Positions 1-43,950 of a stretch of DNA of 43,950 nt are shown in pieces (within the stretch, counting starts at the first letter, position 1; the number at the start of each line of letters is the position of its first letter). Source of the stretch: a virus; the IMG/VR virus record IMGVR_UViG_3300027759_000153, positions 1 through 43,950 of that record; one strand, 5' to 3'. A program made the translations under genes and the position numbers. The notes beneath the pieces are model-generated. The model had not been told where the DNA came from, ran no database searches, and saw only the letters and a list, made by a program, of their open reading frames with translations.

Positions 1-180
1 CCTGCGCCAGCTCCCGATAAAGCTCCTGCGCCTGCGCCAGCTCCCGATAAAGCTCCTGCGCCTGCGCCAGCTCCCGATAAAGCTCCTGCGCCTGCGCCAG
101 CTCCCGATAAAGCTCCTGCTCCTGCGCCAGCTCCCGATAAAGCTCCTGCTCCTGCGCCAGCTCCCGATAAAGCTCCTGCG
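1..180 (+). repeat. Six tandem copies of a 30-bp repeat
   Basis: Six in-frame copies of a 30-bp unit encode PAPAPDKAPA. Copies 1, 2, 3 and 6 are identical at DNA level; copies 4 and 5 differ only in the last base (gct for gcg). Near identity at synonymous positions points to recent expansion or gene conversion. An 18-bp unit encoding PVPGPA is repeated three times at 223-276, followed by longer Pro-Glu-Pro/Pro-Gly units. The array may extend to the left of the window. Confidence 0.95.
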
Positions 181-774
181 CCTGCACCGGGTCCCGGCCC
201 TGCACCAGCTCCTGTGCCGGGTCCTGTTCCCGGTCCTGCTCCTGTTCCCGGTCCTGCTCCTGTTCCCGGTCCTGCTCCTGAGCCAACCCCTGCGCCCGGT
301 CCCGGTCCAGCTCCTGAGCCAGCTCCCGGCCCCGGCCCCGGTCCAGCTCCTGAGCCAGCTCCCGGCCCCGGTCCAGCTCCCGGTCCTGCGCCAGCACCTG
401 GCCCTGTAAAATTAACGCCAGTGCCGTCGCCAACAACAAGTCCCTCGGCAAGCCCAACTGGTTTGTCATGGCCACAAGCTAAACAAATGGCGGCAGCATT
501 TGGCGTGCCCCAACTTGCCAACGTGTTTTACTATGGCAAAGAGTTTGGTTCCAAAAAGCAAAAGCTTGACAAAGAAGGCAAGTTAATTGAAGAAGAGTAC
601 GAACCGCTTAGCGTAACTGAGGCAGGCGCGGAGTTAAAAGACAAACTGGAAAGTGTTGCCGAAGGTGATAAAACCAAAGACAATAGCGTTATGACTTTGC
701 TTGAACAAATTCTTGGCAAGGGCAACGACACAGTTTCTGAAGATGAACTGAGAAACATAGTAAAAGGAACTTAA
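1..774 (+). CDS. Proline-rich repeat virion-region protein, 5' partial
   Basis: The frame is open from base 1, so the start lies upstream of the window; a GTG at 214 is only an internal codon. The first 60 residues are six copies of a ten-residue unit (PAPAPDKAPA). These pass into Pro-Gly-Pro-Ala and Pro-Glu-Pro tracts (to about residue 135), then a Ser/Thr/Pro linker and a C-terminal domain of about 100 charged, helical residues with no family I recognise. It is followed after one base by the next structural gene, so it belongs to the late virion operon. Such rigid Pro-rich stalks occur in fibres and other surface-exposed virion proteins; the exact role is inferred. It is also the most obvious candidate substrate for the prolyl-hydroxylase-like enzyme at 39659-40303. 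Confidence 0.75.
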   Translation, partial: PAPAPDKAPAPAPAPDKAPAPAPAPDKAPAPAPAPDKAPAPAPAPDKAPAPAPAPDKAPAPAPGPGPAPAPVPGPVPGPAPVPGPAPVPGPAPEPTPAPGPGPAPEPAPGPGPGPAPEPAPGPGPAPGPAPAPGPVKLTPVPSPTTSPSASPTGLSWPQAKQMAAAFGVPQLANVFYYGKEFGSKKQKLDKEGKLIEEEYEPLSVTEAGAELKDKLESVAEGDKTKDNSVMTLLEQILGKGNDTVSEDELRNIVKGT

Positions 775-775
775 T

Positions 776-1963
776 ATGCCTTGGCCATATGACGACGAAA
801 TCAACTGGGATATAGACGAAGCTGACTACGCATCGTACGACGGCTCTAGCGGTGATCAAGCGGAATGGTACAACACTGGAGTTCTGCCGGAAGGCATGAC
901 GTTTGATTCATTTGGCAACATAGTGCCCGTAGGTAGTGATGCTGCCGCTAATGCTGACCCAACAGGAGAAGCTCAAGCTTACTTAAATGCTATACAGAGC
1001 GGTAAAGATGTTAATCTTGGAAGCGCCCTAAAGTCGTTTAAGAGCTTGCTGTCCGGCGGTTCTTCAATGGGCTCTTTAGGCCAAATAGCTGGTATTGCCG
1101 GTCTTTCCGCTTTGTTTAATAAACTTACCGGCGGCGGGCTTGGACAATCAGGGCAGGGCATATACAAAGGTTACCAAGGTGGTATCCCTAATTACAAAGC
1201 TGAACGTACCCAATACGCTTTGCCAGTTGTCCCTCAAACTGCTGCTAACCAAGCTAGAGTTACTGACGCAGGGATTAAAAGTGTCTTTGGTCAGGAAGGA
1301 TTTACAGGCGACCGTGCAGCCAGAGCCATGTACCAATACGGTCTGACCCCTGAACGTGTTGCCGGTGTTATGAATTTACCAACTGCTGATGTAGAAAGCG
1401 CGTACCACAAAGCTCTTGGGCCTAATCAATCATTATTAGGTGGAATGTATGGTCCTTATAACCAGACTACACATCCTGCAAGGGGTGACAACACTGGTGC
1501 TAGAGGAATGGATTATGAGTATCGCCGCCCCGGTTCTGGTGGTATCACGTACTTTAGCCCAATGCAATACAACAAAGTTGTTCCGCCGCCCGCTGCCGCT
1601 GCTCCCGCAGATACTGCATTAGCCCCTGCCCCAGCGCCTGCTGCCGCTGGTGGGTTGATGCGTTACGCTGCCGGAGGGATTGCTGACTTAGGTGGTTACT
1701 CTGATGGCGGTAGATTGTTACGCGGCCCCGGTGATGGTGTGTCTGATTCCATTCCTGCAACCATTGCGGGTAAACAACCTGCTCGACTAGCTGATGGCGA
1801 GTTTGTTATACCTGCTAGGATTGTTTCTGAAATAGGAAACGGTTCTACAGAAGCAGGCGCAAAGAAACTTTACGCCATGATGGATCGCGTGCAAAATGTA
1901 CGCAAGAAATCTTTGAAGAATGTAGCTGCTGACACAAAAGCAGACAAGTACCTACCCCGTTAA
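776..1963 (+). CDS. Structural protein with C-terminal LADGEFVIP motif
   Basis: A 395-residue protein with an acidic N-terminus (many Asp, Trp, Tyr), a Gly/Ser-rich middle, an Ala-Pro run (about residues 265-290) and a C-terminal section with GDGVSDSIPA and LADGEFVIPA followed by a short basic helix. I know this C-terminal pattern from virion proteins of marine and freshwater podoviruses, where it is annotated as hypothetical or tail-associated; that assignment is from memory. It begins one base after the Pro-rich gene and ends nine bases before the next start, with a GGAAG ribosome site before that gene. Probably a tail or internal virion component. Confidence 0.6.
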   Translation: MPWPYDDEINWDIDEADYASYDGSSGDQAEWYNTGVLPEGMTFDSFGNIVPVGSDAAANADPTGEAQAYLNAIQSGKDVNLGSALKSFKSLLSGGSSMGSLGQIAGIAGLSALFNKLTGGGLGQSGQGIYKGYQGGIPNYKAERTQYALPVVPQTAANQARVTDAGIKSVFGQEGFTGDRAARAMYQYGLTPERVAGVMNLPTADVESAYHKALGPNQSLLGGMYGPYNQTTHPARGDNTGARGMDYEYRRPGSGGITYFSPMQYNKVVPPPAAAAPADTALAPAPAPAAAGGLMRYAAGGIADLGGYSDGGRLLRGPGDGVSDSIPATIAGKQPARLADGEFVIPARIVSEIGNGSTEAGAKKLYAMMDRVQNVRKKSLKNVAADTKADKYLPR

Positions 1964-1972
1964 GGAAGAACT

Positions 1973-2914
1973 ATGGCTACCCCAACAGCATCAAACCCAG
2001 CAGCAGGGTCTGCAAACCAACAAAGTCTATCTGAATGGGCGGGTCCGTATGTAACGGACATGCTAGGCAAAGCCCAAGCAATCTCTGAAACTCCTTATTC
2101 AGTTTACCAAGGGCCGATGACGGCTGCCGAGTCTGGACTTCAAAACAAAGTGTTTCAAGGTTTAGGTAACTTGTCTTTCCCTAGCCAACTTGGTAACACA
2201 TTTAGTTCTTCCGGTGCATACCAGCCACCGCAGATGGGGCAGAACGGATTTGCCAATCAACCTATTGGAATGGGTGCTGGTGCTCCTCCTCAAGGCATGG
2301 GCGCAGGTATTGGTTCTTTGGGAACTGGTGGCAATCCAGCCGCTCCTGCGCCAGCCCCCATGGGGATTGCCGCGCAGTACATGAACCCGTACTTGCAATC
2401 TGTACTTAACCCACAGATGGATGAGATGCGTCGTCAGTCGCAAATAAACCTCCAACCCGGATTGGCTAAGATGACTCAAGCCGGTGGTTATGGCGGTGGT
2501 CGTCAAGCTATTATGGAGTCGGAAGCTAATCGCAACCTGCTGCAAGAACAGAACAAAACAATCGGCCAAGGGTACGCAAATGCGTACGACAAGGCTATGG
2601 GTCAGTTCAACACTGAGCAAGGTCAAGCTAAAACTTTGGCTGACTTAATGGGTCAAGCTGGCACACAGCAACGTGGCATTGAGCAAGAAGGTATCACTGC
2701 TGACTACAATGAGTTCTTGGCCCAACGTGACGACCCGACAAAGAAAGTACAGTTCTTGCAATCTATGGTGCAAGGTCTGCCTATTTCTAACGTAACAAAT
2801 ATTCCGCAAGCACAGACTGGCGCACAACAGTTCTTTGGCACGGCGGGCGACGTTACCGCGCTGTTAACAAAACTTGGTGTTATCCCACCAACTCCAACGG
2901 CCGCGCCTAAATAA
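1973..2914 (+). CDS. Conserved phage structural protein
   Basis: A 313-residue protein. The first 60 residues (QSLSEWAGPYVTDML, YSVYQGPMT) and the middle section (MNPYLQSVLNPQMDEMRRQ, then GGYGGGRQAIMESE) form a pattern that I recall from structural proteins of podoviruses, close to the giant internal virion protein gene. The middle is Gly/Pro/Met-rich, and residues 140-260 are helical and Gln-rich with no catalytic motif. Start follows an AAGGAAG site; it ends nine bases before the next gene. Likely a virion or tail-assembly component. Function beyond that is not known. Confidence 0.55.
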   Translation: MATPTASNPAAGSANQQSLSEWAGPYVTDMLGKAQAISETPYSVYQGPMTAAESGLQNKVFQGLGNLSFPSQLGNTFSSSGAYQPPQMGQNGFANQPIGMGAGAPPQGMGAGIGSLGTGGNPAAPAPAPMGIAAQYMNPYLQSVLNPQMDEMRRQSQINLQPGLAKMTQAGGYGGGRQAIMESEANRNLLQEQNKTIGQGYANAYDKAMGQFNTEQGQAKTLADLMGQAGTQQRGIEQEGITADYNEFLAQRDDPTKKVQFLQSMVQGLPISNVTNIPQAQTGAQQFFGTAGDVTALLTKLGVIPPTPTAAPK

Positions 2915-2923
2915 GGATTAGAC

Positions 2924-4732
2924 ATGACATACGACATGCGGGATGCAATTTCTAAAATTGACTCTATCCCATTAGTTAAAGAAAGTATTCCTGAACTAAC
3001 CAAGTTAGCCAATGGCTTTGATCCATCTATACCGGGTTATTTGGCTTTGGGTAGGCTTCATCAGATTACAAGTTTAGCTGAGAGCGCCCAAGCTGCTAAG
3101 CCGCCACAAGGTACTATCAAAGACAAGACCACTCAAGCCGCTGGCTTGATGGCGCTTATGGGTGGGCGCGGTCAGATGGCTGCTCAAAACTCAGCAGCAC
3201 AAACAATGAATCAACCTGGCCCTGTTCCACAGAATACGCCAGCGCCAGAGATGCAGATGGAAGCAAACCCAGAAGAAATGATGGGCATGGCTGATGGTGG
3301 TATTACGTCTATGGACATTGACCCCCGCATGTTTAACTTTGACGGTGGCGGCATTGTTACCTTTGCTAACCCTGAAAAAGAAAAGAAACAGCAGGTTAAA
3401 GAAAAAGACAAGGACGACGAGTATTCTGATGAACCACTGAACATGAGTAGGGGTCCCAAAAGAGCAAACCCTTTAAGTGCTTTAGCTGAATTAGTTAGTC
3501 AAGCTATTGCCCGCCCACAAAAACCTTCAATGATGCTCGATACAGCCGAAGCACCAAATATGGCAGAAGCTCCTCCTGTAGCTCCGCCAGAAGTTCCTGT
3601 GGCTCCTGTAGTTCCCCCACAAGTACAACCTGCCCCGCCCGTGCCTCCTGTTGGCGGGATTAACGATGGCAAGACACGCATACCGGGTGCTAATGTTGGG
3701 CCTATTGCTGTTGGTCCAACTCAAGCAATGCCAGAGAACAAGTTCTTAACAGCAACAGAAAAGTTTATTGGCCAACAACCTGAAGTGTTTAACGAAGCGG
3801 CAGAAGCCGCAAAGATTGCTGCTCGTAACAAAGCTGCTGGCATTGGTACATATGCTGAAGTTATACGTAAGCAACAAGCAGATATGGCCAAACAATTTGA
3901 AGCTTCACGTCCAACCATGAATGAAGACATAGTGGGCCTGTTAAGAAGATACTCTAGGCCAGGAGCCATGGCCGGTGATGTAGGCGACGAAGTCAACACA
4001 CAGATGCGTACTGAGCGCGAAGCCAGAATGCAGTTTAAGCAAGATCAGTTTAAGATTACTGAAGCAACTGAAAGATTGGAAGAGGCTCGCCGCACCAATG
4101 ATGTTGCGGCAATTGCTAAAGCTGAAGCTGATCTACGTAAAGCCAATATTGATTTGCGCAACCATCAGATGACCGCCGCAGCCAGCGCCGCTAGTACTGT
4201 TTCTGCTGACCAAAGATCAGCGGCTGATCGTGCTCAGCAGTTGGCAATTGAAAACTCCAAGCTTAGTATGGAGAAAGCCAAACTTGCGCAGTTGAGCAGA
4301 GACCCTGAAGCAATTCGTATACTTAAACAGGTTGAAGCTTTGGAAGCTCAAGGCAAGACCAAAGAAGCTCTCGAATTGATTGAAAGAGTTGGCAAAATCC
4401 ACGCGGCTATAACCGGTGTGAGATACACTGGCGCTCCTGAGAAAAACAAAGATTGGGAACATGAAAAACTTGTTCAGCAAACAATCAAAGACCGCGCCGG
4501 TATAATTTTGACTAGATTGCAGTCTGGTAGCCTTAAGCCGGAAGAAGAAGCTAAACTAACCGCTAAGCTAAAGAAAATTACAGATCAAGTACGTGCTGAA
4601 TATCCAACACCCGGTGCTAAAACTGGCGGCGATGGTAAGATGTCAGCACAAGATCAGCAAGCACTTGAATGGGCTAAAGCCAATCCTGATGACCCAAGGG
4701 CAGCACAGATTAAGCAAAAATTAGGAATGTAA
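2924..4732 (+). CDS. Coiled-coil virion protein with MADGG motif
   Basis: A 602-residue protein. Residues about 115-145 hold a MADGGI-type turn and a GGGIVTFA stretch, seen in several proteins of this structural block and in related phages. A Pro/Val/Ala-rich linker (about 200-245) separates these from a long Ala/Glu/Lys/Gln helical region (about 280-500) that reads as coiled coil. The stop is one base before the ATG of the giant gene, so the two are probably translationally coupled. This suggests a role beside the giant protein in the virion interior or ejection apparatus; that role is inferred from context. Confidence 0.55.
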   Translation: MTYDMRDAISKIDSIPLVKESIPELTKLANGFDPSIPGYLALGRLHQITSLAESAQAAKPPQGTIKDKTTQAAGLMALMGGRGQMAAQNSAAQTMNQPGPVPQNTPAPEMQMEANPEEMMGMADGGITSMDIDPRMFNFDGGGIVTFANPEKEKKQQVKEKDKDDEYSDEPLNMSRGPKRANPLSALAELVSQAIARPQKPSMMLDTAEAPNMAEAPPVAPPEVPVAPVVPPQVQPAPPVPPVGGINDGKTRIPGANVGPIAVGPTQAMPENKFLTATEKFIGQQPEVFNEAAEAAKIAARNKAAGIGTYAEVIRKQQADMAKQFEASRPTMNEDIVGLLRRYSRPGAMAGDVGDEVNTQMRTEREARMQFKQDQFKITEATERLEEARRTNDVAAIAKAEADLRKANIDLRNHQMTAAASAASTVSADQRSAADRAQQLAIENSKLSMEKAKLAQLSRDPEAIRILKQVEALEAQGKTKEALELIERVGKIHAAITGVRYTGAPEKNKDWEHEKLVQQTIKDRAGIILTRLQSGSLKPEEEAKLTAKLKKITDQVRAEYPTPGAKTGGDGKMSAQDQQALEWAKANPDDPRAAQIKQKLGM

Positions 4733-4733
4733 T

Positions 4734-7700
4734 ATGGCTTTTGATCCAGATGCGTATTTGGCCAAAAAATCATCCTCATTTGACCCTGATGAGTATCTAA
4801 AGTCAAAGCCCGAAGAACCTACCGAATCTGGCGGGTTCTTTGGCTCATACAAGCAAGCCTTAAAAGAGCGCTCTACCACAGCACTTCCAGCAGGGCAGCT
4901 CTACTTTAACGCTGGTGACCAACGGGCAGCAACAGATGAGTTGCTCAAAGCCAAAGACGAAGCTAGTGCTGTCTACAAACAAACTGAGTTTAGCGACCTT
5001 GGCAAAGCGTTCAAAGAAGGCCGCTTTGGTGATGCGTTGGGTGGCACTCTTGACAAGTTCAAGGAAGTTGCTGGCGCGTCCCTTGGTTCACAAACACCCG
5101 CTATTGCTGCTGGTTTAGGTACTCGTGCTGCTGTAGCAGGTGGCGCTGCTTTGCTTGGAGCTACTGCCGCACCCGCCGCACTGCTTGGTACAGCCGCGTG
5201 GGGTCTAACCACGCTAGGTTCTTACATCGCCGATAACCTTGCCCGTCAGAAAGAAGAGCAAGCAAAGAAAGGCTTAAAGTACGAAGACGTTAACCGCATG
5301 ACCGCAACTGCTGCGGGTGTTGGTCAAACTGCACTTGATGCGTTTGGGTTTAGCTACTTCAAGCCACTGGGTCGACTGGTTGGCTTCTCTGGTAAAGAGT
5401 CCGCTGAAAAAGCAACAATGGAGATTGTTCAAGCCGCAACAAACCCCAATGCGTATAAGAAAGCCGTTGCAAGCGGAGCCGCAAAAGGTATTGCATTTGA
5501 AGTACCACAAGAAGTTTCGCAGTCAGTCCTTGAGCGTTGGCAAGCGGGCTTGGCTCTCAATCCGTTCACAGACCCAGAAGCTGCTAAAGAATACTTAGAA
5601 GCCGCTGGTGGCGCGATGCTGCTTGGTGGTCCTATGGGCGCATACAGCAAAGGCGTTAATACATACAAGACCCGCCAGACACCCGAGGCGCAGGTCATGC
5701 TCCGAGATATGGAAGGCGGAGCCGCACAAGACATAGGAGGAGAACCCGATGTTAACAAACCTATCAGTCCCCCAGGTGGAGCAGGCGCTCCGCTGGTTAG
5801 CGAGCCCGGTGCAGGAGCCCCCGCCGCAGGAGCTGGAATCAATCAGCCAAATCGAGTGGATGATGCTGGACAGACTATTGCAGGACCTCCAGACGGAACA
5901 GCAGTACAGTCAGGAGCACTAGAAGAACCACCCGGCTTACTGGACAACATGCCCGGTATGCCTGTGCAAACATCTGCCGGAACTTTGCCAGCTCTTGCAC
6001 CACAGAATGTAGATGAGTACGCAGCTCGTGCCCAACAAGGTATGCAAGCAGGTCCTCTAGCGGGCACGCAAACTGTGTCTGCTAAGTACGGCAACGAAGA
6101 CTTTGCATTGACCCGGGGAGCAGTTACACCCGATGCGGTCCGTGCGTTGCAAGATGAGCAACTTAATAAAGAACTCTCTAACATTTATCTTACCGATGCC
6201 GAATACGCATTGGTAAAAGAAGAACAGACACGCCGTAAAGAAGCACCTGCACAAATAAATCAACAGCAGGGTTCACTGAGCGATTTTAAAGAAAGTTACG
6301 AAAACCTTCGTAGCGAATTGTTAAAGCTGCAAACTGAACCGCGGCCAACAGCAGGCCAAATTCAAATGATGAGTAGGTTGGCCTCAGACATTAGCGCTCT
6401 TGTGGACGCTAACGCCGAGGCAATTGTTAAATACACGGGCCAACCGGAGCTTGTTAAAGACGTTAAATCTGCTGTTTTTCAAAATAGAAAAATGGTAGAC
6501 CCCGGCGTTAACGCGACGCTAAAAAATCCTACGTTTGACGCTACTGAGGTTCTTCGAGGCATAACAGGTACTACCGGTCAACCCCGAGCAATGCAGGGCA
6601 ACTTGTTTGGTAAGTTTATCAACGGTGCGCATAACGCACAGCTTGCGCTTGCACACACAGGTAGTCCGCAAGCAGCTATTAAATTTCTACAAGACAAAAG
6701 ACAGAGGCTTGCGTCGGACTTGGCATCAGGCAAACTTGACGCAGCTTGGGCACAAAAGATAGGTGCTCGCTTTGGCATGAACCAAGGTGAGTCAGTTAGG
6801 AACTACAAAAAGGTTGCGGAGCTGTATACGCAAGCCGCGATTGCTGAAGTTGATGCAGCACTAGATCAGTTATCCAAACAGGCGGGTACTCCCAAAGCCA
6901 TACAGGGCAACCTGTTTAACAAGCCGCTGGAAGAAGGTGCTCCAGCCGAAAGTATGGAGAGTGTGTTTGGCCTGACTGCAAACGAAATGGCGGAACAAGA
7001 AGCTAGACGCAAGTCGGCTGAAATTGAAAAACGTAATAAAGGCCAGACTCAAGCTGCTGGTGCCTCGTTGTCTCCGCAAGAACGTTTGGATATTTTGACT
7101 GCTAGGGAAGCCGACCTTGCTAACCGGCTAGAACGTGCAAAGACTCAAAAGATAGGCAGCTCGGTTGGGGCTACCGAAACAGGCGTAGTCCAAGGAATAC
7201 AGAACGAACTTAATGCTGTGCGTAGAGATATCCGGGTGGCGCAAACTGAAACTGCTAAGCCAGCACTTGAAGCGCCAGCACCAAAAGTAACAACCACGCC
7301 CGTTAAGGTAGAGTCCAAGCAAACTCAGAATGAGATGTTTGATGAGGTTGGCGGGACAAAGAAACCACGAAAAGAACAGCCCAAGAAAGAACGCAAAGCT
7401 CCTACTTCAATTGCTGAAGACTTTGAAGAGTTTGGTGCTGAAGTTGCCGAAGACGAACAGACCGAAGCCGCTACCGAACAAAAGGCTCGTGAGGAAGAAG
7501 TAGAAAGAAAAGCGGCTGAAGCTAGACAAGCTGAAGAAGATAAAACTGCTCCTGATACAAGCACTGAGCACGTAGATAAAACTGAGGAAGCGCAGGCTAT
7601 TAAGCGTTTCCTTGATGCAATCAATTCGGCTGCTCGGCCTAAAAGCAAAGAAGCTGAAAAGATTACGTCGTTGAAAGATGTGATCTATAAGCTGCTATCA

Positions 7701-10700
7701 CGGTTTGACATTACCAAGCCCGGTGAAAGATCATCACCCGGCTTAAAAGCCGCCTATAAATTCCTAACTGATATAGCGGGCGGAGAAGCCAAGTTTGAAA
7801 AGCTCATGACCAGCTTGCAGAACCCCGGCACAATGTCGCAGGCGCAGTTGCTGGAAAGAGCTGGGTTCCCTAACATCACGACCCGCCGTGGGTTAGAAGA
7901 ATTTAAAGACCAAGTCCAGAGTTTTATCAACGCCCTCGGTGCTAAAGGCCAGCGGGTAAAGATTGAACCCGGCAAAGTAGCGTACGAGTCTGACGTTGAA
8001 GTCGAAACGAAGAGAGCTATGACCCCAGGCGTTACGCCTGAAGGTAAGATTCGCAGGCCATCAATGGAAGGCGGCACTAAACAGTTTAAGGTTAGTGATT
8101 CCAAACTGCGTAGTGCTTGGACAACACTTAAGCAGATGTTTGATAGCGGCGGTAATATCTCGCCCGAAATGCTTGCAGCTAAAGCATACATCACCAATCC
8201 AACACGTCCCAAGTTTGGGTTTGTGCTTGCAGACTTAGCGCACGACCTTGCGCGTTGGGATGCGTTCTTAGAAGCCAAGTACGGTATGCGTGCGGCTGAC
8301 GTAAAAGAAATGACAGCCGCGGAACGGAAGAAATTACCGCAGACGGCTGAGCAAGAAAAATTAAAAACCGACTTTGGTAGGAACGCCACGTTCTTTGGCG
8401 AAGGCGGTATGTATGCAGAAAACTTCCAGCGTTGGATTGAGCAGAACCTAGACCCCAAAACAATTGCCACGCTTAACGAGATGGTTGCGAATGAACGCGC
8501 AAACATGGACGAAGAAATTAAGTTTAACAAAGCTGTTAGTTTGTTCAACTTAGAAGTTCAAAAGCGCAAGACCGCAAGTGCCCAAGCCAGAATTGCAGCG
8601 GCAGAGAAAGCTACAAACCAACAGCTTCGCCTTGAGAAACGCAAGCAGGCTAAAGAAGCCATGGCTGCTGTTGAAGGCATTGAGACTGAAGGCGAAGAGA
8701 AATTAACTGAAGCGCCGGTTGATCTGCGCGGCATACCAGAAAGAGAAAAACTGCACCCCGCAGTTGTTCGCGCTATCAAAGATGGCGATCTCAACGGTGC
8801 GTTGAAGATCATTGCAGGTGAGAAAACCAACGGCTACTTCAAGCAGTTGGCAGCACGTTTGTTAGAGTCGGGCCTTACCGCTAAGACCAAGATCATCCCC
8901 AAAGATTCAATTGAGTCTTTGTCAAACGACCCGCAGGTTAAAGAAACGTTTAACAACCAGCTCCGCGCATTGCGTGACATGGTTGAGACAAGCCTGCCGG
9001 AAGCGCAACGTGAAGAGTTGATCTCAGCTCTGACATCTAAGAATCTGTACGACATCAGTGCTGCCGTACTTGAACTCAAGGGTTCGCTCATCAACGAAGC
9101 TCAGCAACAAATCGTCGACGAGACGATGAACTTGATGAACAAAGAGTTTGCTTGGGATGCGAAGTACGATCCCGAGTCCGACACGCTTACGATGCGCCAA
9201 GGTTCGTTGGACAACACTGTGTTGTTCCACGAGGCACTGCATGCAGCTACCATAAACTTAATAGACAACCCTGATAAGTTGTCAGGCGCACGCAAAGTAG
9301 CCTACAACCGTTTGCTTGAGCTGTACAACTACTCCAAAGGTACGCTGGCTAACGAGCACTTAGGTAACTACGGACTCAAAGACTTGCACGAGTTTGTGTC
9401 TGAGGCTATGTCTAACCCAGACTTCCAAGCCTTGTTGCGTGCTCTTCGCTACAAGTCTGCGCCATTCTCTTTGTGGAATGAGTTTACTAACGCCATAACC
9501 AAACTGTTTAAGACTCCTTCCAAAGAAGAGAGCGACGTGATGGTGGAAGTTATGCGTGCCACCAACATCTTGATGGCTGGCCCGATGGCCATGGACAGCA
9601 TGACGAGCACTAAGTCAACGCCTAAAGCGATGGCGAGGGTAGCTCTCAAAGCAATACCGCAGGGGCTAAAGCAGACACCAACTACGATGAAGCGGTTGAT
9701 GACTGCCAGCGAATGGAATGAAGTCAAACGCGATATGCCGTGGATCATTAGTTCTGCCACGGCTTCAACCCGACCACAACTGTTGGGCGCATTAACGCTC
9801 CGCCAGATTGATGACCTAGTGCGCGACCGTATCCCACAGGTGAGCAACTTCATCCGTGTGACCGAGCGGTTCCTTGCCCGCAAGAACAATATCTTGCAGG
9901 AGTCAGGGAAAATATCTGAGCGTTGGTATCAACTGCAAAGGGCAAACCCAGAGCTGTCTAGGAAGATAGCTAAGTTGATGCACGCTGCGACTATACGGCA
10001 GTACGATCCGGACCCGAAGATGGCCGCCGAGTACACCAACGAGCAGAGAATTGCAAACCCCGAGATAACCACGATGTGGAGGCAACTGCCTCCCGAGGCA
10101 AAGGCCATCTACGTAGAGGTGCGTGACTTTTATTCAAAGCGGTACAACGAGTACAAGCTGGTGATGGAGAACCGCATCAAGACAATGAGGGAGCTTGGTG
10201 TTTCTGAGAAATCAATCACCAACATCCGCGCAGAGTTTGAGAAGTCTAGGACCAAGGGACCGTACTTCCCACTGATGCGTCATGGTCGCTTCTGGTATCA
10301 GATTGGTACTGGTGATAACCGTGAGTACTACATGTTTGAGACTCGCGGGCAAAAAGAGAAACACATGGCACAGCGGGTCAAGGATGATCCTGATTGGCCA
10401 ATCAAGCAGGGCGACACATACAAGGGGCAGATGGACTTGCATGCACAGCAGTCCACGTTCTTGCAGAATGCTTTTGCGGCAATCGATGGCGCTGATTTCT
10501 CTGGTGTAACTGGGGAAGCCCAACGCCAAGCCCTTAAGGATGGCATCTACCAAAACTATTTGTCTAACCAGCCAGAGCAGAGTTTCCGCCGTCAGTTTAT
10601 GAACCGCAACAACATTGCCGGTTACTCTGAAGATGCCCTGCGTAACTTTGCTAGGTCATCGTTTCACATGGCTTACCAAATCTCCCGCTTTGAGAACTCG

Positions 10701-12455
10701 CCTGATATGTTCTCAAACATCCAAGCGGCACGTATGCAGATCAAAGATAGGTTTGACGCAAGTAAGGGCTATGACCAAGACCTTGCACGGGAGAACAATG
10801 AGCTGAGCGACTACGTTACAGAGATGGAGAAGCGGTTGCAGCTAATGCTCAACCCGCCAGACTCAACTAAGTTGCCATCAATCCTTTCCAACATTGGATT
10901 CATTTGGTATCTGACCGCGCCAGCGTCTGCTATTACTAACGTATTGGGTGGTGCGATCATTGGTATTCCAACATTGGTTGGTATGAACCTGCGGATGAAC
11001 CCCGGTATGTCGTATGCGCAAGCAACAGTTAACGCACTGTGGCATACAAAGAAAGCGGCTGGGCAAATCCTAAGTACGGGTTTCGGCAACAAAGAGGAAG
11101 GCTACTTCCCATCCATGGGCCGGTTTGACAACATGACTGGTGCTGAGAAGCAAGCCTACGATAGGTTTGTGGCCGACGGTCTTATTGATATTACAGCCAC
11201 ATACGACCAGTCCGGACTCGCATCAGCCCCGACCGATAGTCAGTTCTCCGCGCAAAGTAAAGTAATGACTGCGCTGACTGGCTTGTTCCATAACGCTGAA
11301 CGGTTTAACCGTGAAGTGATGGCCATGTCTGCATTCCGTCAGGCTATGGATGCACGCAAGGGTTACAAAGACCAGACGCAGGCGTATGAAGAGGCTGTCC
11401 TTGAGGCAAAGGATGTGACGCACAGAGCCATGTTTGACTACTCCAGTGCAAACAAACCGCGTTACTTCCAGCACCCAGTGGCCAGCGTGATATTGCAGTT
11501 CAAGCAGTTCCCACAGCAGATGACATTCTTCCTAGTGCACAACGCTATGAATATGTTCAAGGGTCAATCTCCAGAGATCAGACGCGAAGCTCGCGCACGG
11601 TTTGTTGGAACCATGGGCATGGCGGGCATCTTCTCAGGGGTAACTGGTCTCTGGGGCTTCTCGACTGTGGCCAGCATTATGAATGCCGTGATTAACGGGC
11701 TGGGCGATGACGAAGAAGAGCCATTTGATTTTGAGCTTGAGTTTGTCAACTGGGCAATCGATACCTTTGGTCAGAACCTTGGGACTATGATTACACGCGG
11801 CATTGGTAACACCGCCGGTATTGACCTTGCCAGCCGTACCAAGCTGGACGACATGTGGTTCCGCGATGGCCGTAAGAACCAAGACGAAGTTGAGTCCTTG
11901 CAGACATTCCTGATTGATCTGCTTGGCCCCACTGTGGGACTCACAATCAACGTAGCCGAAGCAGCAAAGTTGTGGAACGAAGGCCATGGAGACCGTGCAA
12001 TTGAGATGATCTCCCCAGCGTTTATCAAGAGCCCATTGGTTGCTGCCCGCTACGCTAACGAAGGCGTTAACACTCTGCGTGGTGACCCGCTAATGGAAGA
12101 CATGGGCTCGTTCCTCTTGCTTATGCAGTCACTGGGTATCCGTTCATCTGAGCTTGCCGAGCGTCAGTTCTACAACATTCAGGTCAAAGGGCAAGAGCAA
12201 AAGGTTCTTAAAGAACGTCAGAACTTGCTGAACCTGTTTGGTATTGCAATGATAGCTAACGATTCAGACAGCGTTGATAAAGCGTTGAATAAAATTGATA
12301 AATTCAACAGCAAACACCCCAGCGTGTACATACCGTCAGATGCAATTGTCAAATCTATTGATGGCCGCATGAAGAAGATGGCAGAAACAGAACACGGCCT
12401 GTATCTTGATAAGCGTATGCGCGGTGTGCTTGGTGGCAACAACTACTTGGATTAA
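4734..12455 (+). CDS. Giant polyvalent internal virion protein with HExxH motif
   Basis: At 2573 residues this is the largest gene in the window. It opens with a short duplication (FDPDAYLAKK, FDPDEYLKSK). An Ala/Gly-rich hydrophobic stretch lies at about 123-165, two more at about 2052-2085 and 2290-2325. A zinc-peptidase signature H1499-E-A-L-H1503 is followed by helical sequence. Long charged segments occur at about 850-960 and 1250-1330. QGNLF occurs at 621 and 724 and QNEMF at 865. Near the C-terminus (about 2437-2455) a segment ending TLRGDPL recalls the PLxRG region of giant phage polyvalent proteins. The likely role is an injected or internal virion protein that acts at the host envelope or in the cell. 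The peptidase activity is inferred from the motif only. Confidence 0.7.
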   Translation: MAFDPDAYLAKKSSSFDPDEYLKSKPEEPTESGGFFGSYKQALKERSTTALPAGQLYFNAGDQRAATDELLKAKDEASAVYKQTEFSDLGKAFKEGRFGDALGGTLDKFKEVAGASLGSQTPAIAAGLGTRAAVAGGAALLGATAAPAALLGTAAWGLTTLGSYIADNLARQKEEQAKKGLKYEDVNRMTATAAGVGQTALDAFGFSYFKPLGRLVGFSGKESAEKATMEIVQAATNPNAYKKAVASGAAKGIAFEVPQEVSQSVLERWQAGLALNPFTDPEAAKEYLEAAGGAMLLGGPMGAYSKGVNTYKTRQTPEAQVMLRDMEGGAAQDIGGEPDVNKPISPPGGAGAPLVSEPGAGAPAAGAGINQPNRVDDAGQTIAGPPDGTAVQSGALEEPPGLLDNMPGMPVQTSAGTLPALAPQNVDEYAARAQQGMQAGPLAGTQTVSAKYGNEDFALTRGAVTPDAVRALQDEQLNKELSNIYLTDAEYALVKEEQTRRKEAPAQINQQQGSLSDFKESYENLRSELLKLQTEPRPTAGQIQMMSRLASDISALVDANAEAIVKYTGQPELVKDVKSAVFQNRKMVDPGVNATLKNPTFDATEVLRGITGTTGQPRAMQGNLFGKFINGAHNAQLALAHTGSPQAAIKFLQDKRQRLASDLASGKLDAAWAQKIGARFGMNQGESVRNYKKVAELYTQAAIAEVDAALDQLSKQAGTPKAIQGNLFNKPLEEGAPAESMESVFGLTANEMAEQEARRKSAEIEKRNKGQTQAAGASLSPQERLDILTAREADLANRLERAKTQKIGSSVGATETGVVQGIQNELNAVRRDIRVAQTETAKPALEAPAPKVTTTPVKVESKQTQNEMFDEVGGTKKPRKEQPKKERKAPTSIAEDFEEFGAEVAEDEQTEAATEQKAREEEVERKAAEARQAEEDKTAPDTSTEHVDKTEEAQAIKRFLDAINSAARPKSKEAEKITSLKDVIYKLLSRFDITKPGERSSPGLKAAYKFLTDIAGGEAKFEKLMTSLQNPGTMSQAQLLERAGFPNITTRRGLEEFKDQVQSFINALGAKGQRVKIEPGKVAYESDVEVETKRAMTPGVTPEGKIRRPSMEGGTKQFKVSDSKLRSAWTTLKQMFDSGGNISPEMLAAKAYITNPTRPKFGFVLADLAHDLARWDAFLEAKYGMRAADVKEMTAAERKKLPQTAEQEKLKTDFGRNATFFGEGGMYAENFQRWIEQNLDPKTIATLNEMVANERANMDEEIKFNKAVSLFNLEVQKRKTASAQARIAAAEKATNQQLRLEKRKQAKEAMAAVEGIETEGEEKLTEAPVDLRGIPEREKLHPAVVRAIKDGDLNGALKIIAGEKTNGYFKQLAARLLESGLTAKTKIIPKDSIESLSNDPQVKETFNNQLRALRDMVETSLPEAQREELISALTSKNLYDISAAVLELKGSLINEAQQQIVDETMNLMNKEFAWDAKYDPESDTLTMRQGSLDNTVLFHEALHAATINLIDNPDKLSGARKVAYNRLLELYNYSKGTLANEHLGNYGLKDLHEFVSEAMSNPDFQALLRALRYKSAPFSLWNEFTNAITKLFKTPSKEESDVMVEVMRATNILMAGPMAMDSMTSTKSTPKAMARVALKAIPQGLKQTPTTMKRLMTASEWNEVKRDMPWIISSATASTRPQLLGALTLRQIDDLVRDRIPQVSNFIRVTERFLARKNNILQESGKISERWYQLQRANPELSRKIAKLMHAATIRQYDPDPKMAAEYTNEQRIANPEITTMWRQLPPEAKAIYVEVRDFYSKRYNEYKLVMENRIKTMRELGVSEKSITNIRAEFEKSRTKGPYFPLMRHGRFWYQIGTGDNREYYMFETRGQKEKHMAQRVKDDPDWPIKQGDTYKGQMDLHAQQSTFLQNAFAAIDGADFSGVTGEAQRQALKDGIYQNYLSNQPEQSFRRQFMNRNNIAGYSEDALRNFARSSFHMAYQISRFENSPDMFSNIQAARMQIKDRFDASKGYDQDLARENNELSDYVTEMEKRLQLMLNPPDSTKLPSILSNIGFIWYLTAPASAITNVLGGAIIGIPTLVGMNLRMNPGMSYAQATVNALWHTKKAAGQILSTGFGNKEEGYFPSMGRFDNMTGAEKQAYDRFVADGLIDITATYDQSGLASAPTDSQFSAQSKVMTALTGLFHNAERFNREVMAMSAFRQAMDARKGYKDQTQAYEEAVLEAKDVTHRAMFDYSSANKPRYFQHPVASVILQFKQFPQQMTFFLVHNAMNMFKGQSPEIRREARARFVGTMGMAGIFSGVTGLWGFSTVASIMNAVINGLGDDEEEPFDFELEFVNWAIDTFGQNLGTMITRGIGNTAGIDLASRTKLDDMWFRDGRKNQDEVESLQTFLIDLLGPTVGLTINVAEAAKLWNEGHGDRAIEMISPAFIKSPLVAARYANEGVNTLRGDPLMEDMGSFLLLMQSLGIRSSELAERQFYNIQVKGQEQKVLKERQNLLNLFGIAMIANDSDSVDKALNKIDKFNSKHPSVYIPSDAIVKSIDGRMKKMAETEHGLYLDKRMRGVLGGNNYLD

Positions 12456-12484
12456 AAAAACCCCGCTAAGTTTCCCTAGCGGGG
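12454..12484 (-). terminator. Intrinsic terminator of the replication operon
   Basis: An 8-bp perfect stem, CCCCGCTA (12461-12468) with TAGCGGGG (12477-12484), encloses an 8-nt loop. A run of seven A bases (12454-12460) gives a U-tract only for minus-strand transcripts. It lies between convergent genes ending at 12455 and 12541. It is therefore a good terminator for the primase operon and at best a weak one for the plus-strand late transcript. Confidence 0.85.
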
Positions 12485-12540
12485 TAAGTTCAACTCAAGG
12501 AGCAAGCAACTAACAACCAACCAAGGATGTTGGGATTAGT

Positions 12541-12741
12541 TTACTTCTTTTTTCTCCAGACACGCAAGCCTTTTACGTTGCCCTCAATAACAATTTTTAC
12601 GATGACGGTGTAGCCCAGCCGGGCCATCTTACGTTCTATAAGTTGTTTACCAGCGGTGACCCCCACACATGGGATAAAGAATGAGCTACCAATGGTGAAC
12701 TCACGCCAATCCAGTTCGTAAGTAACCCCATCAATTCTCAT
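12541..12741 (-). CDS. Small hypothetical protein downstream of primase
   Basis: Sixty-six residues from ATG at 12741 (a TTG at 12747 and a GTG at 12744 are in frame but less likely). It begins MRIDGVTYEL, is mostly beta-like and hydrophobic in the middle, and ends in a basic tail (WRKKK). It overlaps the 3' end of the primase gene by 11 bases, so translation is probably coupled. It is the last gene before the terminator at 12454-12484. I recognise no family. Confidence 0.55.
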   Translation of the reverse strand: MRIDGVTYELDWREFTIGSSFFIPCVGVTAGKQLIERKMARLGYTVIVKIVIEGNVKGLRVWRKKK

Positions 12742-15577
12742 CACCAACAGTAGGGGAAATCCCTAACTTGTCAGCGTCAAACAACAACGCCTCTACAGGT
12801 GGGGACTGCATGTCTGTGCCAGCATCTAAGCGTACACGAGCTGACTGCATGAACGAGCCTTCCTTGTGCAGTTGATCAAGCAAGTCGCTGAACGTAATCT
12901 GGCGCTCTACGCAGAACTCTTTGAGCGATGACCGCAGTACATGGATAAGCTTTGTATCAGGCTCAAAACGAACAATGATGGCAGTACGTGGCTGGACAAT
13001 AGGTGTAGCCGCGATACCAGACTTAGACGTACTGTGGCGGTTAATAACCAGTGTGTTGGAATTGTGCTTGAGTAAGAACTCGCCAACGATAGCCGCGTAG
13101 TCAGTCTGCCCGATCCTTGACTCGGTCTGCATGCTACCGATCTCATTGACCGCCCAATTAAACACCCGCTTGGGGTCGATGTCCCACAACCCAAGGTTCC
13201 TTGCAATGGTCATGGACGTTAGATTAACAGCCGCTGTAGCTGACCAGAACCGCTCGGGGGTTTCAATGCTTGCCTTCTTATCAAAGATAGCCTGTGTTTG
13301 CATACAGTTATCTATGACTTCCTCAAGATTCTGAACAAGGTACTGGGCGTAGATATTCCCTGCCAAACCGTAGTGGCGTTGTAGTCCCCCAAATATAATC
13401 TTAGCTTCAGCTTTACTCAAGTTGTTTGTTGGGTCAATGCGGTACTGCATCAACCGCATTAGCTCGCCCTCAGACGTAGACTTCAGGGCTTGCAGTTTGT
13501 CAGTCATGCTGGCGTTGGATGTGCAGACCATGATGGTTGCCCAAAAGCCTTGGGCTTCACGCTCCTCGTTGGCAGATGCCTTCATACGACGACGCGGCGC
13601 ACCTTGCGTCACGCTATAAGCAAGATCAGAGAAGTCATCACCGGACATCTTGGTGACCTCGTCAACACCCAGCGGTAAGTTGTTCATCACAACCATGCGG
13701 TGTAGTTTGACGGCCATGGAGTCTTTCCACTGGAGCATCAGGTGGTTGGGGTGTCCCCACACGCTGTTCATTACCTCAAGGATGGTTGACTTGCCCGTAC
13801 CGGAGCGGTTGTTAAGCAGGTTAATCACACTGCCACGGACACCCATGAACTTAAGCAGGGGCGCACCAAAGGCAGAGGCTACAGCGAATGCGTGGGGTTC
13901 AAACCCGGGCATGTTGTAGACGTTGATAATCTTCTTCCACTCATCTAGGTCACCCACCGCACGCATGTGTGGGGCAAGGTCTTTCGTTGCCTTTGATGGG
14001 GGGCTGTACCGCGTATAGCTTGGGCCAATCTCCCGCGTCCCTAGAATAAACTTGTCGTTCTCTTCTGACCAACCAAATTGAACCCTCATAATTTCTGCCT
14101 CCTGTGAGACTTGCATCTCTTTTGCGCAATCAATAACGTAGTTTAGGATGTTGGCCATCTGAGACGGCTTAGCTAACACTCCATGGAATGACACGGTTTT
14201 ACGGAATTCATCTTTGCTCAGCAAAGATTCGGTGGAGATGGTGAACTCTTTGGCTCCGTCACGCGGCAATGACAGGCGCATCAGGATTGTCTCGCCCGCT
14301 GCGGGATCAAACATACGCTTCATCACAAACAGGTCGTACTCGTAGACGCAGATAACTTTTTCTTCGTCGCCGTCTTCAGAGTCTTCGTCCATGTCACCCT
14401 TCTTCACGGTGCGATAGATGCCGCCATTGCGCCCCCGAAAGTACAACGACGGGATATGCGGCACAGTAAACTCAGCAGTGATGCCGTCTGCTCCCACTAC
14501 GGGAACAAGCTCATCAGGTTCAGCGCGGGCAATCTCGTGGCCAATCGTAATTGGGGACTTAATCTGCTTCCAATGTTTGCAAGAAGTACAAACGCCAGGA
14601 CGGTAATCGTTAAACGTTTCGCACGTATAGGGTCCTTTGATGCCTTGTGCTTTCCGCTCCGTAGCTACAGCGCTGTAGCTTGGGTAGTGCTTTGATATCA
14701 TGTGGATAGCTTTGTCGCCATCAACACAGTGCTTAGCAATAGACAGTCCTGCCCGCCATAGCGGTTCTTCAACTGCGTCTTGGTTATCTGCTATGTACTC
14801 AAGCTGAGCGCACCCCTCACCAGCCAGCGTTTTGTCAATGATGATCTTAAATCGTGACTGGCGGTTACCGAGCATTGCCTTTGTAAACTCATCCAGTTGC
14901 TTGGGTAAGTGCGCTGGCCTAGCAGGGACAAGCGGACCCATCAACGCGGCAAAGTCATCAAACAACATTGGTGCTGTGTATGGGTTTGTGCCCTCTAATA
15001 CAACATCAGATGGTGGCGTGTCTTTAAAGTTAAGCGTGCCGGGGATGCGTAACACACGAGCGCAGTCTGCTGGCACGGCTGGGTCAACGATGATGTTGGC
15101 TTCTACGCAACGAGTCTTAAAAGTCTGGGCTACAGGCAACCACTTGCTTACTTCCACTGACTCAGTGAGCGGCCAGTAAACGTGCAAGCCACGACCGGAG
15201 TTAATGATCGTTGGTTTTGGGAGCTTCAGAATCCTGCATAAATCTTTAACGGCTTGCATGCCGGTAGGCTGGTCTATGTAGCCTTGGATACGTCCGTGTT
15301 TATCGGGTGCGGCTTTTGAAGGGCCGCAATCAATGTCTAGGAAGAACGCTTGCATCCATCCAACGTTCTCTGCCTTACGGCTTGCATCTGTTTTAAATTT
15401 ACCTAACGCAAAGAATGTATTGCGTTCGTCTTTAACATTCTGCTCAGCCTGTGCTCGCACTTCTTCGAGTGTTTTGTGATGGGTCTGTTTAATGCCATCG
15501 TTCTTATCAATTCCTACAACGCAGTACCAGCCATCTTCGCCTGATACAACGCGCCGCAATAGTTCAATATCCGCCAT
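12731..15577 (-). CDS. Primase-helicase (AEP-type primase with C-terminal P-loop ATPase)
   Basis: I place the start at ATG 15577 (MADIELLRR), because a longer frame from 15616 begins inside the hairpin at 15605-15662 and has no ribosome site; this gives 948 residues. The N-terminal part shows archaeo-eukaryotic primase features: FFLDID (D81, D83), SGRGLHVYW (H132) and RVLRIPGT near 180. A Cys cluster (CETF, CTSC) lies near 330-345. A P-loop NRSGTGKST (K596) and the following helicase-like region match phage DUF927-type helicases. The protein would both prime and unwind at the replication fork. It lies with a polymerase, a helicase and nucleases on the same strand. Confidence 0.8.
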   Translation of the reverse strand: MADIELLRRVVSGEDGWYCVVGIDKNDGIKQTHHKTLEEVRAQAEQNVKDERNTFFALGKFKTDASRKAENVGWMQAFFLDIDCGPSKAAPDKHGRIQGYIDQPTGMQAVKDLCRILKLPKPTIINSGRGLHVYWPLTESVEVSKWLPVAQTFKTRCVEANIIVDPAVPADCARVLRIPGTLNFKDTPPSDVVLEGTNPYTAPMLFDDFAALMGPLVPARPAHLPKQLDEFTKAMLGNRQSRFKIIIDKTLAGEGCAQLEYIADNQDAVEEPLWRAGLSIAKHCVDGDKAIHMISKHYPSYSAVATERKAQGIKGPYTCETFNDYRPGVCTSCKHWKQIKSPITIGHEIARAEPDELVPVVGADGITAEFTVPHIPSLYFRGRNGGIYRTVKKGDMDEDSEDGDEEKVICVYEYDLFVMKRMFDPAAGETILMRLSLPRDGAKEFTISTESLLSKDEFRKTVSFHGVLAKPSQMANILNYVIDCAKEMQVSQEAEIMRVQFGWSEENDKFILGTREIGPSYTRYSPPSKATKDLAPHMRAVGDLDEWKKIINVYNMPGFEPHAFAVASAFGAPLLKFMGVRGSVINLLNNRSGTGKSTILEVMNSVWGHPNHLMLQWKDSMAVKLHRMVVMNNLPLGVDEVTKMSGDDFSDLAYSVTQGAPRRRMKASANEEREAQGFWATIMVCTSNASMTDKLQALKSTSEGELMRLMQYRIDPTNNLSKAEAKIIFGGLQRHYGLAGNIYAQYLVQNLEEVIDNCMQTQAIFDKKASIETPERFWSATAAVNLTSMTIARNLGLWDIDPKRVFNWAVNEIGSMQTESRIGQTDYAAIVGEFLLKHNSNTLVINRHSTSKSGIAATPIVQPRTAIIVRFEPDTKLIHVLRSSLKEFCVERQITFSDLLDQLHKEGSFMQSARVRLDAGTDMQSPPVEALLFDADKLGISPTVGDEN

Positions 15578-15596
15578 TTTGAATCCATTCACCGTC

Positions 15597-15662
15597 AAAA
15601 AGAGAGGGGGCGACATGGGGTTGACGGAATCCCCGTTCGCTCCGTCGAGCTAGTCGCCCCCT
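15597..15662 (-). terminator. Hairpin between HTH gene and primase: terminator or attenuator
   Basis: A 10-bp perfect stem is formed by AGGGGGCGAC (15605-15614) and GTCGCCCCCT (15653-15662). Inside it a second stem pairs GACGGA (15623-15628) with TCCGTC (15641-15646). On the minus strand the stem is followed by TCTCTTTTT, giving a U-rich tract just before the primase ATG. It lies five bases after the HTH gene. This would reduce read-through into primase, or act as an attenuator. Confidence 0.65.
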
Positions 15663-15667
15663 AAACC

Positions 15668-15910
15668 TTACTTAGCGCGTTTGAGGTATTCTGTGATTGC
15701 CTCAGAGAACAGCTTGTTAGGCTCGTGTCTCCCAATGAACCAGTTGTAGACGCATTGTTTAGATACGCCAAAGAAGTCCATTACATCGGCTACAGGAATC
15801 TCGCGGGAGATGCAGAATCTCCCTAACTTCACGCCAGTGTTCCGGCCATCGGCATCCCGATTAGCGCGGACAATCTGCTGTGAATACCCAATCACTTTTC
15901 GTCTCCCCAT
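15668..15910 (-). CDS. Small helix-turn-helix DNA-binding protein
   Basis: Eighty residues. The stretch from about 32 to 63 (REIPVADVMDFFGVSKQCVY followed by NWFIGRHEP) reads as a Cro/CI-like helix-turn-helix with a recognition helix SKQCVYNWF. The N-terminus is basic. The gene overlaps the upstream gene by 19 bases and is followed directly by the hairpin at 15597-15662. A regulator of the replication operon, possibly acting at one of the minus-strand promoters, is the simple reading; no target was shown. Confidence 0.7.
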   Translation of the reverse strand: MGRRKVIGYSQQIVRANRDADGRNTGVKLGRFCISREIPVADVMDFFGVSKQCVYNWFIGRHEPNKLFSEAITEYLKRAK

Positions 15911-16776
15911 TCATCAACCATGCTTGCCATGCCTGATGACTTGGGCTTCGGTGTCTCTTTAGGTTTCTCTGCCCGCTTGACGGGAGGAGCATCTTCAGCA
16001 ACAGGTGCGGCCAGCTTTGCGGCGGCGGAGCCAGCAGGCGCAACCATGCGTGGGATTGCGGCTTCAGATTTCTTAGGAGAAAAGTTTAGTCTACCAGCGC
16101 TAACAGCAATTGGTGACTCACCTTGCTCAACAGCATCAGCATAACCATCGCTGTCTAAGAACTCTGCGTTGCTAAACAATAACTTGGGGAAGTCACTGTC
16201 GGTATCAAACGTCATGCGAGTGGCCATCATGTTCAGGTTGTAGCCTGACTGAGCCACGTACTTGGCGTACTGCAAGAAGGGCATGTGCTCAACATCGCCC
16301 TGACCAAACAAAGATTTCTGTGGCAGGATAAGTTGATAGATATCACCGGATGTGTTGTTGGCAAGAACAACAGCTAGGCGCATAGAGTAACGGCATGCGG
16401 CACGGCCCGCTCCGGCTGAACCTTTGATTGACTGTGCGCACTCTTTGCAACGTGCACTTTGTGGGTCAGGTACGTCTGCGTCAGGGCGCTCGCCATCGCT
16501 AGACCAGCAGTCAGGGATGCTTGTCTCGTCAGGGTTGTACTCGCCAGCGTACCAAGTTTTTTGCACTGTCTTACTGCCGTTAACGATTACGACATCCATG
16601 TAAGGGTCAGTGTTCTTAGAAATTTCTTTGCCGCCATCGACAAGACGGAAGACGCGACCGCGCAGTGTGATGCGCTTGACGCTACCGCCAGAGGAAGAGA
16701 AGGCTTTGGTGAAATCATCCAGCTTGACGTTTTGGAGGTGGGCTGGCATGTCTTTGATAGTTGTGAGGTTGCTCAT
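15892..16776 (-). CDS. Four-cysteine replication-associated protein, possible ssDNA-binding
   Basis: A 294-residue protein. Four cysteines (C90, C110, C113, C128) form a zinc-ribbon-like set within a region rich in Asp and Pro (SDGERPDADVPDPQ). Then follows RLAVVLANN and a YQLILPQKSLFG segment that looks like OB-fold strands. The C-terminus is Ala/Pro/Lys-rich and ends in an acidic tip (DEWGDEK), as in many ssDNA-binding proteins. This pattern is common beside helicase and polymerase genes in phages and is usually left as hypothetical. An ssDNA-binding role is my inference from the acidic tail, zinc site and neighbours. Confidence 0.5.
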   Translation of the reverse strand: MSNLTTIKDMPAHLQNVKLDDFTKAFSSSGGSVKRITLRGRVFRLVDGGKEISKNTDPYMDVVIVNGSKTVQKTWYAGEYNPDETSIPDCWSSDGERPDADVPDPQSARCKECAQSIKGSAGAGRAACRYSMRLAVVLANNTSGDIYQLILPQKSLFGQGDVEHMPFLQYAKYVAQSGYNLNMMATRMTFDTDSDFPKLLFSNAEFLDSDGYADAVEQGESPIAVSAGRLNFSPKKSEAAIPRMVAPAGSAAAKLAAPVAEDAPPVKRAEKPKETPKPKSSGMASMVDEWGDEK

Positions 16777-16784
16777 GTTTTTCC

Positions 16785-17186
16785 TTAGATGGTGGATTTA
16801 CGACGGACTACGATTGTGTAACGGTTTTCTACATTCAGACCAGCGGGGTACTCGTCAGGATGTTCTTCGAGGAACTGCTTCATGTTTGTATCATGCACTC
16901 GTTTGTGCAGTACAGCGAAGGCTCCATGTCTAGCGATCATCTCGTATACGCTTTCCCAGTTGGTAGGGTTGTAGCGGCTAGTGACACGTCGCATGACGGT
17001 TGCATTTTTAGTTGAGATACTGCTTGCATTGGCACTGTTCATAACGTCGAGCATCTTGCTCTCGACCTCTGTCATTTGCTCTGCTAGTACAGCATCTTTG
17101 GCTTCATGCTCGTGTTGTAGATGTTCGCGTGCAGTGCGAATCTCTATGTATTTAGCGGACAGTTCGTCCATGGCTTTGTCGTCCAT
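16785..17186 (-). CDS. Conserved phage hypothetical protein
   Basis: A 133-residue protein. The first 60 residues are a charged helix, likely coiled coil. The second half (RYNPTNWESVYEMIARHG, then AVLHKRV) is a small globular domain that I recall from phage replication regions without a known function. It is the first gene after the strong promoter at 17210-17237 and has a good ribosome site (AAGGAG). The next gene begins eight bases later, so both are probably made together and in quantity. Confidence 0.55.
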   Translation of the reverse strand: MDDKAMDELSAKYIEIRTAREHLQHEHEAKDAVLAEQMTEVESKMLDVMNSANASSISTKNATVMRRVTSRYNPTNWESVYEMIARHGAFAVLHKRVHDTNMKQFLEEHPDEYPAGLNVENRYTIVVRRKSTI

Positions 17187-17209
17187 ATTGCTCCTTGGTT
17201 GGTGTTTAT

Positions 17210-17237
17210 ATTATATGGCTTAACTAGACTTTGTCAA
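17210..17237 (-). promoter_or_regulatory. Consensus sigma70 promoter
   Basis: Read on the minus strand: TTGACA (17232-17237), 16-base spacer, TATAAT (17210-17215). Both hexamers are exact consensus. The -35 box contains the TGA stop codon of the helicase gene (17234-17236). The spacer closely matches that of the promoter at 24711-24738 and begins with a GAC-N3-GTC dyad overlapping the -35. It drives the 133-residue gene and the four-cysteine protein. Confidence 0.85.
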
Positions 17238-18619
17238 GACTCGTTAAGCTCTTTTTTGTACAAATCTATAACTTTTTCGTGGTTACTGATGTTGTTCTGC
17301 AACATGAAGTAAAGCTTACGCTCAATGGGGCTTCCTTCAATGTGTACTACGGTCATCGGGTTGCGTTGACCGGGTCTATCAATACGTGCATTGGCTTGCA
17401 AATATGTTTCAGTAGACGTAGTAGGAGCGTACCAGATGATGGTGTCAGCCGCAGTTAGGGTAACTCCGTGTGCCGCGGCTTGTGGTTGGATGATAAGAAC
17501 TTTAAGGTCTGTGCCTTCTTGGAACCGTTTAAAAATACTGGTGCGGTTGCGCACTTGCACATCACCGTTGATCACCTCACACTTAATCCCAGCTTTTGTC
17601 AAGTAGTCATTAAGCAAAGTAATTGTGTGGCGGTACGGCACAAACACTAGCACCTTGTGGCTTGATTCGTTTATCACCTCCTCAACAATGGCAAGGCGGT
17701 TGCTGACATCGAAGTCAACCACTGCGCCACTGTCTGTGTACACAGAACCACAAGAGATTTGAAGCAGCTTGTTCATCTTGGCCGCGGCATTGACCGAACT
17801 GATCTCTTCACCGGCAGCCTCCATGAGCATCTGATTCTTTAGCTCCTTGTAGTACTTACGTTGTTGTGGCGTGAGGGGTGCTTCACGGTTTACAAACGTA
17901 ACCTCCGGCAGATCAAGGCACTGGGACTTCTCAAACCTAATCGCTGGCTGGAGCATGGTGAACACAATCTGCTCAGCGTTTTGGCGTGGTATCCAACGGA
18001 ATGGGCCTAGCGGTTGCATAACTGAATCGCGGAAGTCACCAAAGAAAGTTGGCGCACGCTGGGGTACGCACAGCTTACCAAGCCCGTAAGCATCCACAGG
18101 GGACTGCGCGGCGGGTGTTCCAGTCAACATCCATAACCAAGTATCAGGAGTAATCAGCTTGCGCATGATCTTCCAACGCTTGGTCTGCACATTCTTGTAG
18201 GCGTTTGCTTCGTCAATCACAACGAGGTCAAACATCTTGTTCTTGATAGCGGTCTCCGCAATAGCGGGGATGCCATCGTAATTGATGATTACAAACTCGG
18301 CTGTGCTGTTAGCAATCTTGTTACGCTTCTCAGCGTTACCATACGCCACCTCTACTGTGCGGTGTACTGCAAACTTAAACAAATCATTCTGCCAAGCGGA
18401 CTGCATGATAGATAGGGGGCACACAACCAAGACACGCTTGATCATGCCCGCCTTCATCAAATAATCTGCCGCCCAAATGACCGAGGCCGTCTTGCCTGTA
18501 CCCTGTTCGTTAAAACAAAACGCACGGGAGTTGTCAGTTAGAAAGTTTGCTGTCTCTCGTTGGTGTGCAAATGGTGTAAAGCCTATGGGCCTTGGCCATT
18601 TATACAAGTCGTTGATCAT
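17234..18619 (-). CDS. SNF2-family DEAD/DEAH-type helicase
   Basis: A 461-residue superfamily 2 ATPase of near minimal length. Visible motifs in order: Q-motif-like FTPFAHQRE, Walker A NEQGTGKTAS, motif II VIDEAN, motif III LTGTPAA, and motif VI ARIDRPGQRN near residue 410. The RPGQ form and LTGTP are typical of SNF2-like phage helicases. It probably moves on duplex DNA during replication or recombination. It overlaps the HNH gene by four bases (ATGA coupling), and its stop lies inside the next promoter. Confidence 0.85.
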   Translation of the reverse strand: MINDLYKWPRPIGFTPFAHQRETANFLTDNSRAFCFNEQGTGKTASVIWAADYLMKAGMIKRVLVVCPLSIMQSAWQNDLFKFAVHRTVEVAYGNAEKRNKIANSTAEFVIINYDGIPAIAETAIKNKMFDLVVIDEANAYKNVQTKRWKIMRKLITPDTWLWMLTGTPAAQSPVDAYGLGKLCVPQRAPTFFGDFRDSVMQPLGPFRWIPRQNAEQIVFTMLQPAIRFEKSQCLDLPEVTFVNREAPLTPQQRKYYKELKNQMLMEAAGEEISSVNAAAKMNKLLQISCGSVYTDSGAVVDFDVSNRLAIVEEVINESSHKVLVFVPYRHTITLLNDYLTKAGIKCEVINGDVQVRNRTSIFKRFQEGTDLKVLIIQPQAAAHGVTLTAADTIIWYAPTTSTETYLQANARIDRPGQRNPMTVVHIEGSPIERKLYFMLQNNISNHEKVIDLYKKELNES

Positions 18620-18891
18620 TTTTTAGGTTTGTTTATTTTGACCGTATGGTCTGAGTTACGGGTAAAGGAACGGTTAGCACTGGGTGACTTGAGTTTCAAA
18701 TTACTAGGTGCATTGGTTCCCCCTTTGGATAGCGGTACAACATGGTCAATGTCCTTGCCCGTGCGGTCTACGCCTTTAGCATCCATAGAACGTCTAGCCT
18801 TCTGACGCTCCATGCGCTTGGGTAGTTCCCCGCGGTCTTGTTGTTGTTCGTATTCCTTCTTGTAAGGGCGTGGTTTGTTTACGTATGGCAT
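18616..18891 (-). CDS. HNH endonuclease
   Basis: Ninety-one residues with an HNH core: DIDHVVPLSKGG (first His at about 50), then NLKL and SANRSF. The N-terminus MPYVNKPRPYKKEY is typical of small HNH proteins in phages, and AGGAG stands before this ATG, so the start is firm. It has no zinc cysteines. It overlaps the preceding small gene by 98 bases in another frame and is coupled to the helicase (ATGA). It could act in packaging, recombination or as a homing-like nuclease. Confidence 0.8.
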   Translation of the reverse strand: MPYVNKPRPYKKEYEQQQDRGELPKRMERQKARRSMDAKGVDRTGKDIDHVVPLSKGGTNAPSNLKLKSPSANRSFTRNSDHTVKINKPKK

Positions 18892-19072
18892 GAGATTCTC
18901 CTGTGGGTGGGTTCAAACGAGCATCATAGTATTTTTTAGGCATAGGTGCCTTCTTGTCAAGGAGGGTTCTGAACCATTCAGCACCACCTAATTCATTAAA
19001 TATCATCCACTGCCTGTCAGACATTCTTACCTGTCTACCAATAAGCGGTTCGGGTGGTTTAGGTCTCGGCAC
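18794..19072 (-). CDS. Small basic protein, overlaps HNH gene
   Basis: Ninety-two residues from a GTG start at 19072, which has a GGGAGA ribosome site; the next ATG is at residue 17 (MSDRQWMIF). The section RQVRMSDRQWMIFNELGGAE followed by WFRTLLDKK looks like a short two-helix module found in other small phage proteins. The C-terminal third is low-complexity and shares 98 bases with the HNH gene in a different frame. Function is unknown. The long overlap makes the exact 3' end less certain. Confidence 0.45.
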   Translation of the reverse strand: MPRPKPPEPLIGRQVRMSDRQWMIFNELGGAEWFRTLLDKKAPMPKKYYDARLNPPTGESHAIRKQTTPLQEGIRTTTRPRGTTQAHGASEG

Positions 19073-19241
19073 TTTTCATCTCCCTAACATACGTGGCAAA
19101 ACTTGCGGCTGTATCACCAAAGGCAATACGCATGCAATCAAACTCGTGCGCTACTTCTTCTAATACTTGATTGCGCAGGTTGTCAATTTCCTTATTAGAA
19201 ATATAGTCTTGAATGTCATCGTCTTCAGCTCTTTGAATCAT
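19059..19241 (-). CDS. Small acidic helical hypothetical protein
   Basis: Sixty residues, acidic at the N-terminus (EDDDIQDY), helical throughout, one Cys. It is joined to its upstream neighbour by an ATGA overlap and overlaps the next gene by 14 bases. It is in the middle of a tightly coupled series of genes. I recognise no family. Confidence 0.55.
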   Translation of the reverse strand: MIQRAEDDDIQDYISNKEIDNLRNQVLEEVAHEFDCMRIAFGDTAASFATYVREMKSAET

Positions 19242-19333
19242 AGTGGTGCATCCTCATGGTTGTCGGGGTTAAATTTTGGGACTCGGTTGCCCTTGTCCTT
19301 GGGGTTTGGGAATGGGGGGAAAGGCCATGTCAT
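19238..19333 (-). CDS. 31-residue proline-rich peptide gene
   Basis: ATG at 19331-19333 overlaps the methyltransferase stop as ATGA, and its own TGA overlaps the next ATG in the same way. The encoded 31 residues begin MTWPFPPFPNPK and are rich in Pro, Lys and Asn. The ATGA coupling at both ends is the main evidence that this is a real gene rather than a spacer. Its role is unknown. Confidence 0.5.
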   Translation of the reverse strand: MTWPFPPFPNPKDKGNRVPKFNPDNHEDAPL

Positions 19334-19917
19334 ACCTGCCCCCTCGCTAAAACTAATCCGGTCTCTGCCAAGTAGATTGCCCCATCCTTGGCGGCAAGCT
19401 TCCTGACTCTGTTTGTATCCTCAACAAGCACTTCGTACTTGTAGTCTCGTAGGTGGTTTACCCAGTATCCAATAGGTTGTTCATTGACATGATGATGCCC
19501 GCCTTGTCCAGGTAGAGCATTGGTCATCACAATATACTTACCGCAAGCCATAGACGACAACAGGTTGTGTACGTACTCCTCGTCGATATGCTCTACTACC
19601 TCTTGGCAGTGGACCAAATCAACTTTGGTAACAACTTTGGCCTTAGTCAGATCAATGTGGACGGTAGGGTAAACCGCATCTACGCAGTTCTTTATCATGC
19701 CATCTACCGCCAACACTTGAAGCCCTTGCTTGTAAAAATACTGCGATGAATAACCACTGCCTGAACCCAAGTCCAACACAGAGGTCAAAGAAAATCTATG
19801 GATTAAATAATCCCAAACGGAGGGGGCATATGTAAAGGGGTCACCCTCTACAATGTTCCCGCCAACGTGGGGTGCGTCAGCATCGCTTGCGCTAACCAAC
19901 CCTGTGTACTCAGCCAT
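19330..19917 (-). CDS. Class I SAM-dependent methyltransferase
   Basis: A 195-residue protein with motif I VLDLGSGSGY near residue 50, the acidic loop VLAVDG, and motif IV-like CQEVVEHI. A segment HHHVNEQPIGYW is typical of methyltransferases acting on sugars or small molecules rather than on DNA; there is no DPPY/NPPY motif. It overlaps the glycosyltransferase gene by eight bases, so both may act on the same glycan or surface target. The substrate is not shown. Confidence 0.75.
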   Translation of the reverse strand: MAEYTGLVSASDADAPHVGGNIVEGDPFTYAPSVWDYLIHRFSLTSVLDLGSGSGYSSQYFYKQGLQVLAVDGMIKNCVDAVYPTVHIDLTKAKVVTKVDLVHCQEVVEHIDEEYVHNLLSSMACGKYIVMTNALPGQGGHHHVNEQPIGYWVNHLRDYKYEVLVEDTNRVRKLAAKDGAIYLAETGLVLARGQV

Positions 19918-20554
19918 TTGTTTGTTCCTTCACAAACTTGTCCAGTGTTTCAACTGCTTTCTTAAACTCTGCCCAAAGAATCTCTTGCTGGTCGGTTGAT
20001 GCAATATCGGATGCGTTGTTCTCTAGCTGGGTGCAGAGCATGGGGTATGGCAACCATATCTTCCCTCTGTGATTCCTAGCAAGGTTGTTGTCGCAAGCGG
20101 TATCCCACTCAGTCTGCGCGGCATAGTCAATCATTGTTTTTGCAGAGCGCCTTGTATAGACAACGAACTGAGTGCACACGCTCCAGTCACATTCAATGAT
20201 GAATGGGTCGCGGCAAACAATTCTGTTGGGGATGATGTAGACACCACCACCTGAAAAGAAATCCCACTCGCCTTGATGGGCGGTAAGATATGCTTTGTAC
20301 TTGGGCCACCGAGAATCAAACTCTTCCCTTGAACAAAGAAGAGCGCAGTCATCTTCTAGCACTGTGTACATGCCCGTGTCATCGTCCCGCATAAGTTGTT
20401 TGAGTAACGCGGCATGCGACTGCATGCAACCTACCCATCCACCCGTGGGGTGAGTGAGCGCATTAAACCTAACAACGGGATGCCCTATAAAGGTAACGCA
20501 AACATGAAACCATCTGTCGGTTCTATGCGCTAAGTTAATGACATTAAAATTCAC
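19910..20554 (-). CDS. Glycosyltransferase family 25-like protein
   Basis: A 214-residue protein that begins FNVINLAHRTDRW. It continues with GCMQSHAALLKQL and YTVLEDDCAL. These three blocks are the usual signature of the GT25 (LPS beta-1,4-galactosyltransferase) family; the EDD holds the metal- and sugar-nucleotide-binding acids. It has no signal peptide or membrane segment. It overlaps neighbours on both sides (ATGA with the upstream gene, eight bases with the methyltransferase). Modification of host surface sugars or of a phage product is possible; the target is unknown. Confidence 0.75.
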   Translation of the reverse strand: MNFNVINLAHRTDRWFHVCVTFIGHPVVRFNALTHPTGGWVGCMQSHAALLKQLMRDDDTGMYTVLEDDCALLCSREEFDSRWPKYKAYLTAHQGEWDFFSGGGVYIIPNRIVCRDPFIIECDWSVCTQFVVYTRRSAKTMIDYAAQTEWDTACDNNLARNHRGKIWLPYPMLCTQLENNASDIASTDQQEILWAEFKKAVETLDKFVKEQTNG

Positions 20555-20760
20555 AGTGACCCCATATCAGATAACATTTCATCGGTGATCGCACGAACAC
20601 GAGTAATAACTTTGGTTAGGTCTGCCTTGTTGGTGAACTCGCCAGTGATGGCGAGCTTAATTTCACTCAACGCTTCATACATAGCCGCCCCCTTAGACGC
20701 GAACAGCAATGCGTCCTCGTCATCAGGGTAGTCAAACTCTAGTATGGCTTTACATTTCAT
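20551..20760 (-). CDS. Small hypothetical protein
   Basis: Sixty-nine residues, acidic near the start (FDYPDDEDALLF) and helical after. ATGA overlaps link it to both neighbours, which supports expression as part of the operon. It resembles small uncharacterised phage proteins that often accompany DUF3310 genes, but I can name no family with confidence. Confidence 0.55.
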   Translation of the reverse strand: MKCKAILEFDYPDDEDALLFASKGAAMYEALSEIKLAITGEFTNKADLTKVITRVRAITDEMLSDMGSL

Positions 20761-21305
20761 CGGCTAGGCGAGGCGTACTCGTTCTTCTCGATGGCGCGGT
20801 TCAAGTACCACTGAGCTTTCTTCAAGTCCTCAAGCCCTTGGTTCGTGCCCTTCTTGCCCGCTCTGCTGATGTACTTCACAGCATTGCCAAGGTGATAGCC
20901 CAAGCCCTTTGCTTCAATGTAATCAATCGTCTCAATGCCACCATCTTTGTAGTGTGGTGGGTGATTGACTGCATCAACCGCGCCCTTCGTTAGGGCGTAA
21001 ACACGCTCAGCAAAAGACTCGTTTGATGTGGAGACCGAGAGCATGCGCATCTTAGGTTTCTTCATGTTGTCTGCAAGGCGCATTGCTTGCTCATCAGTCA
21101 GCTTGGGGATGTCTTCTGTAGCCATCGTTACACCCATAAACTTCTGCACGTTTTCTTTGGGTTTTTTCTTAAGTTGCCACTTGATGGTGGATACGTACGA
21201 CGACTTTACATCAAACAGTTTTGCAATAACTGCTGATGTGGTATCGGGATTTTCAACGCAATATTTTTTAATGCGTGCGGTTAGAGAGATTGGTTTTTTA
21301 GCCAT
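20757..21305 (-). CDS. HTH-DUF3310 protein
   Basis: I place the start at ATG 21305 (MAKKPISL), which has an AAGGAAAG site and an eight-base overlap with the nuclease gene; the frame is open further upstream without support. The 182 residues have two parts. Residues 5-50 read as a helix-turn-helix (TSAVIAKLFDVKSSYVSTIK). Residues about 110-178 are a DUF3310 domain: NHPPHYKDGGIETIDYIEA and then LGNAVKYISRAGKKG. DUF3310 is widespread in phages and sometimes called nucleotide kinase-like; its biochemical role is unsettled. Fusion to a DNA-binding part suggests regulation. Confidence 0.75.
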   Translation of the reverse strand: MAKKPISLTARIKKYCVENPDTTSAVIAKLFDVKSSYVSTIKWQLKKKPKENVQKFMGVTMATEDIPKLTDEQAMRLADNMKKPKMRMLSVSTSNESFAERVYALTKGAVDAVNHPPHYKDGGIETIDYIEAKGLGYHLGNAVKYISRAGKKGTNQGLEDLKKAQWYLNRAIEKNEYASPSR

Positions 21306-21972
21306 TTTGCTTTCCTTGGTTATGAACACATGATGTGACTGGACACCAGCCACGGCAAGTAAAGTTGGGTTTTGCATTCCACACACCGTTCTCGACGGAG
21401 GACTGCAACTGCCCAACCTCTGAAATCCACGGAGTCCAAGCTTCTTCTTGGTTATCCGGTAGATAGTCAGCCTTAATGAAGTCATCAGCAAACAGGAACA
21501 TCAAGCCCGCTTTGACTTTCTTAACTTGGGGGAAGTGTTTGAAGATTGCAAGTGACAGCACCTCCAACTGTTTGAGATCAGCGTACTGACTCTTCTTCCC
21601 CGTCTTGTAATCAATGGTCAGGGCACGATCACCCTGCAAGATAATGATGTCCGCTATGCCGCGCCACCACACCTTCTTATCAAAGAACCCGCATGGCTCA
21701 AGGTCAGCGGTCAAGCCTAGCTTGTTCTCGCACAACTTCTCACCTTCCATGTTGCGGATAGCTTCAAGAGCTGGTTCAATCTCTTTGTACTTCTCTGGAA
21801 TAGGTTTACCCTGACTAACGTATTCTTCAGCAATCTTATGAATCGTGTTACCGAATGTAATTGCCTCGCTTAGTGGTTCCTTGATGTCCTTGGCCACCTT
21901 GAGGTGGTAGTACTTCTTAGGGCACTGTTGGTACAGCGACAAGCTACTGTACGACCATGTAATATTTGCCAT
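21298..21972 (-). CDS. Cas4/RecB-like PD-(D/E)XK nuclease
   Basis: A 224-residue protein starting at ATG 21972, whose A is shared with the polymerase stop codon. Family features: WSYSSLSLYQQCPKKYYHLK at the N-terminus with the first Cys, then a catalytic core GIADIIIL plus TIDYKTGK (Asp and Lys of PD-(D/E)XK). A C-terminal cysteine set follows (CRGWC, then SC). Four cysteines of this arrangement hold an Fe-S cluster in Cas4 and AddB-like nucleases. No CRISPR array or cas1/cas2 is present, so the role is replication or recombination, as in other phages. Confidence 0.8.
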   Translation of the reverse strand: MANITWSYSSLSLYQQCPKKYYHLKVAKDIKEPLSEAITFGNTIHKIAEEYVSQGKPIPEKYKEIEPALEAIRNMEGEKLCENKLGLTADLEPCGFFDKKVWWRGIADIIILQGDRALTIDYKTGKKSQYADLKQLEVLSLAIFKHFPQVKKVKAGLMFLFADDFIKADYLPDNQEEAWTPWISEVGQLQSSVENGVWNAKPNFTCRGWCPVTSCVHNQGKQNG

Positions 21973-23795
21973 TAGCAATCTCCATAATTTCGAGCCATGC
22001 CTGACTCACAATCAAGAGGCAACCCCTTTGCCCACTTAGGGGACCACCTCATACATGCTTCAATATATTCTTTTGCGTAGTCCGCATCGTCTTCGGGTAC
22101 GACGCAAGCAATCGCGTCATGCACAGTCAACACCACGCGAAACAATTTCTCAATCTGAATCATCTGCTCGCCAATAATGCAACGAGCAACTGCTTGGCAA
22201 AGGTTCTCCGCCACCTTGCCGCCGTAAATCTTATTGACACCCATGCGTGTCTTATAGGTAAAGTCACCATTGCTGTGGCGTGTTAACTCGGGGTAGTTCT
22301 GCATCAGGCCATTTGGTAAGCTAATACCGGTGAAGGGCTCAAGCACCATCAATCCCTGCCTATCAACATCCGCTGGCTTGTTGTGCACCATGCTCTCAAG
22401 CACTGATGTCAGGTGGTTCCACCAACTAGCTATCTGTGGGTTTGCGGCACGGTACTGCCTAATAAAAAACTTGCATGTGTCAACGTCTATGTTCTTACCC
22501 ATGGTGGCTAACTGCGCTTGGAACTTGATACCGCCCATGCCGTAGCCCGCGCCAAGCACTGTGGTCTTACCAATAAACCGCTCTTCGTTATCAATCTCTT
22601 CAGGCGCTTTACCAAACATCTGTGCCGCCATGTAGCGATACACATCTTCTTTTTCCTCAAACTTCTTTAAGACGTTGGTCTGCCCTGCAAGCCACGCCAA
22701 TACTCGCGCCTCGATCTGTGACGAGTCACAGTCGATGATGACATGCCCGCGAGGAGCAATCAGGCAACGCTTAAGCTTGCCGCCTTCTGTGCCACGGCTC
22801 GGTAGGTTCTGAAGGTTCACCTTGTCAGAGCCGCCCCACCGACCAGTGTGAGCCGCATAGTATTTCAACGGAATAGGTAGACGACGAAGGGACCCACCGA
22901 TATGCCCGCGACGTGCGATAGAGATGAATCGCTCGGTGCGTGTCTCCTCAAGCGTAGACTTTGCGCCCACCCGTGCGGCAACCAATGCTTGCACTGCTTC
23001 GTTAGGGTGTTCAAGCAACGCTGTGAACTCGCTGTCACTCTTTGCAAAAGCATAGGTATCTTTGCCTGTTGCAGGGCTGATCTTTATTGGAGGCTCAACG
23101 CCATGCTTGATAAGCAACTCGGCAAACTTGGCGCTACTGTTAAGTATCTCTTTCGTGATGCCCGCCTCAACAAACAAACGTTCTTTGCGATCACGCACCT
23201 CAACAAGATGGGACTCAAGCTTGTCCACATCTAACTCAAGCAACGGGTCGCTGAACATGCGGATGGTAATGTCAATCAACCGCTTCTCAATGGTGGGGAA
23301 GCTAGACATCTCGTGGTACAGCTTATAGGTTAACTCGACATCGTTCTTGCAGTACTCACCATACTGCGCCAACTGATCAGCAGGGAAGTCTTCAAGGCGC
23401 AAGCCCTTGGCATCGTTCACCTCTAAACCTTTTGCACCAAGACCAAAGTGTTCAACCAATTTGGCTAGACTACCGCCCACTGTGATACCAAACATTGCCC
23501 TAGCCATGGACAAAGTATCAAACCAAGCCTTGGGTTTCTGCCCAAAGACCCACGTTAGGATAGCCGCATCAAACATTGCGTTATGGGCTAACACGAAGTG
23601 ATTCCGCCAATCGAAGTGCGCCAACCACTCAGCCGTCTCTTCTAGGCTTCCGGAAAACCATTCAGCAGGCTCGGAATTTACCTTGACCGCAACACCAATC
23701 ACTTGGAACTGCGGGTCACGCACATACTCCTCCGTTGTTAGACGGGTTAACGAATACTCACGACTGTAGTAAGTCTCGAAGTCGATTGTGATCAT
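21972..23795 (-). CDS. Family A DNA polymerase with 3'-5' exonuclease
   Basis: A 607-residue polymerase, shorter than E. coli Pol I because the 5' nuclease is absent. The exonuclease begins at the N-terminus (D5-F-E7). Motif A is DSSQIEAR with catalytic D357; motif B is R406, K410, Y418; motif C is VHD with D560. Two differences stand out: the residue equivalent to E. coli F762 is L414, and motif C reads VHDA where Pol I has VHDE. It is coupled to genes on both sides. This is the replicative polymerase of the phage. Confidence 0.92.
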   Translation of the reverse strand: MITIDFETYYSREYSLTRLTTEEYVRDPQFQVIGVAVKVNSEPAEWFSGSLEETAEWLAHFDWRNHFVLAHNAMFDAAILTWVFGQKPKAWFDTLSMARAMFGITVGGSLAKLVEHFGLGAKGLEVNDAKGLRLEDFPADQLAQYGEYCKNDVELTYKLYHEMSSFPTIEKRLIDITIRMFSDPLLELDVDKLESHLVEVRDRKERLFVEAGITKEILNSSAKFAELLIKHGVEPPIKISPATGKDTYAFAKSDSEFTALLEHPNEAVQALVAARVGAKSTLEETRTERFISIARRGHIGGSLRRLPIPLKYYAAHTGRWGGSDKVNLQNLPSRGTEGGKLKRCLIAPRGHVIIDCDSSQIEARVLAWLAGQTNVLKKFEEKEDVYRYMAAQMFGKAPEEIDNEERFIGKTTVLGAGYGMGGIKFQAQLATMGKNIDVDTCKFFIRQYRAANPQIASWWNHLTSVLESMVHNKPADVDRQGLMVLEPFTGISLPNGLMQNYPELTRHSNGDFTYKTRMGVNKIYGGKVAENLCQAVARCIIGEQMIQIEKLFRVVLTVHDAIACVVPEDDADYAKEYIEACMRWSPKWAKGLPLDCESGMARNYGDC

Positions 23796-24190
23796 GCGGG
23801 GGTCTTAGGTCGGGCGACCACACGTCTAGCCTGCGTAACGGTTGTGGGCGGGACTGTGCCGTTCCACATGCCCGTGCCCTGCATCAGCATATTGGCGTTC
23901 GTCGTGCCGTTGTCCATTGCGTGACGCAACTTGGCGTTAATGTCCATGTTGATGTCGTACTCGGTCTGCCCAATAATAATTTCTTCCATGACGCGGTTCA
24001 TGTCATACGCACGCCTAACCCGTTTATAAACGCGCCCAACAACGTAACGCTCAAGGCGCGAAAGTTCTAAATCGCTAAGGACATTTTTGATCTTTGACAG
24101 GGAACGGGCATCAAAGTCTTGGGCCTCGAGTTTCTCGCACAGAGCCTTGAGTTGGTCAGGTATGAAGGGGCGTAGTAGTTTGTCTATCAT
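23792..24190 (-). CDS. Hypothetical protein upstream of polymerase
   Basis: A 132-residue protein. Residues 1-85 are helical and charged, with RVYKRVRRAYD near 57. The C-terminus (residue 95 on) is rich in Gly, Asn, Met, Thr, then Pro/Arg. It overlaps the polymerase by four bases (ATGA) and its own upstream neighbour in the same manner. It probably supports replication, but I recognise no domain. Confidence 0.55.
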   Translation of the reverse strand: MIDKLLRPFIPDQLKALCEKLEAQDFDARSLSKIKNVLSDLELSRLERYVVGRVYKRVRRAYDMNRVMEEIIIGQTEYDINMDINAKLRHAMDNGTTNANMLMQGTGMWNGTVPPTTVTQARRVVARPKTPA

Positions 24191-24402
24191 GTGTTCTTCT
24201 CCTTAAGTAATTGTTGAATGCGTTGAAATGCCACAAGATAGTTACCTCGTTCTGCAATCTGACAGGCTTCCAAAAAGTTTTCTTGCGATAGCCCAACCCA
24301 CCCACGTTCGGGCAACGGATGCCCTGCTTGCTTGTAGGCTTCCTCACGCCAAAGTTGTGCTCGTTTCTTGTGGTACTCACAATGTGGGCAGTCGGTTACC
24401 AT
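24187..24402 (-). CDS. Small CxxC hypothetical protein
   Basis: Seventy-one residues with a CPHCEYHKK start (a CxxC followed by His), which could bind one zinc with another partner, and a helical remainder ending QQLLKEKN. It overlaps the VRR-NUC gene by seven bases and the next gene by four. No family recognised. Confidence 0.5.
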   Translation of the reverse strand: MVTDCPHCEYHKKRAQLWREEAYKQAGHPLPERGWVGLSQENFLEACQIAERGNYLVAFQRIQQLLKEKNT

Positions 24403-24704
24403 GCTGGTCGCTTTCCTATTTGTTCAAGCACTTCTACTAATTGGTCGATGTTTGTTTCGTTGATCACAAGGGCGTAGCCCATCGCATCCTCTATCGCATT
24501 AAGTTCTCTGCGTTGTAATGCGGTTGTGGTATTCTTGCCCGCCTTGCATTCGATAGCTATGAACTGCCCGCAGTAGCACGCTATGATATCGGGTATGCCT
24601 GATCGACCGAAGCCGTTGCTTGGGGGGAAAAAGAAGTAGGCATCATACTTGTTCAGTATGACTGTTAGTCTACGCTTTACTTTGGTTTCGGGTGTTATTG
24701 CCAT
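24396..24704 (-). CDS. VRR-NUC domain nuclease
   Basis: I prefer the ATG at 24704 (MAITPETKVK) to one at 24722, since the latter lies inside the promoter spacer; this gives 102 residues. The VRR-NUC core is visible: GRSGIPDIIACYCGQFIAIE followed by CKAG, that is the PD...(D/E)xK active site (D in IPDI, E and K in IECKAG). Stand-alone VRR-NUC proteins of this size occur in many phages and cut branched or flap DNA. It is the first gene of the polymerase operon and is expected to be made from a nearly leaderless transcript. Confidence 0.85.
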   Translation of the reverse strand: MAITPETKVKRRLTVILNKYDAYFFFPPSNGFGRSGIPDIIACYCGQFIAIECKAGKNTTTALQRRELNAIEDAMGYALVINETNIDQLVEVLEQIGKRPAW

Positions 24705-24710
24705 ACCTCT

Positions 24711-24738
24711 AATGTAGGGCATAACTGGACTATGTCAA
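24711..24738 (-). promoter_or_regulatory. Sigma70-like promoter of the polymerase operon
   Basis: On the minus strand: TTGACA (24733-24738), 16-base spacer, TACATT (24711-24716, four of six). The -35 and spacer follow TTGACA[A/T]AGTC[C/T]AGTTA, then GCC, as in the promoter at 17210-17237. The expected start site is at or very near the ATG at 24704, giving a nearly leaderless mRNA. Confidence 0.7.
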
Positions 24739-24775
24739 GTCTTTTTTAGAAAATATTTTATAGGTGTTAACACTA

Positions 24776-24804
24776 GGAATCATCGACACGTTGTCGACAA
24801 ATCC
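24776..24804. repeat. 29-bp dyad element, copy A
   Basis: Core TCGACA-CGT-TGTCGA at 24783-24797, with GGA and TCC at the outer ends. It lies between the terminator at 24810 and the promoter at 24711. See the finding on the dyad family. Confidence 0.85.
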
Positions 24805-24809
24805 AAGAC

Positions 24810-24836
24810 AAAAAAAGACCCGCACTTGGCGGGTCT
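24810..24836 (-). terminator. Intrinsic terminator of the MoxR-VWA operon
   Basis: An 8-bp perfect stem AGACCCGC (24816-24823) with GCGGGTCT (24829-24836) and a five-base loop. A run of seven A bases at 24810-24816 gives the U-tract on the minus strand. It stands eight bases after the stop codon of the gene at 24844-25734 and closes the operon that begins near 32040. Confidence 0.9.
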
Positions 24837-24843
24837 CTTACTA

Positions 24844-25734
24844 TCACTCGTGCATCATAGCGAATAGCGAATCTAGTATGTAGAAGTTTCTATCGTTGTA
24901 TCGATAGCCTACATCATCTACTAGTTCGCTGTCCTCCATTAGCTGAAGCACGGCTAGGGCACTCTGTGCTTTCTCCGGCAGCTCGTCAAACTGTTTGTAT
25001 TCCACAGCATGGGAGTCAGCATGAAAGCGTTTGACAAGAAACGTATTGCTGTACTGCACAACTATTGCGTACTGCTTATCCGTCATCTTTTCAGCAAGCA
25101 TAAACTCAAGCATTGCTTTCTCATACTTCTCGGACAGGAAGTCCTTACGCATTAGTTCGCTTACTTCATTAGGTATCTCCTCTCCGCGTAGCAACAGATA
25201 GATATACCTTTGTACAATTGTAGAACTTGGTATCATGGTACTGTTACTTATCGGTCGCATTAGGTCCCGTATAGCACCCGAGAACGAAGAGTATATCGCT
25301 GTGTTTGCTTTCTCGATAACCTCTGCCGCTATCATAGGTATGAAGGTCTTCTTCACGATGCGTACCGCACCCATCAGCTTGCTAGTGGTACTCGTGTTAG
25401 CGTTACCCCGTTGGTTATCAATACGCCACGACTTGATACAGTAGACTTTCTCTGTCGGACCGCTACGCGCATAGCGAGTATCGATAGAGATTTCACCGAG
25501 ATGCTCAGTGCCTTTGTAGACACGCACCATACGCAAGAACTCTACGCCCTCGGGGGGTACGATAGTCCTGTCCTGTATAGAGGACTTACTCGTGTTGTAG
25601 TTGATGTCTTGCTTGCTCATACCCTTAGTAGTAAAGGTAAACGCTGGCATGTCTAGGGCTAGTTTGTTTACCAACTCTGCTAAGAATGGGTCAAGCGCAT
25701 AGATTGCGGGTAGTTGTATGTTTGCAAAGGTCAT
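24844..25734 (-). CDS. Hypothetical protein, last gene of MoxR-VWA operon
   Basis: A 296-residue soluble protein without signal peptide. Residues 60-115 look beta-rich (VEFLRMVRVYKGTEHLGEIS); residues 120-296 are mixed helical with an acidic end (DSELVDDVGYRY). It starts five bases after the stop of the preceding gene and its ribosome site is weak. It is in the same transcript as the AAA+ and VWA genes, ahead of the terminator, so it may be a substrate, adaptor or structural partner of that machine. I recognise no family. Confidence 0.5.
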   Translation of the reverse strand: MTFANIQLPAIYALDPFLAELVNKLALDMPAFTFTTKGMSKQDINYNTSKSSIQDRTIVPPEGVEFLRMVRVYKGTEHLGEISIDTRYARSGPTEKVYCIKSWRIDNQRGNANTSTTSKLMGAVRIVKKTFIPMIAAEVIEKANTAIYSSFSGAIRDLMRPISNSTMIPSSTIVQRYIYLLLRGEEIPNEVSELMRKDFLSEKYEKAMLEFMLAEKMTDKQYAIVVQYSNTFLVKRFHADSHAVEYKQFDELPEKAQSALAVLQLMEDSELVDDVGYRYNDRNFYILDSLFAMMHE

Positions 25735-25739
25735 AGTTA

Positions 25740-26624
25740 TTACCAGTTGAATTTGTTGAGGATGTCTTGGACATTCGTTCTAAGTTCTAGTCGTGCGCCA
25801 ACATCAGAACGTAAGTCGTCTATGTCGGTCGTTGTCACGGCCTGCTCTAGCATACGTCGTGCTTTCTCCAGCTCTGGGTCTTTCGTGACATTGAGTCGGG
25901 TCAGCAGGTCGCATAGGTCTATAGCGTTGTCGATCAAAGAGTCACGGAAAATCTTACGATCACCGTCTTCTTTGTCAGTCAGCTTATCAGTCATGTGCAT
26001 CAGCACAGCGTGCAACCTATCCCATGGGTCACGCATAGCTTCTGATAGCTTGTCGCTAAACATCTTCTCGTACTGCTCTTGCAAGTCAGCCTTGACGCGA
26101 GCCTCGCAGTTGATGCGGAAGTCACCACTCTCAGGCACAGGCAGGAAGTTGTACTCGAACTTAAAGCGACGAGGTAACGTATCTACATCAGGAAACTCAT
26201 CAGCACGATAGTACTTGCCTAGCTTGAACGCTTGGTCGTTCTTGATCTGCGGATAAGCAATGATGAAGTCTTTGACTAGCGCATGGAAGTTAGCCTCCAT
26301 CGTACCGAGTTGCTCGCGATACTTGAAGAAGTTCTCCATAGGTAGTAAGCCGACACCCTTCATCCAAGGCAAGGTCTGCGTTGAGTTCCATGCTCTGCAC
26401 TTGGCCGAGTACTTCTCTATCTTCTTGAGGTGATCACTGCCCGCCATGAGGTACTTGTATACCGAGCCCGCATCTTGGTCAGCTTCCTTGGATGTGTTGA
26501 CATCCATGGTGGTTTCGTTGTCACGCTTGCGTGCAGTCCATGTGCTGATACGCAACTCCACGAGCATAGCCATGGATGATAGGGAGACCACGGGACCCGT
26601 GATCGTCATTGTATTCTCTGTCAT
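25740..26624 (-). CDS. DUF3150-like protein (tentative)
   Basis: A 294-residue, mostly helical protein. The N-terminal part (LVELRISTWTARKRDNET) and the middle (LPWMKGVGLLPMENFFKY) recall DUF3150 proteins, which on conjugative elements and some phages are encoded beside a CobS/MoxR-type ATPase and a CobT-like VWA protein. That match is from memory and needs a profile search. Here the ATPase and VWA genes stand upstream in the same operon, which supports it. A good AGGAG site precedes the start. Function is not known; a substrate or adaptor for the ATPase is possible. Confidence 0.5.
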   Translation of the reverse strand: MTENTMTITGPVVSLSSMAMLVELRISTWTARKRDNETTMDVNTSKEADQDAGSVYKYLMAGSDHLKKIEKYSAKCRAWNSTQTLPWMKGVGLLPMENFFKYREQLGTMEANFHALVKDFIIAYPQIKNDQAFKLGKYYRADEFPDVDTLPRRFKFEYNFLPVPESGDFRINCEARVKADLQEQYEKMFSDKLSEAMRDPWDRLHAVLMHMTDKLTDKEDGDRKIFRDSLIDNAIDLCDLLTRLNVTKDPELEKARRMLEQAVTTTDIDDLRSDVGARLELRTNVQDILNKFNW

Positions 26625-26642
26625 AGGATTCTCCTGATTAAA

Positions 26643-27689
26643 TTAAATAGATTTTTCGACAACCTGTCGAAGTTTCCGAGGTACAAAAGTGTGATCTTTA
26701 AAGAACTTAGTGTTAGTACGCGATGGCTTAGTACCCTTGGGCAGGCGTACGCGCTCAAACACTTGATCTCTGTGCAAATAGGACACGAACGTCTTCATCC
26801 AATCGACCGTGTTCACGATGCTTAGTTTTCTTGAGCCCCCCGATGCCCACATGTGACTACCTGCTTGATTGGCAATGATGTGCAGTAGTTGCACCCACTC
26901 GCTAGGGTCGCCCCTGTCCAACATAGACTGCGCCTTCTTACACGCCATAGGATGAAAGCCTACGCCTCTACGCCAATCGTTATAGCCGTAGCCAAACGGT
27001 ATAGCATCACGCGCATAGCGTTCTTCCCACAGATCGTCACGCTCTTGCGGTGATAGCTTCTGCTCGTTACTAGCCTTGTATTCTTCAGCGGAGAAGAATC
27101 CTAAGTCCGTAGCAAACTTCTCGAACGAGGGGTTGATCTCACTGTGCTCGAATGTATCCGTAACTGCGAGCACAACTTGCGCCCACGATAAGAACGCTTC
27201 ATACCTCTGCATGAATTCATTTACCTTACCTCGCCTAGCCCGCGTGTTATACGCAACAGGGGCAGTGAGCAGGAACGACTTACCATCTACATACTGGAAG
27301 TCAAGCCTACCGGTATGGCGCGGTAACTCATACATCTCTGTGCGAGTGTGGTTCACGCAGTAGAACATACGCCCTTCACTCCACAAGAAGTTCTGAGACA
27401 CATCTGGTAAGAAGTTATGGATGTTGTCGGGCGTGTACGCACTATAGTACTTGGGTGCAAATACAGAATAGGTATTGTCCGAACGCCACTCGACGAGCGT
27501 CTGTCCGTAGTACCGCAGATGCACCGTGTTGTCATCCGGCATATGGATGTCGGCCATGTAGTGATGCTGACGACTACCCAATGGGCGAATCTTGTCCTTG
27601 TGCCCACGGATAGGTTTAGTTTTATCGTGCCAAGATTTCACGGCCTCAAAGCCCGCTACCTTGCGCACGCATGCTGTGTTATAGCCCAT
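26643..27689 (-). CDS. Hypothetical protein of the MoxR-VWA operon
   Basis: A 348-residue soluble protein. Residues 40-150 are rich in Tyr, His, Asp and look like a beta-structured domain (VHLRYYGQTLVEWRSDNTYS); the rest is helical with Trp and Tyr. The C-terminus is basic (RKLRQVVEKSI). The last coding bases contain a dyad element (26649-26677), so the dyad also encodes KLRQVVEKS. It overlaps its upstream neighbour by 11 bases. No family recognised. Confidence 0.55.
   Translation of the reverse strand: MGYNTACVRKVAGFEAVKSWHDKTKPIRGHKDKIRPLGSRQHHYMADIHMPDDNTVHLRYYGQTLVEWRSDNTYSVFAPKYYSAYTPDNIHNFLPDVSQNFLWSEGRMFYCVNHTRTEMYELPRHTGRLDFQYVDGKSFLLTAPVAYNTRARRGKVNEFMQRYEAFLSWAQVVLAVTDTFEHSEINPSFEKFATDLGFFSAEEYKASNEQKLSPQERDDLWEERYARDAIPFGYGYNDWRRGVGFHPMACKKAQSMLDRGDPSEWVQLLHIIANQAGSHMWASGGSRKLSIVNTVDWMKTFVSYLHRDQVFERVRLPKGTKPSRTNTKFFKDHTFVPRKLRQVVEKSI
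26649..26677. repeat. 29-bp dyad element, copy B, inside a coding end
   Basis: Core TCGACA-ACC-TGTCGA at 26656-26670. The right arm is TTTCC; the left is AGA instead of GGA. Unlike the other copies it is within a reading frame, at the very 3' end of the 26643-27689 gene and about 31 bases before the next start. Confidence 0.8.
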
Positions 27690-27867
27690 TTGATTTTCCC
27701 TTCAATAAAGAATGTTGAATAAAAGACATACTCTTGGAGAGCATGTGGATATCAAGCAACTGTTTCTGATGCTTTAGTACAGTGTTCTCGCTTACGAGAG
27801 AACCTATGTGGGGCTTATCGCCCTTCTTATAAACAACCTGACCTTTGGCTAATACGACTAGTGGCAT
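27679..27867 (-). CDS. Small basic hypothetical protein
   Basis: Sixty-two residues from ATG 27867 (MPLVVLAKGQ). A GTG at 27888 would extend it by seven residues into the dyad element and is less likely. It is helical and basic, with Lys, His and Leu in the second half. It overlaps the next gene by 11 bases. No family recognised. Confidence 0.5.
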   Translation of the reverse strand: MPLVVLAKGQVVYKKGDKPHIGSLVSENTVLKHQKQLLDIHMLSKSMSFIQHSLLKGKSNGL

Positions 27868-27874
27868 ATGGTTC

Positions 27875-27903
27875 GGATTCGTCGACACGGTGTCGATTAC
27901 TCC
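27875..27903. repeat. 29-bp dyad element, copy C
   Basis: Core TCGACA-CGG-TGTCGA at 27882-27896, outer GGA and TCC. It begins eight bases before the ATG at 27867 and its right arm covers the stop codon of the gene at 27897-28058. Confidence 0.85.
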
Positions 27904-28058
27904 GCCTCCCCGTTGTAGAAAGCTATCAAGTGTTTGACCACCTGACCGTTGGTAGGTTGAAAGCCTAGCTTGGACACGAGCCCTTCCCTTACCTCTTGCA
28001 GTAACTCAAAGGTTTCTTGGTTAAGCGTGACCACAAAGTTTTGTACAGTCGGTTTCAT
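27897..28058 (-). CDS. 53-residue ribbon-helix-helix-like protein
   Basis: ATG at 28056-28058 overlaps the stop of the previous gene (ATGA), and TAA is at 27897-27899. The sequence opens with a beta-like strand (VQNFVVTLNQ), then an amphipathic helix (ETFELLQEVREGLVSKLG), a PTNGQ turn and a second helix (VVKHLIAFY). This strand-helix-helix order and length match Arc/MetJ-type repressors, which bind DNA dyads as dimers. There is no direct proof of DNA binding. Since dyads flank the gene, it is a candidate for the protein that binds them. Confidence 0.55.
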   Translation of the reverse strand: MKPTVQNFVVTLNQETFELLQEVREGLVSKLGFQPTNGQVVKHLIAFYNGEAE

Positions 28059-28297
28059 CGTCTCTGCTCCATGATTTCTTTTGCATTGGCTTCAACTTCC
28101 AATCTCAGCAGTGCCGTGATCGGAGTAATGAATGCCGCTTTGATGTCAGGCTTTACGAACATCGTCACATTGGTAGTACGCACGCCATTCCACTCTTTGC
28201 CGAGTTGGTTGCAGGCGTTAAGTGTTTCGCATACACGCAATGCTTCCTCGATGTCCAAGACAAACTGTTCACCACCTATATGTAATAGGACTTCCAT
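28055..28297 (-). CDS. Small hypothetical protein
   Basis: Eighty residues, beta-like at the start (EVLLHIGGEQFVLDI) and helical later. An AAGGAGG site overlaps the end of the VWA gene, with the start one base after the VWA stop. It is coupled to the ribbon-helix-helix-like gene by ATGA. No family recognised. Confidence 0.5.
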   Translation of the reverse strand: MEVLLHIGGEQFVLDIEEALRVCETLNACNQLGKEWNGVRTTNVTMFVKPDIKAAFITPITALLRLEVEANAKEIMEQRR

Positions 28298-28298
28298 T

Positions 28299-29576
28299 TC
28301 AAACCTCCTTAATAGTTACAAGTTGACCCTTTGGTGGGGTATAGCTTGCGTTGCCGATGATGCACCACAGGATTGGTACATTGAGTCGCGCCCACCCCGG
28401 CGGATTGCTGTGCATATACCCATCAGAGAGCATCACGAGAGCATCAGGCTTGAGCTTATTTTTCTCCATAAACTCAGGTACGCAATCAGGATTAGTACCA
28501 CCACCACCTTTGGGCTTTGTCTTGTGGACAATGTCAGACAGGTGAAGCGTGTACGTCTCATGCCCGTTCACATTGGTATCCCAATACAAAACATCGACAC
28601 GATCAGGTACAACATCCAAGATGAGTTTATTAAACTCAGACATGAACGCATCGAGCAGAGGTCCGTGTACAGAACCTGACGTATCCATCGCTATCACGAG
28701 GTGCTTCATCTTCTTACCGATGATCGCAGGCAGGATAACGTCTTGCCACAAGTAGTTCTTGTGGGCTTTGCGCCACGATGGTGCTTCACGCCCACGCAGA
28801 TTGGTTTTGACAAACCGCTTAAGCACAGCCCGCCAGTCAACCTTCGGTGCGAGAAGTTCGCCTATCTCTCTGGACATATTGCCACCTACTTTGCCAGCAT
28901 AGATTGCGCCTTGACGCAGCGCGTGATCGATGTCACGTTCTAACTGCTTATTCTCGTCTTCAGACAGGCCATCCTTCGCGCCTTCCCAATCGTGCTCATC
29001 GAGGGAATTACCGTCAGGTTGTCGATTAGTCCCTCGATGCTCGTTCCCATCTTCACCAACAGGACCATCACCATCTCCATCCTCATCGCCACCTCCGCCA
29101 CCACCTTCTTCTTGCTCATCACGCAGGATGTCAAACACTTGGCGTGCATCCATACCACGGAAGCGTGTGTCAAAGCACCCCTGATACTTACCAGTCTTGG
29201 GGTCGCGAGGGTGAGAGATCATGCTCTCGAGTTGGTCCATGTCAAACAACTGAAGATTGATCACATGATCACAGGCACGATTGGCTAAGTCGTGGTCGAT
29301 GTCATGCAAAGACTTCCATGTCGTCAGGTGACGATAGCACTTGTGCATGTTCTCGTGCATTACCAGAAAGGCCAATTCCTTATCTGTTAAGCTGTCTACG
29401 AATGCGCGACCATACTCCGCATCGCGACCATTGGTGCGTGCAGTTGGTACAAGTTCAGACACACTCGTCTTACCTACCATAAACAGACCCGCGAACAAAG
29501 CGAATTCTTTGTTGCGCATCAGGCTCACATGAACAAGTTCTATGCGTTGCTCAGCCGTTAGTTTTCTCATTAGCAT
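28299..29576 (-). CDS. VWA protein with N-terminal metallopeptidase motif
   Basis: A 425-residue protein with three parts. Residues about 60-140 contain H74-E-N-M-H78, the HExxH zinc motif, in a context like the DUF2201 putative metallopeptidase region. Residues about 155-215 are an acidic, Gly-rich linker. Residues about 285-425 are a VWA domain with a full MIDAS: D297-T-S-G-S301, T360 and D384. This architecture, next to a MoxR-type ATPase gene, is that of MoxR-VWA (CobS/CobT-like) pairs, where the ATPase remodels targets bound by the VWA partner. The ribosome site is GAGGAG. The target here is unknown. Confidence 0.82.
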   Translation of the reverse strand: MLMRKLTAEQRIELVHVSLMRNKEFALFAGLFMVGKTSVSELVPTARTNGRDAEYGRAFVDSLTDKELAFLVMHENMHKCYRHLTTWKSLHDIDHDLANRACDHVINLQLFDMDQLESMISHPRDPKTGKYQGCFDTRFRGMDARQVFDILRDEQEEGGGGGGDEDGDGDGPVGEDGNEHRGTNRQPDGNSLDEHDWEGAKDGLSEDENKQLERDIDHALRQGAIYAGKVGGNMSREIGELLAPKVDWRAVLKRFVKTNLRGREAPSWRKAHKNYLWQDVILPAIIGKKMKHLVIAMDTSGSVHGPLLDAFMSEFNKLILDVVPDRVDVLYWDTNVNGHETYTLHLSDIVHKTKPKGGGGTNPDCVPEFMEKNKLKPDALVMLSDGYMHSNPPGWARLNVPILWCIIGNASYTPPKGQLVTIKEV

Positions 29577-29706
29577 TTCTATGCTCCTCTCGTTGTTGAA
29601 TTACAAATACCTCGATGTCATGCGCGGCCTCATGCTCACCTATCAGGCGCAGTTGTGCCGCGAACGCCATGCCCGCTTGGTACAAGTTGTCGTACTGGTT
29701 AGTCAT
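29551..29706 (-). CDS. 51-residue hypothetical protein overlapping VWA start
   Basis: ATG at 29704-29706, stop TGA at 29551-29553. The product is helical and charged (YQAGMAFAAQLRLIGEHEAA). It overlaps the upstream gene by eight bases and the VWA gene by 26 bases. Its length and placement suggest translational coupling that sets VWA expression. No family recognised. Confidence 0.55.
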   Translation of the reverse strand: MTNQYDNLYQAGMAFAAQLRLIGEHEAAHDIEVFVIQQREEHRNANEKTNG

Positions 29707-29965
29707 TGTTTAACTCCGCAATGATCTTCAACTTGTTATAGGTATCGGCATCAACTTCCTGCCAACGCCCTGCGCTTGTCATGCGATCACCAAAGTCATA
29801 CATGTTGACCGTGCCGTCGCCCGCTTGCGAACCATCAATGCCCCAAAACGTAGAGGCAAGCGCATCGAGATGCTCATCTGGGTGATCATCTGTCGTGAAC
29901 TTAACCATCGTGCTTACTTCGCTCTCACCAAAGTAAGTCTCAATCTCTCCGATGTAGTGCTTCAT
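29699..29965 (-). CDS. Small acidic hypothetical protein
   Basis: Eighty-eight residues with many Asp and Glu (FTTDDHPDEHLDALAS) and a Gly-rich stretch near residue 45. An AAGGAAG site precedes the start, and ATGA joins it to the upstream gene. It lies between the AAA+ and VWA genes. No family recognised. Confidence 0.55.
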   Translation of the reverse strand: MKHYIGEIETYFGESEVSTMVKFTTDDHPDEHLDALASTFWGIDGSQAGDGTVNMYDFGDRMTSAGRWQEVDADTYNKLKIIAELNND

Positions 29966-30222
29966 TGCATCTTCCTTGGTTGTTTATCAATAACTATTGC
30001 TACGTCTTCCAGCTTGGTTATCCTGCTGTTGGACAACGGCACGGATGTATCGAACTCCATGGACAGGCGTGTCCATACAGTTGCGTTCCACTTGGCTAAG
30101 CGTTGGCTTGTGATGTGTATCCATCGCCCGCTAGTCTTGTCGACTACATCAAAGCCGTCATTGACTGGCACGATGTAGCAGTTGCGATAGCTGACAGGGG
30201 TTCCGATCTTGGTAGTTTTCAT
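29962..30222 (-). CDS. Small hypothetical protein
   Basis: Eighty-six residues, predicted mostly beta (VSYRNCYIVPVNDGFDVVDK) with a basic centre. The leader CCAACCAAGGAAC before its ATG resembles leaders at 17187, 21306 and 29966. Dyad D stands between it and the ATPase gene. No family recognised. Confidence 0.55.
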   Translation of the reverse strand: MKTTKIGTPVSYRNCYIVPVNDGFDVVDKTSGRWIHITSQRLAKWNATVWTRLSMEFDTSVPLSNSRITKLEDVAIVIDKQPRKMQ

Positions 30223-30241
30223 TTAAGTTCCTTGGTTGGTT

Positions 30242-30270
30242 GGAGTTTTCGACAGGATGTCGATTTATCC
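30242..30270. repeat. 29-bp dyad element, copy D
   Basis: Core TCGACA-GGA-TGTCGA at 30249-30263, outer GGA and TCC. It covers the stop codon of the ATPase gene and lies about 20 bases upstream of the next start codon (30222). Confidence 0.85.
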
Positions 30271-31341
30271 CTTGAGTCCGGCAAACATGTACTGGTTCTC
30301 ACGAGCCCATGTCACGAACGCAGGGTGTGCAATAGCCCAATTCTTCTTAGCTTTAACTTCGAGTAAGCTATTGATGAAGAGTGCTTGTGCTTCTTTAGGC
30401 ATACGCTTAACAAAGCGCATCCATGTTCCGAATGTTTCACGAGTGCATGTAGATACACCCTTGAACATCAAGATACATTGGGCCGCTGGACTTGTGGGCA
30501 AGGCCACAGTGTCAGGGTTAGACTCGATAGCCTCGCGGGTCGGGAGTTGATCAGCCATCGATACATACGCTTGCAAGTCACGCGATGCAGAGAAGCCGAG
30601 AGTGCCGTCGAGTGCGGCAATCAATGCGTTGTCAGTCAGGCGATCACGGATGGATACCCAATGCGATGCCTTGAACAACGAGCGAGGAGACACGAACGCA
30701 ACCTGTGATGCGTCATGTGGGTTGAAGATGTACGGGTTCTGTTGTTGCCCGCCATCCTGATACGATGCCATGCAATGGGGATACTCACGCACCCATGCTT
30801 GCACCTCGGGTGCTACACCATGGTTGATAGCCCAAGCTAACCATTCTTCAGCATTGGGTTTCATGTAGGGAGCCCATGTCTGACGGTTGCGTGTATGTGC
30901 CTTAGCAGAGTCACCGACACCATCGGCATCATCATTACCAGTAGTAAAGACAATGGAGTCCGAGTGCAGATAGAAGCTACCCATGCGACGCTCATGTAGT
31001 AGAGGGTGCAGGGTGTTACGGACATAGTCGTCGGTCTTGGTCCACTCGTCGATCATGATTACGCATGGCTCGTTGAGATGCAACTTGAAACTCTCAGCAG
31101 GATAGAAGTCCAAGGTGCGTGTCGTGTGGTTGGGTATGGGCATGCCCGCCTGACCCACATCGGTGTTCGGACCATCGATATACACCTTGTGATAACCCGT
31201 ACGCTCTACGATCACATCGTGGATCGCGGTTTTACCAACACCTGGTTCGCCAGTAAGGTGTACTGAGTTATGCCCGCTATTGAGGATGAGATCAACGGCT
31301 TCGGTGAAGTTGATGCGACGAGAGTGTTTGATTTCTGACAT
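30265..31341 (-). CDS. MoxR-type AAA+ ATPase
   Basis: A 358-residue ATPase. Walker A is GEPGVGKT (K37, T38) and Walker B VIMIDE (D98, E99). A FTTGNDDADG segment near 132 fits sensor 1, and an Arg-containing NRQTW lies near 150. The placement of GQAGMPIPN between the Walker motifs is usual for MoxR/CobS-like proteins. It should form a hexameric ring that works with the VWA protein encoded 2 kb downstream. In phages, such ATPases are often labelled CobS although no cobalamin pathway is present. No other nucleotide-binding protein is in this operon. Confidence 0.85.
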   Translation of the reverse strand: MSEIKHSRRINFTEAVDLILNSGHNSVHLTGEPGVGKTAIHDVIVERTGYHKVYIDGPNTDVGQAGMPIPNHTTRTLDFYPAESFKLHLNEPCVIMIDEWTKTDDYVRNTLHPLLHERRMGSFYLHSDSIVFTTGNDDADGVGDSAKAHTRNRQTWAPYMKPNAEEWLAWAINHGVAPEVQAWVREYPHCMASYQDGGQQQNPYIFNPHDASQVAFVSPRSLFKASHWVSIRDRLTDNALIAALDGTLGFSASRDLQAYVSMADQLPTREAIESNPDTVALPTSPAAQCILMFKGVSTCTRETFGTWMRFVKRMPKEAQALFINSLLEVKAKKNWAIAHPAFVTWARENQYMFAGLKG

Positions 31342-31368
31342 TTTAATTTCCTAATAAAAGAAGAGAAA

Positions 31369-31397
31369 GGAATAGTCGACACCATGTCGACCGTTCC
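31369..31397. repeat. 29-bp dyad element, copy E
   Basis: Core TCGACA-CCA-TGTCGA at 31376-31390, with GGAA/TTCC outer arms. It lies between the zinc-ribbon gene (stop at 31402) and the ATPase start (31341). Confidence 0.88.
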
Positions 31398-31401
31398 GAG
31401 G

Positions 31402-31659
31402 TTACGAACGTGGGTACTTCTGATTGGTATCTAACAAAGTCTGTGGTGCAGACGCATCAGTTACCAACATGTAAGGACCTTTGCCGTAGGGTTGCACTAC
31501 ACACCAAGATTGGCGTGCAGAGATCGCGGCTTGATTGCCGCAATGCAGACACAAGCGATAGCCCAAGGCATAACGCTCGTGGTGGATGTCGTCACCGCAC
31601 ATGGCACATGAATGCCAGGCTGTGTAATCGTCATCGTATTCTGTAGTATGGTGAGTCAT
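31402..31659 (-). CDS. Small zinc-ribbon protein
   Basis: Eighty-five residues from ATG 31659 (a TTG at 31662 is in frame). Two CxxC pairs (CAMC at about 18-21, CLHC at about 37-40) with two histidines between them form a probable zinc ribbon, preceded by a His/Asp-rich N-terminus. The start shares one base with the upstream stop codon (TGATG). It is a possible small regulator or adaptor of the MoxR-VWA operon; the family is not certain. Confidence 0.6.
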   Translation of the reverse strand: MTHHTTEYDDDYTAWHSCAMCGDDIHHERYALGYRLCLHCGNQAAISARQSWCVVQPYGKGPYMLVTDASAPQTLLDTNQKYPRS

Positions 31660-31832
31660 CAATCAATCTCCCAATAAGTAATGACAAGTTCTTCCGTCGC
31701 AGGATTGCGATAGAAATGAATCTCTGTGTAGGCACGACCCTCACGCACGCACTCATCGAGTGCTTGCAACCAACTGAGTGCTTTGCCGTTGAAGGGGATA
31801 GGCTTGCGCCATGGGAGTCGATACAACTGCAT
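31659..31832 (-). CDS. Small hypothetical protein
   Basis: Fifty-seven residues from ATG 31832 (MQLYRLPWRKPIPF), whose A is shared with the TGA of the upstream gene. Trp- and Arg-rich N-terminus, acidic C-terminus (ELVITYWEID). Coupled to genes on both sides by TGATG overlaps. No family recognised. Confidence 0.55.
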   Translation of the reverse strand: MQLYRLPWRKPIPFNGKALSWLQALDECVREGRAYTEIHFYRNPATEELVITYWEID

Positions 31833-31921
31833 CACGGTCTCCAATAGAAGAGGTCGAGGGCAAGCACAATGAGTGCGAGGGCAATGATGAAGCGTGAGAA
31901 ACGCTCGAAGTCAGTAAACAT
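31832..31921 (-). CDS. 29-residue membrane peptide gene
   Basis: ATG at 31919-31921, TGA at 31832-31834. After a charged start (MFTDFERFSR) comes one hydrophobic helix (FIIALALIVLALDLF) and a short tail. TTGGAG is at a good distance before the ATG and the stop overlaps the next start, which support a real gene. It is the first gene after promoter 32040-32068. It may sit in the inner membrane; the role is unknown. Confidence 0.55.
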   Translation of the reverse strand: MFTDFERFSRFIIALALIVLALDLFYWRP

Positions 31922-31957
31922 AGGTATCTCCAATAAAAGAAATGACACAAGTGATTT

Positions 31958-31986
31958 GGAATAGTCGACAGGGTGTCGAAGAATCC
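31958..31986. repeat. 29-bp dyad element, copy F
   Basis: Core TCGACA-GGG-TGTCGA at 31965-31979, outer GGAA and ATCC. It is in the leader of the operon made from the promoter at 32040-32068. Confidence 0.88.
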
Positions 31987-32025
31987 GGAACCACGGAGAA
32001 AAGTACATAAGAAGTTCTACTAGCT

Positions 32026-32042
32026 AATGTACTTCGTACATT
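32026..32042. promoter_or_regulatory. 17-bp palindrome at the start site of the MoxR operon
   Basis: AATGTAC-TTC-GTACATT, seven-base arms with a three-base centre. It covers most of the -10 to start-site region of the 32040-32068 promoter, which is the usual place for a repressor operator. The protein is unknown. Confidence 0.6.
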
Positions 32043-32068
32043 ATAACATACATTCTTGACAAAGTCAA
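32040..32068 (-). promoter_or_regulatory. Sigma70 promoter of the MoxR-VWA operon
   Basis: On the minus strand: TTGACT (32063-32068), 17-base spacer, TATAAT (32040-32045). A GAC-N3-GTC dyad overlaps the -35 box, as in two other promoters of the window. Transcription would begin near 32033 and run through the operon to the terminator at 24810-24836. Confidence 0.82.
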
Positions 32069-32099
32069 GACCCTCTCCGTGTTTTAGCACACCAATCCG

Positions 32100-32807
32100 T
32101 TATTTGGAGGCGAGGTCCCAATCATCCGCAGATTTGGTAAGCAAGCGACGCTTACGCTCTTCGATGGCCTTGAAGATTGAGCCGTTGAACAACTCATCCA
32201 CGTCGTCATCCGATACTGTGGGTTTGTCCTCCAATAATTTCTTGGTGACACCGGTCATTTGCAGTATTGGCTTGAAGTCATGAGCACGTTCGTGTGGCAA
32301 CTCTTTATGTTGGCGCAATGCGGGCGGCAAACCCCGAGCGTCGACACCGCTAAGCATGGCGCTGTCTTGTAGCATCTTGAGTACGTCGAGTTCCATGGGG
32401 CGAGCCGCTTCTATAGCTTCAGCAGTGGGTAACAAGTGAGCCAGCTTTTCCTGCTCGGGCAGTAGGTCGGTGAAGAACCCGTTGGCCACGCCCGTTTTGC
32501 CCGCCATGGCAAAGCGACGAGCAACAGTCGTTTGGTTCTCGGAATGGTGGTAAGGGTTTACGCAATGGGTTGTGTTGCACCATTTCACAAGCCGACGCGA
32601 TGCTGGCACATATCTGCATGTGATAAACAAGATACGTGTGACCGAGTTGGTCAGCATGGCCTTGGTTAGTGGCGAGTAAGGACTGATGACGGGCGATGCT
32701 TTGGGGTCGTTGGCGAAGTCACTGGTGGGCCAAACGATGCACATGCCTTGGGTCGTGCAGTTGTTTATCAAATCATCTGCGGTTCTGTATTTTTGGATGC
32801 GTGACAT
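32100..32807 (-). CDS. HNH-like Cys/His protein
   Basis: A 235-residue protein. Cysteines at 17, 23, 64, 77 and 82 and the segment WCNTTHCVNPYHH (residues 76-88) match the zinc-binding end of HNH-type endonucleases (C...C-x-NP-x-H). The C-terminal half is charged and helical (KAIEERKRRLLTK). It could be a homing-type nuclease or a DNA-binding regulator that kept only the zinc module. It is alone between two strong promoters, with its own at 32887-32915. Confidence 0.6.
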   Translation of the reverse strand: MSRIQKYRTADDLINNCTTQGMCIVWPTSDFANDPKASPVISPYSPLTKAMLTNSVTRILFITCRYVPASRRLVKWCNTTHCVNPYHHSENQTTVARRFAMAGKTGVANGFFTDLLPEQEKLAHLLPTAEAIEAARPMELDVLKMLQDSAMLSGVDARGLPPALRQHKELPHERAHDFKPILQMTGVTKKLLEDKPTVSDDDVDELFNGSIFKAIEERKRRLLTKSADDWDLASK

Positions 32808-32886
32808 GGTTGCCTTTCGGTTATGTAATGAATACTCAATAAGTTTACGAGGGAATTTCGAGGAAAAACACTGCCCGTAAGGTTAC

Positions 32887-32915
32887 ATTATAAGGGTTGA
32901 ACTTATCTTATTCAA
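32887..32915 (-). promoter_or_regulatory. Sigma70 promoter of the HNH-like gene
   Basis: On the minus strand: TTGAAT (32910-32915), 17-base spacer, TATAAT (32887-32892). The expected start is near 32880, giving a leader of about 73 bases before the ATG at 32807. No other gene lies between. Confidence 0.75.
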
Positions 32916-32961
32916 GGGGTGTTTTACACATTTATGCGGGTTGTGAGACGATATTGTAATG

Positions 32962-32976
32962 AATAAATGAACCGCT
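32962..32976. repeat. 15-bp inverted repeat, left arm
   Basis: AATAAATGAACCGCT; its reverse complement is found exactly at 33084-33098, 107 bases away. Could be a protein-binding pair or a cruciform base. Confidence 0.85.
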
Positions 32977-33083
32977 CAGGTAAATTGGAATATTGTAAAC
33001 GAAGATTTATTTTTTTCGGGATAGTCAAGAAGCAGAATCGGAAAAAACGCGCCCAAGCTATACAATTTCCTCGGGTTTCCCTT

Positions 33084-33098
33084 AGCGGTTCATTTATT
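33084..33098. repeat. 15-bp inverted repeat, right arm
   Basis: AGCGGTTCATTTATT, exact reverse complement of 32962-32976. It is followed by an AT-rich tract. Confidence 0.85.
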
Positions 33099-33186
33099 AT
33101 TTATTTTATTAAGATAGATAGATAGAGAAAACAAGGACTTACGAGTTTTGAGAGTGCAAAATAAGATAACGTAAGATGCCTAAATG

Positions 33187-33208
33187 TAAGGTTCTGAGGA
33201 TAACCTTA
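33187..33208. repeat. Hairpin in the non-coding region
   Basis: TAAGGTT and AACCTTA arms with an eight-base loop. There is no T-run that would make it a terminator on either strand. Confidence 0.6.
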
Positions 33209-33338
33209 TCTTTGATCTAAACCGTTGCTTGTATGCAACTAATAAGAGCGAATTGGGCTTTGAATAATGTGCCAGGCCATGTGTGTGCGAGTCTTGACGG
33301 GCATCGCACTTGCCGACGGGCTGACTCGATCAGGGCGC

Positions 33339-33367
33339 GGAAAAAACGTCAAAATGTCGAAAACTCC
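33339..33367. repeat. 29-bp dyad element, degenerate copy I
   Basis: Right half TGTCGA is intact, left half is ACGTCA; outer GGA and TCC are kept. Its reverse complement shares the first 13 bases (GGAGTTTTCGACA) with copy D, so it is a relative in inverted orientation. It is in the non-coding region. Confidence 0.6.
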
Positions 33368-33423
33368 GCCGTTGCGACAGGAACTGGCATCGTAGATGCG
33401 GAGCACACGACGCATTTTGGGCG

Positions 33424-33459
33424 AAAAAAAACGCCCGCCACGCAAAAGCATGACGGGCG
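33424..33459 (-). terminator. Strong intrinsic terminator
   Basis: A 12-bp stem (33432-33443 with 33448-33459, two G-U pairs on the RNA) with a four-base loop, and eight A bases at 33424-33431 that give the U-tract on the minus strand. It follows the small membrane protein gene by five bases and ends the transcript from 34339. Confidence 0.9.
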
Positions 33460-33464
33460 AATTC

Positions 33465-33623
33465 TTACTCACCGACAAAGTAAAAGCCAAGTGATGACAC
33501 AGTTGAAAGCATGGCGACCCAAAAGAAGGTCAGCGACTCGTCGCCAAGCGCAAGCACAGACACAATGAAGGCTATGAAGCAAATCAACGCCTTAAACGCA
33601 AAAAACTTGTAAAACTTATCCAT
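33465..33623 (-). CDS. 52-residue membrane protein, two helices
   Basis: ATG at 33621-33623 with TTGGAG before it, TAA at 33465-33467. A basic, aromatic N-terminus (MDKFYKFFAFK) leads into two hydrophobic helices (about 9-27 and 32-50) separated by GDES, ending VGE. Size and topology recall small class II holin-like or early membrane-active peptides, but no lysis genes are nearby, so I do not call it a holin. It is followed directly by a strong terminator. Confidence 0.6.
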   Translation of the reverse strand: MDKFYKFFAFKALICFIAFIVSVLALGDESLTFFWVAMLSTVSSLGFYFVGE

Positions 33624-33648
33624 AACGAACTCCAATAAAGGTTAAAAC

Positions 33649-33677
33649 GGAATGATCGACACCATGTCGACCATTCC
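33649..33677. repeat. 29-bp dyad element, copy G
   Basis: Core TCGACA-CCA-TGTCGA at 33656-33670. The outer arms GGAATG and CATTCC are fully complementary, making this the most symmetric copy. It is between the genes ending at 33686 and starting at 33623. Confidence 0.9.
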
Positions 33678-33685
33678 TTGCGGGC

Positions 33686-34339
33686 TTAGCCCAAGATCAT
33701 TGCCACTTGCGTGAGCAATTCGACCGCATCAGGCGTGCCTGACTTAGCCAACTCTTTCACACGAGTGTTGATCTTATCGGTCAGAGCCTTCAACTCTGCC
33801 TTCTCAGCATCGATTGCCGACGCATTACGACGGGCGACTTCGGCATTGAGCTTTTTTGCCTCATTCAAAGACTTGTTGTCACCTTTACGCAACAACTCAG
33901 TTTTGCGCTCAATCAGGTCATCGTCGGCAAACTCAGCCAGCTTCTCGATTTCCTTAGCCTTAGCCTCTGCCTTGCGCACCGCATCCTTCGACTCAGACTT
34001 AGGCTTGACGAAATCAAAGGTTGACACGCAACGATTGATCTGCCTCTCCCAAATCTTTTGAGCCGCATCATCCGAGCGACCCTTGTCAATGTTGCCCGCT
34101 TTGTGAAAGTCACGCACGAGCATGAACTCAGAGTAAGACAAACCCTTGATAATGTCATTCAGATTTGAATCCAAGACATCGAGGGCTTGCTTACCCTTAG
34201 CCATCAGCGCCTCAGCCGCACCGGTTTCTTCGCCAATGGTGAAGATCGTATCCTGCAACTCGACGGCAGGCTTGCCGTGAATCATAGGAACAGGAACAGC
34301 AATAGCAGAACTTGCAACAGAAGTATTTGTCATGATCAT
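33686..34339 (-). CDS. Helical hypothetical protein
   Basis: A 217-residue protein. Residues 60-100 read as a folded domain (GLSYSEFMLVRDFHKAGN). Residues 110-190 are a charged helix rich in Ala, Lys and Glu, likely coiled coil. Cytoplasmic by sequence. The leader includes dyad H and a hairpin TTGGC/GCCAA (34356-34371). First gene of a short unit ending at the terminator at 33424. No family recognised. Confidence 0.55.
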   Translation of the reverse strand: MIMTNTSVASSAIAVPVPMIHGKPAVELQDTIFTIGEETGAAEALMAKGKQALDVLDSNLNDIIKGLSYSEFMLVRDFHKAGNIDKGRSDDAAQKIWERQINRCVSTFDFVKPKSESKDAVRKAEAKAKEIEKLAEFADDDLIERKTELLRKGDNKSLNEAKKLNAEVARRNASAIDAEKAELKALTDKINTRVKELAKSGTPDAVELLTQVAMILG

Positions 34340-34371
34340 TTCCTCAATTAAAGGGTTGGCAAGATCGCCAA

Positions 34372-34399
34372 GGAATCGTCGACACTTGACGATGATTCC
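34372..34399. repeat. 28-bp dyad element, copy H (variant)
   Basis: GGAATCG-TCGACA-CT-TGACGA-TGATTCC: two-base centre and one change in the right core half. Outer arms GGAATC/GATTCC are complementary. Between G and H the sixth outer base pair changed from G-C to C-G on both arms, so symmetry is kept. Confidence 0.8.
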
Positions 34400-34687
34400 C
34401 TATCGGCAGACGATCAATCTGCTGATGATGTATATTAAGGGATGGGTCAGATAAAGGGTGAAACTCCACACAGCCATTCAATGCTATGTTATGGAAACAT
34501 CGCTAAAAAAAATCGACTTGCTCGCCGGATAAACCTTGGCGTTCGTGAGCCTGGTCGGAGAACACGGTGCGGGTTTGTAATCGGTGGATAGGAGAACACC
34601 ACCGTGGTGGGTAGGGGCAGTATTGGTAGTAGGTACCATCACGCGAACATACACAGTGTTCCGCGCAAAGGAAGAGCAAAATTTAAA

Positions 34688-34703
34688 AACACCCCCGGGT
34701 GTT
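34688..34703 (-). terminator. Possible terminator facing away from the late genes
   Basis: AACACC and GGTGTT arms with a four-base loop. On the minus strand it is followed by TTTAAATTTT. It would stop antisense transcripts from the terminase region. Weak: the U-tract is interrupted. Confidence 0.35.
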
Positions 34704-34752
34704 AATTTGGGTCCCCCTAAACACCCACCCCCCATATATTTTTAGGCCCCCC

Positions 34753-34782
34753 TTGCGCAATCTGGTTCCATACATGTAGAAT
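34753..34782 (+). promoter_or_regulatory. Possible late promoter (weak match)
   Basis: TTGCGC (34753-34758), 18-base spacer, TAGAAT (34777-34782), 33 bases before the terminase ATG. The -10 has five of six matches but the -35 only three. It is the best sigma70 candidate that I see for the plus-strand late genes. Confidence 0.3.
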
Positions 34783-34815
34783 CCAGACACCTTTTGGAGT
34801 GCACCCCTTTCCTCC

Positions 34816-35499
34816 ATGCTAAAACTTAATATTGATAAAACGGTTCCGTACCCCGAGAGTACCGAGCCAGACAAAGCAGCGACCTTGCGTGAAGACATGC
34901 AACTGGCCGCTAACACAGCCGCCGTCTTAAAAGGACTGGGCGCTGACATTGAAGACTCCCCGATTGCACAAGAAGAGGCTGACGAGGTATTTGCTCAGTT
35001 CTCGGAGATTGCAAAAAAGCAGTTTGAAGATGCAATGTCAGACAAGCCCAAGCGGGGTAGGCCCCGCACGCGGCCCGAAGCACCAAACGCCTCGGCGTTA
35101 ATGGAGAAGGTGCCAGTCGCCCAGCGGATCAGTACGATGTTGCGCGAGTACAACAACCCAATTGTTGCCGACGCAGCAGAGCTTCGCCTTGTAGTAACAA
35201 ATAAGTTACTAGACCTAGCGGGCTGTGGGGACCCCCGAATCGAAATAAAAGCGACGGAGATGCTGGGCAAGATAAGCGATGTAGGCTTGTTCTCCGAGAA
35301 AACCGAGATCACCGTGACGTACAACAACGTCGCGGACATTGACGAGGCGATCAAAGACAAAATTCGCAAGATGATGAAGTTGAACTCAATCGATGTGCCA
35401 GTCATGGACTTGGACATGAAGAAAGAGTTTGAGGACCCCAAGGTGATTGAGGATGTAACGCCCAAAGAGCCGCCAGAAGAGGACACTATCGATGTCTGA
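34816..35499 (+). CDS. Terminase small subunit (probable)
   Basis: A 227-residue protein immediately before the large terminase and overlapping it by eight bases. An AT-hook-like stretch (KPKRGRPRTRP, about residues 76-86) could contact DNA. The region from about 100 to 160 is helical (AELRLVVTNKLLDLAG, IKATEMLGKI), and the C-terminus is acidic with Pro. The assignment rests on position, length and DNA-binding features. A GGAG lies 17 bases before the ATG, further than usual, so the start is moderately sure. Confidence 0.65.
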   Translation: MLKLNIDKTVPYPESTEPDKAATLREDMQLAANTAAVLKGLGADIEDSPIAQEEADEVFAQFSEIAKKQFEDAMSDKPKRGRPRTRPEAPNASALMEKVPVAQRISTMLREYNNPIVADAAELRLVVTNKLLDLAGCGDPRIEIKATEMLGKISDVGLFSEKTEITVTYNNVADIDEAIKDKIRKMMKLNSIDVPVMDLDMKKEFEDPKVIEDVTPKEPPEEDTIDV

Positions 35500-37018
35500 C
35501 GAACTGGATAACATTGACCCGGAGCTCAAAGCGCTGCTGGCTAATCTTCACCTGTTAACAGAGAATCAGAAAAATGTAATTCTTGCGGACCTATCCCGCA
35601 AAGAAGAGATGCTGGAGAAGCAGCTAGCCCGAGATACGTTCATGGGCTTCGTGAATAAGTGCTGGCCGACCTTTATTTCGGGCCGACACCACAAGATTAT
35701 GGCCAAAGCGTTTGAAAGAGTGGCCAACGGAGAGTGCAAACGGCTGATTATCAACATGCCACCCCGCCATACAAAGTCGGAATTTGCGTCTTACCTCCTA
35801 CCAGCGTGGTTTCTAGGTAAATACCCGCATAAAAAGATCATCCAGAGCTCAAATACGGGTGAATTAGCGGTCGGATTTGGTCGAAAAGTGCGAAATTTGG
35901 TCGATTCTGACGTTTACAAGGCAATTTTTCCCAATTTTGAGCTCCAACAGGACTCAAAAGCCGCTGGAAGGTGGAATACCAACAAAGGTGGCGACTATTT
36001 TGCGATTGGTGTAGGTGGTACGGTGACCGGAAAGGGTGCCGACATCCTAATTATTGACGATCCGCACTCAGAACAGGAAGCTGCACTGGCTGCCAGTAAT
36101 CCGGATGTGTTTGACAAGGTAACTGAGTGGTATACGTCTGGTCCGCGTCAGCGTTTGCAACCTGGCGGGTCAATCGTAGTCGTGATGACTCGTTGGTCGC
36201 TGCGGGACTTAACGGGCCAGGTACTCAAAGCTGCCGCTGCCCGCGGTGGAGAGCAGTGGGAGGTGATTGAGTTCCCTGCCATCATGCCCTCGGGTAAACC
36301 CTTATGGCCTGAGTTCTGGTCTTTGCATGAATTGGAAGCGCTCCGTCAGGAGTTGCCTAACTCGAAGTGGCAAGCGCAGTACCAGCAGAACCCAGTGGGT
36401 AATGAGAGTGCGATTATCAAGCGGGACTGGTGGAAATGGTGGGAACTTGAGAGACCACCGGCATGCGACTACATTTTGCAGTCATGGGACACTGCGTTTG
36501 AGAAGACTAACCGTGCTGACTTTTCAGTGGGCATGACGTGGGGGGTTTTCTACAATGACGAAGACCACAGCTTGCCGAACATTATTTTGCTCAACGTGTA
36601 CAGGAAGCGCGTAGAGTGGGTGCAGCTCAAAAAGGATGTGTTTGAGGAGTACCAAGAGTGGGAGCCGGACGGTGTAATCATCGAGAAGAAAGCCACCGGC
36701 GCACCACTAATTTATGAGTTAAGAGCAATGGGTATTCCAGTTCAGGAATACACGCCGAGTAGGGGTCAGGACAAAGTTGCCCGCTTGAACTCGGTCTCAG
36801 ACATAATTGCGTCAGGGAAAGTATGGGTTCCCCGTACCGCTTGGGCGGAAGAAGCAGTTGACGAGATTGCTGCATTTCCGTCTGGCGAGCATGACGACTT
36901 GGTGGACGCAACCACTCTTGCACTGATGCGGTTCAGGCAGGGGGGTTTCCTCCGCTTGCCTTCCGACGAACCGGAAGAACAAAAATTTTTCAAACGCCGA
37001 AACGCGGTGTTCTATTGA
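35492..37018 (+). CDS. terL: Terminase large subunit
   Basis: A 508-residue packaging motor. The ATPase part shows a variant Walker A MPPRHTKSE (K95) and Walker B ILIIDDPHSE (D189, D190). The RNase H-like nuclease part has WDTAF (first acid at about 335), IIEKKATG near 395 and the final DDLVDATTLALMRF near 465. All key parts are present and the length is normal for the family (Terminase_6 type). It cuts and pumps the genome into the prohead with the small subunit and portal encoded on either side. Confidence 0.93.
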   Translation: MSDELDNIDPELKALLANLHLLTENQKNVILADLSRKEEMLEKQLARDTFMGFVNKCWPTFISGRHHKIMAKAFERVANGECKRLIINMPPRHTKSEFASYLLPAWFLGKYPHKKIIQSSNTGELAVGFGRKVRNLVDSDVYKAIFPNFELQQDSKAAGRWNTNKGGDYFAIGVGGTVTGKGADILIIDDPHSEQEAALAASNPDVFDKVTEWYTSGPRQRLQPGGSIVVVMTRWSLRDLTGQVLKAAAARGGEQWEVIEFPAIMPSGKPLWPEFWSLHELEALRQELPNSKWQAQYQQNPVGNESAIIKRDWWKWWELERPPACDYILQSWDTAFEKTNRADFSVGMTWGVFYNDEDHSLPNIILLNVYRKRVEWVQLKKDVFEEYQEWEPDGVIIEKKATGAPLIYELRAMGIPVQEYTPSRGQDKVARLNSVSDIIASGKVWVPRTAWAEEAVDEIAAFPSGEHDDLVDATTLALMRFRQGGFLRLPSDEPEEQKFFKRRNAVFY

Positions 37019-37027
37019 GGATGATGT

Positions 37028-39484
37028 ATGGCTACTAATATCGACAAAGCTCTGTATTCTTTGATCCCCGGGATGGAGGATCAGAGTATGTTCCCCGAAG
37101 ACGCAATTGAGATTGAGGTCGAAGACCCAGAATCTATGCGCATTAGTGCGGGCGGTGTGGAGATTGAACTGTTGCCGGAAAGTAAGAAGGCAAGTGATAA
37201 GTTTGATGCCAACCTTGCGGAAGAGATGGACGAGGGTGAGCTGGGTAAGCTTGCGTCTGAGTTGATGGGATTAGTGGATGCAGATATTGCCAGTCGCAAA
37301 GACTGGACAGATGCGTACGTTAAAGGTCTTGAAGTTTTGGGGATGAAATATGAAGAGAGAACTGAGCCATGGAACGGCGCTTGTGGAGTGTTTTCTACTG
37401 TACTCACGGAAGCGGCCATCCGGTTTCAAAGCGAGACTATCACGGAAACGTTCCCTGCTGCGGGCCCTGTTAAAACGGAGATTATTGGGGCCATTGATCG
37501 TCTTAAAGAAGAGGCGGCTGAGAGGGTCCGAGATGATATGAATTATCGCTTGACTGAGGAGATGCCTGAGTATCGTCCTGAGCATGAGCGCATGTTGTTT
37601 AACTTAGGTCTTGCGGGCGCGGCCTTCAAGAAAGTTTATTACGATCCGGGTCTGCGTCGCCAAACCGCGATCTTCTTGCCCGCTGAAGATGTGATCATCC
37701 CTTATGGGTCGTCGGGCGCACGTACCGCTGAGCGCGTCACACACTTGATGCGTAAGACGAAAAACGACATCAAGAAGCTACAAGTTGCAGGTTTCTACCG
37801 CGACGTTGAGCTGGGTGATCCCGTTAATATTTACAACGACGTTGAGAAGAAAAAAGCTGAAGAGCAGGGCTACTCCATCACTGATGACGACCGCTATCAA
37901 CTAGCGGAAATTCAGGTGGACTACGTCATGCCGGGCGATGAGACCGAAGATGAGATTGCAGTTCCTTACATTATTACGATTGATCGCGGCACAGATGAAG
38001 TTCTTGCCATTTACAGAAACTGGAATGAAGATGATTCAACGTATGCGAAACGTCAGCACTTGGTTCAGTACGACTATATCCCAGGTTTTGGTGCGTATGG
38101 TATGGGGCTTATTCACATTATTGGTGGTTATGCTCGTGCTGGTACTTCTCTTATACGTCAGCTTGTTGACGCAGGGACACTCGCCAACCTTCCCGGTGGC
38201 CTGAAGTCTCGTGGCCTGCGTGTTAAGGGTGACGATACACCCATCGCACCGGGCGAGTTCCGCGATGTAGATATCCCAAGCGGGTCTATCAAAGATAACA
38301 TCATGACGCTCCCGTATAAGGAACCGTCGCAGGTGTTGCTGGCGCTACTGAATCAGATTACGGAAGAAGGTAGACGACTGGGTTCTATCGCTGACATGAA
38401 GATGTCGGACATGAGCGCACAAGCACCGGTGGGTACAACACTTGCGCTGCTTGAGAGACAACTCAAAATCATGGGTGCTGTCCAAGCCCGCGTGCACAAC
38501 TCGATGAAAGAGGAGTTCAAACTTCTCAAGAGCATCATCAGAGACAACATGCCAGAGGACTATGACTACGAGCCCGCTGGTGGAGATCGCACGGCCAAGC
38601 GTGAAGACTACGATATCGTTGAGGTGATTCCAGTCAGCGATCCTAACAGCTCAACAATGGCTCAGCGGATCATGCAGTATCAGGCTGTTATGCAGCTTGC
38701 GCAACAGGCTCCGCAGATTTACAACTTGCCAGTCTTGCACCGCCAGATGATTGAGGTGCTGGGTGTGAAGAATGCTGAGAAGCTTGTGCCCATCGATGAT
38801 GATCAGAAGCCGCGTGATCCCATCAGTGAGAACATGGCGTTCCTCAATGGCGAGCCTACAAAAGCGTTTATTTACCAGGATCACGATGCGCACATTGCGG
38901 TGCACTCGACGTTCATGCAAGACCCCATGATTGCACAGCAGATGGGACAGAACCCCATGGCGCAGCAGATGATGGGTGCGATTCAAGCGCACATTGCAGA
39001 ACACTTAGCTTACTTGTATCGCAAGAAAATCGAAGAGCAGTTGGGTACAGCACTGCCCGCTCCGAACGAGGAGTTACCTGAAGAGACTGAAGTGCAGTTG
39101 TCCCAGCTTGTGGCGCAAGCGTCTGCTCAGCTCTTGCAGCAGAACATGGCCATGGCCCAGCAACAGAAAGCCCAACAGATGCAGCAGGACCCGCTAATTC
39201 AGATGCAGCAGGCGGAGTTGCAGATCAAGCAGCAGGAAGCTCAGACTCGTGCACAGAAGACCCAGGCTGATATTCAGTTGGCGCAAGAGAAACTCAAACT
39301 GGATGCACAGCGCATGCAGATTGATATGCAGAAGGAGCAGCAGCGTGTGGCCTCGCAGGAGCGCCAGAGCACCGAGCGTGTTACCGCGCAGGACCGCCAG
39401 ATTGCACAGAAGCTCAAGGTTGACTTAGTCAAGACTATTCACAAACCGCCTACTAAACCGCAGATGCCCGGAGGTAACAGATGA
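37028..39484 (+). CDS. Portal protein
   Basis: An 818-residue protein after the terminase, as expected for a portal of the large podovirus type. The N-terminal 100 residues are acidic; a conserved-looking stretch (TEPWNGACGVFSTVLTEAA) follows near 115. The core to about residue 600 is the portal body. The last 130 residues are Gln/Met/Ala-rich coiled coil (QQMQQDPLIQMQQ), a likely barrel extension into the head. It ends with an ATGA overlap with the next gene. Confidence 0.85.
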   Translation: MATNIDKALYSLIPGMEDQSMFPEDAIEIEVEDPESMRISAGGVEIELLPESKKASDKFDANLAEEMDEGELGKLASELMGLVDADIASRKDWTDAYVKGLEVLGMKYEERTEPWNGACGVFSTVLTEAAIRFQSETITETFPAAGPVKTEIIGAIDRLKEEAAERVRDDMNYRLTEEMPEYRPEHERMLFNLGLAGAAFKKVYYDPGLRRQTAIFLPAEDVIIPYGSSGARTAERVTHLMRKTKNDIKKLQVAGFYRDVELGDPVNIYNDVEKKKAEEQGYSITDDDRYQLAEIQVDYVMPGDETEDEIAVPYIITIDRGTDEVLAIYRNWNEDDSTYAKRQHLVQYDYIPGFGAYGMGLIHIIGGYARAGTSLIRQLVDAGTLANLPGGLKSRGLRVKGDDTPIAPGEFRDVDIPSGSIKDNIMTLPYKEPSQVLLALLNQITEEGRRLGSIADMKMSDMSAQAPVGTTLALLERQLKIMGAVQARVHNSMKEEFKLLKSIIRDNMPEDYDYEPAGGDRTAKREDYDIVEVIPVSDPNSSTMAQRIMQYQAVMQLAQQAPQIYNLPVLHRQMIEVLGVKNAEKLVPIDDDQKPRDPISENMAFLNGEPTKAFIYQDHDAHIAVHSTFMQDPMIAQQMGQNPMAQQMMGAIQAHIAEHLAYLYRKKIEEQLGTALPAPNEELPEETEVQLSQLVAQASAQLLQQNMAMAQQQKAQQMQQDPLIQMQQAELQIKQQEAQTRAQKTQADIQLAQEKLKLDAQRMQIDMQKEQQRVASQERQSTERVTAQDRQIAQKLKVDLVKTIHKPPTKPQMPGGNR

Positions 39485-39666
39485 ACGAGTTTGAACTATT
39501 AAGGAAGTACAACGACGAGTTTCGAGAGCAAGCGCTCTCAAGACTTGCGTCGGGCCAGGCTAAGGACTACGCGGAGTACCGCGAGTTGGTTGGTGTGATC
39601 CGCGGTATGGACCACGCTAACTACAGTTTACTGGAGCTGAAGAAAAGGTTAGAAACAGATGATTAG
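39481..39666 (+). CDS. Small helical protein between portal and oxygenase
   Basis: Sixty-one residues, all helical and charged (FELLRKYNDEFREQALSRLA). ATGA overlap with the portal and an eight-base overlap with the oxygenase gene make it part of the late transcript. Similar small proteins follow portals in related phages; function not known. Confidence 0.6.
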   Translation: MNEFELLRKYNDEFREQALSRLASGQAKDYAEYRELVGVIRGMDHANYSLLELKKRLETDD

Positions 39667-40303
39667 TGTGCCAGAACCCAGCGTTGCAGGAGCTCCGTCG
39701 TACCTCCACATAGACGGGCAAGACATCAAAGTTGTTGCCAAGATGAACTTGCCGCGTGTTGTGGTGTTTGATAACTTCCTGTCTTATGAGGAGTGCGAGG
39801 GGCTGATCAGCGGCATTGAGCACAAGATTTTGCAGTCTACGGTTGTAGACGACAGGACGGGCACGTCTATCCAGCACGAGGCCCGCACCAGCTCTGGCTC
39901 TTACTACACACGCGGGCAGACCGAGCTTGTGGACCGCATCGAGAAGCGGATAGCCCGGCTCCTCAACTGGCCGATAGAGTACGGCGAGGGGATGCAGGTC
40001 CTCAAGTACGAGGTGGGTCAGCAGTACAAACCCCACAACGACTACTTCACAACCCACTCTGGCGTGCACCTGGATGGCGGGCAAAGAGTTGGGACGTTCC
40101 TCATGTATCTCAACACGCCCAAGAAAGGCGGGGGTACAAGCTTCCCTAACTCGGGGCTTGAGGTAGCGGCGCAGGCTGGTAGCGCGTTGTTTTTTAGCTA
40201 CAAAGACGCAGATGATTCGTCGATGACCTTGCACGCTGGTACGCCGGTGTTAGCAGGGGAAAAATGGGTGGCCACAAAGTGGCTGCGCAGAAGCAAGTTT
40301 TGA
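39659..40303 (+). CDS. Prolyl-4-hydroxylase-like 2OG-Fe(II) oxygenase
   Basis: A 214-residue protein with the full active site of the P4Hc family. The iron ligands are H126-x-D128 (KPHNDYF) and H192 (MTLHAGTPV), and K202 (GEKWVATKW) should bind 2-oxoglutarate. FDNFLSYEECEGLI at about 37-50 is the usual N-terminal element. It uses Fe(II), O2 and 2-oxoglutarate to hydroxylate a substrate, commonly proline in repeat proteins. It is embedded in the head operon between portal and co-chaperonin, so it is expressed late. The Pro-rich repeat protein at 1-774 is a natural candidate substrate. This is inference. Confidence 0.85.
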   Translation: MISVPEPSVAGAPSYLHIDGQDIKVVAKMNLPRVVVFDNFLSYEECEGLISGIEHKILQSTVVDDRTGTSIQHEARTSSGSYYTRGQTELVDRIEKRIARLLNWPIEYGEGMQVLKYEVGQQYKPHNDYFTTHSGVHLDGGQRVGTFLMYLNTPKKGGGTSFPNSGLEVAAQAGSALFFSYKDADDSSMTLHAGTPVLAGEKWVATKWLRRSKF

Positions 40304-40323
40304 TGCAGTTGTGTCAAAAACGT

Positions 40324-40346
40324 AGTGGGTTAGGGGTTACCCCACT
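40324..40346 (+). other. Hairpin before the co-chaperonin gene
   Basis: AGTGGG (40324-40329) pairs with CCCACT (40341-40346). A further GGGTTAC/GTAACCC pair can form with bases near 40334-40340 and 40357-40363. There is no U-tract. This is the only long junction (73 bases) between terminase and capsid genes, so the RNA structure may separate or protect the downstream message. Confidence 0.45.
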
Positions 40347-40376
40347 GCGGTCTAACGTAACCCTTGAGAGAGAAAT

Positions 40377-40781
40377 ATGAGCGAAATCTTAGTAAGCCAA
40401 GACGGTGCCACAGCCACTGTACTTCCCGCGACGGCTGAAGAGAAAGCAAAGCAGGTTCCTGATCCTGCTACTTTTCATGTTCTTTGCATGCTTCCCAAAG
40501 CAGAAGAAGAATTTAGTGAGTCTGGGATTCTTAAATCCGCTACCGCCATGTATCACGAGGAGCTCCTTTCCCCCGTGTTATTCGTAGCGAAGATAGGCCC
40601 AGACGCATTTAAAGATGAGAAGCGTTTTCCTTCCGGACCTTCATGTCAAGTCGGCGATTTCATTATCACCCGCCCCAATACTGGCACCCGTATGAAAATA
40701 CACGGTACAGAGTGGCGTTTGATCAATGACGACTCGATTGAAGCCGTTGTGCAAGACCCCCGCGGTATTCAACGTCCATAA
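40377..40781 (+). CDS. GroES-like co-chaperonin
   Basis: A 134-residue protein. The segments VLCMLPKAEEEF, FVAKIGPDAFKDEKRFPSGP and CQVGDFIITRP, ending INDDSIEAVV, follow the Cpn10 fold and order (start strand, mobile loop with an SGI turn at about 47-49, VGP-A, VGD, DDI). The SGIL turn fits the GroEL-binding mobile loop. It lies directly before the scaffold and capsid genes, as for T4 gp31, which replaces GroES for capsid folding. The mobile loop is the part to compare with the host GroES. No GroEL is seen. Confidence 0.78.
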   Translation: MSEILVSQDGATATVLPATAEEKAKQVPDPATFHVLCMLPKAEEEFSESGILKSATAMYHEELLSPVLFVAKIGPDAFKDEKRFPSGPSCQVGDFIITRPNTGTRMKIHGTEWRLINDDSIEAVVQDPRGIQRP

Positions 40782-40790
40782 GGAGAAATC

Positions 40791-41756
40791 ATGGCCACAT
40801 TTGAAAAAACTGAGTTTGTCTTCCCTGACGAAAAGGAAGAAGCTGAAAAGAATGCAAATCAGCTTTTAAAAGACGACGATATTGAGATCGAAATCGTCGA
40901 TAACACGCCCCCATCGGACCGCAATCGCGCTCCCTTGGATACTCCCCCCGAGGAGGTTACAGACGAAGAACTTGATAGATACACTGATGTCAAGCTCAAA
41001 GAACGTCTAGCCAAGCTGGGTAAGGGATACCACGACGAACGCCGCGCTAAAGAAGCCGCTCACCGAGAGAAGGAAGAGGCTATCCGCATGGCGCAGGCGG
41101 TTGTTGAGGAGAACAAGAAGCTAAAAGGTTCGCTAAATACGAACCAAGAAGCTCTCTTGGAACAAGCTAAAAGAGTTGTAGCCAATGACCTTGAAAAGGC
41201 TAAGACCAGGTACAAGGCGGCGTATGAGTCAGGGGACTCCGAAGCCATGGTCGATGCGCAGGAAGAGCTAACCGTAGCCCGGATGAAAGTCGAGCGCGTA
41301 AATAGTTTTAAGCCTGCCCCTTTACAAGAGGAAAAAAATGAGGTACAAAACACACAATTCACGCAAGCACCCCCTGTGGACCGCAAAGCCGAGGCTTGGA
41401 AAGATTCCAATCCATGGTTTGGCAAAGATAGGGAAATGACCGGTTATGCGTTTGCGTTGCATGAAAAACTGGTCGTAGAGGATGGCATTGATCCTAATTC
41501 GGATGAGTATTACCGAAAACTCAACGGACGGATTCGCCAAGTGTTTCCAGAGAAGTTTAACTCTGGAGACTACGCTGATGCACAAACATCTCAGCGCTCG
41601 GGTAAATCAAACGTAGTTGCACCTGCGACGAGAAGTACTGCACCACGAAAAATCGTACTTTCACCGGATCAAGTGCGCATGGCAAATAGGCTTGGGGTCC
41701 CATTAAAACTCTATGCCGAGAAAGTTGCTGAACAAATGAGGAATAAAAATGGCTGA
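40791..41756 (+). CDS. Scaffolding protein (probable)
   Basis: A 321-residue, strongly charged protein, acidic at the N-terminus (FPDEKEEAEKN, EIEIVDNTPP), then a long coiled coil (about 60-170). The end is basic (TAPRKIVLSPDQVRMANRL), as in scaffolds that bind coat protein through a C-terminal helix. It is encoded three genes upstream of the major capsid protein. An AAGGAG site precedes the start. No protease motif is visible. Confidence 0.7.
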   Translation: MATFEKTEFVFPDEKEEAEKNANQLLKDDDIEIEIVDNTPPSDRNRAPLDTPPEEVTDEELDRYTDVKLKERLAKLGKGYHDERRAKEAAHREKEEAIRMAQAVVEENKKLKGSLNTNQEALLEQAKRVVANDLEKAKTRYKAAYESGDSEAMVDAQEELTVARMKVERVNSFKPAPLQEEKNEVQNTQFTQAPPVDRKAEAWKDSNPWFGKDREMTGYAFALHEKLVVEDGIDPNSDEYYRKLNGRIRQVFPEKFNSGDYADAQTSQRSGKSNVVAPATRSTAPRKIVLSPDQVRMANRLGVPLKLYAEKVAEQMRNKNG

Positions 41757-42216
41757 ACAAAATCGAATGAACCGCGCTTTAGAGACTCGTGAAAAGGAAG
41801 TTAGACCTGCTGCAAAGTGGGCTCCTGCCGAATTACTCCCGCATGTCGATGAAGAACCCGGTTATGCAATGAGATGGATTCGCACCAGTATGGGTGGTGT
41901 AGGTGACGCCAAAAATATTTCCGCAAAACTCCGCGAAGGATGGGAGCCCGTAAAGGCTTCACAACACCCTGAAGCGCATACTTACGTCGATCCTAATTCT
42001 CGATTTAAAGATGCGATTGAAGTTGGTGGACTTATTCTTTGCAAAACACCGGCTGAGTTTATTGACCAACGCGCTGCTTACTTCCGCAATATGGCGGAAT
42101 CTCAGATGCAATCAGTAGACAACAGCTTCATGCGCGAAAACGACGCTCGTATGCCCCTGTTTAGCGATAAACGCACGACAGTGACTAAAGGTGCCGGTTT
42201 CGGTTCTGGTTCTTAA
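41749..42216 (+). CDS. Conserved head-region protein
   Basis: A 155-residue protein that overlaps the scaffold gene by eight bases. It is rich in Arg, Asp, Glu with an aromatic stretch (YAMRWIRTSMGG, then WEPV). I recall this pattern from proteins next to the capsid gene in other phages (labelled hypothetical), so it is probably a minor head or assembly protein. It has no signal peptide or membrane helix. Confidence 0.6.
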   Translation: MAEQNRMNRALETREKEVRPAAKWAPAELLPHVDEEPGYAMRWIRTSMGGVGDAKNISAKLREGWEPVKASQHPEAHTYVDPNSRFKDAIEVGGLILCKTPAEFIDQRAAYFRNMAESQMQSVDNSFMRENDARMPLFSDKRTTVTKGAGFGSGS

Positions 42217-42233
42217 TTATTTTGGAGTCTTAA

Positions 42234-42836
42234 ATGGCATCTACCGCAACCCCCTACGGCCTTCGAGCCGTAAATGAACTGGGAGGTCTACCTTATGCCG
42301 GTAGCACTCGCACGTTCTTAATCAACCCCGCTGGCTACAGTTCCAATATTTTCAATGGAAGTATTGTTGCTGTCGTATCTTCGGGATATCTTGAAATGGT
42401 CACTACCAACGGCGATAACAGTACACCGTTTCCCGCTGGTACTATTGGCGTGTTTGTTGGCTGCTCCTTTGTGAATGCACAGGGTCAGTTAATGTTCTCC
42501 CAGTATTATCCTTCTGGCACAACTGGCGTGGTTCAAGCTTTTGTCATTGACGATGATCGTACTGTGTTCCAAGTTCAAGCCGCTGGCTCATTGGCTCAAA
42601 CTGCTTTGGGGCAGAATGCTATTTTGAACGCCGTTCAAAGCACTAGCACTGGTTCTACCCAAAACGGTAATTCCAATACAGCCATTTCAACTTCTACTGC
42701 TACTACGGCAACGTATGGTTTGAAGATTGTTGGTTTTGTTCAAGGCCCATTCTCTACTGTTGGCGATGCCTACACAGATGTTCTGGTGAAGTTTAACATT
42801 GGCAGTCATGCCTATAACACCGGCACCGGTATCTAA
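42234..42836 (+). CDS. Head decoration-like protein
   Basis: A 200-residue, Ser/Thr/Gly-rich, beta-structured protein. It begins ASTATPYGLRAVNELGG and holds a low-complexity Ser-Thr tract at about 145-160. Its place just before the major capsid gene and the beta-rich makeup fit a decoration or cement protein on the head exterior. A GGAG site precedes the start. Confidence 0.6.
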   Translation: MASTATPYGLRAVNELGGLPYAGSTRTFLINPAGYSSNIFNGSIVAVVSSGYLEMVTTNGDNSTPFPAGTIGVFVGCSFVNAQGQLMFSQYYPSGTTGVVQAFVIDDDRTVFQVQAAGSLAQTALGQNAILNAVQSTSTGSTQNGNSNTAISTSTATTATYGLKIVGFVQGPFSTVGDAYTDVLVKFNIGSHAYNTGTGI

Positions 42837-42847
42837 GGAGCTAAATC

Positions 42848-43756
42848 ATGGCTATTTCACGCGCACAACTACTTAAAGAGTTGCTCCCCGGTCTGAACGC
42901 ATTGTTTGGTCTTGAGTATGCAAAGTATGGTGAGGAACATAAAGAGATTTATGAAACCGAAACCTCTGAGCGTTCTTTTGAAGAAGAGACAAAACTGTCA
43001 GGTTTCTCTGCTGCACCAGTCAAAAACGAGGGTTCTGCCATCGCTTATGACAATGCACAGGAAGCATGGACTGCACGTTATACACACGAAACAATCGCGA
43101 TGGGTTTCTCCATCACTGAAGAAGCCGTGGAAGATAACTTGTACGACAGCTTGTCTTCACGCTATACCAAGGCTTTGGCCCGCGGTATGGCTTACACCAA
43201 GCAAGTTAAAGCTGCTTATGTGTTGAACAACGCCTTCACAGGTGGCCCAACATATGGCGACGGCGTGGTGCTTTGCTCCACTGCTCACCCGCTGGTATCA
43301 GGTGGTACCAACAGCAACACTCCTTCCACTGCTGCTGACTTGAATGAAACATCGTTGGAAAACGCTGTTATTCAGATCGCTGCTTGGACAGACGAGCGTG
43401 GCTTGTTGATCGCTGCTAAGCCTAAAAAGCTTATCATTCCACCATCACTGCAATTCGTTGCTACACGTTTGTTAGAAACCGAACTCCGCGTCGGTACTGC
43501 TGACAACGATATCAATGCGTTGAAGAACAATGGTTCGATCTCTGAAGGTTACACCGTTAACCACTATTTGACCGACACCAATGCGTGGTTCTTGACTACA
43601 GACGTACCTAACGGCCTAAAGCACTTTGTTCGTTCACCCTTATCTAACAGCATGGACGGCGACTTTGACACAGGTAACGTTCGCTATAAAGCTCGTGAGC
43701 GTTATAGCTTCGGCGTGTCTGACCCCTTGGGTATCTTCGGTTCGCCCGGAGCTTAA
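42848..43756 (+). CDS. Major capsid protein (Mu gpT-like)
   Basis: A 302-residue coat protein. Features of the Mu gpT family are a Glu-rich N-terminal arm (YETETSERSFEEET), WTARYTHETIAMGFSITEEA, then LNNAF, LCSTAHPL and a late segment YKARERYSFGVSDPLGIFG. The fold would be HK97-like. It is the most abundant late product; an AAGGAG site and a terminator directly after (43777-43805) fit high expression. No N-terminal propeptide is evident. Confidence 0.85.
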   Translation: MAISRAQLLKELLPGLNALFGLEYAKYGEEHKEIYETETSERSFEEETKLSGFSAAPVKNEGSAIAYDNAQEAWTARYTHETIAMGFSITEEAVEDNLYDSLSSRYTKALARGMAYTKQVKAAYVLNNAFTGGPTYGDGVVLCSTAHPLVSGGTNSNTPSTAADLNETSLENAVIQIAAWTDERGLLIAAKPKKLIIPPSLQFVATRLLETELRVGTADNDINALKNNGSISEGYTVNHYLTDTNAWFLTTDVPNGLKHFVRSPLSNSMDGDFDTGNVRYKARERYSFGVSDPLGIFGSPGA

Positions 43757-43774
43757 TATTTCCTAAGAAATATT
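43755..43774 (+). other. AT-rich hairpin after the capsid gene
   Basis: AATATTTC and GAAATATT arms (eight bases) with a four-base loop, starting inside the capsid stop codon region and placed just before the terminator. It may protect the 3' end of the capsid message. Confidence 0.6.
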
Positions 43775-43776
43775 TG

Positions 43777-43805
43777 AAGGGGGGCCTTGTGCCCCCTTTT
43801 CTTTT
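43777..43805 (+). terminator. Intrinsic terminator after major capsid gene
   Basis: AAGGGGG (43777-43783) pairs with CCCCCTT (43792-43798) across an eight-base loop, followed by TTTTCTTTT-type U-tract. It closes the head operon transcript on the plus strand. Confidence 0.88.
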
Positions 43806-43904
43806 GTTGTATATTGACTTTAATCCGGGCTTATCCGGTGTTCTGACAGTCCCGGCTGACGACATGCAGACAGAACACCCCAACTTGCATGTAAGGAATA
43901 CATC

Positions 43905-43950
43905 ATGGCACGCACTACGTTTCAAGGCCCAGTTCGTTCATTGGGCGGCA
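43905..43950 (+). CDS. Start of next structural gene, 3' partial
   Basis: ATG at 43905 with an AAGGAA site; 15 codons are visible (MARTTFQGPVRSLGG) before the window ends. This start resembles that of small virion proteins which follow the capsid gene in other phages. The 100-base gap from the terminator may hold a promoter, but I see no convincing hexamer pair. Confidence 0.6.
   Translation, partial: MARTTFQGPVRSLGG

Follow-up and report, generated by a model that had tools for sequence, protein, structure and literature searches.

Organization of the early operon

The window analyzed here (43,950 bases) is one whole IMG/VR virus record, and its source is an aquatic phage. It carries ten copies of a symmetric 29-bp dyad, spaced 0.3–1.9 kb apart through a single minus-strand early operon. 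The initial annotation had described nine of these copies, and all nine were found where it placed them; its confinement of the family to the minus-strand early region also stands, as does its count of seven exact TCGACA-N3-TGTCGA cores, the two other copies that it listed being degenerate. Its statement that there were none elsewhere in the 44 kb does not hold, since a tenth copy lies inside a gene at 29004-29032. The half-site consensus is GGAATAATCGACA. When up to two mismatches to the core pattern are allowed, there are 10 matches in the 43,950 bases, compared to a mean of 1.56 and a maximum of 5 in 100 dinucleotide shuffles. A reversed pattern used as a control has no matches in the window and none in all 18 other records.

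The dyads are lettered A to J in the direction of transcription. They lie on the minus strand, as do the terminator-like hairpin and the p215, AAA ATPase, VWA and DUF3150 genes described below. Dyad A (34372-34399) is in the p215 leader, 3' of a conserved promoter-like block, and occupies the same position in 23 aligned relatives. It is a 28-bp variant, GGAATCATCGTCAAGTGTCGACGATTCC, with a 2-base centre. The first gene of the operon, p215 (33686-34333), encodes the proposed dyad-binding regulator and has an alternative start at an in-frame upstream ATG (34339). Directly past its stop codon is dyad B (33649-33677; exact). Dyad C (33339-33367), already recognized as degenerate, has two core mismatches, and relatives have a counterpart upstream of p235, the gene of an HNH-like 235-aa protein (32100-32807) that is a member of the operon across the clade. 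A promoter-like TTGACT-17-TATAAT (32068-32040) is situated upstream of dyad D (31958-31986; exact), which lies about 50 bases downstream of it. Dyads E (31369-31397; exact) and F (30242-30270; exact) bracket the gene of an AAA (MoxR-like) ATPase (30265-31341; phrog_1297, AAA_5), the former lying ahead of the gene and the latter over its stop codon. Dyad G (29004-29032) is the copy missed at first. It falls within a DUF2201 metallopeptidase-like/VWA gene (28299-29576) and is found at the same spot in the 12 relatives aligned. Dyad H (27875-27903; exact) lies over the stop codon of a 53-aa protein gene (27897-28058). Dyad I (26649-26677), which has AGA/TCT at one outer end, is at the 3' end of a 348-aa gene and before the DUF3150 gene (25740-26624), whose match (E 2e-5) is just under the curated cut-off. 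The dyad-bearing unit is closed by a Rho-independent terminator-like hairpin (24813-24839) that is conserved in the 15 relatives aligned, and dyad J (24776-24804; exact) directly follows it. An 80-aa protein gene considered below is located at 15668-15910.

The initial annotation placed seven copies 8–43 bases before a start codon. Recounting the distances on the sequence, with likely start codons picked by judgement, leaves six copies about 19–38 bases upstream of a start. The copies at 27875 and 30242 each overlap the preceding gene's stop codon; the copy at 24776 is about 70 bases before the next start.

Conservation in related phages

A motif search of the genome and related phages had been proposed along with the dyads. 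Scanning IMG/VR with an 18-base pattern produced 51 stretches on about 40 related viral contigs, often in multiple copies, and the dyads are at matching gene junctions in these contigs. The better-covered records have about 5–9 copies each. Relatives share with the window a copy in the p215 leader and one just past p215, another ahead of p235, one on either side of the AAA gene, the copy within the VWA gene, and those preceding the DUF3150 gene and following the operon terminator. Placement in relatives is conserved. In 17 of the 18 further records, the sites accompany the same operon or a closely related terminase. The remaining one (G015) has a single site, and its terminase is unrelated (22%), which makes the match probably due to chance.

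Which protein follows the site type

Position 4 of the half-site is A (GGAA) in most genomes, but it is mostly C (GGAC), in both halves, in G002, G009, G013, L011, L014 and L052. Comparison of the window to G009 separates the proteins encoded around the dyads into two groups. The AAA, DUF3150 and terminase proteins are 94–97% identical between the two, while p215 is 48% and p235 50% identical, and G009 uses GGAC half-sites. The 53-aa and 80-aa proteins, both singled out in the initial annotation as proteins to test, are 98% and 99% identical, respectively, despite the shift in the sites. No column of the 53-aa protein separates the site types, and the 80-aa protein was not found in G013, a site-bearing and possibly incomplete record. 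Because these two proteins are unchanged when the sites change, we reject them as binders. The gene that tracks the site type is p215: one alignment column, residue 125 in the window protein, is K in every GGAA-type row and R in every GGAC-type row.

The correlation extends to a second residue and a second base. Over 35 distinct proteins, K at residue 121 goes with G at site base 2 and M with A. No other two-residue column in that set predicts base 2 perfectly; residue and base show 3 parsimony changes each. At residue 125, R is always with C at base 4, and K is with A except in one row, L045, where A and T are tied in one element. More distant p215 homologues are accompanied by 29-bp dyads of other sequence: TAACA-N3-TCCG..CGGA-N3-TGTTA in four copies (L121), GAACA..TGTTC in four copies (L135), GGACA..TGTCC in one copy (L127), and one GAACAAATCGAA.. 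each, directly upstream of p215, in L105 and L106. All five combine C at base 4 with R at residue 125, matching the rule. Additional homologues were retrieved after the rule had been seen, using two p215 sub-alignments as queries. Three of these loci (L194, L195, L196) have K121, R125 and GGAC, and three others (L199-L201) have M121, R125 and GAAC; both pairings held. In L202 the usual place lacks a site; a fitting one with halves GAAAT and GAACA stands just past the p215 gene, its GAAAT half counting against the p215 reading. At least five lineages of differing site sequence combine a p215 homologue with 29-bp bipartite dyads, although several of the more distant combinations are supported by one or two sites on partial contigs. 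Residue 69 of p215 also tracked GGAA versus GGAC within the clade, but it was discarded as a correlate upon finding E69 with C at base 4 in L105, L106 and L198-L201.

The p215 protein belongs to no PHROG or Pfam family, has no match among 50,697 phage records, and is not matched by known DNA-binding domains. It is probably a regulator family new to description. An AlphaFold model is all helix (pLDDT 85, pTM 0.50), and a fold search with that model gave no significant match. In it, helices 67-83 and 88-106 form a pair, and R120, K121 and K125 are on a basic helix, 116-132. We propose residues 116-132, which contain both correlated positions (K121, K125), as the recognition helix.

Since two p215 residues change in step with the site letters, p215 is the likely binder. 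Our preferred reading, with a probability of roughly 0.7 from the sequence comparisons, is that the dyads are operators for the first early gene product, p215, a putative autoregulator and early-operon repressor. The number of independent changes is small (about 2–3 on the p215 tree), which makes the residue correlation strong circumstantial evidence rather than proof. Some of the tracking may also reflect shared descent because the first gene and the dyads are inherited together.

It is unlikely that the dyads are instead DNA operators for another phage protein, whether p235 or the 53-aa or 80-aa protein. The last two carry the burden of near identity between genomes of different site type, as given above. 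In favor of p235, the operon retains it across the clade, its sequence changes quickly (with the 50% identity to G009 noted above), and it contains the Cys/His cluster C..C.NP.H. Its model is closest in fold to I-PpoI, at an E value of 3.4 that is not significant. But p235 has no unanimous column separating the site types, and it was not found in the distant loci having p215 and 29-bp dyads. A Y/F change in the N-terminus of p235 seemed to fit the sites until L014 was considered, which pairs GGAC sites with a GGAA-type p235 N-terminus.

DNA sites or RNA hairpins

The initial annotation offered two alternatives: DNA operators of a single phage regulator, or RNA hairpins in leaders and processing sites. 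The conserved placement and the behavior of the arms support the first, and the arms and the short spacers of sister-phage dyads go against the second. It is true that the dyads are situated in transcribed leaders and between genes, as would suit hairpins acting in processing, stability or translational control. However, the outer arms, said at first to stay complementary in the most symmetric copies, follow no such general rule. Covariation in the arms, the check suggested at the time, was sought over 128 distinct elements read in mRNA sense, and none was present above shuffle. The N4 arms make 212 Watson–Crick pairs, compared to 213.9 ± 8.8 when the right arms are shuffled, and 294 Watson–Crick plus G-U pairs, compared to 288.4 ± 8.8; the Watson–Crick pairs are fewer than in within-genome shuffles. 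On the mRNA strand, G-U does exceed A-C, by 82 to 35 in the arms and 17 to 7 in the core and ends, which an RNA function could produce as well. Since Watson–Crick plus G-U pairing is not above shuffle, we attribute that excess to base skew of the columns.

Three other observations bear on this. Base 4 of the half-site shifts in both arms along with a protein residue. The dyads of sister phages, described below, are symmetric to a 0- or 1-base centre (CTAACATGTTAG; TTTCGTAC-N-GTACGAAA), so their inner pairs cannot form in a hairpin, the spacers being too short for a full one. Finally, the copy within the VWA gene (dyad G) matches the site type of its genome, ending in ..TTCC in GGAA-type and ..GTCC in GGAC-type genomes, although the encoded peptide is altered by it, which speaks for selection on nucleotides. 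The comparisons thus support the dyads behaving as DNA operators, in a putative role, and we regard an RNA function as very improbable.

Partition sites and host regulators

We give equally little credence to p215 binding the dyads for DNA maintenance, compaction or segregation in the manner of parS, instead of for gene control. The SopB/parS centromere of the N15 plasmid-prophage provides a precedent of a kind, in which a long inverted repeat recurs at several dispersed places in a phage genome. But no match to ParB_N was found in 10 records, which may be incomplete, and the sites here keep to a single transcription unit, where they occupy leaders, gene starts and stop codons as far as its terminator. 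A host regulon (LexA-like or another host factor) was rejected upon finding no repeated copies in bacterial and archaeal genomes (257 Gb, 84,980 species genomes), where the full pattern has three single matches compared to about four that we estimate would occur by chance.

Proposed mode of action

Dyad A is some tens of bases past its conserved promoter-like block, and dyad D is likewise past a promoter-like sequence. The sites are therefore in transcribed DNA, spread as far as the terminator. Overlap with promoters was considered as a general rule and was not seen among the dyads. If p215 is the binder, it most likely does so as a dimer with one monomer per half-site, in which the 116-132 helix would read the outer box GGAAT and another part of the protein would read the inner box TCGACA. 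Dyads A and B flank the p215 gene, and p215 would regulate its own expression through them. As p215 accumulates, it would repress the early operon of about 10 kb; we infer the direction of this effect. Bound at dyads within the transcribed region and not at promoters, it may act as a roadblock to host RNA polymerase. Dyad J lies upstream of the next promoter and could act there instead. A block to elongating polymerase combined with autoregulation, as in stoperators, appears to be the action that best fits the arrangement.

Comparison to known systems

A limited literature search returned no description of these dyads, in keeping with the impression in the initial annotation that no phage element of this form had been described. 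Known examples of dispersed operators read by one phage protein come mainly from temperate mycobacteriophages. The stoperators of cluster A mycobacteriophages (L5, Bxb1, TipsytheTRex) are 13-bp asymmetric sites, mostly in one direction, with 20–30 per genome; they are bound by a monomeric immunity repressor with HTH and stoperator domains, and their action is described as blocking elongating polymerase (PMC6550527, PMC9283540). Like the stoperators, the dyads are many copies of one site for what we propose to be one phage regulator, with most copies away from promoters, and the site consensus varies by lineage in step with the regulator. Unlike them, the dyads are 29 bp, symmetric, about ten in number, and restricted to one operon. 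No similarity of p215 to a known repressor was detected, and the same 10 possibly incomplete records yielded no tyrosine integrase (nor ParB_N). The dyad system appears to work like stoperators but departs from them in site symmetry, regulator family and temperate life style.

Other systems share fewer features. The operators of lambda-type repressors and Cro are symmetric and include autoregulation of the regulator gene, as proposed here, but they are clustered on promoters, while the dyads are dispersed along the operon with one inside a gene. The lytic Haloferacalesvirus HF2 has repeated intergenic elements, of which class II is also 29 bp, but these come with AT-rich archaeal promoter motifs (PMC8707807), whereas the dyads are downstream of, or apart from, promoter-like sequences. 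What is added by the present phages is stoperator-like logic in aquatic phages in which no integrase was detected, along with a regulator family not described before and a proposed protein–DNA code legible in the p215 residues and site bases.

Dyad sets in the wider terminase clade

Dyad sets of other sequence (CTAACA, TTTCGTAC, TTACTGTC, GGTTCAG and others) also occur in phages with related terminases, and most of these sets are paired with different first genes. In a scan of 82 loci (80 terminase relatives plus two named phages), 24 had at least three identical dyads with 6-bp arms, as did none of their shuffles. When the scan was repeated for 5-bp arms with spacers of at most 30, about two dozen of 80 loci had at least four identical dyads, and no shuffle did. 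By lineage, the dyads are CTAACA with 0–2 base spacers, TTTCGTAC-N, TTTCATAC-N, TTACTGTC-N, TTAAGTC-N, AACCTACA-N3, AGGGTTAC-N5 and TAAACA-N2. They are mostly upstream of the terminase, in the AAA/VWA/DUF3150 module where that is covered, and often just ahead of starts; by our reading, the ATG can fall inside the dyad in the CTAACA phages.

The first genes sort by dyad. Family C12 goes with TAAC-based dyads, family C17 with 15–17-bp dyads centred on C-N-G, and p215 with the 29-bp dyads. Profile comparison detected no homology between p215 and the first genes of the sister phages, or among the latter. Some of this association may stem from gene and sites having a common ancestry. Taken more broadly, p215 would be a new family of helical dimeric DNA-binding regulators with a legible code in which residue 121 reads base 2 and residue 125 reads base 4, and the first-gene regulator would have been repeatedly replaced by unrelated proteins in the wider clade, each time with all of its roughly 5–15 operators rewritten in sequence and geometry, in phages that apparently do not integrate. 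We consider the chances of this whole scenario to be evenly balanced. The sister lineages make it testable how a regulator changes specificity or is replaced when at least ten sites must follow.

Among named phages, the nearest by terminase (DSL-LC04, HTVC027P, 023Pt_psg01, HTVC023P) have no such dyad set at this sensitivity in the stretches read. The named phage MinM2 (OQ594354), whose record lists Synechococcus as host and whose first gene encodes a 187-aa product (MM2_92), has about 20 GGTTCAG-N-CTGAACC dyads, many of them 21–22 bases before annotated starts.

Promoter-Like Sites and a Second Dyad

Three minus-strand promoter-like sites in the window have in common a second dyad, TTGACWWWGTC, which spans the -35 box. 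They lie at 32068-32040 (TTGACTTTGTC), 24738-24711 (TTGACATAGTC) and 17237 (TTGACAAAGTC), and at the first two the dyad is kept in relatives. This dyad could be the operator for a second regulator, and a candidate put forward for that role is a 53-aa protein (27897-28058) that is kept throughout the clade. The 53-aa protein has no Pfam match; it has a strand-helix-helix appearance, resembling ribbon-helix-helix regulators.

At the Holliday-junction-resolvase-like gene (24704, minus), TTGACA-16-TACATT is followed by an ATG about 7 bases further, in a conserved arrangement. The start codon seems to lie directly at the transcription start; therefore, the mRNA may be leaderless. What looks like an unusual early promoter lies upstream of p215, the first gene of the early operon, at about 34420-34480 (minus), where TGTGGAG-N4-CACCC is followed by a TATTAT/TATAGT-like box, and the block is kept in the aligned relatives.

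Coding-Region Dyads and a 235-aa Protein

In L111, L113 and L115, loci of the wider terminase clade with their own dyad sets, dyads also recur within the AAA gene at a single conserved offset (positions 4792, 4727 and 4736, respectively). Coding-region sites therefore extend beyond the window's clade.

The 235-aa protein (32100-32807) has a conserved C.....C.NPYH cluster, as in HNH nucleases, and mostly lacks the first histidine usual in those enzymes. Possibly, it is a DNA-binding protein without nuclease activity.
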